43,665 nucleotides of DNA. Source: Candidatus Poribacteria bacterium. GTDB taxonomy: Bacteria > Poribacteria > WGA-4E > WGA-3G. Below the pieces are notes generated by a model. It saw only the letters and a program-made list of their open reading frames with translations. It did not search any database and was not told where the DNA came from. The stretch covers positions 1 through 43,665 of the forward strand of contig JAJEIP010000025.1 in the NCBI GenBank assembly GCA_022827885.1. The letters are read 5' to 3'. Shown in pieces: positions 1-43,665 of this stretch. Every line of letters begins with the position of its first letter. The stretch's first letter is position 1. Position numbers and translations under genes: made by a program.

Positions 1-22
1 ACTAAAATTTCTGAATTTTAAT

Positions 23-51
23 TTGACATCTGACTTAAAGTATGGTATTAT
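23..51 (+). promoter_or_regulatory. sigma-70 type promoter for the tRNA pair
   Basis: A perfect -35 hexamer TTGACA (23-28) is followed by a 17-base spacer and the -10 hexamer TATTAT (46-51). The first tRNA begins 16 bases downstream, as expected for a stable-RNA transcript starting near position 58. Confidence 0.8.
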
Positions 52-67
52 TAAATGTTGTTAATTC

Positions 68-140
68 GAGCCGTTAGCTCAGCTGGTAGAGCATCTGACT
101 TTTAATCAGGTGGTCACAGGTTCGATCCCTGTACGGCTCA
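68..140 (+). tRNA. tRNA-Lys (anticodon TTT)
   Basis: The sequence folds as a full cloverleaf. The acceptor stem GAGCCGT (68-74) pairs perfectly with ACGGCTC (133-139), with discriminator A140. The D arm is at 77-92 and the anticodon stem is 94-98/106-110 around the loop CTTTTAA, giving anticodon TTT at 101-103. The T arm ACAGG-TTCGATC-CCTGT is at 116-132. The 3' CCA is not encoded. It is co-transcribed with the tRNA-Glu nine bases downstream. Confidence 0.97.
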
Positions 141-149
141 CATTATTCT

Positions 150-224
150 GCCCCCGTCGTCTAGCCTGGCCAAGGACACCGCCCTTTCACGGCGGCGACA
201 CGAGTTCAAATCTCGTCGGGGGTA
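150..224 (+). tRNA. tRNA-Glu (anticodon TTC)
   Basis: The acceptor strand GCCCCCG (150-156) pairs with CGGGGGT (217-223), the first pair being G-U, and the discriminator is A224. The anticodon stem CCGCC/GGCGG encloses the loop CTTTCAC, giving TTC. The T arm ACGAG-TTCAAAT-CTCGT lies at 200-216. The CCA end is not encoded. It is the second gene of a two-tRNA transcript. Confidence 0.97.
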
Positions 225-257
225 TCTCACTCAAAGCAACGCAAAAATAGTTCCTTT

Positions 258-295
258 AAAAAAACAAGCCTCTGTTGCCAGGGGGCTTGTTTTTT
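258..295 (+). terminator. intrinsic terminator after the tRNA pair
   Basis: The stem ACAAGCC (264-270) pairs with GGCTTGT (284-290), flanked by an A run on the left and a T run on the right, so the hairpin may be bidirectional. It ends the tRNA-Lys/tRNA-Glu transcript. Confidence 0.85.
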
Positions 296-459
296 GTTAC
301 CAGACGCAGACGAAATTCTTTTGTGTCCTCTGCTACAATAAGTGGACACCTACTCTTTAACAAACAATGGTTCGTAGTCGTGCGATTCATCGCACGTTAT
401 GCCAAGAAGTGCCCAGATATTTTTCCACTTGACTATAAAAAAATCAACGGAACTACTGC

Positions 460-2013
460 ATGAACAACACGCGTATCATCCACTCGATTTTACTGCTGAT
501 CTTTCTCTGGACTGGCACCGGCATCTGCCAAACATCACCAGATGATACCACTTTCTACGGCACGTGCGTTGATGCCCAAAATGGACACCCTATTCCGGAG
601 GTTCTCGTCCGCGTTGCGCCTGAAAAAATTGAACAGGTCTATCCCGATCAGGAGTTCGCACACGCAACCGTAACGGACACGAATGGCACCTTTTCACTCA
701 CCATCCCCAGCGAAAGCCAAGCCTATCACGCCTTTTCACTCATGGCACTCCACCCACAGTATCAGGCGAAGCGCTTACGAAAGGAAATGCCGCCCGGTAA
801 AAGCGAATATAATTTGGGGATGATTCCGTTGAAGCGGACGCTACCTCTGCAAGGCAGCGTTTCTGGTGAGCAAAGCGTCGGTGGACTTGTTGTGAACCTG
901 AAGATGCACGACAAGTCGGCAGACTTCTTTCGCGCCGCTGCACCGATTGAACACGCTGTGAAGACCGATCCCACCGGCAATTTCCATTTTTCCGAGCTCT
1001 ATCCAATCGAATACACCTTGACAATTTCTCGGAGCGGACGTATCATAGCCTTTATAGAGTCTATTCATCCACAAAAACAGGCACAGATTTCTGTCCGTCT
1101 ATCGCAATTGAAGACCTTACGCGGCACAGTTGTCGATGCGCAAGAACGACCCATAGCGGGCGCACAGATCCACGCAACTCGGCACGCGGAAACATCTCAC
1201 GGGCACGGGGCCCTCCTCTCAGCAGCACAAACAAACGAGGCAGGCAACTTTCAGATGGCGGTCTTAGAGACTGAACCACGACTGCTCTCACTTGAGGTCA
1301 GCAAAAAAGGATACTTTTCGAGGGTATACGAGAATGTAGATCTCGGTACGATGCCGTCAATTCTACCCTTAAAGAAGGGGGTGGGTATTAAAGGACGTGT
1401 GATCCTCCCGCAGAATATACCAGCTGACGGGCAGTATGCTGTGAAGGTGTTTCCTATGGAGGCACGGATGGAGCCAAGCCTGAATCCGTTGGTATTATAC
1501 AGACCGGTTTTGTCAAGACACTTTTCTGCGACAGAATCCGATTTTGTGGTTGGTGGGCTTTTTGCGGAAAAATATACGCTTTATGTCGTTGGAAATGGTA
1601 TTGCAGCGGCTCGAATTGATGTAGATGCCGCAATGAATACCGAACAGGTGCTTGTTGTAGCGGATCAGTCCACAACAACACTGCATGGACAAATTTTCTG
1701 GGCAGATACAGGTGAACCTATCCACGATGCTATCGTTTCGCGTTCATGGTATCCTTGGGAGTTACAGCCCTATGACATGTCAATGACGCTGGATCGGTTT
1801 GAAGTGGAAACGGACGTGCAGGGCAAATTTAAATTCCACAACCTAACACAGGCGCCCTATCAACTCCACATCCGTGCTGTTCATGCGATATTTGAAACAG
1901 AGACGGAACGTTATCAACGGACACTTCTTCACAAACGGGTTGAAATTCCTGCCGCTGGTCCCGAATATCATATCTACATCGGCAGGCGGGACGGCACCCC
2001 CTTTACGCAATGA
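460..2013 (+). CDS. secreted protein with carboxypeptidase-regulatory-like repeats
   Basis: A 517-residue protein. The N-terminus (MNNTRIIHSILLLIFLW...GICQ) is a signal peptide with likely cleavage near residue 24. The mature part holds several beta-sandwich units of the carboxypeptidase regulatory-like type. The best are near residues 32-90 (FYGTCVDAQNGHPIPEVLV, then a TDTNGTF turn), 218-275 (LRGTVVDAQERPIAGAQI, then TNEAGNF) and 407-465 (LHGQIFWADTGEPIHDAIV, then TDVQGKF), with weaker ones between. Such domains usually serve as extracellular structural or binding modules. No catalytic domain is visible. The stop overlaps the start of the next gene by 4 bases (ATGA), so it is probably translationally coupled and the first gene of a five-gene run of secreted proteins. 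The family assignment is good; the role is unknown. Confidence 0.85.
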   Translation: MNNTRIIHSILLLIFLWTGTGICQTSPDDTTFYGTCVDAQNGHPIPEVLVRVAPEKIEQVYPDQEFAHATVTDTNGTFSLTIPSESQAYHAFSLMALHPQYQAKRLRKEMPPGKSEYNLGMIPLKRTLPLQGSVSGEQSVGGLVVNLKMHDKSADFFRAAAPIEHAVKTDPTGNFHFSELYPIEYTLTISRSGRIIAFIESIHPQKQAQISVRLSQLKTLRGTVVDAQERPIAGAQIHATRHAETSHGHGALLSAAQTNEAGNFQMAVLETEPRLLSLEVSKKGYFSRVYENVDLGTMPSILPLKKGVGIKGRVILPQNIPADGQYAVKVFPMEARMEPSLNPLVLYRPVLSRHFSATESDFVVGGLFAEKYTLYVVGNGIAAARIDVDAAMNTEQVLVVADQSTTTLHGQIFWADTGEPIHDAIVSRSWYPWELQPYDMSMTLDRFEVETDVQGKFKFHNLTQAPYQLHIRAVHAIFETETERYQRTLLHKRVEIPAAGPEYHIYIGRRDGTPFTQ

Positions 2014-2771
2014 CACAGAAATATGCCTTTACACTCGCATTAACAGCAATCGTCACTATCCTATTTCTCCTTCTCCCGGCAAATGCTGGCTTGCACGGCG
2101 TGTATAATGATGGGGAGCGGATCATCACTCAGGAGATTGCTGTCCCGAAAGCCGCTGGCGACTACTACCGAAACCCGGGCAAATTCATTGAATCCGAAGA
2201 CGAAAATCGCTGGTTCGGACCGGAAATCGATAGCCGGGTGCTTTGTCATGAGATGACAAACCCCTTTAACGACGCGGGATTCTTTGACATCATCTATACC
2301 AGAGAAGAAGCCAAAGTTTGGCCCTCCTCAAGACCCGGAAAAGTGTGGTGGTATCGGAAACAGGAGTGGCGTTTCGCAACTGACGACACGCCTTGGGGCA
2401 CAAACACCGTCCGCGTCACCCTCGCATCCGAGATCGGTTGGACGGAAATCGACGCTGGGAACAGCACTACCGGGTTTCCTTGGAGCGGGTTCGAGGAGCA
2501 TTGGCGTGAGGGAGACCTCGTAAAATCTAAGGCAGATATAGTCGGCTACTACCCACATGAACACGCTGGCAAAAAATACCTCACACCGAAGTACATCAAA
2601 GTCGGGACGCTGGACTACATCTGTGCGACTGGGACGGGATGGCTTAACCTGAAAGTTCTAAGCCACACCGAGGGACACTTGACAGATCCGATATTTCGTC
2701 CCGAATCTAACCAACTCAGCCGCCGCGAAAAAGGCACAGACAATTGGTACGACTGTCTACCGCTAAAATAG
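2010..2771 (+). CDS. secreted protein of unknown family, module A copy 1
   Basis: A 253-residue protein with a clear signal peptide ending near PANAG (residues 24-28). I do not recognise the family. It is a paralogue of the protein at 3562-4302. Both share a WFGPE motif followed by a Leu-Cys, NP(F/Y)N, a Trp-Tyr-Arg segment, STDDTPWGTN or ATDDTPWGTN, a Gly-Trp-x-Glu-Ile, TTG(F/Y)PWSG, HWR-(E/D)-G, and a C-terminal WYDC. The two shared cysteines (the LC and WYDC positions) could form a disulfide outside the cytoplasm. It starts inside the stop of the previous gene and is followed after 70 bases by module B copy 1. No enzyme motif is visible. Confidence 0.8.
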   Translation: MTQKYAFTLALTAIVTILFLLLPANAGLHGVYNDGERIITQEIAVPKAAGDYYRNPGKFIESEDENRWFGPEIDSRVLCHEMTNPFNDAGFFDIIYTREEAKVWPSSRPGKVWWYRKQEWRFATDDTPWGTNTVRVTLASEIGWTEIDAGNSTTGFPWSGFEEHWREGDLVKSKADIVGYYPHEHAGKKYLTPKYIKVGTLDYICATGTGWLNLKVLSHTEGHLTDPIFRPESNQLSRREKGTDNWYDCLPLK

Positions 2772-2841
2772 TTATTTTCTACTGGTTAAGTTTCTAATCT
2801 CTTGTGAGAGGGATTTGGAACCCCGGATTACGTCGAACCTT

Positions 2842-3534
2842 ATGAAAAACATCGCGCATTTCCTAAATGCACTCATCATTGCTTATACCTTCCTCCTTTT
2901 GCAAGGGAATGTGAATGCCGTTTTTTGGGAAGACCACTTTGAGCAGGAGGCAGTGGACGATTGGCAGCACGTCGGAAACGATGCCGTCTGGACGATCGAA
3001 GATGGATTTTTAAGGGCAGAAATTCAGGCACAGAACCAATGGAGTGTTATCTTTGAACGCTACCAACTCATCGCCTATCCCGGTCCCTATAATGATTTTA
3101 CAATCACCCTTGAAACCGTCGGCGCAACACGCGCCCGATTCGGTATTGCACTCGCAAAGCACTTTCAGAATCCTGTGACCGAAATAGAGGAATTCGGCTA
3201 CTATCTCTTTTTCACGAACGATATGCAAGCCTCACGAAACGGGGGTGTGTTTATCGGACCCGGACGACGCTGGGCCACCGACGCACTCCAACAGATGGAA
3301 CTCCACTTCAAGGATGGCAGATTCCAATTGAATGCGGATGGCGAATCGCGCCTCGACTTCAGGGACGCAAACTTCCATCACATTGATACCATTGCCTTTG
3401 TTCTCGCTGGATTTGTCACAGAAGACGTTAACATAGGGAGCGCGTGGGTAGACACATTTATGATTGACGGACTCGCAGTTTCACCAAAACGGAAATTAAC
3501 AACCACATGGGCACATCTGAAAACTGAAAACTGA
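2842..3534 (+). CDS. secreted jelly-roll-like protein, module B copy 1
   Basis: A 230-residue protein. The chosen start at 2842 (MKNIAHFLNALIIAY) opens directly into a signal peptide; an in-frame upstream ATG at 2815 would put a polar tail before it. The mature part begins WEDHFEQEAVDDWQ and continues with VGNDAVWTIEDGFLRAE, a pattern typical of concanavalin-like/LamG-type or DUF1080-like beta-sandwich domains that bind glycans or act outside the cell. It is a clear paralogue of 4307-5008: shared (D/E)DHF or DDF start, VGNDA(V/I)W, GFL(R/H)AE, a TRFG segment, and a C-terminal AW(V/A)D(T/S)F-I-GL-VSP. It sits between A1 and A2, with 27 bases of a (CTGAAAA) type repeat before A2. The fold is inferred; no substrate is suggested. 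Confidence 0.8.
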   Translation: MKNIAHFLNALIIAYTFLLLQGNVNAVFWEDHFEQEAVDDWQHVGNDAVWTIEDGFLRAEIQAQNQWSVIFERYQLIAYPGPYNDFTITLETVGATRARFGIALAKHFQNPVTEIEEFGYYLFFTNDMQASRNGGVFIGPGRRWATDALQQMELHFKDGRFQLNADGESRLDFRDANFHHIDTIAFVLAGFVTEDVNIGSAWVDTFMIDGLAVSPKRKLTTTWAHLKTEN

Positions 3535-3561
3535 AAACCGACAACTGAAAACTATCAAAAA

Positions 3562-4302
3562 ATGTATAAAAATTTGGATCTGATTTTCAATGCATTTCTA
3601 CTCGGAGTGGTGCTCCTCATCGCGTTTTGGAGCACCTACGCCAGAGCAAGATTGAACCCTGGGGAGCGGGCACAACCCGCGAATTCAGGATTCTATTACA
3701 GAACCCCGGGATCAAACGGCACGTGGTTCGGACCTGAAGTCAACTCGCTGACCCTCTGCGCCGGTGTTCACAACCCCTATAACAATAGAGGACGGTTCGA
3801 TATCGTAGAAACCATCGAAAATGCAACAGTTTCCCGTTCAAGCATCCGAGGCGCGCTCCGTTGGTATCGTGGACAGCGGTGGTATTTCAGCACGGACGAT
3901 ACGCCGTGGGGTACGAACTTCTCCTATATTACGCTCCATGACGATTTAGGATGGGATGAAATTAGTGTAGGCGGCGGAACAACCGGCTATCCGTGGAGCG
4001 GTGTCGAACGACACTGGCGGGACGGGAACATTATCCGAGCGCAAGCCTCCGTTATCGGTTGGCGGCGGTATGCCCGCGGCGCGGAACGATGGGTCTGCCC
4101 GATGTATTACAAAATCGGCGGATGGGAGGGTGAAACCATTGAAGTCGACTGCAAAACCCTCAGAACGTGGTTCCCGCCTGATTGGAACGTCCTGAGACAG
4201 AGGGATGGAGACTTCGGACCCCCAGTCGAACGCAAACCTGGGGTCCTCAGCCGAAAAGGAAAGAAAACGCAGCAGTGGTACGACTGCATCAAAATCAATT
4301 AA
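3562..4302 (+). CDS. secreted protein of unknown family, module A copy 2
   Basis: A 246-residue protein with a signal peptide (MYKNLDLIFNAFLLGVVLLI, likely cut after YARA). It is the second copy of the A protein seen at 2010-2771. It keeps the WFGPEVNSLTLC, STDDTPWGTN, TTGYPWSGVERHWRDG and QQWYDC motifs in the same order and spacing, but differs in the region after the HWR motif, where A2 has extra cysteines (WVCPMYYK, VDCKTL). There is no clear Shine-Dalgarno; the upstream 30 bases are AACTGAAAA-type repeat. The gene is followed 4 bases later by the B2 start. Function unknown. Confidence 0.8.
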   Translation: MYKNLDLIFNAFLLGVVLLIAFWSTYARARLNPGERAQPANSGFYYRTPGSNGTWFGPEVNSLTLCAGVHNPYNNRGRFDIVETIENATVSRSSIRGALRWYRGQRWYFSTDDTPWGTNFSYITLHDDLGWDEISVGGGTTGYPWSGVERHWRDGNIIRAQASVIGWRRYARGAERWVCPMYYKIGGWEGETIEVDCKTLRTWFPPDWNVLRQRDGDFGPPVERKPGVLSRKGKKTQQWYDCIKIN

Positions 4303-4306
4303 TCCC

Positions 4307-5008
4307 ATGTCAAACAAAAACACAACACGCCTCATACTTTTTTATACATTTATGATCTGCACCCTTTCCGCCTCCGCCGCAACGTGGCACGACGATTTCG
4401 ATGCGGAAAAGCCGGAGGCGTGGCACGTCATCGGCAACGATGCCATCTGGAAAATCAGCGATGGATTCTTACACGCAGAGGTCAACCGAGACTGGAATGT
4501 GCAATACGAACTCTACCAATTCACCGCGCTCCCACCCCCTTATAGGAACTTCACAATCACGATAAACGACTTCGGTGGCGACAAAACACGTTTCGGTTTT
4601 TGTGTAGGACGGCATTTTCCAGACACCTCGGAAGAGGATCCCTTCTTCTACGTGTTTTTCCCAGATGAAATCAGAGCGAGGCGTTTCGACGGTAAAGGGA
4701 GCAGCCATCCCTTCCGAACTCGGCTCTCCAGAGAACCACGCACCCGCTGGGAAACGGATGCGCTCTCAAAGATGGAACTCCAATTTAATGCCGGGCATTT
4801 TATAGTGTTCGCAGATGGCGAACTCCGCACAGCCTTCCAAGACGCGAACTTCGATAAGATCGAAATTCTCGGATTCGTTATGGAAGGCATTAACATCGCA
4901 AACGAATGGGTCGGCGCGGCGTGGGCGGATTCCTTCACCATCTCCGGACTGAATGTCTCTCCAGAGATAAGATTAACCCTAATATGGGGGCGACTTAAGC
5001 AGAGATAA
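4307..5008 (+). CDS. secreted jelly-roll-like protein, module B copy 2
   Basis: A 233-residue protein. The start at 4307 (MSNKNTTRLILFYTFMIC) begins the signal peptide (cut near ASAA) and lies 4 bases after the A2 stop; the longer in-frame extension from 4205 lies inside A2 and would precede the signal peptide with polar residues, so I rejected it. The mature part (WHDDFDAEKPEAWHVIGNDA) is paralogous to B1 at 2842-3534 along its length, including KMELQFNAGHF against QMELHFKDGRF and NVSPEIRLT against AVSPKRKLT. As with B1, a glycan-binding or lectin-like beta-sandwich is the likeliest fold. It is the last gene of the secreted-protein run. Confidence 0.8.
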   Translation: MSNKNTTRLILFYTFMICTLSASAATWHDDFDAEKPEAWHVIGNDAIWKISDGFLHAEVNRDWNVQYELYQFTALPPPYRNFTITINDFGGDKTRFGFCVGRHFPDTSEEDPFFYVFFPDEIRARRFDGKGSSHPFRTRLSREPRTRWETDALSKMELQFNAGHFIVFADGELRTAFQDANFDKIEILGFVMEGINIANEWVGAAWADSFTISGLNVSPEIRLTLIWGRLKQR

Positions 5009-5031
5009 ATAACACATAGTTCAGGAACAGC

Positions 5032-5274
5032 ACAGGCGGTTCATGAGAAAAGCAGTCGTTTGATAGACCGCCTTTATTCCTCCATAAGGTAAGTTTAAAA
5101 CTGAGTAATTTTCTAAGTGGCAGCCTGCAACAATACGCAGAAATACGCAGAAATACCCTATCAAAGACCCCTATCAAAAACACGCAGGCGGCTCGTGAAA
5201 AAGGCATTCGTTCTACAAACCACCTTTATTTTTCCGCAAGGTAAATTTAAAAACTCCGCAAGGTAGGTTTAAAA
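5032..5274 (+). repeat. repeated leader elements upstream of the EamA gene
   Basis: This gap holds three repeat units. Copy 1 (5032-5100) and copy 2 (5182-5252) share the order CAGGCGG, GTGA or ATGA, a CACCTTTATT or CGCCTTTATT block, and a tail AAGGTAA(G/A)TTTAAAA. A third, shorter unit CTCCGCAAGGTAGGTTTAAA (5254-5273) ends directly at the ATG at 5276. In copy 1, AGGCGGT (5034-5040) can pair with ACCGCCT (5077-5083) ahead of TTATT, so it may act as a weak terminator for the upstream genes. Between the copies, 5120-5187 holds a GCCTGCAACAATACGCAGAA unit that recurs at 19966. Confidence 0.6.
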
Positions 5275-5275
5275 A

Positions 5276-6170
5276 ATGATAGAAAAAGAGTTTCGGAACG
5301 AAGACCCTTCAGGCAAGACGGTTGCCCTTATGTTGCTTATTGTCTCTCTCATAGGTGGAGGGGCATTCGCAGTTAAACTCGGTTTGCAGGGGTTTCCACC
5401 ACTCATAATGGCATTTTTCCGTTGTATATTAGGACTCGTTGTCGTTGGTGGGTTAGGGTTCTACTTCGGGATGTCAATGCGATTGCGTTTCGACGAAGTG
5501 CCCCGACTGCTTATACTGGCAGCACTTTATATCTTACACACAATTACCTTGAACGTCGGGACGCAATTGACAATTGCCTCTCGAGCCACTATCTTTTTTA
5601 CGCTCTATCCACTTTTCACAGTGATATTCGGGCATTTCTGGCTGCCGGATCAGCGACTTTCTGCAATAAAAATATTGGGTATTCTTATGGCATTCGGGGG
5701 GACTTTTATAACCGTCGCACCGAACTTTCAAGGGGGCGGAGATACCCTCATCGGCGATCTGATTGTCATACTTGCAGCGTTCTCCCTCGCGCTCCGTATT
5801 ACCTTGACGAAAGTCTTCGTTCAGGATATCTATCCCTACCGACTCCTCGCCTGGGTGTTAGCTTTAAGCATGCCCTGTTTTTTTAGGGCTTAGTTATCTC
5901 TTTGAACAAGGGCAACCCGTTAAATGGACGCTGGCAAGTAGTGCCGGTCTTATCTATCAAGGTTGGATTATCACAGGCTTCTGCTTTTTAGGATTGACAT
6001 GGTTGCTCAGAACATACAAAGCAAACAAATTGGTGGTCTTCTCTTTTCTCATGCCCGTATCGGGGGTCCTATTCAGTCACCTCTTTTTAGGGGACGAGAT
6101 GACTCCCAGCATATTGATAGGCACTGGATTAGTAGCAACCGGGATTTATCTCGTGAACGCGCAGCGTTAA
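5276..6170 (+). pseudogene. EamA/DMT-family transporter, frameshifted at a T run
   Basis: The first part (5276 to about 5884) encodes an N-terminal EamA half: repeated membrane helices with ALMLLIVSLIGGGAFAVKLG and LGILMAFGGTFITVAP. The frame then closes at 5891-5893, just after a run of seven T (5878-5884). With one T fewer, reading continues as CFLGLSYLFEQGQ and runs to TAA at 6168-6170, giving a complete ten-helix transporter of about 297 residues with the second EamA half (GLTWLLRTYKANKLVVFSFL, then LIGTGLVATGIYLVN). Family members export small metabolites through the inner membrane. The break is one base in a homopolymer, so it may be a true recent mutation, phase variation, slippage that is corrected, or an assembly error. 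It starts right after the CCGCAAGGTAGG-type leader. Confidence 0.8.
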
Positions 6171-6210
6171 AATGTTTGGTGGTAAACAACAATTGAAAGG
6201 ATCTCAGATC

Positions 6211-7049
6211 ATGAATCTAAAACAAATCGCATTCATTTTTGTTTTTGCTATTCTATGGCTCTGTAGTATACAGCGTATCCCTTCTGCAGACGATGCCCCC
6301 GCTGGTATGGTTCTGATTCCCGCAGGCGAATTTGAGATGGGGAGTCACACTGGGAAAAATAATGAACGTCCGGTGCATACCGTCTATCTCGATGCGTTTT
6401 ATATGGACACTCACGAGGTGACCAACGCACAATATAAGGCGTTCATCAACGCAAATCCTGAATGGCAAAAAGAGAACATTGCGGCGGAGTATCACGACGG
6501 TACATACCTCCGACTTTGGGACGGCAACACGTATCCCGAGGGCAAGGCTGACCATCCCGTCATTTACGTAAGTTGGTATGCAGCGATGGCTTACGCGGAA
6601 TGGGCGGGAAAACGATTGCCGACAGAGGCGGAATGGGAGAAAGCGGCGCGCGGTGGACTGCGCGCGAAAGCGTATCCTTGGGGTGATACGTATGAGGCAA
6701 CCCACGCAAACTACGGACGGCACCACAACGCTCCTATCGCTGTCGGGCAGTACCCACCCAACGGCTACGGTCTATACGATATGGCAGGAAATGCCTCCGA
6801 GTGGTGTCTTGATGAATACGATCCGGATTTCTACGCGATATCCCCGCGTGAAAACCCATTCTCAAACGGGACGATCGAAGCGACTATCAATGATTTCAAA
6901 ACGTGAAAGACAAAAACCGAGTGCTGCGGGGAGGTTGCTGGAGCGATAATGGATTATTTTTGCGAGTTGCTTTCCGTGACTGGGGACCCCAGCACTACTC
7001 CAGTGTCTTCCGCGGGTTTCGGTGCGTAAAGGACATTCCACTTAAGTAG
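6211..7049 (+). pseudogene. SUMF1/FGE-like domain lipoprotein-style secreted protein, frameshifted near its C-terminus
   Basis: From the start at 6211 (MNLKQIAFIFVFAILWLC, signal peptide; AAAGGA upstream) the protein shows the SUMF1 pattern: GMVLIPAGEFEMGS, VYLDAFYMDTHEVTNAQYKA, HPVIYVSWYAAMAYAEWAGK, RLPTEAEWEKAARGG, YPWGD and YGLYDMAGNASEWCLDEY. The frame stops at 6904-6906, but the missing family ending (NRVLRGGCW, then LRVAFRD, then FRGFRCVK) is present in the -1 frame to TAG at 7047-7049. One extra A in CAAAAC (6897-6902) would restore a protein of about 279 residues. The C-terminal motif lacks the paired cysteines of true formylglycine-generating enzymes, so even when intact it is probably a structural SUMF1 protein and not the activator of the sulfatase at 32657. 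It could be a sequencing error. Confidence 0.8.
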
Positions 7050-7154
7050 AGCCTATCTCATAACTTAATATATCAATGACCGGTAGGGTCTTTCACCCAA
7101 CCGCACCCCCTTAACCAATCCGCTTGCGTTATTTTACCAGAAAGGAAATTTGAT

Positions 7155-8318
7155 ATGAATATAAGAAGAATTATAACATCTGCGTTTTTATTCACAATTC
7201 TTACTGTCGGACTTTTCGGTTGCGATAAGGTCATCTCCGTAGTATCTGATGACGAAATGTCACGGGGTGTGCGTGAAGAGATTCCCATCGGTGTTGTCGT
7301 AGCGCTGACAGGACATCATGCCGAACCGTATGGGTTCCCAATGCAACGCGGCTTTGAGTTGGCACGAGAAGAGATTAACAACCTCGGCGATCTAAATCTC
7401 ACGTTTATTACTGTGGACGATATGAGCACCCCGGATGGGGCGAAGGCAGCTGTAAGGCACTTGGTGGATCAAGGTGTCCCTGCTATTGTTGGGCTTGCTA
7501 TCTCGACGCACCTTAAAGAGGCGGCTCCAATTGCGCAGGAGAATAAGGTCATCGCTTTCAGCTCGGTCTCCTCCGCTGTAGGTTTGAGCGCGATCGGGGG
7601 TTTTATCTTCCGAACCAGTCTCGCTGTGGATATAAGCGTTCCCAGTGGGGTGATGGCGACCCAGGAGAGACTCGGCTATAAAAAGGTGGCAACGATATAT
7701 GATGAGATTGATGTCTACTCCAGAAGTAGCAACGAAATGTTAAGGACAGTGCTTGAAGCAAACGGGGTCGAGATTCTAACGCAGGAAGTTTTCAAAACCG
7801 GCGATACCGATTTTTCTCAGCAATTAACCAATATCATGGCGATGGAGCCGGACGCACTCTTTATCTCCGCACTGTCACAAGAAATAGCGGGGATTCTCGC
7901 ACAAACACCCGAGGTAGGTTTTCCCGACACGATTCAAATTATTGCTCCGGATTTAACCATGGATGAAGTCCAAAAGGCAGGTGACGGTGCCGAAGGAACA
8001 ATAGGTTTTATCGGATGGTCCAGTATATCTGACGCACCCGGAAACCAAGCCTTCGTTCGGAATTATCGAGCGAAATACGGGATTGAACCTGAACCCTGGG
8101 CGGCACAGTCGTATGCGACGCTTTATGTGCTCGCCAATGCAATGAAAACAGCGAAATCCACAGATTCGACCGCCATTCGGGACGCACTCGCACAGACGAC
8201 GGATTTTCCCACAATTTTGGGCAAATTAGGCAATTACGCTTTTAATCCTGACGGAGATGCACTGTATGACCAGATTCTAATGATCGTCAAGGATGGAGAA
8301 CTTCAGTTCTTTGAATGA
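7155..8318 (+). CDS. ABC transporter substrate-binding lipoprotein, LIV-BP (Peripla_BP_6) type
   Basis: A 387-residue protein with a lipoprotein signal peptide whose lipobox is LFGC (Cys near residue 23), so the mature protein should be membrane-anchored. The body starts IPIGVVVALTGHHAEPYGFP, continues with RGFELAREEINNLG, then AIVGLAISTHLKEAAPIA, a VATIYDEIDVYSRSSNEM hinge segment, ILTQEVFKTGDTDFSQQL, and WAAQSYATLYVLANAM. This is the standard order of leucine/isoleucine/valine-binding-protein-like receptors, which deliver branched amino acids, amides or other small ligands. No permease or ATPase is next to it, so partner and ligand are open. A good Shine-Dalgarno (AAAGGA near 7141) precedes the ATG. 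Confidence 0.9.
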   Translation: MNIRRIITSAFLFTILTVGLFGCDKVISVVSDDEMSRGVREEIPIGVVVALTGHHAEPYGFPMQRGFELAREEINNLGDLNLTFITVDDMSTPDGAKAAVRHLVDQGVPAIVGLAISTHLKEAAPIAQENKVIAFSSVSSAVGLSAIGGFIFRTSLAVDISVPSGVMATQERLGYKKVATIYDEIDVYSRSSNEMLRTVLEANGVEILTQEVFKTGDTDFSQQLTNIMAMEPDALFISALSQEIAGILAQTPEVGFPDTIQIIAPDLTMDEVQKAGDGAEGTIGFIGWSSISDAPGNQAFVRNYRAKYGIEPEPWAAQSYATLYVLANAMKTAKSTDSTAIRDALAQTTDFPTILGKLGNYAFNPDGDALYDQILMIVKDGELQFFE

Positions 8319-8377
8319 TCTGGAGTGTTGGATGAACGTAAAAAGTATGCGATTCTCTATTAAATCTGACGGCAAAC

Positions 8378-8629
8378 TTACTTTATTCGCCTCTCGTACG
8401 CGTCATGTTTTCCAATCCAAAACCAAGATAAACCCTCTTCGTCCTCAGTCGCCAATGCTCGATAGTTCAATCCAACTCTTGCCACCCAGTACTCGCCTAC
8501 CTTTTTTAAGCCAAGAGATGGGTGATTTGGATCTCGCTTGAGTAGTTCAAAATTTTTGTTTGCGAGTTCTTGAATAGTTGATGGAAGGTTGTGATAATAC
8601 TCCCAAAACTTAGAGGTCGCTTTATAGAT
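8378..8629 (-). CDS. RelE/ParE-like toxin (probable ATC start)
   Basis: This reading frame encodes a small basic protein with YKATSKFWEYYHNLP, LANKNFELLKRDPNHPSL, KKVGEYWVARVGLNYRALA and a C-terminal FWIGKHDAYERRI. This is the RelE/ParE fold pattern of mRNA-cleaving or gyrase-targeting toxins. The start is doubtful. A TTG at 8683 would give 101 residues and a 62-base overlap with the upstream gene but has no good ribosome site. An ideal GGGGAGG lies seven bases before an ATC codon at 8629, where the family's usual N-terminus (IYKATSKFW) begins; that gives 83 residues, the normal length. I annotate the ATC start as the better inference. It overlaps the antitoxin stop by 8 bases, fitting coupled translation. 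Confidence 0.7.
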   Translation of the reverse strand: MYKATSKFWEYYHNLPSTIQELANKNFELLKRDPNHPSLGLKKVGEYWVARVGLNYRALATEDEEGLSWFWIGKHDAYERRIK

Positions 8630-8987
8630 CGGTGAACCTCCCCGCTTTAATATCCTCAAGGGCTTCTTTGCGAAGATGTTCAAGTTTCCCGGCTTTTATA
8701 TCTTCTTCGATCTGCTTGTCCCAAGCATCCGCACGAGCCTCTAAAACTTCAGAAAGTTTGTCTTTCAGTGTTGTCAATAAAGTTTCTTTCGTGGTTTCTT
8801 CACATGTATCAACTTCTGGCACCTCAGGAATCCATCCACACCATCTATCCAATTTTTTTCTTACAGAAGCGGTATAGGCTTCTCCCCATTCTGGATCCGT
8901 AATTTCAAAAGTTAGGATGTGTTTGTTCTTGACTTGTTGTTCTGGTACTACTTTTTCAGTGGGCTGTTCGGTGATAACGCGTCCCAT
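8622..8987 (-). CDS. probable antitoxin partner of the RelE/ParE-like toxin
   Basis: A 121-residue, acidic and largely helical protein with a perfect AGGAGG nine to ten bases before its ATG. The N-terminal part (HILTFEITDPEWGEAYTASV) is followed by a coiled stretch with TLKDKLSEVLEARADAWDKQ and IKAGKLEHLRKEALEDIKAG. I do not recognise a named antitoxin family and see no ribbon-helix-helix, HTH or AbrB DNA-binding segment. The antitoxin role is inferred from its place directly before, and overlapping, the toxin gene. If it lacks DNA binding, operon autoregulation would have to work another way. Confidence 0.6.
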   Translation of the reverse strand: MGRVITEQPTEKVVPEQQVKNKHILTFEITDPEWGEAYTASVRKKLDRWCGWIPEVPEVDTCEETTKETLLTTLKDKLSEVLEARADAWDKQIEEDIKAGKLEHLRKEALEDIKAGRFTDL

Positions 8988-9067
8988 ATAAATCCCCTCC
9001 TTTTTTGATTATCAAATTTCACCTTAAAAATAGTATACGACAAAAACAGAGAAATTACAACCGACAA

Positions 9068-9553
9068 CTATCTCAAAAACTCCTCCTGTTCCCCATCGAA
9101 ATGCCGCTCCGACTTCTGACTCGGACGAATCCGCCATTCCATCGGCAACTGAACGAACGTATTGATAATCTCAGGATTTTCGAAATACGCATCATTAATC
9201 TGCCAGAACTGGAGACGTGAATAACGCCGTCCATTATGCTCAAAACTCCCCATCTTCTCCGACTACTGCACAGCGCGGTGGAGGATTAGGTTATACCCCT
9301 TCAGGCATTTATCCAGAACCTTATAGGTATCACTGGCATAAGCACGATGTTCAATGTCAGCACGGGTATCTTGTGCCGCCGTATCCCAGGTCCACATATC
9401 TGTAAACGCCTTCTTCTGTGCGAGCGAATCCCCAATGAACGAGTTATAATCGCGTCCACTGTTAAACGGCGGATCTGTACAGATGAGGTCCACCCGCCCC
9501 TCATCCATCTCCCGCAAGATTTCTAAGTTATCACCAAAATAAAGTTTATTCAT
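9068..9553 (-). pseudogene. remnant of a site-specific DNA methyltransferase
   Basis: From an ATG at 9553 the protein begins MNKLYFGDNLEILREMDEG and carries the catalytic TDPPFNSGRDYN motif (D/N-PP-F/Y class) of beta-type N4/N6 amino methyltransferases, as in type III Mod subunits. After about 96 residues a TAG (9263-9265) stops it. The same frame then continues with GRRYSRLQFWQINDAYF and NTFVQLPMEWRIRP to a second stop at 9068. Known enzymes of this class are several hundred residues long and have an AdoMet-binding FxGxG motif, which is absent here. So this is a doubly damaged remnant: internal deletion plus a nonsense codon. It may mark the site of a lost restriction-modification system. 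Confidence 0.65.
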
Positions 9554-9565
9554 GTTTTCTTTACA

Positions 9566-9630
9566 CGGTAGGAGGGGTTTGCAACCCCGACTGCTACGGG
9601 CATGTAGGAACGTCATACCTATAGAAAATC
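9566..9630 (+). repeat. GTAGG hairpin repeat with CATACCTATAGAA tail
   Basis: GTAGGAG (9568-9574) leads into a hairpin GGGGTT (9574-9579)/AACCCC (9583-9588), then CGACTGCT. After about 20 bases comes the tail CATACCTATAGAAAA (9614-9628). The same hairpin-plus-tail arrangement recurs at 37507-37565 with a different stem sequence. It lies just upstream of the methyltransferase remnant start. Confidence 0.6.
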
Positions 9631-9754
9631 ACCCGGCACATAAATCCTAATATCGAATTTACATTACCATAGCACACAGCACGCGCAAAGTCAAGCGAAA
9701 ACCAGGGCTATTTAGTTTTCCGTTTTTTTTTACACCTTTTTGATCCCCGGACTC

Positions 9755-9824
9755 GGTAGGTGCGGAATGTAATACAAGGAATGGATTTGGTCTATTCCCA
9801 GACCAAATCCCCTAACCGCACCGG
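9755..9824 (+). repeat. GTAGG repeat with a nested 11-bp hairpin
   Basis: The two arms of a GTAGG-family hairpin (GGTGCGG at 9759-9765 and CCGCACC at 9816-9822) are separated by about 50 bases. Inside them is a perfect 11-bp hairpin: GGATTTGGTCT (9783-9793), loop ATTCCC, AGACCAAATCC (9800-9810). The gap from 9617 to 10753 shows no credible gene. Besides this element it holds the repeats listed next, two GAATGACCCTG units (9869, 10002) and, on the - strand, a TCTGAATCACGGAT unit (9964-9990). Confidence 0.55.
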
Positions 9825-10072
9825 ATCGTCCAAAAAGATCGTAAAATCTAAGAATTTCTTAAAACTGAATGACCCTGAGCGAAAACGGGTGTATAAACAG
9901 AGCCATTCAATTCTCCGTGAAATTCCCTAAATTTCATAAAGATTCTGGAGAGCAACGACTTAAGAATCCGTGTCATCCGTGATTCAGACAATTTAACAAT
10001 TGAATGACCCTGGGTGTGTAAAGTTTTTGGTGGCATATTGGTTCTTTCAAAGAGGATGGGTGTGTTTACATA

Positions 10073-10139
10073 GCACTCCGCTGGAGTGCGTTCCTCGTAG
10101 CACACGGTTTTCTATAGACATATCACGCCTCTGGCGTGA
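10073..10139. repeat. pair of GGAG-type palindromes with a CTATAGA(C/A) tail
   Basis: The first hairpin is GCACTCC (10073-10079), loop GCT, GGAGTGC (10083-10089). The second, read on the - strand, is TTCACGCC-AGA-GGCGTGA followed by TATGTCTATAGAAAA (10108-10139). The tail is the same as in the + strand copy at 10302, so the element occurs in both orientations. Confidence 0.6.
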
Positions 10140-10160
10140 AGAAACCTTTATCTTTCTTTC

Positions 10161-10280
10161 AGGACTTACGCAATTTTGATCATCGCCTCCGCAATGAGAA
10201 AGATATCGTATAAAAAACGCAGATGGTTCTTGGCACAGGCTAACAGCCTATGCTACAAAAGAACAACGTGCGTAAGTCCT
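10161..10280. mobile_element. MITE-like element, 120 bp
   Basis: Perfect 12-base terminal inverted repeats, AGGACTTACGCA (10161-10172) and TGCGTAAGTCCT (10269-10280), bound a non-coding 120 bp segment. An internal palindrome AGGCTAACAGCCT lies near 10238-10250. AGGACTTACGCA-like ends are common in transposon-derived miniature elements of other bacteria. I see no exact target-site duplication, though both flanks contain TTTCTTT. No transposase is present in the window, so any movement would need one in trans. Confidence 0.7.
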
Positions 10281-10301
10281 ATTTCTTTATAATGTACCTC
10301 T

Positions 10302-10380
10302 TTGCTCCAGCGGAGCAACATGTCTATAGAAAAAGGTGATCTCCTTCTCTTGCACTCCAGCGGAGTGCTATGTGTCTGAA
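10302..10380 (+). repeat. two GGAG palindromes with a TGTCTATAGAA tail
   Basis: Copy 1 is TTGCTCC-AGC-GGAGCAA (10302-10318) plus ACATGTCTATAGAAAA. Copy 2 is GCACTCC-AGC-GGAGTGC (10352-10368) plus TATGTGTCTGAA. The loops are identical and the stems differ in a compensated way, so pairing itself seems to be kept. Related copies lie at 25279 and 37655. Confidence 0.65.
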
Positions 10381-10753
10381 GGGTTCCAGTGGTTATGGTT
10401 GTGTCAAAAATTTACATACTCAGTGAAAATCCAAAGCTTGGGAGCACTCTGTCCCTACTGCCGAATCGCCCAACAGACGATTAACCGCACTCCAGATGAA
10501 GTTTAATAGAATATTTGGGTAATTCTATAAAGAACAGTTCTTAATCACAGAGGTTTTATAATCCTGCCAATCCCAAAACCCTGATTCAGACAAGAAATAA
10601 ATTTGCATTTCCAAATTAAATATGTTATGGTTAGACACTCATGTTGACACCTCGAGGATCCACCGGACTGCATCAGAGACGGAGCTTACAAATCGAGGTT
10701 GTTTTTACATCTGAAATGAGAAAGAATCTGTCATCAACAATCACAATCAAACC

Positions 10754-11470
10754 ATGTCCAAACGCACAATCCTCACAACCATCGTTATCCCTACACTGCT
10801 GATCTCTGGACTTATTGTTTTTCTCATCAACAACCGACAGGAACCCGCAGCCGAACTCGTCCTAACGCAGCAACAAATTCACTTCGGAACGCTCCCAGAA
10901 TGGGAGGGACCCGTAACACAATCCCTAACAGCCCGAAACGTCGGAAAATTCCCACTCCACATCCACAGAATTCACACCGGGTGCAGTTACGCCGAAATCA
11001 CAGCACCGGAGATAATCCAACCCAATACAGAAGCCACATTCCAGATACGCCTCACCCCCGAACTTCTGCCCGATGACGAGACCTCGGCAACCGCCACAAT
11101 CTTCACGGACAGCCCCAAAACCCCAGTTGTCCATCTAACAATCGTCGCCGCCGCGAAACGGTTTGCGACCCTCACACCAAGTATTTGTAAGTTTGGGAAG
11201 GTCCGCCCCGAAACGATATATCAAGAGACCCTTAAACTCACTGTGAACGCCCCACTCAACACATCGGACATCCGTCTTCTGCCATCGGGACATGAGGCAC
11301 TCACATGGGAGATAATACCCAATCTGGAAACAGATACCGCTCTCATTAGCATCCAACTCAGTCCCCTGAAAGACGGGGGTGCCTTTGCATCGCTACTCAC
11401 CGTCCACTTCCCGAACCAACGAACACTGACCCTCCCCGTCACCGCCAATGTTGTCCGCATTGACAACTGA
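10754..11470 (+). CDS. DUF1573-like membrane-anchored Ig-fold protein
   Basis: A 238-residue protein. Residues 5-25 form a signal anchor (ILTTIVIPTLLISGLIVFL). The rest carries two Ig-like beta-sandwich units: the first with IHFGTLPEWEG, LTARNVGKFPLHIHRI and the characteristic TGCSY Cys, followed by PNTEATFQIRL; the second from about residue 135 with CKFGKVRPETIYQETLKLTV. The order fits DUF1573 proteins, which are periplasmic or surface-exposed and poorly characterised. There is no enzyme motif. It stands alone after a 1.1 kb gene-poor region and is followed by a promoter at 11485. Confidence 0.75.
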   Translation: MSKRTILTTIVIPTLLISGLIVFLINNRQEPAAELVLTQQQIHFGTLPEWEGPVTQSLTARNVGKFPLHIHRIHTGCSYAEITAPEIIQPNTEATFQIRLTPELLPDDETSATATIFTDSPKTPVVHLTIVAAAKRFATLTPSICKFGKVRPETIYQETLKLTVNAPLNTSDIRLLPSGHEALTWEIIPNLETDTALISIQLSPLKDGGAFASLLTVHFPNQRTLTLPVTANVVRIDN

Positions 11471-11484
11471 CAACAAATAACCCC

Positions 11485-11514
11485 TTGACAAAATACCCCA
11501 AATTGTCGTATCAT
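11485..11514 (+). promoter_or_regulatory. sigma-70 type promoter before the membrane protein and secA
   Basis: TTGACA (11485-11490) and TATCAT (11509-11514) are separated by 18 bases and lie about 40 bases before the ATG at 11553. It probably drives the membrane protein gene and perhaps secA behind it. Confidence 0.6.
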
Positions 11515-11552
11515 TAATGTAAGAATACGCAAAAAAGCAGAAGAACCCCTTC

Positions 11553-12680
11553 ATGGAAAAACGCTACTTCGATTTCAGGGATATTTTCCAAGTTATTCGT
11601 TACGGATTCAGTGGACGAAAGATCGCAGTTCATTTCATTGGACTCGTTCTCGCATATCTCATCTATGAAACTTTGGTGTATCTCAGCCTCGTCAGTGTAG
11701 GAGGCACTGCCGTGCAGGACTTCTGGAACACGTATGCCCTCCTACCGTTACCACCCTTCGGTGATGCAGGACTGACGCAGACAACTGAAATCGCAATGTG
11801 GGTAGGGATGGTCAGCTTCGCGTGCATCTTTTTCTTGGCAAGCACCGTGGCTTCTAAAATTACCATCGAGCAGCTCCGTGGGGATATCTTCTTTTCGGTC
11901 GGGGACGCTCTGAGGTTCCTCAAAGGACATTGGAAATCCGTTTTCGGCGCGTTCATCGGCTTACTGCTCATCCAGATATTTCTCGCGATAATCCCTCTCA
12001 GCATTGCAGGGATCGCGAAGTTACCAGCAGTGGGAAAACCGTTCCTCATGCTCACCTCGCTGCTCATGCCGATCGGATTTTTCCTCGGTCTCCTGATGGT
12101 GTTCATGGCGGTCGTTTTCAGTGTGAGTTTGCTCTTTGTGCCAGCCGTTGCCGCTACCACGGGTGCCGATGCATTTGAAATAATTTATCAGCAATTCGCG
12201 ATGGTTTGGAACAAACCTTGGTTGTTAGTATGTTATGAGGTGATGTTGCTCCTGATCAAGTTTATTTTCGTGCCGATCTGGGCATTCTTTTGCCTCGCAG
12301 GCTTTTCGATCATGACGCTCCCAACGCGCCTCTTCCACACCGAAATGATGCAGCACTTCATGAGTTACGCGAACCTATGGCTCGGTGGGGCTGTCGAAAG
12401 GATAGCAACACTGCCTTATGTTAACAGTCTCGGAGTTTTCAATACCGCTACAAGTGATCAAATACCAACACTAACAGGAATAGCGACAGTTACAACCCCA
12501 GTAACCGCTATCTTTCTGACGATCACACTCCTCATGAGTGCGGGATTGGTAATTGCATACCTGTTTTCAATCGCCTCTGCCGGAAACACGGTAATTTATA
12601 CGATAGTAAGAAAGAAACTCGACGGACAGAATGTGTTAGTCCCATCTGAATCGCAATTAACTGAAACGAACGGGGCGTAG
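11553..12680 (+). CDS. integral membrane protein of unknown function upstream of secA
   Basis: A 375-residue protein with about six to eight hydrophobic helices. Clear ones are near residues 26-46, 87-105, 130-152, 165-200, 220-250 and 310-345. A cytoplasmic-looking stretch (KITIEQLRGDIFFSVGDALRFLKGHW) sits between helices two and three. I do not recognise a family; the pattern of long hydrophobic blocks around amphipathic segments is reminiscent of DUF4013-type or other bacterial membrane-shaping proteins, but that is weak. The last codons of the gene (SQLTETNGA) are part of a 97 bp unit that is tandemly repeated up to secA. Co-transcription with secA is plausible. Confidence 0.7.
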   Translation: MEKRYFDFRDIFQVIRYGFSGRKIAVHFIGLVLAYLIYETLVYLSLVSVGGTAVQDFWNTYALLPLPPFGDAGLTQTTEIAMWVGMVSFACIFFLASTVASKITIEQLRGDIFFSVGDALRFLKGHWKSVFGAFIGLLLIQIFLAIIPLSIAGIAKLPAVGKPFLMLTSLLMPIGFFLGLLMVFMAVVFSVSLLFVPAVAATTGADAFEIIYQQFAMVWNKPWLLVCYEVMLLLIKFIFVPIWAFFCLAGFSIMTLPTRLFHTEMMQHFMSYANLWLGGAVERIATLPYVNSLGVFNTATSDQIPTLTGIATVTTPVTAIFLTITLLMSAGLVIAYLFSIASAGNTVIYTIVRKKLDGQNVLVPSESQLTETNGA

Positions 12681-12844
12681 ATGTCAAGTCGATCGCGACT
12701 TAGAGATATACTACCTTGCGCAGCGTAAAAGACGTCCAGGAGCAATATCGCAATTAACCGGGACAAATAGGGCGTAGATGCCAAGTCAATCACGACTTAG
12801 AAATATATCGCCTTTCACAACGTGAAAGGCGCCCAGGAGCAATA
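12651..12844 (+). repeat. 97-bp tandem duplication forming the secA leader
   Basis: Unit 1 (12651-12747) begins TCGCAATTAACTGAAACGAA inside the previous gene. Unit 2 (12748-12844) begins TCGCAATTAACCGGGACAAA. Both contain GGGCGTAGATG, AAGTC-x-AT-CGACTTAGA and end CCAGGAGCAAT. Confidence 0.75.
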
Positions 12845-12852
12845 GTTAAAAA
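12809..12852 (+). promoter_or_regulatory. hairpin leader with displaced Shine-Dalgarno before secA
   Basis: A 10-bp perfect hairpin CGCCTTTCAC-AAC-GTGAAAGGCG (12809-12831) is followed by CCAGGAGCAATAGTTAAAAA and the ATG of secA. The AGGAG lies 13 bases from the ATG, which is longer than usual. The same layout (hairpin, CCAGGAGCA, AGTTAAAAAA, ATG) precedes an unrelated gene on the - strand at 35015. In the first tandem unit (12712-12736) the stem is decayed. A regulatory or translational role is inferred. Confidence 0.6.
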
Positions 12853-15648
12853 ATGTTCCAAAAAATGATAACCAAAGTCTTCGGCAGTAAAGAGGATCGT
12901 GATGTCAAGAAGTTTCGCGACATCGTCGAAGCCATCAATCAACGTGAACCCGCAACCAAAAAACTCACCGATGCCCAACTGCAATCCAAAACACCAGAAT
13001 TTCGCAGACAGTTGGATGCCGGGGTATCCCTGGATGACCTCTTGCCAGACGCCTTCGCTGTCGTCCGTGAAGCCGCCGTGCGGACTCTAAAGCAGCGACA
13101 CTACGATGTCCAACTCATGGGCGGTATCGCACTCCACCAAGGCACTATCGCAGAGATGCGCACAGGTGAAGGCAAAACGCTTACCTCAACCCTCGCTGTC
13201 TATCTGAACGCTTTGACGGGAAAAGGGGTCCACCTCGCCACCGTCAACGACTACCTCGCACGGCGTGATGCCGAATGGATGGGCAAAATTTATAACTTCC
13301 TCGGACTCTCCGTGGGGTTGACACTCAGCCTAATGCCGAAGGAACAGAAAAGACTCGGATACAAATCTGACATTACCTACGGCGTTCACAGCGAATTTGG
13401 ATTCGATTACCTCTGGGATAACAAATCGCTCTCAATTGAAGATAAGACCCAGCGCGGGCATGTCTACGCTATCCTTGACGAAGTTGACAGCATCCTCGTT
13501 GATGAATCCCGCACACCCCTCATCATCTCAGAACCCTCTGGCAAACCGCCAGAACTTTACAGGCAAATTAACGGCGTCGTCGCACAACTCCGAGAAGGCG
13601 AACACTTCCAAATCGATCAACAGGGGAAATCGCGCGGCAGTGCAACCCTGACCGATGAAGGCGTTGAGGAGGTCGAACGGCGTCTCGGTGTGGGGAACCT
13701 CTATGAACACACGAACATCGCTATGGTGCATCACGTCAATCAGGCACTTTCTGCGCACCAGCTCTATAAGCGAGATGTTGATTACCTCGTCGAAAATGGC
13801 GAAGTCCTTCTCGTTGACGAATTCACAGGACGAAAACAGATCGGGAGACGGCTCAGTGAAGGGCTCCATCAAGCCATCGAGGCGAAAGAACGCGTTAAGG
13901 TCGTCGAGGAAAGCGAAACCGGTGCCAAGATTACCTACCAAAACTACTTTCGCATGTATGACAAACTCGCAGGTATGACAGGGACCGCCGCTACGGAAGC
14001 CAACGAATTCGCACACATCTACGGATTAGAGGTATCCGTCATTCCCACCAACGAACCGATGATCCGGGTTGACAATCCCGATCAAATTTACAGTACTGAA
14101 GACGCAAAATACAACGCCGTTCTGGAAGATATCGTCGAGCAAACCGAGAAAGGACGTCCTGTCCTTGTTGGCACTGTTTCGATTGAAAATTCCGAGAAAT
14201 TGAGCAAAATGCTCAGAACCAAACACCGTAAAATCCGCCATCAGGTGCTGAACGCCAAAGAGCACGCACGCGAAGCCGACATCATCGCACAAGCAGGAGT
14301 GCCGGGTGCTGTGACAATCGCAACGAATATGGCAGGTAGAGGTGTAGACATTCTCCTTGGCGGTAACCCCGAAGGTATGGCACTCGAAACGCTGCGGAAA
14401 CGGAAAGCGAAGACAGAAGCACTCTCCCCAGAGTCCGAAGAATTTCAAGCAGCACTCGCAGAAGCGCAAGCCATTTGCGACGAAAACAGAGAGAACGTAT
14501 TAGCCGCTGGAGGACTCCATATCGTCGGCACTGAACGCCACGAGTCTCGCCGTATTGATAACCAACTCCGTGGACGCGCCGGGAGACAGGGCGATCCAGG
14601 CTCATCCCGATTCTACCTCTCCCTTGAAGACGAATTGATGCGAAAATTCGGATCTGAACGTTTGCAAGGGTTAATGTCACGCGCCGGAATAGATGAAGAT
14701 GTCCCGTTAGAGCATCCGTGGGTCACCAAATCCATTGAGAAGGCGCAGACGCGTGTTGAACAGATGTATTTCGAGATCCGAAAGAATCTTCTCAAATTCG
14801 ATGATGTCATGGATACACAGCGCGACACCATCTACACCTTACGTGACACCGTCTTGGCTGCTACCACGGATATCGCCGAATTACCTGAAGAACACACACA
14901 GACAGCAGACGCGGGTGGGCTCGCCGCACTCGCTGAAAAGGATGCCAAAATCCCTACCTCCCTCAAAACCACAATTTGGGGAATGATTGAGAGGGTCGTC
15001 AGAGATGCAATTGAGGACAATATGGGAGAGAAGGCGGAAAGCCCCCTTGAGACTCCTGATAGGTTTCAACAGTGGTTGACGACCACATTCCCAGTCGAGC
15101 CGATATGGGAAACGCCCTTGGCGCAGGCGAGTCCGGAGGAGGTTCAAGAACAGACGCTGCAGGTGTTGCGCACCGCTTATGAAGCGCGCGAAGCGGAAAT
15201 GGGTCCAGGAATGATGCGTATCCTTGAACGCTTACTCCTTTTGGACCGAATTGATGATCACTGGAAAGAACACCTCCATAACATCGACTACATTGAGGAA
15301 GGTATTCGGTTCGGCGCAGGGTATGGCGGCAAAGACCCGATCGTCGTTTTCAAAAACGAAGCACTCTCTGTCTTTGAAAGTATGTATCAACAGATTGAGG
15401 AACAGGTCAGTGAGTTCATCTTCAAATCTCGCGTCAATACCGAGGCACCGCGCAGGGCACCGAATCAGCAAACGGGAAGACGGCGTAGACCTCAGCAGAG
15501 GGCACCCCAACGCAACCGTGCAGCCGCAACTTCTGATGATGCCGAATTTGCTACACAACAGGCGATGGGGAACATGCCGAAGGTCGGTAGAAACGCACCT
15601 TGTCCCTGCGGAAGTGGTAAGAAATATAAGAGATGCCACGGGGGCTAA
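12853..15648 (+). CDS. secA: preprotein translocase ATPase SecA
   Basis: A 931-residue protein, of normal length for SecA, the cytoplasmic motor that pushes unfolded preproteins through SecYEG. Visible parts in order: DEAD motor 1 with Walker A RTGEGKT (103-109), [30 protein letters not shown] and [16 protein letters not shown]; the preprotein-binding insert; motor 2 with [46 protein letters not shown] and [18 protein letters not shown]; the helical scaffold/wing region; and a C-terminal SEC-C zinc tail with [15 protein letters not shown]. An Arg/Gln-rich linker precedes the zinc tail. It follows a repeated hairpin leader, unlike the classical secM arrangement. Confidence 0.98.
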
Positions 15649-15743
15649 GACTTCACACCAAAGACTTACACAAGGAGGGCGGCTCTACGGAGAGGATCGT
15701 TGTTCATTCAAGTGACCTCACCGAACCGCAAGGTAAAATTAAA

Positions 15744-15938
15744 ATTTCAAAGACGCTACTTGAGATTCTCGCATGTCCAGCATGTAAAGGTGGGATAGAA
15801 TACAATGAAACAGCACAGAAACTCGTGTGTGTCGGCAAATGTCAACGTCGCTATCCGATCCGTGAAGGCATCCCAGTCATGCTGATTGATGAAGCGGAAT
15901 TGCCCGACGAAAACGCAGCGAATGAAAATGTCCCATAG
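15744..15938 (+). CDS. Trm112-family zinc-binding protein (probable ATT start)
   Basis: The recognisable protein starts [20 protein letters not shown] and continues [20 protein letters not shown] to about 64 residues. This is the length and pattern of bacterial Trm112/YcaR proteins, with two Cys pairs (CPAC and CVGKC) binding zinc; in other organisms Trm112 partners and stabilises methyltransferases. The only in-frame ATG is at 15633, inside the end of secA, and would add 37 unrelated residues. A copy of the CCGCAAGGTAAAATTAAAA leader ends at 15743, where other copies end next to an ATG; here an ATT follows. I therefore propose an ATT start, as in infC, with the 15633 start as the alternative. 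It lies 8 bases before the glycosyltransferase gene, so the two are probably co-expressed. Confidence 0.75.
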
Positions 15939-15946
15939 TTAAAAAG

Positions 15947-17170
15947 ATGAAGATTCTATTTTTAAGCCTCCGATGTCCATATCCACCACATCGGGGCGAT
16001 CGGATCCGGTCTTACAATTTTATTAAACAACTTTCGAAACAACATGCCGTAACACTCGTTTACTTTGCAGAATCTGGAAACGATATTGAATCCGCGAAGC
16101 ATTTAGAACCTTTTTGTGAACGCGTAGAATGGGTCCGTTTTCATCGTTCTTTTGCCTTCATGAATACAGGCATCCACTGCTTATCGCGTCGTCCGCTTCA
16201 GTTGCATTATTGGTACTCGCCCCAGATGCAACGGAAGATTAACCAACTCCTCGAACAAGAGAACTTCGAACTGATTCACGCACAACTTTTTCGGATGGGA
16301 CAATACGTGACGGAAGTCCAAGGTCCCATCAAAGTCTTGGATTTGTGCGATTCATTGGCACTGAATCTCAGCCGCCGCGCCGAACTGGAAAGCAATCCGT
16401 GGCTCGCGAAAATTAAATTAGATTGCACTCCGAAGCGTTTTTTGGTAAAATTGGAGGAAAAGCGGGTCCGGCGTTACGAAGTCAACATTATGAAGGCTTT
16501 TGACTGCGGCACCGTTGTCGCACGTTTTGATCAGGACTATCTCCTAAAGCAGGACAATAGTCTAAATCTGTCGATAGTTCCAATGGGGGTCGATCTCAGG
16601 TATTTTCAACCGAGGCCAGCAGCACAATCCGCACCCTTGATGCTCTTTACCGGAACAATGAACTATTTTCCGAATTCGGATGCTGCAATTTATTTTTGTA
16701 ACGAGATTTTTCCACGTATCCGCGAGAGTCATCCGAACGCGCAATTTTATATAGTAGGCAATCATCCATCGGATCAGGTAAAGCGGCTTGAGACACAGGA
16801 GGGTGTAGTCGTCACAGGGTATGTCCCAGACATCCGCCCCTATTTTGAAAAGGCATCTGTTTTTGTTGCCCCTTTACGGGCAGGATCAGGCATACAAACA
16901 AAGAATCTGGAGGCAATGGCGATGGGAGTGCCGGTCGTCACAACCTCCGTCGGTGCTATGGGGTTAGAGGCAGACATCGGCAAGGAATTGCTCGTTGCGG
17001 ATACACCTGCCGACTTTACGAAACAGGTCGTTCATTTACTGAATAATGTGCATTCGCGAGAGACTTTCGCGCAAACCGCCAGAACTCGTGTCGAAACCAA
17101 TTATAGTTGGGAAGCCATCGGTGAACGCTTAGAGCATGTCTATGCACAGGCAATTGCAAAACGGATATAA
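15947..17170 (+). CDS. GT4 glycosyltransferase (TIGR03087-like sugar transferase)
   Basis: A 407-residue GT-B fold protein. The N-terminus MKILFLSLRCPYPPHRGDRI, then RSYNFIKQLS, matches the EPS-associated sugar transferases of TIGR03087. The C-terminal nucleotide-sugar domain shows LMLFTGTMNYFPNSDAAIYF, then YIVGNHPSDQVKRL, VVVTGYVPDIRPYFEKASVF and the donor-binding GSGIQTKNLEAMAMGVPVVT. It should add a sugar to a growing lipid-linked glycan at the cytoplasmic face. It is the first of three polysaccharide genes here. It starts 8 bases after the Trm112-like gene, with AGTTAAAAAG directly before the ATG. Confidence 0.88.
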   Translation: MKILFLSLRCPYPPHRGDRIRSYNFIKQLSKQHAVTLVYFAESGNDIESAKHLEPFCERVEWVRFHRSFAFMNTGIHCLSRRPLQLHYWYSPQMQRKINQLLEQENFELIHAQLFRMGQYVTEVQGPIKVLDLCDSLALNLSRRAELESNPWLAKIKLDCTPKRFLVKLEEKRVRRYEVNIMKAFDCGTVVARFDQDYLLKQDNSLNLSIVPMGVDLRYFQPRPAAQSAPLMLFTGTMNYFPNSDAAIYFCNEIFPRIRESHPNAQFYIVGNHPSDQVKRLETQEGVVVTGYVPDIRPYFEKASVFVAPLRAGSGIQTKNLEAMAMGVPVVTTSVGAMGLEADIGKELLVADTPADFTKQVVHLLNNVHSRETFAQTARTRVETNYSWEAIGERLEHVYAQAIAKRI

Positions 17171-17179
17171 GTAAGACAT

Positions 17180-17226
17180 GTCAAAGTCCGAACCCACACT
17201 GTTTAACCGCAAGGAATAATTAAAAT
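17180..17226 (+). promoter_or_regulatory. CCGCAAGG-type leader before the capD-like gene
   Basis: The segment has GTCAAAGTCCGAACCCACAC, then AACCGCAAGGAATAATTAAA, ending at the ATG at 17227. It matches the sppA leader at 20066-20110 across about 50 bases (TCAAAGTCC, CAC-CTGTT, CCGCAAGG, ATAATTAAA). Confidence 0.55.
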
Positions 17227-19254
17227 ATGGATAGACCCAAAATAAAATGGAGTTTTACAATTGTTGTTGATGTGCTTCTCGTCAATCTCGCATTTCTATT
17301 CGCTTACTTGACAGGTAGACAACTCGGTTTTGATTTTTTAGAACATGCTATAGGACTCTCCACTATACTGCAGAGTGTTGATATATCTCCCTTCCAGCCA
17401 CAGCATATTACCGGATTCGGTATCGCAGCTGCTGTCACAATAGTCCGCGTCGGCTTACTACTATCTTTCAATCTCTATAAACCGATATGGCAATACGCCG
17501 CTGCTAAGGAATTTCGCGCCTTGGCAACAGCAATTATCCTCGCTACTGTAGGACTTATTGGGCTGTCCATGCTACTAAAAATCGCTTGGGTCCTTTTCTT
17601 AATCGATGGATTTTATAACTTCGCACTCATCGGGTTTACCAAATTTTCAGCGCAAATCTTCCAAAGAGACAAAGGAACGATACATAGGAGACCTCAAAGC
17701 AATAAAGGTGCCATAGGACTACACGCCGGATCGCAACCGTCCATGCAAAAACCGCCAACAAAAGTCCTTATTGTTGGCGCAGGTGAAACAGGGATCGGTG
17801 TGCTCCGCGCCCTTAGAAACCACCCTGAAAAAGGCTACGTGCCAATCGGCTTTATTGACGATGCACCACACAAGGTAGGCAGAAGCGTCGCAGGACTTGA
17901 AGTCTTGGGGACGACCCGCGACCTAACCTATATCGCTCGCAAGCGTGAGATTGATGAGGTCGTCATCGCTATCCCTTCAGCACCCGGCGGCAAAATTCGT
18001 GATATTATCCGACAGTGTGAATACCGGGACTGTCAGTTTAAAATCGTCCCGAACATTCATGCTATCCTTGAAGGACGCGCCAGCGTCAGTCAGATTCGGG
18101 AAGTCCGATTTGAGGATCTTCTGAAACGGTCTACCTCGCAAATGGACCTCGCGGAGGTCTCTAAATATCTCTCAGGAAAACGCGTGATGGTAACAGGAGC
18201 GGGTGGCTCAATCGGGTCCGAACTTTGTCGACAAGTGGCGAAACTGGACCCCGAACTCCTCATTCTCTTCGGGCGGGGTGAAAACAGTCTCTACCATACA
18301 GATATAGAACTCCGGGAATCCGAACCATACATTAATCGTGCTTTAGTGATTGGCGACATTCGGGATAACGCTAAAGTTTCACAAGTTACGCGCAAATACC
18401 GTCCTGATATTATTTTCCACGCTGCTGCGCACAAGCATGTTAAATTCATGGAAAACCATCCCGATGAAGCCGTCAAAAACAACATACTTGGCACGCAAAA
18501 CCTCATCAATGCCGCGATTGAACATGAGGTAGAGGCTTTCATACTTGTCTCATCGGATAAAGCCGTGAACCCAACGAGCGTTTATGGTGCCTCCAAACGT
18601 GTGACAGAGAAATTGGTGCAATGCAAAGCAAAGCAGAACCGCACCCGATTTATCGCAGTCCGCTTCGGAAACGTTATTGGGAGTCGGGCAAGTGTAATTC
18701 CCAATTTCAAACGGCAGATTGCGAAGGGAGGTCCCGTCACCGTCACACATCGCGAAGCGACACGCTACTTCATGACCATTCCGGAAGCAGTCCAACTCCT
18801 CATCCAAGCAGGCGCTATGGGAAACGACGGCGAAATTCTCATGTTAGATATGGGGGAACCCATTAAAATTCTTGACCTCGCCCAAGACCTCATCCGCCTT
18901 TCGGGGCTTGAAGTCGACACGGACATCAAAATTGAATTTACAGGTTTGGAACCGGGCGAAAAGTTGTACGAGGAACTCCTAACCCCTCAAGAAGGCGTTA
19001 CAGCGACAAAGCACCAGCGTATTTTCGTCGCACAATTGGAGCAGATCGCAGAACGCCAACTCCTTTCCCAGATAGAGGAACTCTCACAACTCGCAGACGC
19101 ATTGGATTCAGAAGGCATTGTTACTAAATTCCAAGAATTGGTCCCAACATACCAGCCGAACCGCGCCTTCCTCACTGAAAATGATGAAGATAGTGCGTCT
19201 GAAATTATCCAGTTTCCTACGGAAACGGAAACCGTCAGAGCAAGCCGCCGTTAG
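17227..19254 (+). CDS. CapD/FlaA1-type polysaccharide biosynthesis nucleotide-sugar dehydratase, membrane-bound
   Basis: A 675-residue protein. Membrane helices lie near 11-29, 62-82, 100-118 and 120-140. A first Rossmann unit starts VLIVGAGETGIGVL (180-193) and belongs to the CoA-binding-like domain. The main short-chain dehydrogenase domain starts VMVTGAGGSIGSELCRQV (320-337), with FHAAAHKHVKFMENHPDEA and an NPTSVYGASKR segment that keeps Tyr453 and Lys457. Long family members such as WbpM have Met in place of that Tyr, so this protein has the classical YxxxK pair. It probably makes a UDP-4-keto-6-deoxy amino sugar from UDP-GlcNAc for the glycan started by the transferase encoded just downstream; substrate and stereochemistry are inferred. 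Confidence 0.9.
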   Translation: MDRPKIKWSFTIVVDVLLVNLAFLFAYLTGRQLGFDFLEHAIGLSTILQSVDISPFQPQHITGFGIAAAVTIVRVGLLLSFNLYKPIWQYAAAKEFRALATAIILATVGLIGLSMLLKIAWVLFLIDGFYNFALIGFTKFSAQIFQRDKGTIHRRPQSNKGAIGLHAGSQPSMQKPPTKVLIVGAGETGIGVLRALRNHPEKGYVPIGFIDDAPHKVGRSVAGLEVLGTTRDLTYIARKREIDEVVIAIPSAPGGKIRDIIRQCEYRDCQFKIVPNIHAILEGRASVSQIREVRFEDLLKRSTSQMDLAEVSKYLSGKRVMVTGAGGSIGSELCRQVAKLDPELLILFGRGENSLYHTDIELRESEPYINRALVIGDIRDNAKVSQVTRKYRPDIIFHAAAHKHVKFMENHPDEAVKNNILGTQNLINAAIEHEVEAFILVSSDKAVNPTSVYGASKRVTEKLVQCKAKQNRTRFIAVRFGNVIGSRASVIPNFKRQIAKGGPVTVTHREATRYFMTIPEAVQLLIQAGAMGNDGEILMLDMGEPIKILDLAQDLIRLSGLEVDTDIKIEFTGLEPGEKLYEELLTPQEGVTATKHQRIFVAQLEQIAERQLLSQIEELSQLADALDSEGIVTKFQELVPTYQPNRAFLTENDEDSASEIIQFPTETETVRASRR

Positions 19255-19273
19255 TCCGGCATAGGATAAGCGC

Positions 19274-19942
19274 ATGCCTCATACCAAGCGTTTAACCACA
19301 GGAATTCAAGATGATATAGAACCGAAACGTGACTGGTCGAAACGGGCGTTCGATCTTCTGTTCACGACGATTGGGATCGTGCTTCTCTCTCCCTTTTTTC
19401 TCCTTGGGAGTCTGCTCGCAAAATTGCAATCAAAAGGACCTGTATTTTACAAAGCAGAACGCGTCGGTAGGGGCGAGATCATCTTTGAAATGTATAAATT
19501 CAGGACTATGGTCGTAAACGCCGATACGCTCGGCGGTAGCTTGACAACCTATAGGGATCAACGCATTACACCCATGGGTAGGTTCTTGCGGTGGACGAAA
19601 TTGGACGAACTTCCAAACTTAATCAACGTTATCAAAGGCGAAATGAGTCTCATTGGACCACGTCCGGAAGCACCCGATTACGTCAAGTACTACACACGGA
19701 CGCAGAAACGGGTCCTACACGTAAAACCAGGGATGACCGGACCATCACAACTCGCGAACCGCGATGAAGAGGCGAAACTCAAAGGGCAACCCGATGCAGA
19801 GCATTACTACATAACAGAGTTAATGCCAAAAAAACTTGCATTGGATCTCCACTACATTGCAACGCAGAGCATCATTGCTGATGTCGGATGGTTGCTAAAA
19901 ACCTTTTGGGTGGTTATCTTCGCGCCCCACCGCTCCAAATGA
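19274..19942 (+). CDS. initiating phosphoglycosyl transferase (bacterial sugar transferase)
   Basis: A 222-residue protein of the small monotopic phosphoglycosyl transferase family (PglC/WcaJ C-terminal domain). After a polar N-terminus comes KRAFDLLFTTIGIVLLSPFF, the re-entrant membrane helix. Then follow GPVFYKAERVGRGEIIFEMY, KFRTMVVNAD, ITPMGRFLRWTKLDELPNL with the catalytic Asp-Glu pair, INVIKGEMSLIGPRPE, and VKPGMTGPSQLA. It transfers a sugar phosphate to undecaprenyl phosphate, starting a glycan repeat. It lies 19 bases after the capD-like gene, which probably supplies its donor sugar. Confidence 0.93.
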   Translation: MPHTKRLTTGIQDDIEPKRDWSKRAFDLLFTTIGIVLLSPFFLLGSLLAKLQSKGPVFYKAERVGRGEIIFEMYKFRTMVVNADTLGGSLTTYRDQRITPMGRFLRWTKLDELPNLINVIKGEMSLIGPRPEAPDYVKYYTRTQKRVLHVKPGMTGPSQLANRDEEAKLKGQPDAEHYYITELMPKKLALDLHYIATQSIIADVGWLLKTFWVVIFAPHRSK

Positions 19943-19965
19943 TATTTTCGTTAAACCCAAGGTAT

Positions 19966-20110
19966 GTAGCCTGCAACAATACGCAGAAATGCCCAAGCAA
20001 AAACCCCAAGCAAAGACACGCAGGGTTTTTGATAGGGTATTTCTTCAGATTTGAGGGACGTACTTCAAAGTCCAAATGCACGCTGTTCCTCCGCAAGGTA
20101 TAATTAAAAA
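19966..20110 (+). promoter_or_regulatory. repeated leader region before sppA
   Basis: Part one (19966-20024) holds TAGCCTGCAACAATACGCAG and ACACGCAGGG, matching 5120-5187. Part two (20066-20110) holds TTCAAAGTCCAAATGCACGC and CTCCGCAAGGTATAATTAAA, matching 17180-17226, and ends directly before the ATG. The two repeat families are thus combined here, as they are upstream of 5276. Confidence 0.55.
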
Positions 20111-20977
20111 ATGAGAAAGAGACGTGTTTACATTATTTTAGGAATTATCATCGCGCTGTTCTTCGTGCTCCTGTTTTTACGGTCAATAGGCGGCAACGTG
20201 TCAATAGGAGAAAAGGTCGCAGTCGTAGACATTACGGGTATTATCTCAGGCTCAGATGACACAATTAAACTAATTCACACCTACCGCGATGATCCAAGTA
20301 TCAAAGCAATTGTCGTTAGAATCAACTCCCCCGGCGGCAGTGTCGCCCCGGTCCAAGAGATTTACAGTGAATTGAAGAAGATAGAGAAGCCTGTAGTCGC
20401 TTCAATGGGGGGGAGTGCAGCATCTGGCGGCTACTACGTCGCGTGCGCCGCCGACACGATCTTCGCAAACCCCGGCACCTTGACAGGTAGCATCGGCGTT
20501 ATCATGCAATTCACGCAACTGAAGGGTTTATACGACAAGGTCGGCTTGGGGCATCAGGTCATTAAGAGCGGCGACTTTAAAGATACAGGTTCACCTTTCC
20601 GCGAGTTGACGGAACAGGAACGAGCCGTTCTCCAATCCACTGTGGACGATGTTTACAATCAATTTGTGGATACGATCTTCGAGGCACGGGGGAATCACTT
20701 AACGCGCGACGAAATTGTTGCACTCGCAGATGGACGCATTTTCTCTGGAAAGCAGGCGTTAGATTCAAAGTTACTGGACCAACTCGGTAATCTCCCTGAT
20801 GCAATTAAAACCGCCGGAGAATTAGCAGGTATCGAAGGCAAACCCAAGGTCGTGCGTAAGGAGAAAAAGACATCACTCCTCGAACAACTCGTCGGAATGA
20901 AACAGATGCCCCCTTTGGATGAAATGTTGAGCCTTCCTGGTGTCACCTTTCGTTATGAAATGCACCTTGGCAAATAG
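20111..20977 (+). CDS. sppA: signal peptide peptidase SppA, short form
   Basis: A 288-residue serine protease with one N-terminal membrane anchor (residues 7-24). The family signature runs VAVVDITGIISG, VVRINSPGGSVAPVQEIYSE, VASMGGSAASGGYYVACAAD and NPGTLTGSIGVI. Ser105 in AASGGYY is the predicted nucleophile and Lys157 in SGDFKDTGSP the base; the 52-residue spacing equals that of Bacillus SppA (Ser147/Lys199). It degrades leftover signal peptides in the membrane. Length and a single catalytic domain fit the short type. It stands after a compound repeat leader. Confidence 0.95.
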   Translation: MRKRRVYIILGIIIALFFVLLFLRSIGGNVSIGEKVAVVDITGIISGSDDTIKLIHTYRDDPSIKAIVVRINSPGGSVAPVQEIYSELKKIEKPVVASMGGSAASGGYYVACAADTIFANPGTLTGSIGVIMQFTQLKGLYDKVGLGHQVIKSGDFKDTGSPFRELTEQERAVLQSTVDDVYNQFVDTIFEARGNHLTRDEIVALADGRIFSGKQALDSKLLDQLGNLPDAIKTAGELAGIEGKPKVVRKEKKTSLLEQLVGMKQMPPLDEMLSLPGVTFRYEMHLGK

Positions 20978-21046
20978 CCGTCAGTGGATAGGATCTACAA
21001 AAGACTGTTGTGATTATCAGGTAAATCATAAAAACCTTGGTCAAAA

Positions 21047-22177
21047 ATGAATGACACTTATCAAGTTAACCAACACTGGGAAAAACTTGAGAGTCGGATT
21101 GTCAAACCCCAACAGGTTGTACTTGTGATAGGGGCAACCGATGTTGGAAAATCGACCTTTTGCCGTTTTTTGGTTAATTCTGCCGTTGATCGGGGCCTGA
21201 AAACCGTCTTTGTGGATACAGATGTCGGACAATCTCAAATCGGTCCTCCCACTACAATTGGTATGAAATCCTTTGATCCAGAAAATTCCCCTGTTCAGTT
21301 CAATAGCGTCGCCGACCAGTTGTATTTTGTCGGGGATTTGTCGCCACACGGGCACGCTCTTGAAGTGCTAACGGGGACGCGGTTGATGGTAGATCGTGCC
21401 CGTGAAACCGCGGCTGATTTCATTATCGTTGACACGAGTGGTTACATTCACGACGCACCCGCTGTTATTCTCAAACGACACAAAATTGAGCTCACCAGAC
21501 CTAACCATGTGGTATGCATCGGTCGTTCCAGCGAATTGGAACAGATAACCGCATGCTACCGTCAACAGGACTGGCTCGATATTCATTACCTGCTACCACA
21601 TCGAAATGTTCGATCCAAAAGTAGCAACGCACGCAGCCGATACCGAAAAGCCCAATTTGAGGCGTATTTTGACGCAGCTTGCGGGTTTCCAAAGCTTGCT
21701 GTTGAAAGTGGCGAAGCGTGCGGGTTTCCAGAACCTGTTCTACAAAAGTCCAAAAATAGTATCCAATCCCTACCGTTTGAACAGATTCGCGGGGAGCGCA
21801 CCCCTTTCTTTATCGGACGCATCGCAAATGAGAAAGAATTGAAGATCCTCTCTCGACTCGCCGAAACGCAAATTGACCACGCCGAATGGGGACATCGCAC
21901 CTTGTGCCTCATTGCGTCAGAACGGCTCCCCAAGGCAACGATCATCCACATCAAAAACTATTTAAGTTTGACGCACGTCACAGCAGAAGTCCGCGCGTAT
22001 TTTGAACGCCGTTTGGTTGGCTTAATCGACACTGCCGGTAATACCTACGCCATTGGGATTATTGAGGCTGTTGATTTCCAAAAGCGAGAATTCAGTATCC
22101 GTTTTCCATTGTCAAAGGGAGATGATGCCGTGAAGCAGGCATGTGCCATCCAATTTGGCAGTTACCAATTGAAATGA
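21047..22177 (+). CDS. Clp1/Nol9/Grc3-like P-loop polynucleotide 5'-kinase candidate
   Basis: A 376-residue protein. A Walker A motif GATDVGKSTF lies at residues 29-38. It is followed by VFVDTDVGQSQIGPPTTIGM, which is the diagnostic segment of the Clp1/Grc3 kinase family, and a lid-like RETAADFIIVDTSGYIHD region. The C-terminal half (from about 240) is a beta-rich domain with NYLSLTHVTAEVRAYFERRL. Eukaryotic and archaeal relatives phosphorylate 5'-hydroxyl RNA or DNA ends; bacterial members are less studied. The substrate here is unknown. Neighbours (sppA, an ABC exporter) give no hint of an RNA repair operon; RtcB and RNA ligase genes are absent. Confidence 0.8.
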   Translation: MNDTYQVNQHWEKLESRIVKPQQVVLVIGATDVGKSTFCRFLVNSAVDRGLKTVFVDTDVGQSQIGPPTTIGMKSFDPENSPVQFNSVADQLYFVGDLSPHGHALEVLTGTRLMVDRARETAADFIIVDTSGYIHDAPAVILKRHKIELTRPNHVVCIGRSSELEQITACYRQQDWLDIHYLLPHRNVRSKSSNARSRYRKAQFEAYFDAACGFPKLAVESGEACGFPEPVLQKSKNSIQSLPFEQIRGERTPFFIGRIANEKELKILSRLAETQIDHAEWGHRTLCLIASERLPKATIIHIKNYLSLTHVTAEVRAYFERRLVGLIDTAGNTYAIGIIEAVDFQKREFSIRFPLSKGDDAVKQACAIQFGSYQLK

Positions 22178-22228
22178 AACAAATCTGTTGGGTTGCGCTC
22201 CGGTTCAGATCCAACGGATAGACTCGGC

Positions 22229-24193
22229 ATGGATAAAAAAACTTTCACAAAAAACCCAATCTTTACTCGATTCGTCCGGTATCACGCTCCCTACACCGGT
22301 TCCCTTCTCTTGGCAATGGCTTTTGCCTTGGTAATTGCTGTGTGCGAATTAGGGGCTGTTCAGATTTTAGCCGATACAATTAATACACTTGAAATTGTCG
22401 GTGGAAACCCATTCGACGAGACTGTATCCATCCGATACTTTCAGCGCGAAGGTCTGTTTGCTTTCGAGGGATTCGAGATGTTATTGGTAGATGCCGGTGA
22501 TGCTCTCAAAGCCTTCTTATGGCTTCTCGGTGGGTTGCTTATCCTTGTATTCATCAAGGGGTTCTTCGTTTACGGCAACGATTACGTGATGGCGCGTGTC
22601 GGACACAAACTATCTTTCCGACTGCGGAACGCCCTTTATGAACGCATTGTATCTGCCCCTTTAGGCATCTTACGTGAAGAACGCACTGGCGATCTCATGG
22701 CACGCGTCACAGACGATGTCCGGGTGTGGCAAAATCTCGTCGCCGCGATGGCGAACATCATCCGCGCTGTCGTTCTTGTGAGTGTCTTTGTCTCTGTGAT
22801 GCTGATCACAAGTTTCAAACTCACCCTGTTCGTTCTGCTGATTCTTCCATTTCTTGCTTACTTCATCACATCTATCGGTGCCCGAATTCGGGGTGCCAGC
22901 ATAGAAATTCAGCAGCAGAGTGCGAATATCTATTCACAACTCAAAGAGACACTTGCTGGTATCAAAATCATCAAAAGTTTTACCTCCGAACACGCTGAAA
23001 GCAAACGCTTCCGAGCCATTAACTGGAATCAGTACTGCTCAGCGATCCGGCGCGCCCGTTTCGCCGCACTTCTCCCACCAACGATCGAATGGTTGGGTGC
23101 GCTCGGTGTGGCAACTGTTTTCGGGTTGGGCTGCTGGCAGGTCATTATAGGACAACTCTCCACAGGATGGTTTATCGGCTATGTTACAATGGTCAGTTGG
23201 ATGTTCAAGCCTATTAAAACCATTGGCAGTGTCAATAGTGCGTTACAACAGTGCCTTGTCTCTGCAGAACGGATCTTTTATCTCCTTGACTTCGGACCAG
23301 AGATGGCTCAAAAGAACGACGAGCGTCGGTATAATCTCCGTCCGAAATCTACAGAGGCACGCCATCACGATAATCGTGATCGCGGGATCCCCGAAAAGGA
23401 TACAGCAGGCGGAATTCAACTGCAAAATATCCACGGCACTGTCACATTTCAGAACGTCTCTTTTTCCTATCCCCAACCTTTAACAACACATTCGGGAAAT
23501 CCGCACCCAAGATCGAAACCCGTCATTGACAACGTAACCTTTGGAGCGAAGTCGGGGGAAGTTGTAGCACTTGTCGGACCGAGTGGCAGTGGAAAGACAA
23601 CTCTCCTTAACCTGCTGTTACGGTTCTATGAGGTGAGCTCAGGGAGAATCCTGATTGACAATGTCTCTATTTCCGAAATAAATTTGGAAGCATTGCGACA
23701 AAATATCGCGCTTGTTCCACAGGACACGTTTCTATTTGATGGCACGATTTTGGAGAACATCGGCTACGGATGTCCAGGTGCCACTGATGAGGCGATTATC
23801 GCTGCGGCGAAGAAGGCAAACGCTCACGAGTTTATTACGAAAACCCCGCAAGGTTATAAGACTCCTATAGGTGAAGCGGGTATGAAACTCTCAGGAGGCG
23901 AACAGCAACGTTTGTCTATCGCCCGTGCCCTCTTAAAAGATGCACCGATTCTCATCTTAGATGAAGCCACATCTTCATTGGATACACACTCTGAGGCACT
24001 CATCCAAAAGTCGTTGGTGAACCTGATGGAGGGGAGAACCAGTTTTATTATTGCGCACCGGCTTTCAACCGTGGTTCGGGCTGACAAAATTCTGGTTATC
24101 AAGGATGGGGAAATTCTGGAAACTGGCACACACGAAACATTGTTAGCAAGCGGGGGGTTATATCAAAAACTCTGTGAAATGCAGCTCAGTTAA
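22229..24193 (+). CDS. MsbA-like ABC exporter (fused membrane and ATPase domains)
   Basis: A 654-residue half-transporter starting MDKKTFTKNPIFTRFVRYHA. The membrane domain (about 20-325) holds six helices and the intracellular LREERTGDLMARVTDDVRVW segment. The ATPase domain holds ALVGPSGSGKTTLLNLLLRF (Walker A), LVPQDTFLFDGTILENI (Q loop), LSGGEQQRLSIARALL (signature), ILILDEATSSLD (Walker B) and IIAHRLSTV (H loop). Such proteins flip lipids, lipid A-like molecules or drugs as dimers. A polar linker rich in Arg/His/Asp (about 337-375) joins the two domains and is longer than usual. The ATG at 22229 is preferred to a TTG at 22193. Confidence 0.93.
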   Translation: MDKKTFTKNPIFTRFVRYHAPYTGSLLLAMAFALVIAVCELGAVQILADTINTLEIVGGNPFDETVSIRYFQREGLFAFEGFEMLLVDAGDALKAFLWLLGGLLILVFIKGFFVYGNDYVMARVGHKLSFRLRNALYERIVSAPLGILREERTGDLMARVTDDVRVWQNLVAAMANIIRAVVLVSVFVSVMLITSFKLTLFVLLILPFLAYFITSIGARIRGASIEIQQQSANIYSQLKETLAGIKIIKSFTSEHAESKRFRAINWNQYCSAIRRARFAALLPPTIEWLGALGVATVFGLGCWQVIIGQLSTGWFIGYVTMVSWMFKPIKTIGSVNSALQQCLVSAERIFYLLDFGPEMAQKNDERRYNLRPKSTEARHHDNRDRGIPEKDTAGGIQLQNIHGTVTFQNVSFSYPQPLTTHSGNPHPRSKPVIDNVTFGAKSGEVVALVGPSGSGKTTLLNLLLRFYEVSSGRILIDNVSISEINLEALRQNIALVPQDTFLFDGTILENIGYGCPGATDEAIIAAAKKANAHEFITKTPQGYKTPIGEAGMKLSGGEQQRLSIARALLKDAPILILDEATSSLDTHSEALIQKSLVNLMEGRTSFIIAHRLSTVVRADKILVIKDGEILETGTHETLLASGGLYQKLCEMQLS

Positions 24194-24562
24194 TCCTAAG
24201 ATTAGAGAGTGCCGGCCCCGGACTGCTACGCCTATAGTCCTATAGGAGCAGTGTTCTCTCTTAACTGACGACTGATAACTAATCACTATTCCGTAGGAGC
24301 GATCTCTCGGTCGCGATTTCTTACCTTTTTGAGGATACTCTTAAATATTTAGAGGATGCGCCGTAGATTGTCGAAACTCCTAAAAAAAATGAAATTTGGA
24401 TAAACCTCTTACCCCTTGTTAACGTCACACATATTAGAGGAACGCAGGCCCTGCTATTCAATTTTTTGAAATCTCAATTTCCGAGCGGTGGATGAGATCG
24501 GTAGATCGAGATGACAGGGACGAAATGGGTAGACGCTATGGCGAAAACAAAAAACCTCGTGT
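24194..24562. repeat. gene-free stretch with GTAGG hairpin repeat
   Basis: No credible gene is seen in these 369 bases. The visible structure is a CCTATAG-TCCTATAGG palindrome near 24231-24247, an AACTGACGACTGATAACTAA unit (24262-24281) and a GTAGG-family copy GTAGGAGCGATCTCTCGGTC (24293-24312), continuing GCGATTTCTT, with stem GCGA/TCGC. The stretch separates the ABC exporter from a convergent pentapeptide-repeat gene. Confidence 0.5.
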
Positions 24563-25138
24563 TTAATTTCGACCTTTTTTCGTAATAGCACCTTCAAGAT
24601 CGGCTTCACGATAGACGGCTTCAGAGAGGTCAACCTCATATAGATATGCATCTTTGAAATTGGCACCGAGCAAAACAACACCTATCAGCTTGATTTCACC
24701 GAAAATTGCCTCTCCGAGGTTCGCGTTCTCAAAACTGGTGAGTGAACCGAAAGGTCCCGACACCTCGCATCTTGGACAACCAAGGGTAGCACGACGCAGA
24801 TCAGCATCTCGGAAGTTCGTACCACAAAGCAGACTTCCGCTGAGGAACGCACCACATAGATTCGATGCTTCAAGGTTGGTATCCGTTAAATTAGAACCGA
24901 CCAAATACGTCCGATGTAAAGTCGCGCCGGAAAGATTCGCGCCGGAAAGATTCGCATCGTTGAGATTTGCATCCGTTAAATCCGCGTTCCGTAGATCGGT
25001 CCCGCTCAAATCCGCTTCCGATAAATCAGCACCTACGAGCGGTTGATTCGCTAAATCTAAGTTTGCCAGATTTTCACCAGAAAGAGATTCACCGGCTTGA
25101 CACTTTTTAATTATTTCATTCTGTGTGAGTTGAGCCAT
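24563..25138 (-). CDS. pentapeptide-repeat protein
   Basis: A 191-residue protein. After a short helical head (MAQLTQNEIIKKCQAGES) it consists almost wholly of A(D/N)LXX pentapeptide repeats, e.g. ADLSEADLSGTDLRNADLTD and ANLNDANLSGANLSGATLHR, to residue 115. An interruption (GCPRCEVSGPFGSLTSF, residues 118-134) follows, then a second block to residue 187. Such proteins fold as right-handed quadrilateral beta helices. Some mimic DNA and protect gyrase, but most have no known role. No membrane segment or signal peptide is seen, so it is probably cytoplasmic. The Cys-x-x-Cys loop in the interruption is unusual and might bind metal or form a disulfide. Confidence 0.9.
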   Translation of the reverse strand: MAQLTQNEIIKKCQAGESLSGENLANLDLANQPLVGADLSEADLSGTDLRNADLTDANLNDANLSGANLSGATLHRTYLVGSNLTDTNLEASNLCGAFLSGSLLCGTNFRDADLRRATLGCPRCEVSGPFGSLTSFENANLGEAIFGEIKLIGVVLLGANFKDAYLYEVDLSEAVYREADLEGAITKKGRN

Positions 25139-25278
25139 TAATTAACTGCCTCCAGTGTGATACTCCGTTTTAGGGGGCTGCTTGCAAGCCAATTATATTA
25201 TTTAGAAGGTATACGAATAAATTATACATAGTAGCATACCATATACGCAATTAAAAGTTAAACTTTTTTTATCCTAAA

Positions 25279-25304
25279 GCCCCAGCGGGGCAATATATCT
25301 ATAG
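25279..25304 (+). repeat. GGGGC palindrome with TATCTATAG tail upstream of the sigma gene
   Basis: GCCCC-AGC-GGGGC (25279-25291) followed by AATATATCTATAGG. It is a member of the palindrome family at 10302 and 37655. It ends at the Shine-Dalgarno region (GGGAGG at 25304-25309) of the sigma factor gene, so it would lie in the 5' leader of that transcript. Confidence 0.6.
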
Positions 25305-25317
25305 GGAGGTTGGAGAC

Positions 25318-26952
25318 ATGAGAGACTATTACCCGGCATACGCAATAGAATCTGAACTTTTTGCAGAGGATGAGGAGCGGGAAGAGAACCCTACAGAATC
25401 ACCAAGGGATGAGACCTTTGCGTACCTACAGAAAATTGCCAAAACCCCTTTGTTGGAACCTGAGCAAGAAACCACACTCTTTGAAAAATACCGGGAGGGT
25501 TTCCAGACGTTTACCAACCTGCTAAATCAATTCCCAGATTGGATGATAGCCTCGCTTAACATTGCTGAGAACCCTACTTCAGACAAAAACCAAAAATTAG
25601 AACCCGCACAATCAGAACACGGATTCATTATAGACCAAGTCCGCGCCGAAATCCAAGCACTTGGTGTCCTATTGGAAAAATTAGAGGCGAAGGCGAATTT
25701 ATTAGAACAAACACGCTGGAAAATCTTTGAAGAAAACTTATATCTCCTACAAAAATATGTTGATCCTACTGCATCTCCCGAATTGATGCAGGTCGGAGGC
25801 CTCGGACTCTTGAAAGCTATTGACGATAGCGACACAAAACGGGGCACGGAATTTCGGACATACGCTCGCAAAGCGATTCGCAGCAACATCAGCACCTTCA
25901 ATAAAAAAACCACGAAAGTGCAGCAACGACAGGCTGAGTTCCCTTTGGCAGAAGTACATCGGATCCCTGAACTCTCTCGTGTCGCAGCAGCATGTTTTGA
26001 CAAAGAACAGGAGTCCTTGGCTTTTCAAGAATTCGACGTTATTCGTCGCGAAGTTGAAACACTCTTGGAGGAATTACCTGCTGATATGTTGGGCGGACGG
26101 ATGATGACCTGCAAGCCGCATACGCTCCGGTTTGTACTTGAGGACATCCGAAGGGAATTTGCACATGTCAGGTGGTTGGCGGAACAATTGGAAGCGGCCG
26201 ACCAAGTCACACACGGGACGAAACTAAAAATTGTCGAAGCAAATCTACGCCTTGTCGCCAGTATTGCCAAGCAACATCATTTTAGTAAAACATCCTTAAC
26301 CTTCCTTGATTTGATGCAGGAAGGCAGCCTCGGATTGATGCGAGCCGTAGATAAGTTCGACCACACCCTCCGATTCCGATTCAGCACTTACGCCACTTGG
26401 TGGATTATGCAATCCATCAAACGGGCCCTCGATCAACAAGGACAGATGATCCGGGTTCCCTGCTATATCGGCGAAGCGCGTCGCGCCATTAAGCAGGCAC
26501 AATCAGATCTGACAGCCCAACTCGGACGTGAACCGACTACGACTGAAATTGCAAAAGAGGTCGAACTTACGGAAAAAAAGGTTTCCGAAATTTTCAACGC
26601 CACAAAGGATCCGGTTCCGCTCGATGCACCGATCAATGAAGACTCCCCGGACGGTTCGTTTTCCGAACTGATTCCGGATCAATCTCAAATTACACCTGAA
26701 AACTACTTGCTCGATTATGCAAAAATCGAGGTGATTACGGAGGTTCTCAACCGAACGCTCAATCCTCGTGAGACACAGGTGATCATTCTGCGATACGGTT
26801 TAATGGACGGCACCGAGTATACCTTAGCCGACATCGGAAACAAACTTCGGATTAGTCGTGAGCGTGTCCGGCAAATAGAGGTTGAAGCCATTGCTAAGCT
26901 CAAACGACACGACTCAAAAACACTGCTCCAAGACTTACTTCAAGATTTCTAA
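25318..26952 (+). CDS. sigma-70 family factor with two copies of region 2
   Basis: A 544-residue group 1/2-like sigma factor. Region 1.2-like sequence lies at 31-61 (DETFAYLQKIAKTPLLEPEQ). The canonical core follows at 303-374 (region 2: LKIVEANLRLVASIAKQH, DLMQEGSLGLMRAVDKFD, FRFSTYATWWIMQSIKRA), about 378-440 (region 3) and 475-533 (region 4: LNPRETQVIILRYGL, ISRERVRQIEVEAIAKLK). A second, earlier region-2-like unit sits at 134-197: WKIFEENLYLLQKYV, LMQVGGLGLLKAIDD and TEFRTYARKAIRSNISTFNK. It aligns with the canonical unit motif by motif, but the melting aromatics (TWWI) are replaced by RKAI. I infer an internal duplication with loss of promoter melting in copy one. It is unlikely to be the housekeeping factor. 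LarC follows 19 bases later. Confidence 0.88.
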   Translation: MRDYYPAYAIESELFAEDEEREENPTESPRDETFAYLQKIAKTPLLEPEQETTLFEKYREGFQTFTNLLNQFPDWMIASLNIAENPTSDKNQKLEPAQSEHGFIIDQVRAEIQALGVLLEKLEAKANLLEQTRWKIFEENLYLLQKYVDPTASPELMQVGGLGLLKAIDDSDTKRGTEFRTYARKAIRSNISTFNKKTTKVQQRQAEFPLAEVHRIPELSRVAAACFDKEQESLAFQEFDVIRREVETLLEELPADMLGGRMMTCKPHTLRFVLEDIRREFAHVRWLAEQLEAADQVTHGTKLKIVEANLRLVASIAKQHHFSKTSLTFLDLMQEGSLGLMRAVDKFDHTLRFRFSTYATWWIMQSIKRALDQQGQMIRVPCYIGEARRAIKQAQSDLTAQLGREPTTTEIAKEVELTEKKVSEIFNATKDPVPLDAPINEDSPDGSFSELIPDQSQITPENYLLDYAKIEVITEVLNRTLNPRETQVIILRYGLMDGTEYTLADIGNKLRISRERVRQIEVEAIAKLKRHDSKTLLQDLLQDF

Positions 26953-26971
26953 AGAGGATGACTATAATATA

Positions 26972-28243
26972 GTGAAAATTGCGTATTTCGACTGTTTCTC
27001 AGGTATTAGCGGCGATATGACACTGGGTGCCCTCGTTGATGCTGGCGTTCCCTCCGAAATGCTTAGGGAGGGATTGTCTACACTCAAACTCGATGCCGAG
27101 TTTAGTCTACACTTTGAAAAAGCAAAGAAACACAGCATTACCGGTACCAAAGCGATTGTGGAGGTGCACCCTGCACACACCGCGCACGCAGATGCACACC
27201 ACGAGCATGGGCATCACCACGAGCATGGGCCGGCTCGTCATCTCTCCGATATTTTCCAATTGCTTGATGACAGCCGTTTAGACCCAGAAATTCGGGATAC
27301 CGCCAAACGCGTCTTTGACAGGCTCGCTGAAGCAGAAGCGGCGGTTCACAACATGGACAAAGCCGACGTTCATCTCCACGAGGTGAGTGGGATTGATTCA
27401 ATTGTCGACATCGTCGGTTCTGTCATCGGTTTGACATATCTCGACGTTGACGCAGTTTACGCATCACCCCTTTCTCTCGGTAGAGGCTTTGTCCAATGCG
27501 CTCACGGACGCATGCCTGTTCCTGTCCCCGGCACAATGGAACTCCTAAAAGGTATTCCAGTTCATCAAACCGATATACCCAAAGAACTGGTAACGCCGAC
27601 TGGCGCTGCACTCATTACGACAGTATCGCAGGAATTCGGTGCCATGCCCCACATGCGATTAGATCGCGTCGGATATGGTGCTGGCACTCGTGACCTTGAA
27701 CAACGACCCAACCTCCTCCGCCTCTGCCTCGGTGAACAGATCTCAAGTGGCGGTTTACAAACGATCCACGATCACGCGGAAACTGACAGCGTTGACATCA
27801 TTGAGACCAATGTAGACGATATGTCACCAGAGATTACGGGGTATGTCACTTCTCAGCTCTTTGAAGACGGCGCGCTTGATGTTTTTCTAACGCCCATTTT
27901 CATGAAAAAGAACAGACCCGCCACACAGATAACCGTCCTTTGTCCTACGACCCATCGCGATAAACTCATCAAACGCTTGTTCACCGAAACTACGACCTTT
28001 GGGGTTAGACTCTCATCTGTCAATCGGGTCAAACTACGGCGCAACTTCATCTACGTCGAGACGCGGTGGGGAACAGTTCGAGCGAAACGTGGGTATCTCA
28101 ACGATGTCCTTATTAAAACCGTCCCCGAATATGAAGATTGCAAACGGCTTGCGGAACAGAACAACGTCCCCCTCCGCCAGGTCTATGTGCAGGCACTCAG
28201 CAACCTCAATCCTGTTGATACTGTAGATCGCTCTGAAACCTAA
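26972..28243 (+). CDS. larC: LarC, nickel-pincer cofactor nickel insertion protein
   Basis: A 423-residue protein starting at GTG 26972 with the family N-terminus (M/V)KIAYFDCFSGISGDMTLGA, then LVDAGVP. A His-rich stretch follows at residues 66-90 (HPAHTAHADAHHEHGHHH), a likely nickel store. Further family segments: VHLHEVSGIDSIVDIVG, ASPLSLGRGFVQCAHG, ELVTPTGAALI and ETNVDDMSPEITGYV in the C-terminal half. LarC inserts Ni into the pyridinium-dithiocarboxylate mononucleotide cofactor of LarA-type racemases. In Lactobacillus it is split by a programmed frameshift; here one continuous frame covers both halves. LarB and LarE are not in the window, but a LarA-family protein is encoded at 36081. 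Confidence 0.92.
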   Translation: MKIAYFDCFSGISGDMTLGALVDAGVPSEMLREGLSTLKLDAEFSLHFEKAKKHSITGTKAIVEVHPAHTAHADAHHEHGHHHEHGPARHLSDIFQLLDDSRLDPEIRDTAKRVFDRLAEAEAAVHNMDKADVHLHEVSGIDSIVDIVGSVIGLTYLDVDAVYASPLSLGRGFVQCAHGRMPVPVPGTMELLKGIPVHQTDIPKELVTPTGAALITTVSQEFGAMPHMRLDRVGYGAGTRDLEQRPNLLRLCLGEQISSGGLQTIHDHAETDSVDIIETNVDDMSPEITGYVTSQLFEDGALDVFLTPIFMKKNRPATQITVLCPTTHRDKLIKRLFTETTTFGVRLSSVNRVKLRRNFIYVETRWGTVRAKRGYLNDVLIKTVPEYEDCKRLAEQNNVPLRQVYVQALSNLNPVDTVDRSET

Positions 28244-28575
28244 ACTTACCTCTCCAATTTATTTTCTTCCGTTTCACATACGCCGGAAAACTGGTTTTAT
28301 CTTTTTTAATCCTTTTTTCCGAGAATCCACCTCTATATAACCACAAGAACGTCCGACGAGATGAATTTTCAAGTGAAAATAAGGTTTAAACACCTGTGAT
28401 TCTTTAAATTAGCACTTGAACGAGACTTTTGAATTCCTTGAAAGTGCATCCAAAGGTCTGTATAAGTAATTATCGGTTCTCGGTTTTCGGTTAAAAGGAT
28501 GTGTGGCAGACAAAACGTTTGCAACGGTCCCGCGTCCTACCGACAACTGAAAACTGACAACTGAAAACCATAACA
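28244..28575. repeat. gene-free stretch with an (AACTGA) inverted repeat
   Basis: No gene is seen. The left part is AT-rich. The right part holds an imperfect inverted repeat: TCGGTTCTCGGTTTTCGGTT (28473-28492) against GACAACTGAAAACTGACAAC (28541-28560) plus TGAAAACC, with about 48 bases between. Similar half-units lie at 3521-3555, 24262-24281 and 29861-29873. The element ends directly before the permease ATG at 28576. Confidence 0.45.
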
Positions 28576-29841
28576 ATGAAATTTCGTGATGCTATCACCG
28601 CAGGTATTGCGCATCTTGCCCAAAATAAACTCCGCGCCGGTTTGTCCATTCTCGGTATCTTTATCGGGATTGCCAGTGTGTTGTGCATGATCGCAATCGG
28701 CGATGGTGCGAAACTTCTTATCGCCCAAGACATCGATACCCTCGGCGGTGCAAACCAAGTCCAATTCTGGACCCGAACCTCTATTTGGAAACGTCGACGG
28801 CTCGTCCGACGCACCACCGAACGATATACCCTTGAGGACGCGCTTGCGATTGAAGCAGAATGCCCCAATGTCCTATATGTCCTGCCCAAACATGAAGGCT
28901 ACACAACTTTTGTTACCACCCGAAACGGGAACCAAGCCAGACCTCTTTTAGAGGGTGTTACCGCAGACTACGCACACGGCATGAGATGGGAGTTACAGTC
29001 TGGCAGATTCCTTTCGGAGGGGGATGTTGAAGATGCCAAGCAGGTGTGTGTCCTCGGTGCCGATACCGCTACTGAACTGTTTGGAGAGGAATCCCCAATT
29101 GGACAGGAGGTAAAGGTTCGGTATCGTTGGCGGGGAGCGACAGTCAGGTTACAGGTCGTGGGGGTGATGAAACCAAAGGGCCGTAGCCTCAGTATCTGGT
29201 ATTCTTTGGATGATGCCCTTTGTGTTCCGCTAACAACATACCAACAACGGATTACAGGCACTCGCTATCTCGAAGACATGGTCGTCTTTTTTGAGAAAGG
29301 TACCGATATTGACAGCATCGTTGATTCGGTTAAGCACATTCTACGTAAAAGGCACCGCGGGAAAGATGACTTTATCGGACTCTGGATAGCAAAACGGACA
29401 GCCAGGCGACTTGACCACATTGAAAAAGTGATAAAGATTACTTTGGGGAGTATTGCCGGCTTTTCGCTCTTTGTCAGTGGCATCGGTATTATGAATATAT
29501 GTCTCGTCTCTGTCGGTGAAAAGACGCGAGAGATAGGCTTGCGGAAATCGGTCGGGGCGAAACGGATTCACATTTTCTATCAGTTCTTGACGGAATCCAT
29601 CTGTCTCTGTTTGTCGGGGGCGGTGCTCGGTATTGCAGGAGGTTGGACGGCAGCACAGGGTATGGCGCAACTTGCTGTCCGAATTGTACAGGTTGTGCCA
29701 GAATGGCCCGTTGTGCTCTCTTTGCCGTGGATATTGACCTCCGTTATCTTCTCAATTTTCATGGGGGTTACTTTCGGGGTCTATCCAGCGATACTCGCTG
29801 CTCGGCTTTCACCGATTGAAGCACTCCGCACCGAAAATTAA
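28576..29841 (+). CDS. MacB/FtsX-type ABC transporter permease
   Basis: A 421-residue protein with the MacB layout. One N-terminal helix (LRAGLSILGIFIGIASVLCM) is followed by a periplasmic MacB core domain of about 220 residues (from GGANQVQFW to the KRHRGKDDF region). Three C-terminal helices belong to the FtsX domain: AGFSLFVSGIGIMNICLV, with EKTREIGLRKSVGAKR; ESICLCLSGAVLGIAGGW; and ILTSVIFSIFMGVTFGVYPA ending LSPIEALRTE. Relatives export lipoproteins, toxins or antibiotics by mechanotransmission. No ATPase or membrane-fusion partner is adjacent, so the partner must be elsewhere or the unit is an orphan. Confidence 0.88.
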   Translation: MKFRDAITAGIAHLAQNKLRAGLSILGIFIGIASVLCMIAIGDGAKLLIAQDIDTLGGANQVQFWTRTSIWKRRRLVRRTTERYTLEDALAIEAECPNVLYVLPKHEGYTTFVTTRNGNQARPLLEGVTADYAHGMRWELQSGRFLSEGDVEDAKQVCVLGADTATELFGEESPIGQEVKVRYRWRGATVRLQVVGVMKPKGRSLSIWYSLDDALCVPLTTYQQRITGTRYLEDMVVFFEKGTDIDSIVDSVKHILRKRHRGKDDFIGLWIAKRTARRLDHIEKVIKITLGSIAGFSLFVSGIGIMNICLVSVGEKTREIGLRKSVGAKRIHIFYQFLTESICLCLSGAVLGIAGGWTAAQGMAQLAVRIVQVVPEWPVVLSLPWILTSVIFSIFMGVTFGVYPAILAARLSPIEALRTEN

Positions 29842-29871
29842 ATAATGGACAGTTATAGTAAAGACTGAAAA

Positions 29872-31686
29872 CTATTGACACAAATCGCACGTCCCGCACC
29901 GGTAACCTTCGTCATCAGATTCACCGAAATAGTCTCGAATCACACGCATTCGGCAGGTCGTCTCTAACGCATAAAAAAACATCGTATTGAGTTGGCTCTG
30001 TTTTCGGAGAACATAGTCGCCGACCTCAATCTGTTCATCTGTCAGTGTGCTGAGCATTTGACTGTCCTCAAGGAGTTCAATGAGGAGCAAATCTTCTTGT
30101 CCCCAGTACTGGATATAACCCTCGCTTTGCAACTCGGCGAGGCCTTCCATGATCTCCTTCGGGTTTTCTCCAACGGCTTCACAGAGTTCTAAAATCGTTT
30201 TTGATTTTCCACCCCGCAGTTGACCGAGTAATTCACGCTGGGGTGCCTCTGCTGGTTCTGCTTTTTCAATCCAAGATCCGCGAAATCTCACAGAAAGCTG
30301 AGACGGCACGTTATACCACCGCTTCAAAAATCCGAGTTTTTCCAGATAACTGAGGCAGACGTGGACTTTTGTCCCCTTAACACCACTCATCCACTCCAAT
30401 TCATCGTTAGAAATTGTGCGGTATCTCTCGCTCCCCTTGAAATTTTCAACGACCTTTAAGAGCTTAAGCAAGGATTGCTTGTCCGGTGTGCTCTCTTTGA
30501 TAAACCACTCGTGTAACCCGCGGTCATCGCTACAAAAAAGCAGAATACATAGCGAATCCTCCCCATCTCTCCCTGCCCTCCCCATTTCTTGGCAGTACGC
30601 TTCAAGGGTGCCAGTGAACGTCCAATGCACGATGTATCGGATATCCGGTTTGTCTATACCCATACCGAAGGCGTTTGTGGCAACAACGATATCTAATCCG
30701 TTCTCACTATTGTCAAAAAAGGCTTCTTGCACGCGTGCGCGTTCGTGAGGTTCAAGTCCAGCGTGATAGAAATCCGCCCGGAATCCGCGTCTTTGAAGAA
30801 AGTCCGCGACCTCTTCAGTATCTTGCCGCCGTCCCGCATAGATGATCCCATTTTTCGGTGAAGTCTTCAGATTCCCCAGACGAATTGGCAGAAGATTTGG
30901 GTTCTGATCGGTGAGAAATCTTTCGAGGTGTTGATACTTTTCATCGTCATCTTCATTTTCTTGAACGACCAATTTTAAATTGGGACGCTCGATCCCTTGT
31001 GTAAGGGTGCGCGGTGTTGGTATGTTCAGCACGTTGAGGATATCTTCTTGAATCTCTGGGGGTGCTGTTGCGGTGAAAAGTGCGATAACGCGCGGTTGGA
31101 GAATGTCAATCGTATCTTTGAGCGATAGATAGGCAGGACGGAAATCGCGTCCCCATTGTGAGATACAATGCGCCTCATCAATGACAAATAGCGAGATAGG
31201 AAACGCATTTAGGATATCCAAGAACCGTCGGCTCCGAAGACGTTCTGGTGAGATGTAGAGCAGTTTTATTTCATTACGTCTCAGACGCGCCAGTTCACGC
31301 TGGTATTCTTCCCAGGTCTGCGTGCTGTTTATGAGCGCAACCGAATGAATCCCTTGCTCTCGCAAGGCATCGACCTGGTCCTTCATCAGTGAAATGAGAG
31401 GCGAGATCACGATCGTTATGCCCTCAAGCATCAACGCAGGAAGTTGATAACACAACGACTTCCCGTGTCCTGTTGGGAATACAGCAAATACGTTCTCTCC
31501 CTCTAAGATTGCCTCGACAATCTCGCGTTGTCCTTTACGGAAAGAAGTGTAACCGAAGTAGGTATCAAGTGCTACCAGAAGGGAATCTGTTGGCGGTTCG
31601 CACTCCTGTGTCGGAACCCTTGGCACATCGGTTTCCGAGTTGAGGATAGCATCTACCTCTTTAAGCAAGTCTCGCAAATTAGACAT
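29872..31686 (-). CDS. RecQ-family ATP-dependent DNA helicase
   Basis: A 604-residue protein. The start at 31686 (MSNLRDLLKEVDAILNSE) is used; a longer frame to 31743 would overlap the upstream gene. Motifs: FRKGQREIVEAILEGENVFA (motif 0), PTGHGKSLCYQLPAL (I), VISPLISLMKDQV (Ia), DEAHCISQWGRDFRPAY (II), FTATA (III), ATNAFGMGIDKPDIRYIVHW (V) and QEMGRAGRDG (VI). After the helicase core comes a winged-helix-like region. The zinc ligands CRMRVIRDYF and CGTCDLCQ are at the extreme C-terminus, whereas Escherichia coli RecQ has the zinc motif directly after the core and ahead of the winged helix. No HRDC domain is seen. The role would be unwinding in recombination and repair. Confidence 0.9.
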   Translation of the reverse strand: MSNLRDLLKEVDAILNSETDVPRVPTQECEPPTDSLLVALDTYFGYTSFRKGQREIVEAILEGENVFAVFPTGHGKSLCYQLPALMLEGITIVISPLISLMKDQVDALREQGIHSVALINSTQTWEEYQRELARLRRNEIKLLYISPERLRSRRFLDILNAFPISLFVIDEAHCISQWGRDFRPAYLSLKDTIDILQPRVIALFTATAPPEIQEDILNVLNIPTPRTLTQGIERPNLKLVVQENEDDDEKYQHLERFLTDQNPNLLPIRLGNLKTSPKNGIIYAGRRQDTEEVADFLQRRGFRADFYHAGLEPHERARVQEAFFDNSENGLDIVVATNAFGMGIDKPDIRYIVHWTFTGTLEAYCQEMGRAGRDGEDSLCILLFCSDDRGLHEWFIKESTPDKQSLLKLLKVVENFKGSERYRTISNDELEWMSGVKGTKVHVCLSYLEKLGFLKRWYNVPSQLSVRFRGSWIEKAEPAEAPQRELLGQLRGGKSKTILELCEAVGENPKEIMEGLAELQSEGYIQYWGQEDLLLIELLEDSQMLSTLTDEQIEVGDYVLRKQSQLNTMFFYALETTCRMRVIRDYFGESDDEGYRCGTCDLCQ

Positions 31687-31693
31687 ATTTTCA

Positions 31694-32506
31694 CTATGAA
31701 AAGAATCGGAAACGGAGGATGTGAAAAATTGCGGCGACACCATCTTTCCAACTCACTGTTTTCCCTTCATGGTAGTCTCTGCCGCGGTAGGAGATAGGCA
31801 CCTCAACGATTTTGCACTTTCGTCGGGCAAGCTTCGCCGTAATTTCAGGCTCAAAGCCGAACCTATCCGAATGCAGCGAAATCTCCTTTAGAATCGATGT
31901 CCGGATCACCTTATAACACGTCTCCATATCGGTAAGTCTGGTGCCATTGACGATGTTGGCAAGGGTCGTCAGAAATTGATTCGCGAGGTAACTGCGCAAC
32001 AATCCTGTTTGTCGTCCCTCCAGAAACCGAGAGCCGTATACAACATCGGCTTCTCCGGTGAGGATAGGCTGAAGTAATTTAGGATAATCTTCTGGGTCAT
32101 ACTCCAAGTCAGCGTCTTGGATGAGGGTAATTTCACCCGTGATATGCTGGAATCCAGTTCGAAGGGTTGCCCCTTTTCCTTTATTCACATCGTGATAAAA
32201 GACTTTTGCGGAGATATAAGAGGTGTTTTCTGCGGAACTTTCGAATGTCGGGACTTCGCTATCAGAGATAGCATTTTCATTTCGAGGCATCTGGGGTACT
32301 GAGATATACTGACGTATCTCGTCTGAATCTTCTTGAATGGCTTCAATTTCCTTTAAAATATCGCGTGTGCCATCTGTTGAAAAATCATCAACGAGAATCA
32401 ACTCTTTTTTCATACCGATTTCAACACCAGCGACCTGTTGCAGAAGTTCTTTTAGGCTTGCAACCTCGTTGTAAATCGGAATCACAATGGATAGCGTAGG
32501 CTCCAT
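31694..32506 (-). CDS. GT2 glycosyltransferase, dolichyl-phosphate-mannose synthase-like
   Basis: A 270-residue GT-A protein. The N-terminus is LSIVIPIYNEVASLKELLQQ, then ELILVDDFSTDGTRDIL. The segment KGKGATLRTGFQHITGEITL, followed by QDADLEYDPEDYPKL, contains the metal-binding DAD. YGSRFLEGR and VIRTSILKEISLHSDRFGFE, then EVPISYRGRDYHEGK, complete the DPM1/GtrB pattern. It probably charges a polyprenyl phosphate with a hexose. A roughly 45-residue insert rich in Ser, Glu and Asn (about 55-100, between TDGTRDILKEI and the KGKGA motif) is unusual and has no visible domain. There are no C-terminal membrane helices, so it is the soluble type. It ends 8 bases before recQ. Confidence 0.88.
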   Translation of the reverse strand: MEPTLSIVIPIYNEVASLKELLQQVAGVEIGMKKELILVDDFSTDGTRDILKEIEAIQEDSDEIRQYISVPQMPRNENAISDSEVPTFESSAENTSYISAKVFYHDVNKGKGATLRTGFQHITGEITLIQDADLEYDPEDYPKLLQPILTGEADVVYGSRFLEGRQTGLLRSYLANQFLTTLANIVNGTRLTDMETCYKVIRTSILKEISLHSDRFGFEPEITAKLARRKCKIVEVPISYRGRDYHEGKTVSWKDGVAAIFHILRFRFFS

Positions 32507-32656
32507 CTGGATGCCCCCAATGTTTTTCCCTCTATAAATATATCGTCCCTACCGGACGAAAGAGGATTGGAAATCTGGTTACGGCACACGGTGTGCACCT
32601 CCTATTTTAGTATGATACCCAATCTTTCTTTTTTATGCAAGTCTAAAAACCGAATC

Positions 32657-34171
32657 CTACGCATACGATAACCGCTCAACCCTTCTTTCCAATGGCTCCA
32701 TTGTTTCAAGAATACGACCCAGAAGATACATCCGATCTGCAGCGTAGGCACTATTCTCCCACTGATTGACCCGTTCACTCGGATCCTTTTCCAGATCGTA
32801 AAGTTCCCCATAAGTGTGCCCACAATACCATGTCAGTTTCCGTGTATCCGTCACAATCGTTTTGAGCCGCAAGCCGCGCGGATCGTCCACACATTCAACC
32901 AATACCGAATCTCGGGTGGATGCCGTCTCACCTGTAAGCATCGGTATAACGTCCACACCATCCGTATCTGATGGGGTTGACAAGCCGATTGCAGAGAGGA
33001 CCGTCGGGACGATATCGACATGGCTGAAAAGTGCCTGTGTCCGCTGTCCAGCAGGAATCATTGCGGGAAATCGCAGCAACGTTGGCACACGGACAAGCTG
33101 CTCATAATGGAACGGTCCCTTCATCCAGAGACCGTGATCACCGAGAAGTTCACCGTGGTCCGTCGTGAAAAGTACTAACGTATTCTCTGTCAGTCCGTAT
33201 GTATCCAAACACTCCAGAATCCGTCCCATCTGCTGATCGATGATCTTCACCATATTGTAATAGTAGGCTCTACCAAGACGGGCATCGGTGTCGGAGACCT
33301 TGCGATAATCCGCACCGCCGCCCTGTCCCGCGATGGCAAACGTGCCACGGATCTCCGACTTTTCAAGCTGACCGTATCGTGCCTCTAAAAAGTGGGGCGG
33401 CTTGTCGTCCAATTCGCCTTCAACAAAATCCGGCAGTGGGACGTGCGCCGGATCAACGCGCGCCTCAAATTCAGTTGGAACACAGTGGGGATGATGCGGA
33501 TCTTGGAAACCGACTGCCAATAGGAACGGCTCAGAGGTGTCTCGGTTCGATAGGAAATCTATTGTCCGATCGGCTGTCCAGACGCTATTATGGTATTTCA
33601 GGGGTATATCCCAATCGTAAGCCTCACCACCGAAACCTCGTTCACTTAGGCGTGTTGCTTTGCTGTAACTCGCGAACGTTTCCGCAGCAACACATGAACG
33701 CACCCACTCACCGTAATGTCCCGCAACGCCATAAGTCGCATGACCGAGTGCCAGTTCCACCGTCTCAAATCCATAGTAGGGACCCCGGAAATTCGGGTAA
33801 CGCTTCGTATCGCCGCGGGTTTCAACTGACGCTGCCGGGGATGCCCCGAAAGGTTGGAAGTGTGCCTTACCGATGTAGTGCGTGCGGTAGCCGACTTCGG
33901 CGAGCCGATGCGACAACAGGGTTTCGTCTTCAGGGACGTTCATGCCGACGTTCCACGCCCCGTGACGACTCACATATCGTCCCGAAAAAATTGAGGCGCG
34001 AGCGGGTGTGCAGACTGGATTTGCACAGTATGCCCGTTCAAAACAGACACCTTCAGCGGCGAACTGGTCCAGATGCGGTGTATCTGTGAACGTTGACCCA
34101 TAGCAGCCCAAACTATCTGTCCGCTGCTGATCGGTCGTGATAATCAGGATATTCGGTTGTTGTGTGCTCAT
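32657..34171 (-). CDS. Cys-type sulfatase
   Basis: A 504-residue alkaline-phosphatase-superfamily enzyme. The start at 34171 opens with MSTQQPNILIITTDQQRTDS. The catalytic signature CTPARASIFSGR begins at Cys54, which must be oxidised to formylglycine. Other metal/substrate segments are YIGKAHFQPFG, LLAVGFQDPHHPHC, ENTLVLFTTDHGELLGDHG and MKGPFHYEQLVRVPTLLRFP. It has no signal peptide, so it may act in the cytoplasm. Substrates of relatives are sulfated glycans or choline/steroid sulfates; this one cannot be assigned. The SUMF1 protein at 6211 lacks the activating cysteines, so its formylglycine-generating enzyme must be elsewhere. It follows the TIM-barrel gene by 22 bases and is probably co-transcribed. 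Confidence 0.93.
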   Translation of the reverse strand: MSTQQPNILIITTDQQRTDSLGCYGSTFTDTPHLDQFAAEGVCFERAYCANPVCTPARASIFSGRYVSRHGAWNVGMNVPEDETLLSHRLAEVGYRTHYIGKAHFQPFGASPAASVETRGDTKRYPNFRGPYYGFETVELALGHATYGVAGHYGEWVRSCVAAETFASYSKATRLSERGFGGEAYDWDIPLKYHNSVWTADRTIDFLSNRDTSEPFLLAVGFQDPHHPHCVPTEFEARVDPAHVPLPDFVEGELDDKPPHFLEARYGQLEKSEIRGTFAIAGQGGGADYRKVSDTDARLGRAYYYNMVKIIDQQMGRILECLDTYGLTENTLVLFTTDHGELLGDHGLWMKGPFHYEQLVRVPTLLRFPAMIPAGQRTQALFSHVDIVPTVLSAIGLSTPSDTDGVDVIPMLTGETASTRDSVLVECVDDPRGLRLKTIVTDTRKLTWYCGHTYGELYDLEKDPSERVNQWENSAYAADRMYLLGRILETMEPLERRVERLSYA

Positions 34172-34193
34172 AGTGTTAAGGGTGCTACCTTTC

Positions 34194-35015
34194 CTATCCA
34201 CAAAAGGGTTTGAGATAGGTGTAACTCTGCTCCGCTGCGTCTTCAGGCTCCATAATCTCTCGGAACGCCTGATGCACCGTCACGTATCCATCGTAACCGA
34301 TCGCTTCCAGTCCGCGAAACACCAGTGGATAATCGATGCCACCTTCGTCCTGCAAACGGATCGGATCGTGCGGGACTTCACCCTGAATCCACGTCAAAAG
34401 GCGGGTCTGTCCCTCTGGGCGGCGGATGTGATTCTGAAGATAGACGTTCAAAAGATACGGTGAGAACCGTTTAAGCGTCTCAACACCGTAATCTTGAGCA
34501 CACAGGTCGAGGTTGGCAGGTTCATAGATGATCCCGAAATTTTTTCGACCCACCCGCTTCAATACATCGACTGAACCCTCTACCGTTTCAAACAGACTTT
34601 GCGTATGCGATTGATGCGCCAGACGGATACCGCGCTCAGCGGCTTCATCGGAGGCACGTTGTGCCCACGGAATGTCTGCCTCGACCTTCATCGCGATGCG
34701 GATGAGATCCGCCCCAAGAAGTTCTGTTAAATCCAGATAGGGGGTTATATTGCGGAGTCCATCCGGTCCTTGCTCGTTGTTGAGTGGAACGGGAAAATCC
34801 CCAGTGATCATTGACACCTTCAGGTTAAGCAATGCCGCCTGTTTGCGCGCGGCGGTAATTTGCTCTAAAGGCGAGTGGATACCGACTTGGGAGGCACGCA
34901 TACAGACTGCCGCGTAGCCGAGTCCTGCTGCCAGTTCAGTCAGTTGTTCAAAGGTATGCGTGGCATCTCTTTTCGATGCCGTTTCTGCGACGCGGACAGA
35001 AAGTGAAAGTTTCAT
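34194..35015 (-). CDS. sugar phosphate isomerase/epimerase-like TIM-barrel protein (AP endonuclease 2 family)
   Basis: A 273-residue xylose-isomerase-like barrel. Segments: FEQLTELAAGLGYAAVCMRA, then QITAARKQAALLNLKVSMIT, LRNITPYLDLTELLGADLIR, ERGIRLAHQSHTQSLFETVE with a metal-type His, NFGIIYEPANLDLCAQDYG, EGGIDYPLVFRGLEAIGYDG and a final YVTVHQAF. Members act as isomerases or epimerases on sugars and inositols, or as endonucleases. The partner sulfatase downstream suggests use of a (sulfated) sugar, but that is inference. The gene is preceded by a hairpin leader closely like that of secA. Confidence 0.85.
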   Translation of the reverse strand: MKLSLSVRVAETASKRDATHTFEQLTELAAGLGYAAVCMRASQVGIHSPLEQITAARKQAALLNLKVSMITGDFPVPLNNEQGPDGLRNITPYLDLTELLGADLIRIAMKVEADIPWAQRASDEAAERGIRLAHQSHTQSLFETVEGSVDVLKRVGRKNFGIIYEPANLDLCAQDYGVETLKRFSPYLLNVYLQNHIRRPEGQTRLLTWIQGEVPHDPIRLQDEGGIDYPLVFRGLEAIGYDGYVTVHQAFREIMEPEDAAEQSYTYLKPFCG

Positions 35016-35063
35016 TTTTTTAACTGTGTGCTCCTGGACGGCGTTTCCGTTGTCAACGCCGAT
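35016..35063 (-). promoter_or_regulatory. secA-type hairpin leader
   Basis: Read on the - strand: GGCGTT (35060-35055), nine-base loop, AACGCC (35045-35040), then GTCCAGGAGCACACAGTTAA and AAAAATG. The layout hairpin, CCAGGAGCA, AGTTAAAAAA, ATG equals that at 12809-12852, although the stem sequence differs. Confidence 0.55.
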
Positions 35064-35150
35064 CTAAAATTGTTAGGAATTCTGTTTCAGGTGATGAAAG
35101 GTCTGTTAACAATTGAAACACTGTCAGGACAACGGACACAGTTTTAATCG

Positions 35151-36002
35151 TTAAAAAAACAGAATATCGGCGATTGAAAGTGCCATTAGGACCAGGCTAA
35201 TCATGCCGTTCAGTGTGAAAAAAGCGAGGTTAACACGGGACAGGTCCGTCGGTTTAACAATAGCGTGCTCATAGATGAAGATGAGCACCACGATCCCGAC
35301 CCCGATGTAATAAAAGAGTCCTAATTCAACAAGAAGTGGAAGTCCAAGGAGTAGCAATACCGCGATGACGTGCAAGGCAGACGAGAGCCATAACGACCAC
35401 CGAACCCCAATTTTCGCAGGAATCGAGTGCAATCCATGCTTCCTATCGAAATTAACGTCTTGACACGCATAGATAATGTCAAATCCCGCTGTCCAGAGGA
35501 GCACCACAAGGCAGAGAATTATGGGTGGCACCGCAAAACTGCCTTGGATCGCAATCCACGCGCCGACAGGTGAAATGGAGAGGGAAAGTCCGAGCCAGAA
35601 ATGTGAGAGCGCAGTGAAACGTTTCGTATAGGAGTACCCCATAACGATAATAATGGCAACAGGCGACAGCGCAAATGCAAGTGGATTCAGTTGCCACGCC
35701 GCAAAAACCAATAGTCCCGCCGACGCAATTGTGAAACCCCACACAGTGCTCTTCGTGATTAAACCCGCAGGAAGCGCACGCATAGCGGTGCGTGGATTCT
35801 TCGCATCGAACTCGGCATCAGCGAGTCGGTTAAATGCCATCGCGCAGCTACGCGCCCCTACCATCGCCACGAGAATCCAGCCGAATTTTGCCAGCGCAGG
35901 CAACCCGTCTGCAGCAATAAAGGCACTCATAACCGCAAACGGAAGCGCGAAGATCGTGTGTTCAAATTTAATCATCTCCAAGATGATCTTGAGTTTCTTC
36001 AT
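35151..36002 (-). CDS. UbiA-family prenyltransferase (4-hydroxybenzoate/futalosine-pathway type)
   Basis: A 283-residue integral membrane protein with about eight or nine helices. First Asp-rich site: NRLADAEFDAKNPRT, with Asn58, Asp62 and Asp66. Second site: IIYACQDVNFDRKHGLHSIP at about residues 175-194. GYSYTKRFTALSHFWLG lies between. These sites bind Mg and the prenyl diphosphate, and the family attaches a polyprenyl tail to an aromatic acid. The exact motif pattern fits UbiA-like 4-hydroxybenzoate transferases and MqnP of the futalosine menaquinone route; I cannot separate the two here since no other quinone gene is present. It stands alone between two small gaps. Confidence 0.92.
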   Translation of the reverse strand: MKKLKIILEMIKFEHTIFALPFAVMSAFIAADGLPALAKFGWILVAMVGARSCAMAFNRLADAEFDAKNPRTAMRALPAGLITKSTVWGFTIASAGLLVFAAWQLNPLAFALSPVAIIIVMGYSYTKRFTALSHFWLGLSLSISPVGAWIAIQGSFAVPPIILCLVVLLWTAGFDIIYACQDVNFDRKHGLHSIPAKIGVRWSLWLSSALHVIAVLLLLGLPLLVELGLFYYIGVGIVVLIFIYEHAIVKPTDLSRVNLAFFTLNGMISLVLMALSIADILFF

Positions 36003-36035
36003 CCTCTATCTCGCACATTTCTCACTACCTTCTTT

Positions 36036-36064
36036 GTAGGAGGGATCTCCGAATCCCGACGCTT
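36036..36064 (+). repeat. GTAGG hairpin repeat
   Basis: GTAGGAGGGATCTCCGAATC (36036-36055) then CCGACGCTT. Stem GGGAT (36042-36046) with ATCCC (36053-36057). It aligns with 24293-24322, where the stem is GCGA/TCGC, so the variation is paired on both arms. It fills most of the 78-base gap between the UbiA and LarA-like genes. Confidence 0.55.
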
Positions 36065-36080
36065 TCTGACTGATGGCTAC

Positions 36081-37334
36081 CTAAAACGGCAACAGGTTGC
36101 CTGCTGCGTCAAACGCAAGCGGTTTCGTCTCGCCGATAACCTCTAACCTTGAGTGCAGTTTCGCGTCTTCAAGCAGCACTTCAGAGATGTCGAGTTCCGT
36201 TAATCTCAGGGTGCTCTCAATCCGGATAACCCGTGCGTCCTCCGGCTCCGTGAGACCAATGGTATCGAGTGCCACTTCAATCGCCTCCCGATCCGTGTCA
36301 TAGTAGAACGGAATTTTCGATTTCTGCGGTCCAAGTGCTGTGATGCCGTTCATATAAGTAGAATGTCGGTCAATCTTATCCACGAGGCGGGTCGTTGTGA
36401 AGTCAGCGAGTCCGATACCGGTGGCATTGCCATCGCTCTCTTCGGTGATATCTCGGACAAATATTCGGAGAATCGCCGGTTTTGCGGGTTCCGGCTCAAA
36501 GTTCTGCATCATCCTGCCGATGACGTTTGTATCCATACCCGTGCCGCTCATGTTTTTACCTGTCCAATCCACGATGAGCAGATCCAGGTCGTCGAATGGG
36601 AGGCGTCCCATCAGCGATTTCGCCTCAACAAGCAGTTCACGTTCGGTTTGAAGGAGTTGTGCCGCGGGCATCGCGACCGCTTTCGCAGTATCTTCGTGTG
36701 CGTTCTCAATCAATCCGATACCGAAAGCGATCTTGCCGCTATCGAGGATGAAACCCCCCACAGCGGTGATAACGTGCTCAAAGCCGTACTGAAAGAATGC
36801 ACGGTGGTAGAAGTTCGCTCCCCGCTGTTTGCCGAGTCCGATAACCATCATCTTCATCAAGCCGCTCTCGATGGACCCATTGAAATCTGTGTGCGCCTTA
36901 ATGCGATTGAGCGGGATAACGTGATCCGCCTCAGCGGCATACCGATCAAAAAAAACGGGCAAGCCATCCGCTGTCTTTCCGAGTTCCACGACTTCCATTG
37001 TCGCTTTCACCGGTGCACCGACGGTTTCTTCGGTGATACCGTAATGTTCCAGCACACTCCGCTGTCCTTCCGGAGTTGCGCCACCGTGGCTTCCCATTGC
37101 TGGAACGACAAAGGGGTGCGCACCGAGTGTTTTGAGATAATCAGCAGTCGCCTTGACCGCCGTCGCGACATTCGCAACACCGCGGCTCCCTGCGGTAATG
37201 GCGACAGTCTCGCCGGGTTTGATAAGAGCAGCGGCGTGAATCCGATCCAGTTCTGTATGAATCGCTGCGGGGAGATCGGTGAGAACGGGTGCCTCGAACC
37301 GCTGTTGGATCCGTGTCATTTTTGGAAGTGCCAT
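36081..37334 (-). CDS. LarA-family protein, probable nickel-pincer-dependent racemase/epimerase
   Basis: A 417-residue protein that matches the lactate racemase N-terminal domain (DUF2088) pattern: ALIKPGETVAITAGSRGVAN, AHPFVVPAMGSHGGAT, then DHVIPLNRIKAHTDFNGSIE, SGLMKMMVIGLGKQRGANFY and HRAF. His83, His148, Lys161 and His177 lie where LarA has its Ni-coordinating and cofactor-binding residues. The 16-residue Lys-to-His step is the same as in LarA (Lys184/His200), and the His83-His148 distance (65) is close to the 66 there. LarA homologues racemise or epimerise 2-hydroxy acids. The substrate here is unknown. LarC is encoded at 26972. A CGCAAGGTAAATTAAAAAAG leader lies 16 bases upstream of the ATG. 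Confidence 0.82.
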   Translation of the reverse strand: MALPKMTRIQQRFEAPVLTDLPAAIHTELDRIHAAALIKPGETVAITAGSRGVANVATAVKATADYLKTLGAHPFVVPAMGSHGGATPEGQRSVLEHYGITEETVGAPVKATMEVVELGKTADGLPVFFDRYAAEADHVIPLNRIKAHTDFNGSIESGLMKMMVIGLGKQRGANFYHRAFFQYGFEHVITAVGGFILDSGKIAFGIGLIENAHEDTAKAVAMPAAQLLQTERELLVEAKSLMGRLPFDDLDLLIVDWTGKNMSGTGMDTNVIGRMMQNFEPEPAKPAILRIFVRDITEESDGNATGIGLADFTTTRLVDKIDRHSTYMNGITALGPQKSKIPFYYDTDREAIEVALDTIGLTEPEDARVIRIESTLRLTELDISEVLLEDAKLHSRLEVIGETKPLAFDAAGNLLPF

Positions 37335-37683
37335 GCGTTTCCGTCCTTTTTTAATTTACCTTGCGTACGATTTTGGAAATAATTTTTTGCTATAGATTCT
37401 GTCTAATTCCTAATGATGCCGTTATGTTCACCTGTGGGTGGACTGTGTCGGCAATTCTATCAGAAACAGAACAGAAATACAAGAGAAATGTGGCGTTCCT
37501 CGAACTCGGTAGGTGCGGTTTGTAACCGCACCGAGTGATGCAAAACATCATACCCATAGAATTTAACGGGAGATAATTCGTCTGAATCACGGATTGTCGC
37601 GGATTATACGGATTGCGCGAATTGTAAGGGGGATTTGTGTGTTACTGACTGTTAGTCCCAGCGGGGCGACATCTGTGTAGAAT
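37335..37683. repeat. gene-free stretch with three repeat families
   Basis: No gene is seen. On the - strand 37346-37364 is a CGCAAGGTAAATTAAAAA leader for the LarA-like gene. A GTAGG hairpin (GGTAGGTGCGGTTTGTAACC, 37508-37527, continuing GCACC) has stem GGTGCGGTT/AACCGCACC and a CATACCCATAGAA tail. Then come TCTGAATCACGGATTGTCGC (37581-37600) with GGATT repeated three times, and a palindrome GTCCC-AGC-GGGGC (37655-37667) with tail GACATCTGTGTAGAA that runs to the toxin stop. Confidence 0.55.
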
Positions 37684-38127
37684 TTATGTGCCCTTCTTGT
37701 GCGATGGGCAAACCTCATGGTTGGGGTCCCACCAAAGTAAATAGGCTTTTCCTTCCATTTGAATTGCCCAAAGTCGCTGCCTACCGGTTAGTCGAAATGA
37801 AACTAATTCTTCTTGGTCATCATGTCCTAATTCTTCTAGCCTTTTTTGTGCGTCCCTTATAATTTTGCTTACCTGTATTTTATGGTTCTTGTGGTGGTCT
37901 CGTCCTAATATTTCACTCCACTTCTTCTTTTCAAAATCGCGCATCTTTTCCCATATCTCCTGAAAGAAATAAGAACAATTGACTTGATTCCAACCCCATT
38001 GACCATCACTATCAACCTTTGAAACATTCCAGACGAGTTCCCCGCTATCGGCTGGCACCACAGAAGAAGATTTGGGTTTCTTTGTTTTCTTAGGATTACG
38101 TTGTCGTCTAGGTTTCCCCTTACTCAT
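37684..38127 (-). CDS. probable toxin of the Panacea toxin-antitoxin operon
   Basis: A 147-residue protein, with an alternative start at 38136 adding three residues. The first 25 residues are Lys/Arg-rich and probably disordered. Then follow WGWNQVNCSYFFQEIWEKMR, FEKKKWSEILG, ISKIIRDAQKRLEELGHDDQ, SFRLTGRQRLWAIQMEGKAY and LLWWDPNHEVCPSHKKG. The last part (Arg-x-Trp-x-Ile, then WWDPxHEVCPS) is a sequence pattern seen in many short uncharacterised proteins; I do not know a named family for it. It is the last gene, overlapping the Panacea gene by 8 bases, which is the usual toxin position beside a Panacea antitoxin. The toxic role is inferred from context. Confidence 0.65.
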   Translation of the reverse strand: MSKGKPRRQRNPKKTKKPKSSSVVPADSGELVWNVSKVDSDGQWGWNQVNCSYFFQEIWEKMRDFEKKKWSEILGRDHHKNHKIQVSKIIRDAQKRLEELGHDDQEELVSFRLTGRQRLWAIQMEGKAYLLWWDPNHEVCPSHKKGT

Positions 38128-38842
38128 CTTCAACATCTTCCTCAGCTGGTAGCGAACTATAATAATCCGCCATCGTGTCTAAAGATATAACCCTATTACC
38201 CCGTGCTAGTGGGAGTAAGCCTTTTCTCGCTTGGATCCAAGGATCTTCCATGTGGGTAAGTTCAATTAGCCATTGGGCAGATTTATTTCCATAATATTCA
38301 AGCACGGCATCCACTGTTTCCTGCTGTGCCGGATTTAATAAACGAGGGTTGCCAATTGGCATCGCCGATATTTCATACATTCCACGATGGTAATCAAATA
38401 ATTCTCTTACGACGGGACCATTTGCCCAAGCCTCAATATTTTCCTCAAATAGAGGATTTTCATCCCACACCAATGACCATGCTTGACTATAGTATACCAG
38501 TTTTTGGAGTTTCATTGTAGTCATTGATTCCATCTTCTGTAGAATATAGGCTGCAACATCAAAGACTCGAATTTTCGGTGTTTCTGGATCCAGTTCCTGT
38601 AATTTCTCCCAAGTTAGGTATTCTTCCAACTCAGGAAAATTAAGGTCTGCATCAAACTCTGAATCTAACAATTCTTCAAAGTCAAGGTCTATATCAAACT
38701 CAGAATCAAATGACTCTTCAAAGTTGGTGTCTTCATCAAACTCTGAGTTGAAGGTGTTTATGGTTTTTTCATAATCCACTGTGTCTTCGGAAAAAGTGAC
38801 TTCCTCTTCAGGGATTTCACTTGTGTCGCGCCATTTCCTCAT
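38120..38842 (-). CDS. Panacea (DUF4065) domain antitoxin with acidic tandem repeats
   Basis: A 240-residue protein. Residues 93-230 form a DUF4065/Panacea domain, as in SocA and PanA antitoxins: FDVAAYILQKMESMTTMKLQ, KLVYYSQAWSLVWDENPLFE, IEAWANGPVVRELFDYHRG and WLIELTHMEDPWIQAR. The first part is highly acidic and contains three exact 14-residue repeats at 30-43, 44-57 and 58-71 around the core SEFDxDxxF(E/P)E (DNA repeat span 38630-38755). Panacea domains neutralise varied toxins through direct contact. The repeats may extend the toxin-binding surface or mimic nucleic acid; that is speculation. It overlaps both neighbours (4 and 8 bases), so it is the middle gene of an operon. Confidence 0.85.
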   Translation of the reverse strand: MRKWRDTSEIPEEEVTFSEDTVDYEKTINTFNSEFDEDTNFEESFDSEFDIDLDFEELLDSEFDADLNFPELEEYLTWEKLQELDPETPKIRVFDVAAYILQKMESMTTMKLQKLVYYSQAWSLVWDENPLFEENIEAWANGPVVRELFDYHRGMYEISAMPIGNPRLLNPAQQETVDAVLEYYGNKSAQWLIELTHMEDPWIQARKGLLPLARGNRVISLDTMADYYSSLPAEEDVEDE

Positions 38843-39492
38843 GCGATATCTCCTTTCATCTCTAAATTATAGACTTCAGCGATAAATTCTATTGCTTCTT
38901 GTTTTAATTCGAGGATTGAAGTTTCCGAAATTCCTGCCTTAAACGCAATTAAATCGGGGATCTTAAAATCGAAGTTAAACTTAAAGGTGCCTTTCCCTTC
39001 CTCAAGTCCAATAGCGAAATTAAGGGGGTGCTCATTTAATTCCAAACGACGAGTATATTCTTCACTGATCAATGATGCACCAAACTGTTTAATTTCTTCT
39101 AAATCTTTTGGACGTATGAGATTTCTTAAATCTTCACTGACATTATCTTGAGTAAAAAGAAAGTTAACACCGTATCCAGAAACAGGAGTATGCGGAAGAT
39201 AATCAGCAAGTTGCAGGGCCAAGTCTTGTATTCGATCTAAGTTCTCATCTTCGTTTTTTACTGGAATAAAATTTAGTTTGTTCCCTTGCAATAAAATTCT
39301 AACTTCCTTGGATGATATACGTGGAGAAACAAGTTGTGGGTTAAAACCTTGCGGAAACTGAGCTTGTATGTCTACTGTTAACTGCTCATCCGCTGCCGGA
39401 AAAAGATATCTTTTAATCCAGTTCGGATTAAATATGTGACCATTCCAACCACCTACAATAACTAGCCCACTAGAGGATTGGTCTAATTTCAT
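38839..39492 (-). CDS. unknown first gene of the Panacea operon
   Basis: A 217-residue protein starting at ATG 39492, with AGGAAG five bases upstream; a GTG at 39498 is less likely. It begins MKLDQSSSGLVIVGGWNGHI, then FNPNWIKRYLFPAADEQLTV. Middle and C-terminal parts have VSGYGVNFLFTQDNVSEDLR, RRLELNEHPLNFAIGLEEGK and FNFDFKIPDLIAFKAG. It looks soluble, alpha/beta, with no signal peptide, and has a faint resemblance to TIGR04255-type proteins that I cannot confirm. It ends in a 4-base overlap (ATGA) with the Panacea gene, so the three genes are translated together. It might be a third component (sensor, chaperone or inhibitor). Confidence 0.75.
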   Translation of the reverse strand: MKLDQSSSGLVIVGGWNGHIFNPNWIKRYLFPAADEQLTVDIQAQFPQGFNPQLVSPRISSKEVRILLQGNKLNFIPVKNEDENLDRIQDLALQLADYLPHTPVSGYGVNFLFTQDNVSEDLRNLIRPKDLEEIKQFGASLISEEYTRRLELNEHPLNFAIGLEEGKGTFKFNFDFKIPDLIAFKAGISETSILELKQEAIEFIAEVYNLEMKGDIA

Positions 39493-39527
39493 AAGCACTT
39501 CCTTTCAAAGGCTTGGATCGTTTGCAC

Positions 39528-39571
39528 AAACGCTCGACTTAGTACCTATTCAACGCTGAAGTCGAGCGTTT
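39528..39571. promoter_or_regulatory. 13-bp inverted repeat upstream of the Panacea operon
   Basis: AAACGCTCGACTT (39528-39540) and AAGTCGAGCGTTT (39559-39571) are perfect inverted copies separated by 18 bases, about 35 bases upstream of the operon's first ATG. The position suits an operator for the toxin-antitoxin operon, a terminator hairpin lacking a T-run, or another dispersed repeat. Confidence 0.6.
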
Positions 39572-39722
39572 ACAAATCGATATATACATACTTGTTAAAT
39601 GATATGTTTGTCTATATTGGTCATAATGTAGAGTAATTATAACACATTTTCGCTCAGAAACCAAGTTTTTTATTAACAGCGTTTCTGGACAGGCGATGGA
39701 GATACGTAACCATGATGTCTTC

Positions 39723-40025
39723 TCAATATAACGATCTCAAACGATCCTGACGTTCCTCCCAATCTGGAAGATACGCAGACATGAAACTCTTGAACAACTT
39801 ACCGTGATTCGGGACAAGTAGATGCACCAATTCATGAACAATCACGTATTCCGTCAACGCCTCCGGCAAATTGAGTAGGTCGGTGTTGAGTGTCAATCGT
39901 CCTTTCATTGATATAGATGCCCATTTCCGCTCCATCTGACGGAGATGAATCTCCCGCACCTTCACACCGATACGGTCTGCCCACTGCACTACTGTCCCTT
40001 TCAAATCCTCTCTACTGGCGTTCAT
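39723..40025 (-). CDS. short YgjP/SprT-like metallopeptidase
   Basis: A 100-residue protein with a zinc peptidase motif HELVHL (His64, Glu65, His68) and a third ligand candidate His74 in PNHGKLF. It matches the C-terminal half of YgjP-like (DUF45) peptidases, which are normally about 230 residues: VREIHLRQMERKWASISMKG, LTLNTDLLNLPEALTEYVIV and ending YLPDWEERQDRL. Only the catalytic half is present, with its own start codon. Its ATG overlaps the hsdR stop by 4 bases. Such peptidase genes are often found at type I restriction loci; the reason is unknown. Confidence 0.85.
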   Translation of the reverse strand: MNASREDLKGTVVQWADRIGVKVREIHLRQMERKWASISMKGRLTLNTDLLNLPEALTEYVIVHELVHLLVPNHGKLFKSFMSAYLPDWEERQDRLRSLY

Positions 40026-42895
40026 ACGCGCTCCAACCGCAATAATTTATTTGTTGTTTCAATGAGTTCTTTTGTGCCAACGGTAGGTCTTAATGTTTTA
40101 TAGAGCATTGCCCTCAACTCTTTTTCTTCTTGCTCATTCCACTGATAATCAGAAAATTGTGCGAACACTTGATCAACGGCTCGCGCCTGCTCTGGGTTAA
40201 CATCTTCTATAACATTTCTGAGAACCGTATAGACTGCAAAGGTGTTCTCATCCATGTTGAGGCGTTCGCTTTCTCTCGCGGCAAGCGCACATTCCTCCAC
40301 TAATCTCCTAAACTCAGCCAATACATCTTGGGTCGCCATCTGGTGATTTCCGTAGGTTTCTGTAATTGCTTCTGCACGGTCACCAATCGAAAGTAGGAAA
40401 GGCTTTGATTTGCCTTCGGTTGTTACCGTCTGATATAATGCCTTCTGTAAATTCAGCACCTTGACCGTATCGGAGGCATCGCTCTGATCTATTTTCTCCA
40501 AAGTGTCCGCGTCCAATTCATAAACGGCATCCGGCAATTCAAACAAATCACTCTCCGTCCGCTCTTTCAACAACTCTCGCGTCTTGGCGGTCAACTCCTT
40601 ATCAACATAGGTCCGATTGGCATAAGCGTTACGAATCAGTCCATAAAGGATTGTCAACGCCTGATAATCCGCGATGAATTCGCGTAAGAAGGCATCCGGT
40701 GAAAGAATGTCATAGAGGTTTTGCAACCCTTTGAAGAACTTGAAGAAAGCCTCTCGGTCGTCTTTGTCCTCAAAATGTTCAATCGCCCGCTGCTTTGCCT
40801 TATCATCCCAACCAGTGGTAAGAGGTAAATACACCGCTGCGTCTTCACGCATGCGCTTGGCGAAAGTTTCTTTGAGAACGTCAATATTGCGAATTACGCT
40901 CGCCACTTCGTCGGAATCAAACGCTAACGCCTTTTCAAGGTTCTCAAAGATGCCGACAAAATCTAAGACGAAGCCTGCGGGTTTCACCAATCCATCTTCG
41001 TCTTCGTAGGGTCGATTGACACGGGCGATTGCTTGTAATAGCACATGATCACGCATCGGTTTGTCGAGATACATGCAGTAGAGGATCGGGGCATCAAAGC
41101 CTGTCAATAACTTCTGGGTTACAATCAGAATCTTCGGCTGTTCATTCTTGTCAATGAATTTTTTGCGGATGTCTTTTTCCTCGTCTGAGGCGCGGTGATA
41201 CGTTTTCATAAATGCAGCGTCTTGATTGTTTTCAGAATAGACGACTTCTGAATACTCCGGTGGTAGATATTTATCCAATGCCTGTTTATACAAGGCACAC
41301 GCCTCGCGGTCAACAGCCACCAGAAACGCCTTGAAACCCATCGGCTCTACAGTCTCACGGAAGTGTTCCGCGACATATTTCGCAATGCCGTCTATCCTCT
41401 CCGGTGCTTTCATCATTGCCTTGAGTTGAACAGCGTTGTCAAGGATTGCGTTGAGTTCCTCCAGATCACTCATTCCCTCCGTCATCACGAGGTTTAAAAA
41501 TTCCCGTTCCAACGTCTCGCGGTCAACCCGTAGTTCAGAGGCGGCAAGGCCATAATTCAACGACACAGTGGTGCCGTCTTCAATGGATTCCACGATTGCG
41601 TATTTATCCAAATATCCCTGCTCGTCATCCACACCGAACACCTTAAACGTTCCTTCACCTTTGGAAAGCCTGTCGATCGGGGTACCGGTAAAACCGATAT
41701 AGGTCGCATTGGGAAGGGCGGCCATCAAATAATTCCCAAAATCGCCACCGGTGGTGCGGTGTGCTTCGTCAATCAACACGACCACACTCTCGCGGGTGTT
41801 AAGGTTCGCCGGTCTCCTATCAAACTTATGAATCATTGACACGACCAAACCGCGGTAATCGGAGGATAGAATTTCTTCCAGATCGTCCTTGCTCTGTGCA
41901 ACCTCAAGCGTTGTGATACCGTAACCCGTGATGTTTCTGAAGAGTTGGCTCTCCAATTCGTTGCGGTCAACGACCATCAGCACGGTGGGTTTTTCTGCTT
42001 GCTGCTTGCCGCGTAGGAGACGGGCAGCGATGGTTATCATCGTGAGGGTTTTACCGCTGCCCTGCGTATGCCAGACAAGCCCGCGTAGTTTGTTCGGGTC
42101 GTGGACCCGTTCAATGACTTTCTCCACTGCACGCGTCTGGTGTTGACGCAACATGATTTTGGTGAGTTGGTCGTCTTTGCTCTGGAAGATGATAGATTGC
42201 TGTAATACTTTGAGGATGCGATTGCGGTCGAAAAAGGTTTTGACCTTCTGTTCATAGTTGGTGGGTTCATCTGTTTTCCAGCTAAACAGGTTTTTGCGGC
42301 TGGTGTTCCACGTCACGCCGTAGAAGAAGTCAAGGAGTTGTGTGACCCCAAAAAGTTGTGCAGTGGTAAACATCTCTGGTGTTTCGTTATGGTAACGACG
42401 AATTTGTTCAACACCAAGTTCTAATCCATCCGGTTTGCCAGCATTCTTTGCCTCCACGATTACCACAGGAATCCCATTAATCAGGAACACCACATCGGCG
42501 CGATTGCGATATGCTGCGTTTTGTTGTTCCCATTCATCGGTAACATGGAAGAGATTATTATCCGGATTTTCAAAGTCGATTAGGGTGACGTTGCGGTTGC
42601 GGTTTTCATTTGCAACAAAAGTTGATCTTTCACCGCGCATCCATGAAAGTGCCTCTTGATTTCCTTCAAGTGTCCCATTGAGCAAACCAAGTTGTCGGAT
42701 AACGTCCGCGCAATTGGAATCGTCTACAACTTCATTGTTGAGTTTCAAGAGTTGCGCCTTCAGCACATCGGTGAGATAACACTCGGTGGCATTACCGCCA
42801 CGCATGCGCATGGCTTCCGATGGCGAAATGGACTGCCAGCCGATTTCATCGGCGTATTTGAGCATCGGTTCTTGGACTGCGGAACGTTCAGACAT
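40022..42895 (-). CDS. hsdR: type I restriction enzyme, HsdR subunit
   Basis: A 957-residue protein with the full R-subunit plan. The nuclease domain has NRADVVFLINGIPVVIVEAK, giving Asp134, Glu148 and Lys150 as the PD-(D/E)xK site. The translocase motor has HTQGSGKTLTMITIA (Walker A), VVDRNELESQLF, VVLIDEAHRTTGGDFGNYL and GFTGTPI, then LIVTQKLLTGFDAPILYCMY and VLLQAIARVNRPY in the second lobe. The C-terminal helical region contacts the methylase. R subunits translocate and cut foreign DNA only with HsdM and HsdS. Neither lies in the window: the upstream gene is unrelated and the downstream one is a peptidase. No frameshift is seen, so it is either served from beyond the window or orphan. Confidence 0.95.
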   Translation of the reverse strand: MSERSAVQEPMLKYADEIGWQSISPSEAMRMRGGNATECYLTDVLKAQLLKLNNEVVDDSNCADVIRQLGLLNGTLEGNQEALSWMRGERSTFVANENRNRNVTLIDFENPDNNLFHVTDEWEQQNAAYRNRADVVFLINGIPVVIVEAKNAGKPDGLELGVEQIRRYHNETPEMFTTAQLFGVTQLLDFFYGVTWNTSRKNLFSWKTDEPTNYEQKVKTFFDRNRILKVLQQSIIFQSKDDQLTKIMLRQHQTRAVEKVIERVHDPNKLRGLVWHTQGSGKTLTMITIAARLLRGKQQAEKPTVLMVVDRNELESQLFRNITGYGITTLEVAQSKDDLEEILSSDYRGLVVSMIHKFDRRPANLNTRESVVVLIDEAHRTTGGDFGNYLMAALPNATYIGFTGTPIDRLSKGEGTFKVFGVDDEQGYLDKYAIVESIEDGTTVSLNYGLAASELRVDRETLEREFLNLVMTEGMSDLEELNAILDNAVQLKAMMKAPERIDGIAKYVAEHFRETVEPMGFKAFLVAVDREACALYKQALDKYLPPEYSEVVYSENNQDAAFMKTYHRASDEEKDIRKKFIDKNEQPKILIVTQKLLTGFDAPILYCMYLDKPMRDHVLLQAIARVNRPYEDEDGLVKPAGFVLDFVGIFENLEKALAFDSDEVASVIRNIDVLKETFAKRMREDAAVYLPLTTGWDDKAKQRAIEHFEDKDDREAFFKFFKGLQNLYDILSPDAFLREFIADYQALTILYGLIRNAYANRTYVDKELTAKTRELLKERTESDLFELPDAVYELDADTLEKIDQSDASDTVKVLNLQKALYQTVTTEGKSKPFLLSIGDRAEAITETYGNHQMATQDVLAEFRRLVEECALAARESERLNMDENTFAVYTVLRNVIEDVNPEQARAVDQVFAQFSDYQWNEQEEKELRAMLYKTLRPTVGTKELIETTNKLLRLERV

Positions 42896-42966
42896 GGTTA
42901 TCTCCGAATATTAATCAACTTGTAGGTCGGATAAAGCTAAGTGAAACCCTGCAGATGCAACACGTT

Positions 42967-43665
42967 TTACTCTACTATTTCAAACTTACTTTCTGATGAT
43001 TTCCTTGTCAAGATGCGGTTCCCTCCATAGCCAAGTGTGCCTCCTGTAGCATAGCAATATTCAAAAAGTAATATATCTTCAATACCATCTCCATTAAAAT
43101 CAGCTCGAACCACTTCTATCAACCGCTGTCCCATCGCATACCCTTCAATAATCAATGAGTTCTGACTCACCCCTTTCACCACAAGATCGCCATCCTTTAC
43201 CTTTTTTTGATATGTTGCGTCTAACTCTGTACAGTCCGGTTCATCGCCAATCCAAGGAAAAAGGGACATCGGGAGCAGTTCTAAATCGACAACTCCCGCT
43301 TTAGGATTCGATATAAAGCTCTGTTGTGGAGTAGTTGCAGACTGAAGTGACTTTAGCAAGCCACATCTTTGGTGGAAACTTACCGACATTTTGAGAACAG
43401 CATTCGATTCTGGAAGGTAGCCTTGTTCACACACAGACTCATACTCTCTACATGTCCGAACGAAAGTTTTCTTACCTTCTTCATTTGTAAATGGTAATCC
43501 ATCTATATAATACTCTCCAAGACAAATAGGTAGATCCCACAAAGACTCTATATCGGCTTTAGCAATAGAGTTCACTTCACTGCTATTAGCAAACGGCATG
43601 CTTTCAATTAGTTCAAATATAGCTTCCGGATGTTCAGAATATCGTTGGAGAATTTCCGCAACCTT
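42967..43665 (-). CDS. unknown protein with FG-GAP-like motif, 5' end outside the window
   Basis: The reading frame stays open to the window edge; 232 residues are visible and the start is not. An in-frame ATG at 43599 is not preceded by a clear ribosome site, and the codons before it (KVAEILQRYSEHPEAIFELI) look coding. The visible part has no signal peptide or membrane helix. Near its C-terminus is VVRADFNGDGIEDILLFEY, resembling the calcium-binding D-x-N-x-D-G turn of FG-GAP/VCBS repeats, followed by a glycine-rich TGGTLGYGGNRIL. I do not recognise a family. It is the gene directly upstream of hsdR (71 bases) and may belong to the same accessory region. Confidence 0.7.
   Translation of the reverse strand, partial: KVAEILQRYSEHPEAIFELIESMPFANSSEVNSIAKADIESLWDLPICLGEYYIDGLPFTNEEGKKTFVRTCREYESVCEQGYLPESNAVLKMSVSFHQRCGLLKSLQSATTPQQSFISNPKAGVVDLELLPMSLFPWIGDEPDCTELDATYQKKVKDGDLVVKGVSQNSLIIEGYAMGQRLIEVVRADFNGDGIEDILLFEYCYATGGTLGYGGNRILTRKSSESKFEIVE

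Follow-up and report, generated by a model that had tools for sequence, protein, structure and literature searches.

On the plus strand of a 43,665-nucleotide stretch of Candidatus Poribacteria DNA (the window), we found that two genes for unrelated secreted proteins, A and B, stand twice in tandem behind a gene for a repeat protein, R, and that the duplication behind this arrangement is old. Our preferred reading, held tentatively and at somewhat below an even chance, is that an ancient A-B duplication took place within a secreted R-A-B unit whose products form a complex, with B as the glycan-binding member, R as the frame and A as a partner. This reading draws on export signals recognized in the sequence, on homology, on the order and co-occurrence of the genes, on purifying selection and on the order of the duplications; the fold of B is modelled, while complex formation, the glycan ligand, a disulfide and a location at the cell surface or in the periplasm are what we infer from these data.

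Poribacteria are a widespread, uncultured phylum best known as sponge symbionts, and we know of no described mechanism by which they contact the matrix of the host. The R-A-B unit (56 of 58 genomes of family f1) is a concrete and testable candidate for contact with host or glycan. It combines an undescribed family (A), which may have a new fold, with a lectin-like family (B) and a repeat protein (R). As a whole, R-A-B resembles an undescribed cell-surface module, and B looks like a sugar-binding lectin.

A tandem A-B duplication in a likely five-gene operon

The first gene of the unit, R (460-2013), encodes a protein that is predicted to be exported and that carries several CarboxypepD_reg-type beta-sandwich repeats. 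It is followed on the same plus strand by A1 (2010-2771), whose product begins with a signal-peptide-like N-terminus, by B1 (2815-3534; probable start ATG 2842), a family B protein with a putative signal peptide and a concanavalin-like jelly roll, and by A2 (3562-4302) and B2 (4307-5008), the second copies of the two families. The longest open reading frame of B2 begins at 4205, inside A2, and alignments with orthologues begin at 4307. R and A1 overlap by 4 bases (ATGA) and the later gaps are 43, 27 and 4 bases; given this overlap and these short gaps, the genes from R to B2 are likely to form one operon. A terminator-like hairpin (269-284) sits between this operon and two upstream tRNA genes.

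A hydrophobic, export-signal-like N-terminal segment was seen in all five proteins (5/5), as read from the sequence and not from a signal-peptide predictor. The original prediction that A and B are secreted agrees with such N-termini in all four of their products.

The A1 and A2 proteins are 39% identical over 253 aa (BLASTP, E 6e-59), and B1 and B2 are 41% identical over 227 aa (E 2e-60); judged from these alignments, both similarities are much too strong to be due to chance. Between the A1-B1 and A2-B2 copies, no direct DNA repeat of at least 20 bases remains, which argues that the duplication is old. The A1-B1-A2-B2 tandem (2010-5008, plus strand) that had been predicted is real. A search of the whole source genome found no A genes other than these two. 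Among close pairs, dN/dS was 0.05-0.09 for A2, the most conserved member of the unit, 0.10-0.24 for B1 and B2, 0.11-0.35 for A1 and 0.18-0.35 for R. Purifying selection holds all five genes, A2 most strongly.

With 97.9 bits against Pfam PF13620 (CarboxypepD_reg; cut-off 32.3) in four stretches, R is a clear member of that family by its profile score. The gene at 460 had been labelled a regulatory-repeat protein, which is an artefact of the family name, since CarboxypepD_reg is a small beta-sandwich domain and not a regulator. R differs from other CarboxypepD_reg repeat proteins in that it has neither a peptidase nor a TonB-dependent barrel and is tied to A and B.

R, A and B occur together in one Poribacteria family

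The closest relatives by protein were all Candidatus Poribacteria metagenome-assembled genomes. A is present in 56 of the 58 genomes of f1 and, among 26 further genomes of the phylum that were searched, only in G072, which belongs to another family. A same-strand B lay at most 306 bases (median 26) from every one of the 45 A genes examined, so that A adjoins B in each examined genome that holds A, as had been proposed. R lay within 6 kb on the same DNA piece for 41 of these 45 genes; these co-occurrence counts are inflated by close linkage among related genomes. The other four A genes comprise one locus cut by the contig end (L033), two in G072, where A, B and R share one contig with R further off, and one in G051, an incomplete genome in which R was not found.

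The order R-(A1)-B1-A2-B2 was seen in every fully readable locus of the family, and R lay upstream of the A and B genes in every locus uncut by a contig end, G051 excepted. Two f1 genomes (G015 and G019) are missing A, B and R all together. This joint absence and the conserved upstream position support the claim that the CarboxypepD_reg protein at 460 is part of the unit. The scanned loci held no single-ORF fusion of A, B and R that could serve as evidence of contact. Within Poribacteria, sponge-associated Entoporibacteria and free-living Pelagiporibacteria have been distinguished (PMC8546597); that R-A-B might be confined to sponge-associated lineages is a lead, not a result.

We also noted a gene pair that in genus g3 is inserted after R and before B1 (L053 6451-7285, L056 6358-7293, L052 5422-7285). 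In L053 and L056 the second protein resembles, by eye, a PIN-domain (VapC-like) toxin, and the first could be an antitoxin.

The A-B pair was probably copied once, and A1 is missing from many genomes

The B tree was built quickly and has long branches. In it the B1 and B2 sequences separate into two clades (support 99 and 100), and since all three genera of the family are represented in either clade, the B split predates these genera. For family A, the tree joins an A1 clade (100/100) as sister to the clade of all A2 (99/99), which places the A1/A2 split, on the phylogeny, before the separation of the family's genera. The distant clusters had branched off before either split, with support of 97 for B and of only 92/75 for A, the value on which the sistership of A1 and A2 relative to those clusters depends. 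The A and B duplications occupy matching intervals of their trees, as a single copying of the unit predicts, and the original prediction of such a copying gains from this. A and B were probably copied together in one event, since a single A-B duplication is the simplest account of the two trees. A recent duplication is ruled out by the absent DNA repeat together with splits older than the family's genera. A late origin of A1 among the A2 genes of the source genus was rejected (p-AU 0.002), although the A1 branch is long, which calls for some caution.

The further claim, that both genes of the pair were then retained together, was not supported. A1 was found in 23 of 38 genomes of the source genus, always placed R-A1-B1; it was not found in the other 15 (of which 3 are incomplete at the locus or have no locus) or in any genome of genera g2 and g3, and B1, A2 and B2 stay. 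This distribution argues that in many lineages B1 has lasted longer than the A1 beside it. A1 thus appears dispensable and B1 persistent, with R-B1-A2-B2 as the stable core.

We considered that A and B might instead have duplicated separately, and that A1 came later, by transfer from an unsampled lineage into some members of the genus, where it landed between R and B1. This alternative is live because the presence of A1 on the A2 tree needs only two changes, and it would also fit the lack of A1 in g2 and g3 and of any A1 fossil between R and B1 in loci without A1. In contrast, the position of A1 is constant, the neighboring B1 is vertically inherited, and the A and B splits are both bracketed by the departure of the distant clusters on the older side and the divergence of the family's genera on the younger. 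We regard a later transfer as unlikely, if a serious contender, and keep the single copying of the A-B pair as our preferred account.

B resembles concanavalin-like carbohydrate-binding modules

An AF2 model of B, built from 41 sequences (mean pLDDT 76), is a jelly roll with the two sheets of the concanavalin A-like lectin/glucanase fold. Foldseek matched the model to 175 PDB chains at E <= 0.001, among them GH43 accessory domains, GH16 laminarinases and CBM66. By VIA-align, the model gave Z 12.4 to CBM66 (4b1m_C; rmsd 2.6, 136 aligned) and Z 12.5 to GH43A (5jox_A; rmsd 3.3, 157 aligned). The model therefore upholds the description of B as jelly-roll-like, with Z of up to 12.5 to CBM66 and GH43 modules, and as modelled, B is a member of a known fold. 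We liken B to CBM66, which binds terminal fructosides via a defined site, by similarity of fold only. B shares the overall jelly roll of the CBM66 and GH43 C-terminal concanavalin-like beta-sandwich modules, but identity is only about 10-13%, and B is a free-standing small exported protein that is not joined to a glycoside hydrolase.

The concanavalin-like fold also serves enzymes and structural proteins, and we weighed whether B could be a glycan-cleaving jelly-roll enzyme, of the PF06439 kind or another, with R and A as accessories of a unit that degrades glycan rather than binds it. PF06439, the 3-keto-disaccharide hydrolase domain (formerly DUF1080), was reached weakly by 12 of 41 B proteins (best E 1.1e-4), and the fold matches of the model include 4jqt (BT3469, annotated as a putative glycosyl hydrolase; Z 12.0). 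However, B1 and B2 of the source had no match in Pfam, PF06439 included, and the scores of two relatives (12.7 bits in L054 and 17.7 bits in L081) fall under the gathering cut-off of 26.8 bits, so that none of these B proteins reaches this family by profile score. We consider an enzymatic B improbable, and continue to read B as the glycan-binding member.

The R-A-B unit is like the polysaccharide utilization loci of Bacteroidetes, which include glycan-binding surface proteins, in being an operon of several exported glycan-binding-like proteins; it differs from them in having no SusC/SusD pair and no glycoside hydrolase inside. A few relatives (for example G070) have B-like genes but no A, which makes B a wider family than A. 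In one relative (L084 in G040:C68, 5067-11152), B has been amplified locally, with six B genes, one of them partly masked by N, around a single A gene.

Family A appears undescribed and may have a new fold

Family A had no match above cut-off in Pfam, no match at all in NCBIfam or PHROGs, and none among PDB sequences up to E 10; no relatives among viruses or plasmids were found. The suggestion that A is undescribed stands, with nothing convincing in these libraries, and we found no published description of family A or of the R-A-B unit in the open literature searched. Both the family and the unit appear undescribed in the libraries and literature covered. That A is a metallopeptidase was rejected, since its Zincin_1 matches (E 0.045-0.081) reached 13.3 bits where 22.4 are required, as was an anti-phage defence role for the unit (0/5 proteins match PADLOC).

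An AF2 model of A (mean pLDDT 78, moderate confidence) has an N-terminal helix followed by a beta-rich part. Its best structural matches reached Foldseek E 0.12 and Z 2.5, and the best match of this moderately confident model in a viral structure library had E 0.013 and TM 0.09, so that there was no confident fold match in the PDB or viral libraries. A may have a new fold, although the absence of a match for a model of moderate confidence is no proof of one.

Three cysteines are conserved in A (66, 197 and 242 in A2; 79, 205 and 249 in A1). The A protein of one relative (L083) has lost both C66 and C197 (A2 numbering) and kept C242. We counted this co-loss in favor of a disulfide-stabilized A; as a single case in one sequence, it is weak evidence for a C66-C197 disulfide.

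Rhodanese, MauE, DUF1573 and glycosyltransferase genes near related units

Directly behind B2, the g2 and g3 loci have genes for a rhodanese and for MauE, and a DUF1573 gene is sometimes nearby. All three occur together with A, B and R in the distant cluster L082 (G055) and in L091 (G072). A MauE homologue was found in none of 37 genomes of the source genus searched (0/37), and the rhodaneses of the source genome are distant ones only. The window itself holds a DUF1573 gene (10754-11470, plus strand; PF07610, 35.3 bits against a cut-off of 26.1), about 5.7 kb away from the unit and 54.8% identical to the L082 copy; in several sister genera, and likewise in the relative outside the family, a homologue lies within the unit or immediately behind it. 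The rhodanese and DUF1573 proteins each contain an invariant cysteine, and predicted selenoprotein families include both DUF1573 and rhodanese-like proteins (PMC9312934).

These neighbors could point to an envelope sulfur or redox system, in which the cysteines of A are substrate or carrier of a rhodanese-MauE-DUF1573 thiol relay and B and R hold A. The position of rhodanese and MauE directly after B2, their presence in the G072 cluster and the invariant cysteines would suit such a relay. However, the source genus lacks MauE (0/37 genomes) and the source genome has only distant rhodaneses, yet A is under strong purifying selection; only one of the three cysteines is left in the A protein of L083; and rhodanese and MauE may simply help to fold A. 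We think a redox system quite improbable, and return to the secreted complex with a glycan-binding B.

An STT3-type glycosyltransferase of 920-960 residues was found in four distant clusters (L082, L083, L088 and L091), and we counted its position beside them in favor of this complex. These include the putative oligosaccharyl transferases of L082 (11970-14843, minus strand), which matches PF02516 at E 3.1e-15, and of L091 (6559-9321, plus strand), with only a weak core-domain match. We found no STT3-type gene in the source genome; relatives of this protein are numerous in many genomes of the family (28 matches in G011).

A proposed glycan-binding surface complex

For A and B the original prediction had offered an adhesin or glycan-binding role and for R a scaffold role, and we infer the same. 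In the mechanism that we propose, all products of the R-A-B unit would be exported. B would most likely be a lectin-type domain that binds glycan on a face of its modelled jelly roll, and R, with its small beta-sandwich domains in a row, would most likely form an extended stalk or scaffold. A, as a disulfide-stabilized, beta-rich partner, would complete the complex and could give it its specificity. Heteromeric or multi-specific binding could come from the divergence between A1 and A2, between B1 and B2, and among the B genes, of which one relative has as many as six. A bolder version, which we think has little chance of being right in full, is that R-A-B forms, in one Poribacteria family, an undescribed surface complex in which A has a new fold and B is a lectin; this complex would hold or feed on the glycans of the sponge matrix and would once have had its own thiol-redox maturation genes and STT3-type glycosyltransferase.

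Genes downstream of the unit

EamA, FGE-sulfatase and periplasmic binding protein genes were ruled out as members of the unit, as they are not constant neighbors. The FGE-sulfatase-domain gene (6172-6906) matches profile positions 3-206 of 255, and its end may be truncated or frameshifted. A periplasmic binding protein of the branched-chain amino acid type is encoded at 7155-8318; its homologue adjoins the unit in opposite orientation in many relatives, which suggests that the downstream flank has been rearranged. Two small overlapping genes further on (8378-8683 and 8622-8987, minus strand) resemble, by eye, a RelE-type toxin-antitoxin pair.

Follow-up and report, generated by a model that had tools for sequence, protein, structure and literature searches.

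The window analysed here, the 43,665 nucleotides of contig JAJEIP010000025.1 from a Candidatus Poribacteria bacterium (assembly GCA_022827885.1), carries a trio of overlapping genes, all on the minus strand, that spans positions 37684-39492. The genes and their associated features, from upstream to downstream, are as follows.

39528-39540 and 39559-39571: perfect 13-bp inverted repeat with an 18-nt loop, 36 nt upstream of gene 1.
39493-39508, minus strand: conserved leader TTGAAAGG(C/A)A(T/G)TGCTT, with an RBS-like GAAAGG and the ribosome-binding region TTGAAAGGCATTGCTT, from 13 aligned upstream regions.
38839-39492, minus strand: gene 1, ATG at 39492, 217 aa, unassigned to any family; predicted tandem beta-rich fold, proposed antitoxin chaperone or adaptor.
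38120-38842, minus strand: gene 2, putative Panacea-domain antitoxin (PF13274), 240 aa.
38567-38842, minus strand: N-terminal extension of the Panacea protein, 92 residues, acidic and low-complexity; proposed chaperone-addiction region.
38622-38747, minus strand: tandem repeats in the extension, three 14-residue (42-nt) units, DSEFDxDxxFxEL-like, from a repeat search.
37684-38136, minus strand: gene 3, predicted toxin, 150 aa, or 147 aa from the second ATG (38127).

Gene 1 and the Panacea gene overlap by 4 bases (ATGA). The overlap between the Panacea gene and gene 3 is 17 bases from the first ATG of gene 3 (38136) and 8 bases from the second (38127), which is the better placed, behind GAGGA. 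The overlapping arrangement described in the first-pass annotation is thus borne out, the 8-base overlap holding if gene 3 starts at 38127, and its identification of the second gene as Panacea is confirmed by a PF13274 match of 64.6 bits (cut-off 25.7; E 2e-17). Pairwise dN/dS values are low for gene 1 (0.12-0.36), Panacea (0.11-0.18) and the toxin gene (0.10-0.31), implying purifying selection on all three genes.

Gene 1 is present in 19 of 85 Poribacteria genomes by protein search and 21 by profile, and the order gene 1-Panacea-gene 3 is kept at all 16 close Poribacteria loci (this locus and L003-L017). A scan of bacterial genomes placed the trio also in one Desulfobacteraceae, one Cloacimonadota and three Prevotellaceae/Bacteroidales records. 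The copies of this last group lie among phage-like genes (amidase-like and tape-measure-like, as read by eye); a Dehalococcoidia contig carries gene 1 and Panacea and then ends. Of the genomes sampled from the phyla of the Desulfobacteraceae and Prevotellaceae records, 13 of 297 and 4 of 395, respectively, carried gene 1, and no plasmid copy was found in PLSDB. With the order conserved at 16 of 16 loci and purifying selection acting on the genes, the case for gene 1 as a third component is now stronger than when it was first proposed. The proposal was to be refuted if most homologous loci lacked gene 1; within Poribacteria they do not, but among viral and other contigs they usually do.

Some copies are damaged. 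Gene 1 is frameshifted in L015 and L017, and Panacea in L008; in L017 the toxin is intact although gene 1 is frameshifted. In L015 the toxin (L015:428-874) carries a glycine at position W135, which is invariant elsewhere, and this substitution, together with the frameshifted gene 1, looks as if the module there were decaying. Between L013 and L014 the synonymous divergence of gene 1 is 0.11, about five times lower than the 0.56 of its neighbours (Panacea and toxin), which suggests recombination within the module.

Just upstream of the trio lie hsdR (TIGR00348) and a gene for a YgjP-like metallopeptidase, which had given the region the look of a defence island. Both do adjoin the trio here, but the hsdR-ygjP pair accompanies it in several genomes of the same genus and not in others, amounting to about half of trio loci. 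This patchy linkage makes the 'defence island' lineage-specific and places hsdR and ygjP outside the module. The two genes (39723-42895) overlap by 4 bases close to the contig end; neither hsdM nor hsdS is among the open reading frames listed beside hsdR, and N6-methyltransferase genes are present on other contigs.

Gene 3 has no Pfam family. It matches PHROG 8366 (7.5e-8), which carries no functional annotation, and scores 16.9 bits against the NCBIfam model NF046006 (MAG6450), under the curated 40-bit cut-off; 28 of 29 gene 3 relatives match the same model (best 1.6e-7), for which no function was found either. The earlier view of a toxin from no known family therefore holds in so far as the family is unnamed, but the protein is related to PHROG 8366 and MAG6450 and is not unique to this genome. 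Throughout this analysis the family was found beside Panacea genes only. An AlphaFold2 model of gene 3 (pLDDT 83.5) finds most of its best solved-structure matches among the RelE/ParE (BECR-fold) toxins (PMC11980606), mostly HigB, YoeB, RelE and HigB2 in the Foldseek comparison with the PDB, but the matches are weak (all E >= 0.18) and no RelE-superfamily Pfam model matched any of 29 gene 3 members at E <= 3. The model thus lends weak support to a RelE/HigB-like fold. Five residues, W36, R121, W135, D137 and H140, are invariant in the family and compatible with a RelE-type active site and putative mRNA cleavage; we take R121 and H140 to resemble residues of YoeB.

An extension precedes the Panacea domain. 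At this locus it contains 33 acidic (D+E) and 7 basic (K+R) residues, and 68% of its residues are disorder-promoting (60-77% across the set). The 14-residue repeat is represented by about one unit in most aligned orthologues. The extension evolves faster than the Panacea domain (dN/dS 0.21-0.53, compared with 0.07-0.15), and on alignment its sequence differs between phyla, with no conservation. Its presence follows that of gene 1: it measures 62-111 aa at 20 of 20 scored loci with gene 1 adjacent, whereas just 2-6 aa precede the domain at 15 of the 16 scored loci that lack gene 1, a length that in some of the latter depends on the start codon chosen. L046, which is without gene 1, possibly has 25 residues ahead of the domain. 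At eight loci (L085, L087, L091, L092, L134, L138, L146 and L148; L092 lies outside the scored set and was read by eye) there is no in-frame start for a longer Panacea protein. One locus, L064, has the extension but not gene 1, and its toxin gene is broken; the extension thus occurs only with gene 1, bar this single decayed exception. Most trios group together in a tree of the Panacea domain, so that the association may rest on one to three evolutionary events only; a Fisher value calculated without regard to this shared descent is not to be read as a probability.

Panacea-toxin pairs also occur by themselves. Searches with the toxin profile found such pairs, with no gene 1 nearby, in one phage record and a number of viral contigs, and in viral and other contigs the pair is usually without gene 1; L082 could not be scored because its contig ends, and L094 carries only a fragment. 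Within Poribacteria, L063 is an intact pair of the same toxin family without gene 1; the remaining Panacea genes without gene 1 have RelE/ParE-like (as read by eye) or other partners. In L134, L146, L147 and L149, Panacea is paired directly with RelE/ParE-like toxins, with neither gene 1 nor an extension.

Divergent relatives of gene 1 precede at least four other types of gene pair, which we name after their proteins or motifs (HEPN, metallo-beta-lactamase, 'QSCDL' and 'DWEG'). The loci are the following.

L018-L020, L115, L124: 'DWEG' and 'LYRR' proteins behind a gene 1 relative.
L039-L041, L113, L123: short low-complexity protein and 'QGDIL...QSCDL' protein.
L116-L120, L122, L169-L171: middle protein and metallo-beta-lactamase-fold protein (PF00753, 6e-10 for L118).
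L074, L075, L121: middle protein and HEPN protein (PF05168, 1.1e-7 for L121).
L081: a phage-contig type downstream of a gene 1 relative.

Gene 1 copies also turn up in prophages and in viral contigs. On a tree built from 36 gene 1 proteins the partner type must change seven times, and although some of its branches are long and its details unsure, well-supported branches force at least three changes for 'DWEG' alone; partners have been swapped. Of 297 sampled genomes, 6 carried the gene for the middle protein of the metallo-beta-lactamase pair, and all 6 had gene 1 as well.

Several of these modules deserve description in their own right. The metallo-beta-lactamase three-gene module (L116-L120, L122, L169-L171) recurs in two phyla and we found no description of it; its middle protein, of ~200 aa, has a low-complexity N-terminus and the motif 'LQKWEGxV...FYWSIGY'. 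The 'QGDIL...LTQSCDLV' proteins, of ~290-400 aa, have no significant Pfam match (L039:4877-5776, L040:4874-5764, L041:4941-6152 and L078:4919-5791); they follow gene 1 and are preceded by a short low-complexity protein in three of these four loci. The 'QSCDL' effector is found in L078 and also in L114. For 'DWEG' pairs, no relatives were found on plasmids, and most copies that are without gene 1 have another first gene, so that this pair offers no clean contrast for the extension. In L160, L162, L163 and L166 a first gene of ~250 aa, 'KAPIVEAVIEIR...FSRLQPY', which we take to be TIGR04255-like, precedes a 'DWEG' and 'LYRR'-like pair, and in L159 and L161 another family, of ~240 aa, comes first. 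Unrelated first genes may thus fill the same slot before the 'DWEG' pair.

Gene 1 itself has no match in Pfam, NCBIfam, PADLOC or PHROGs, and a PDB sequence search with the gene 1 and toxin profiles returned nothing significant. Its AlphaFold2 model (pLDDT 89) comprises two beta-alpha-beta-beta-beta(-beta)-alpha halves, for which a fold search of the PDB gave nothing at E 1e-3 or better; among viral models (BFVD) an unnamed protein of 202 aa matches best (E 9e-7, TM 0.64). Homology to SecB was considered and rejected, and homology to the TATA-binding protein (TBP) and to the TIGR04255-like first genes received no support from sequence profiles. The hhalign probabilities were 0.4% for SecB, 0.1% against four archaeal TBPs and 0.9% for the TIGR04255-like proteins, in comparisons that are not very sensitive because each profile held four or five sequences; neither SecB nor TBP is among the 50 best Foldseek/PDB matches, and a Pfam scan of gene 1 and 25 relatives for SecB found none.

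How does this module relate to those already described? PanAT systems (PMC8832971, PMC10440598) likewise have a Panacea protein overlapping a small downstream partner, exchange their toxins and occur in prophages. The adjacent small partner, conserved in two or more species, that characterises PanAT is found here too, gene 3 homologues lying beside Panacea in 16 Poribacteria genomes, in several other phyla and in viral contigs, and on sequence grounds we class the module as PanAT-type, with a putatively toxic partner. Two features set it apart. A third gene occupies the first position at all close loci here, whereas published accessory genes are rare, each third gene occurring in a small fraction of genomes (PMC8832971), and, in step with gene 1, the Panacea protein bears a long low-complexity stretch at its N-terminus. 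A literature search outside supplementary tables, whose lists of accessory clusters may include gene 1, found no Panacea module with a dedicated chaperone.

There is also a parallel in logic with the toxin-antitoxin-chaperone (TAC) systems of M. tuberculosis (PMC5105189) and CmdTAC (PMC11618068). In TAC a SecB-like chaperone binds a chaperone-addiction sequence that chaperone-independent antitoxins lack (PMC5105189), and in CmdTAC the chaperone is displaced by a phage capsid protein (PMC11618068). As in TAC, the operon here has three genes, with the third conserved at 16 of 16 close loci; one helper family is paired with several toxin-antitoxin types, and an extra terminal region of the antitoxin is present only where the helper is. 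We consider it roughly an even chance (about 0.5) that the three genes make up a tripartite toxin-antitoxin module with TAC-like logic, in which a third component other than SecB holds the antitoxin through its extension. Counting against this reading are the reversed order (the helper gene is first here and last in TAC), an extension that is N-terminal rather than C-terminal and differs in sequence from phylum to phylum, the possibly small number of evolutionary events behind the association, the intact toxin of L017, and the lack of sequence relationship between SecB and the putative chaperone. Since gene 1 shows no similarity to SecB, the module would work like TAC without being a member of it.

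We infer binding, stabilisation, toxicity, ribonuclease activity and phage triggering as follows. Gene 3 would be the toxin, most likely a RelE/HigB-like ribonuclease that blocks translation, and the Panacea protein its direct antitoxin. Gene 1 would supply a dedicated chaperone or adaptor: bound to the low-complexity stretch ahead of the Panacea domain, it would keep the antitoxin folded and shielded from proteases. Were gene 1 lost, or titrated by a phage protein for instance, the antitoxin would be destabilised by its extension and the toxin would be freed. Relatives of gene 1 would play the same part for several unrelated effector pairs. Given its recurrence before at least five such pairs, in several phyla and in some prophages, gene 1 probably serves toxin modules in general, as a helper or a sensor protein. 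The wider proposal that gene 1 is the first member of a new superfamily of tandem-fold helper proteins distinct from SecB, acting as interchangeable sensor-chaperones, tethered through the low-complexity region of the middle protein and serving at least five effector modules (the Panacea/MAG6450-like toxin, HEPN, metallo-beta-lactamase, 'QSCDL' and 'DWEG' pairs), is more tentative, and we would put it somewhat short of even odds.

Gene 1 might instead be an infection sensor that keeps the effector complex inactive and shifts its own state upon contact with a phage product, with no role as a folding chaperone. Coupling of one family to effectors as unrelated as HEPN and metallo-beta-lactamase proteins is what an interchangeable sensor would give, and its copies in prophages and viral contigs fit as well. 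By itself, however, sensing leaves the restriction of the Panacea extension to gene 1 loci unexplained, and the idea overlaps with the chaperone model in that TAC chaperones are themselves sensors (PMC11618068); as a separate explanation we regard it as unlikely.

We find it equally doubtful that gene 1 is a transcriptional autoregulator, a TBP-like tandem fold bound to operator DNA with the extension as a co-repressor contact. No DNA-binding domain is recognisable in the Panacea protein, which leaves gene 1 as a possible operator-binding component; the strand-helix order of its model is compatible with a tandem TBP fold, and a viral TBP appears further down the BFVD matches, albeit weakly (probability 0.96, TM 0.35). 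Against this, gene 1 showed no support for TBP in the profile and PDB comparisons described above. The inverted repeat upstream of gene 1, the other feature in favour, is indeed there as first reported and is unlikely to be due to chance, being the sole short-loop 13-mer hairpin in the window (0.05 expected in shuffles) and occurring once in the genome, but it is not conserved upstream of the orthologues, so that a role as a conserved operator is improbable and was rejected. What the orthologues have in common is the ribosome-binding leader directly 5' of gene 1.

In a further alternative, gene 1 hitchhikes upstream of what is otherwise a standard Panacea toxin-antitoxin pair of two genes. The pairs that lack gene 1, in viral contigs and in a single Poribacteria genome, and the rarity of third genes in the published survey (PMC8832971) might suggest this, but it is very improbable given that gene 1 stands in front at 16 of 16 close loci and in several other phyla, with short overlaps and purifying selection, and accompanies unrelated pairs as well.

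Finally, if the tripartite TAC-like reading is correct, gene 1 and the extended middle gene would together provide a sequence handle for finding new effector systems, and the extended Panacea proteins with gene 1, set against the bare ones without it, offer a natural contrast for dependence on gene 1. To our knowledge, TAC systems have so far been tied to SecB-like chaperones. Another helper family, unrelated to these but filling the same role, would show chaperone addiction to be a general design of bacterial toxin modules.
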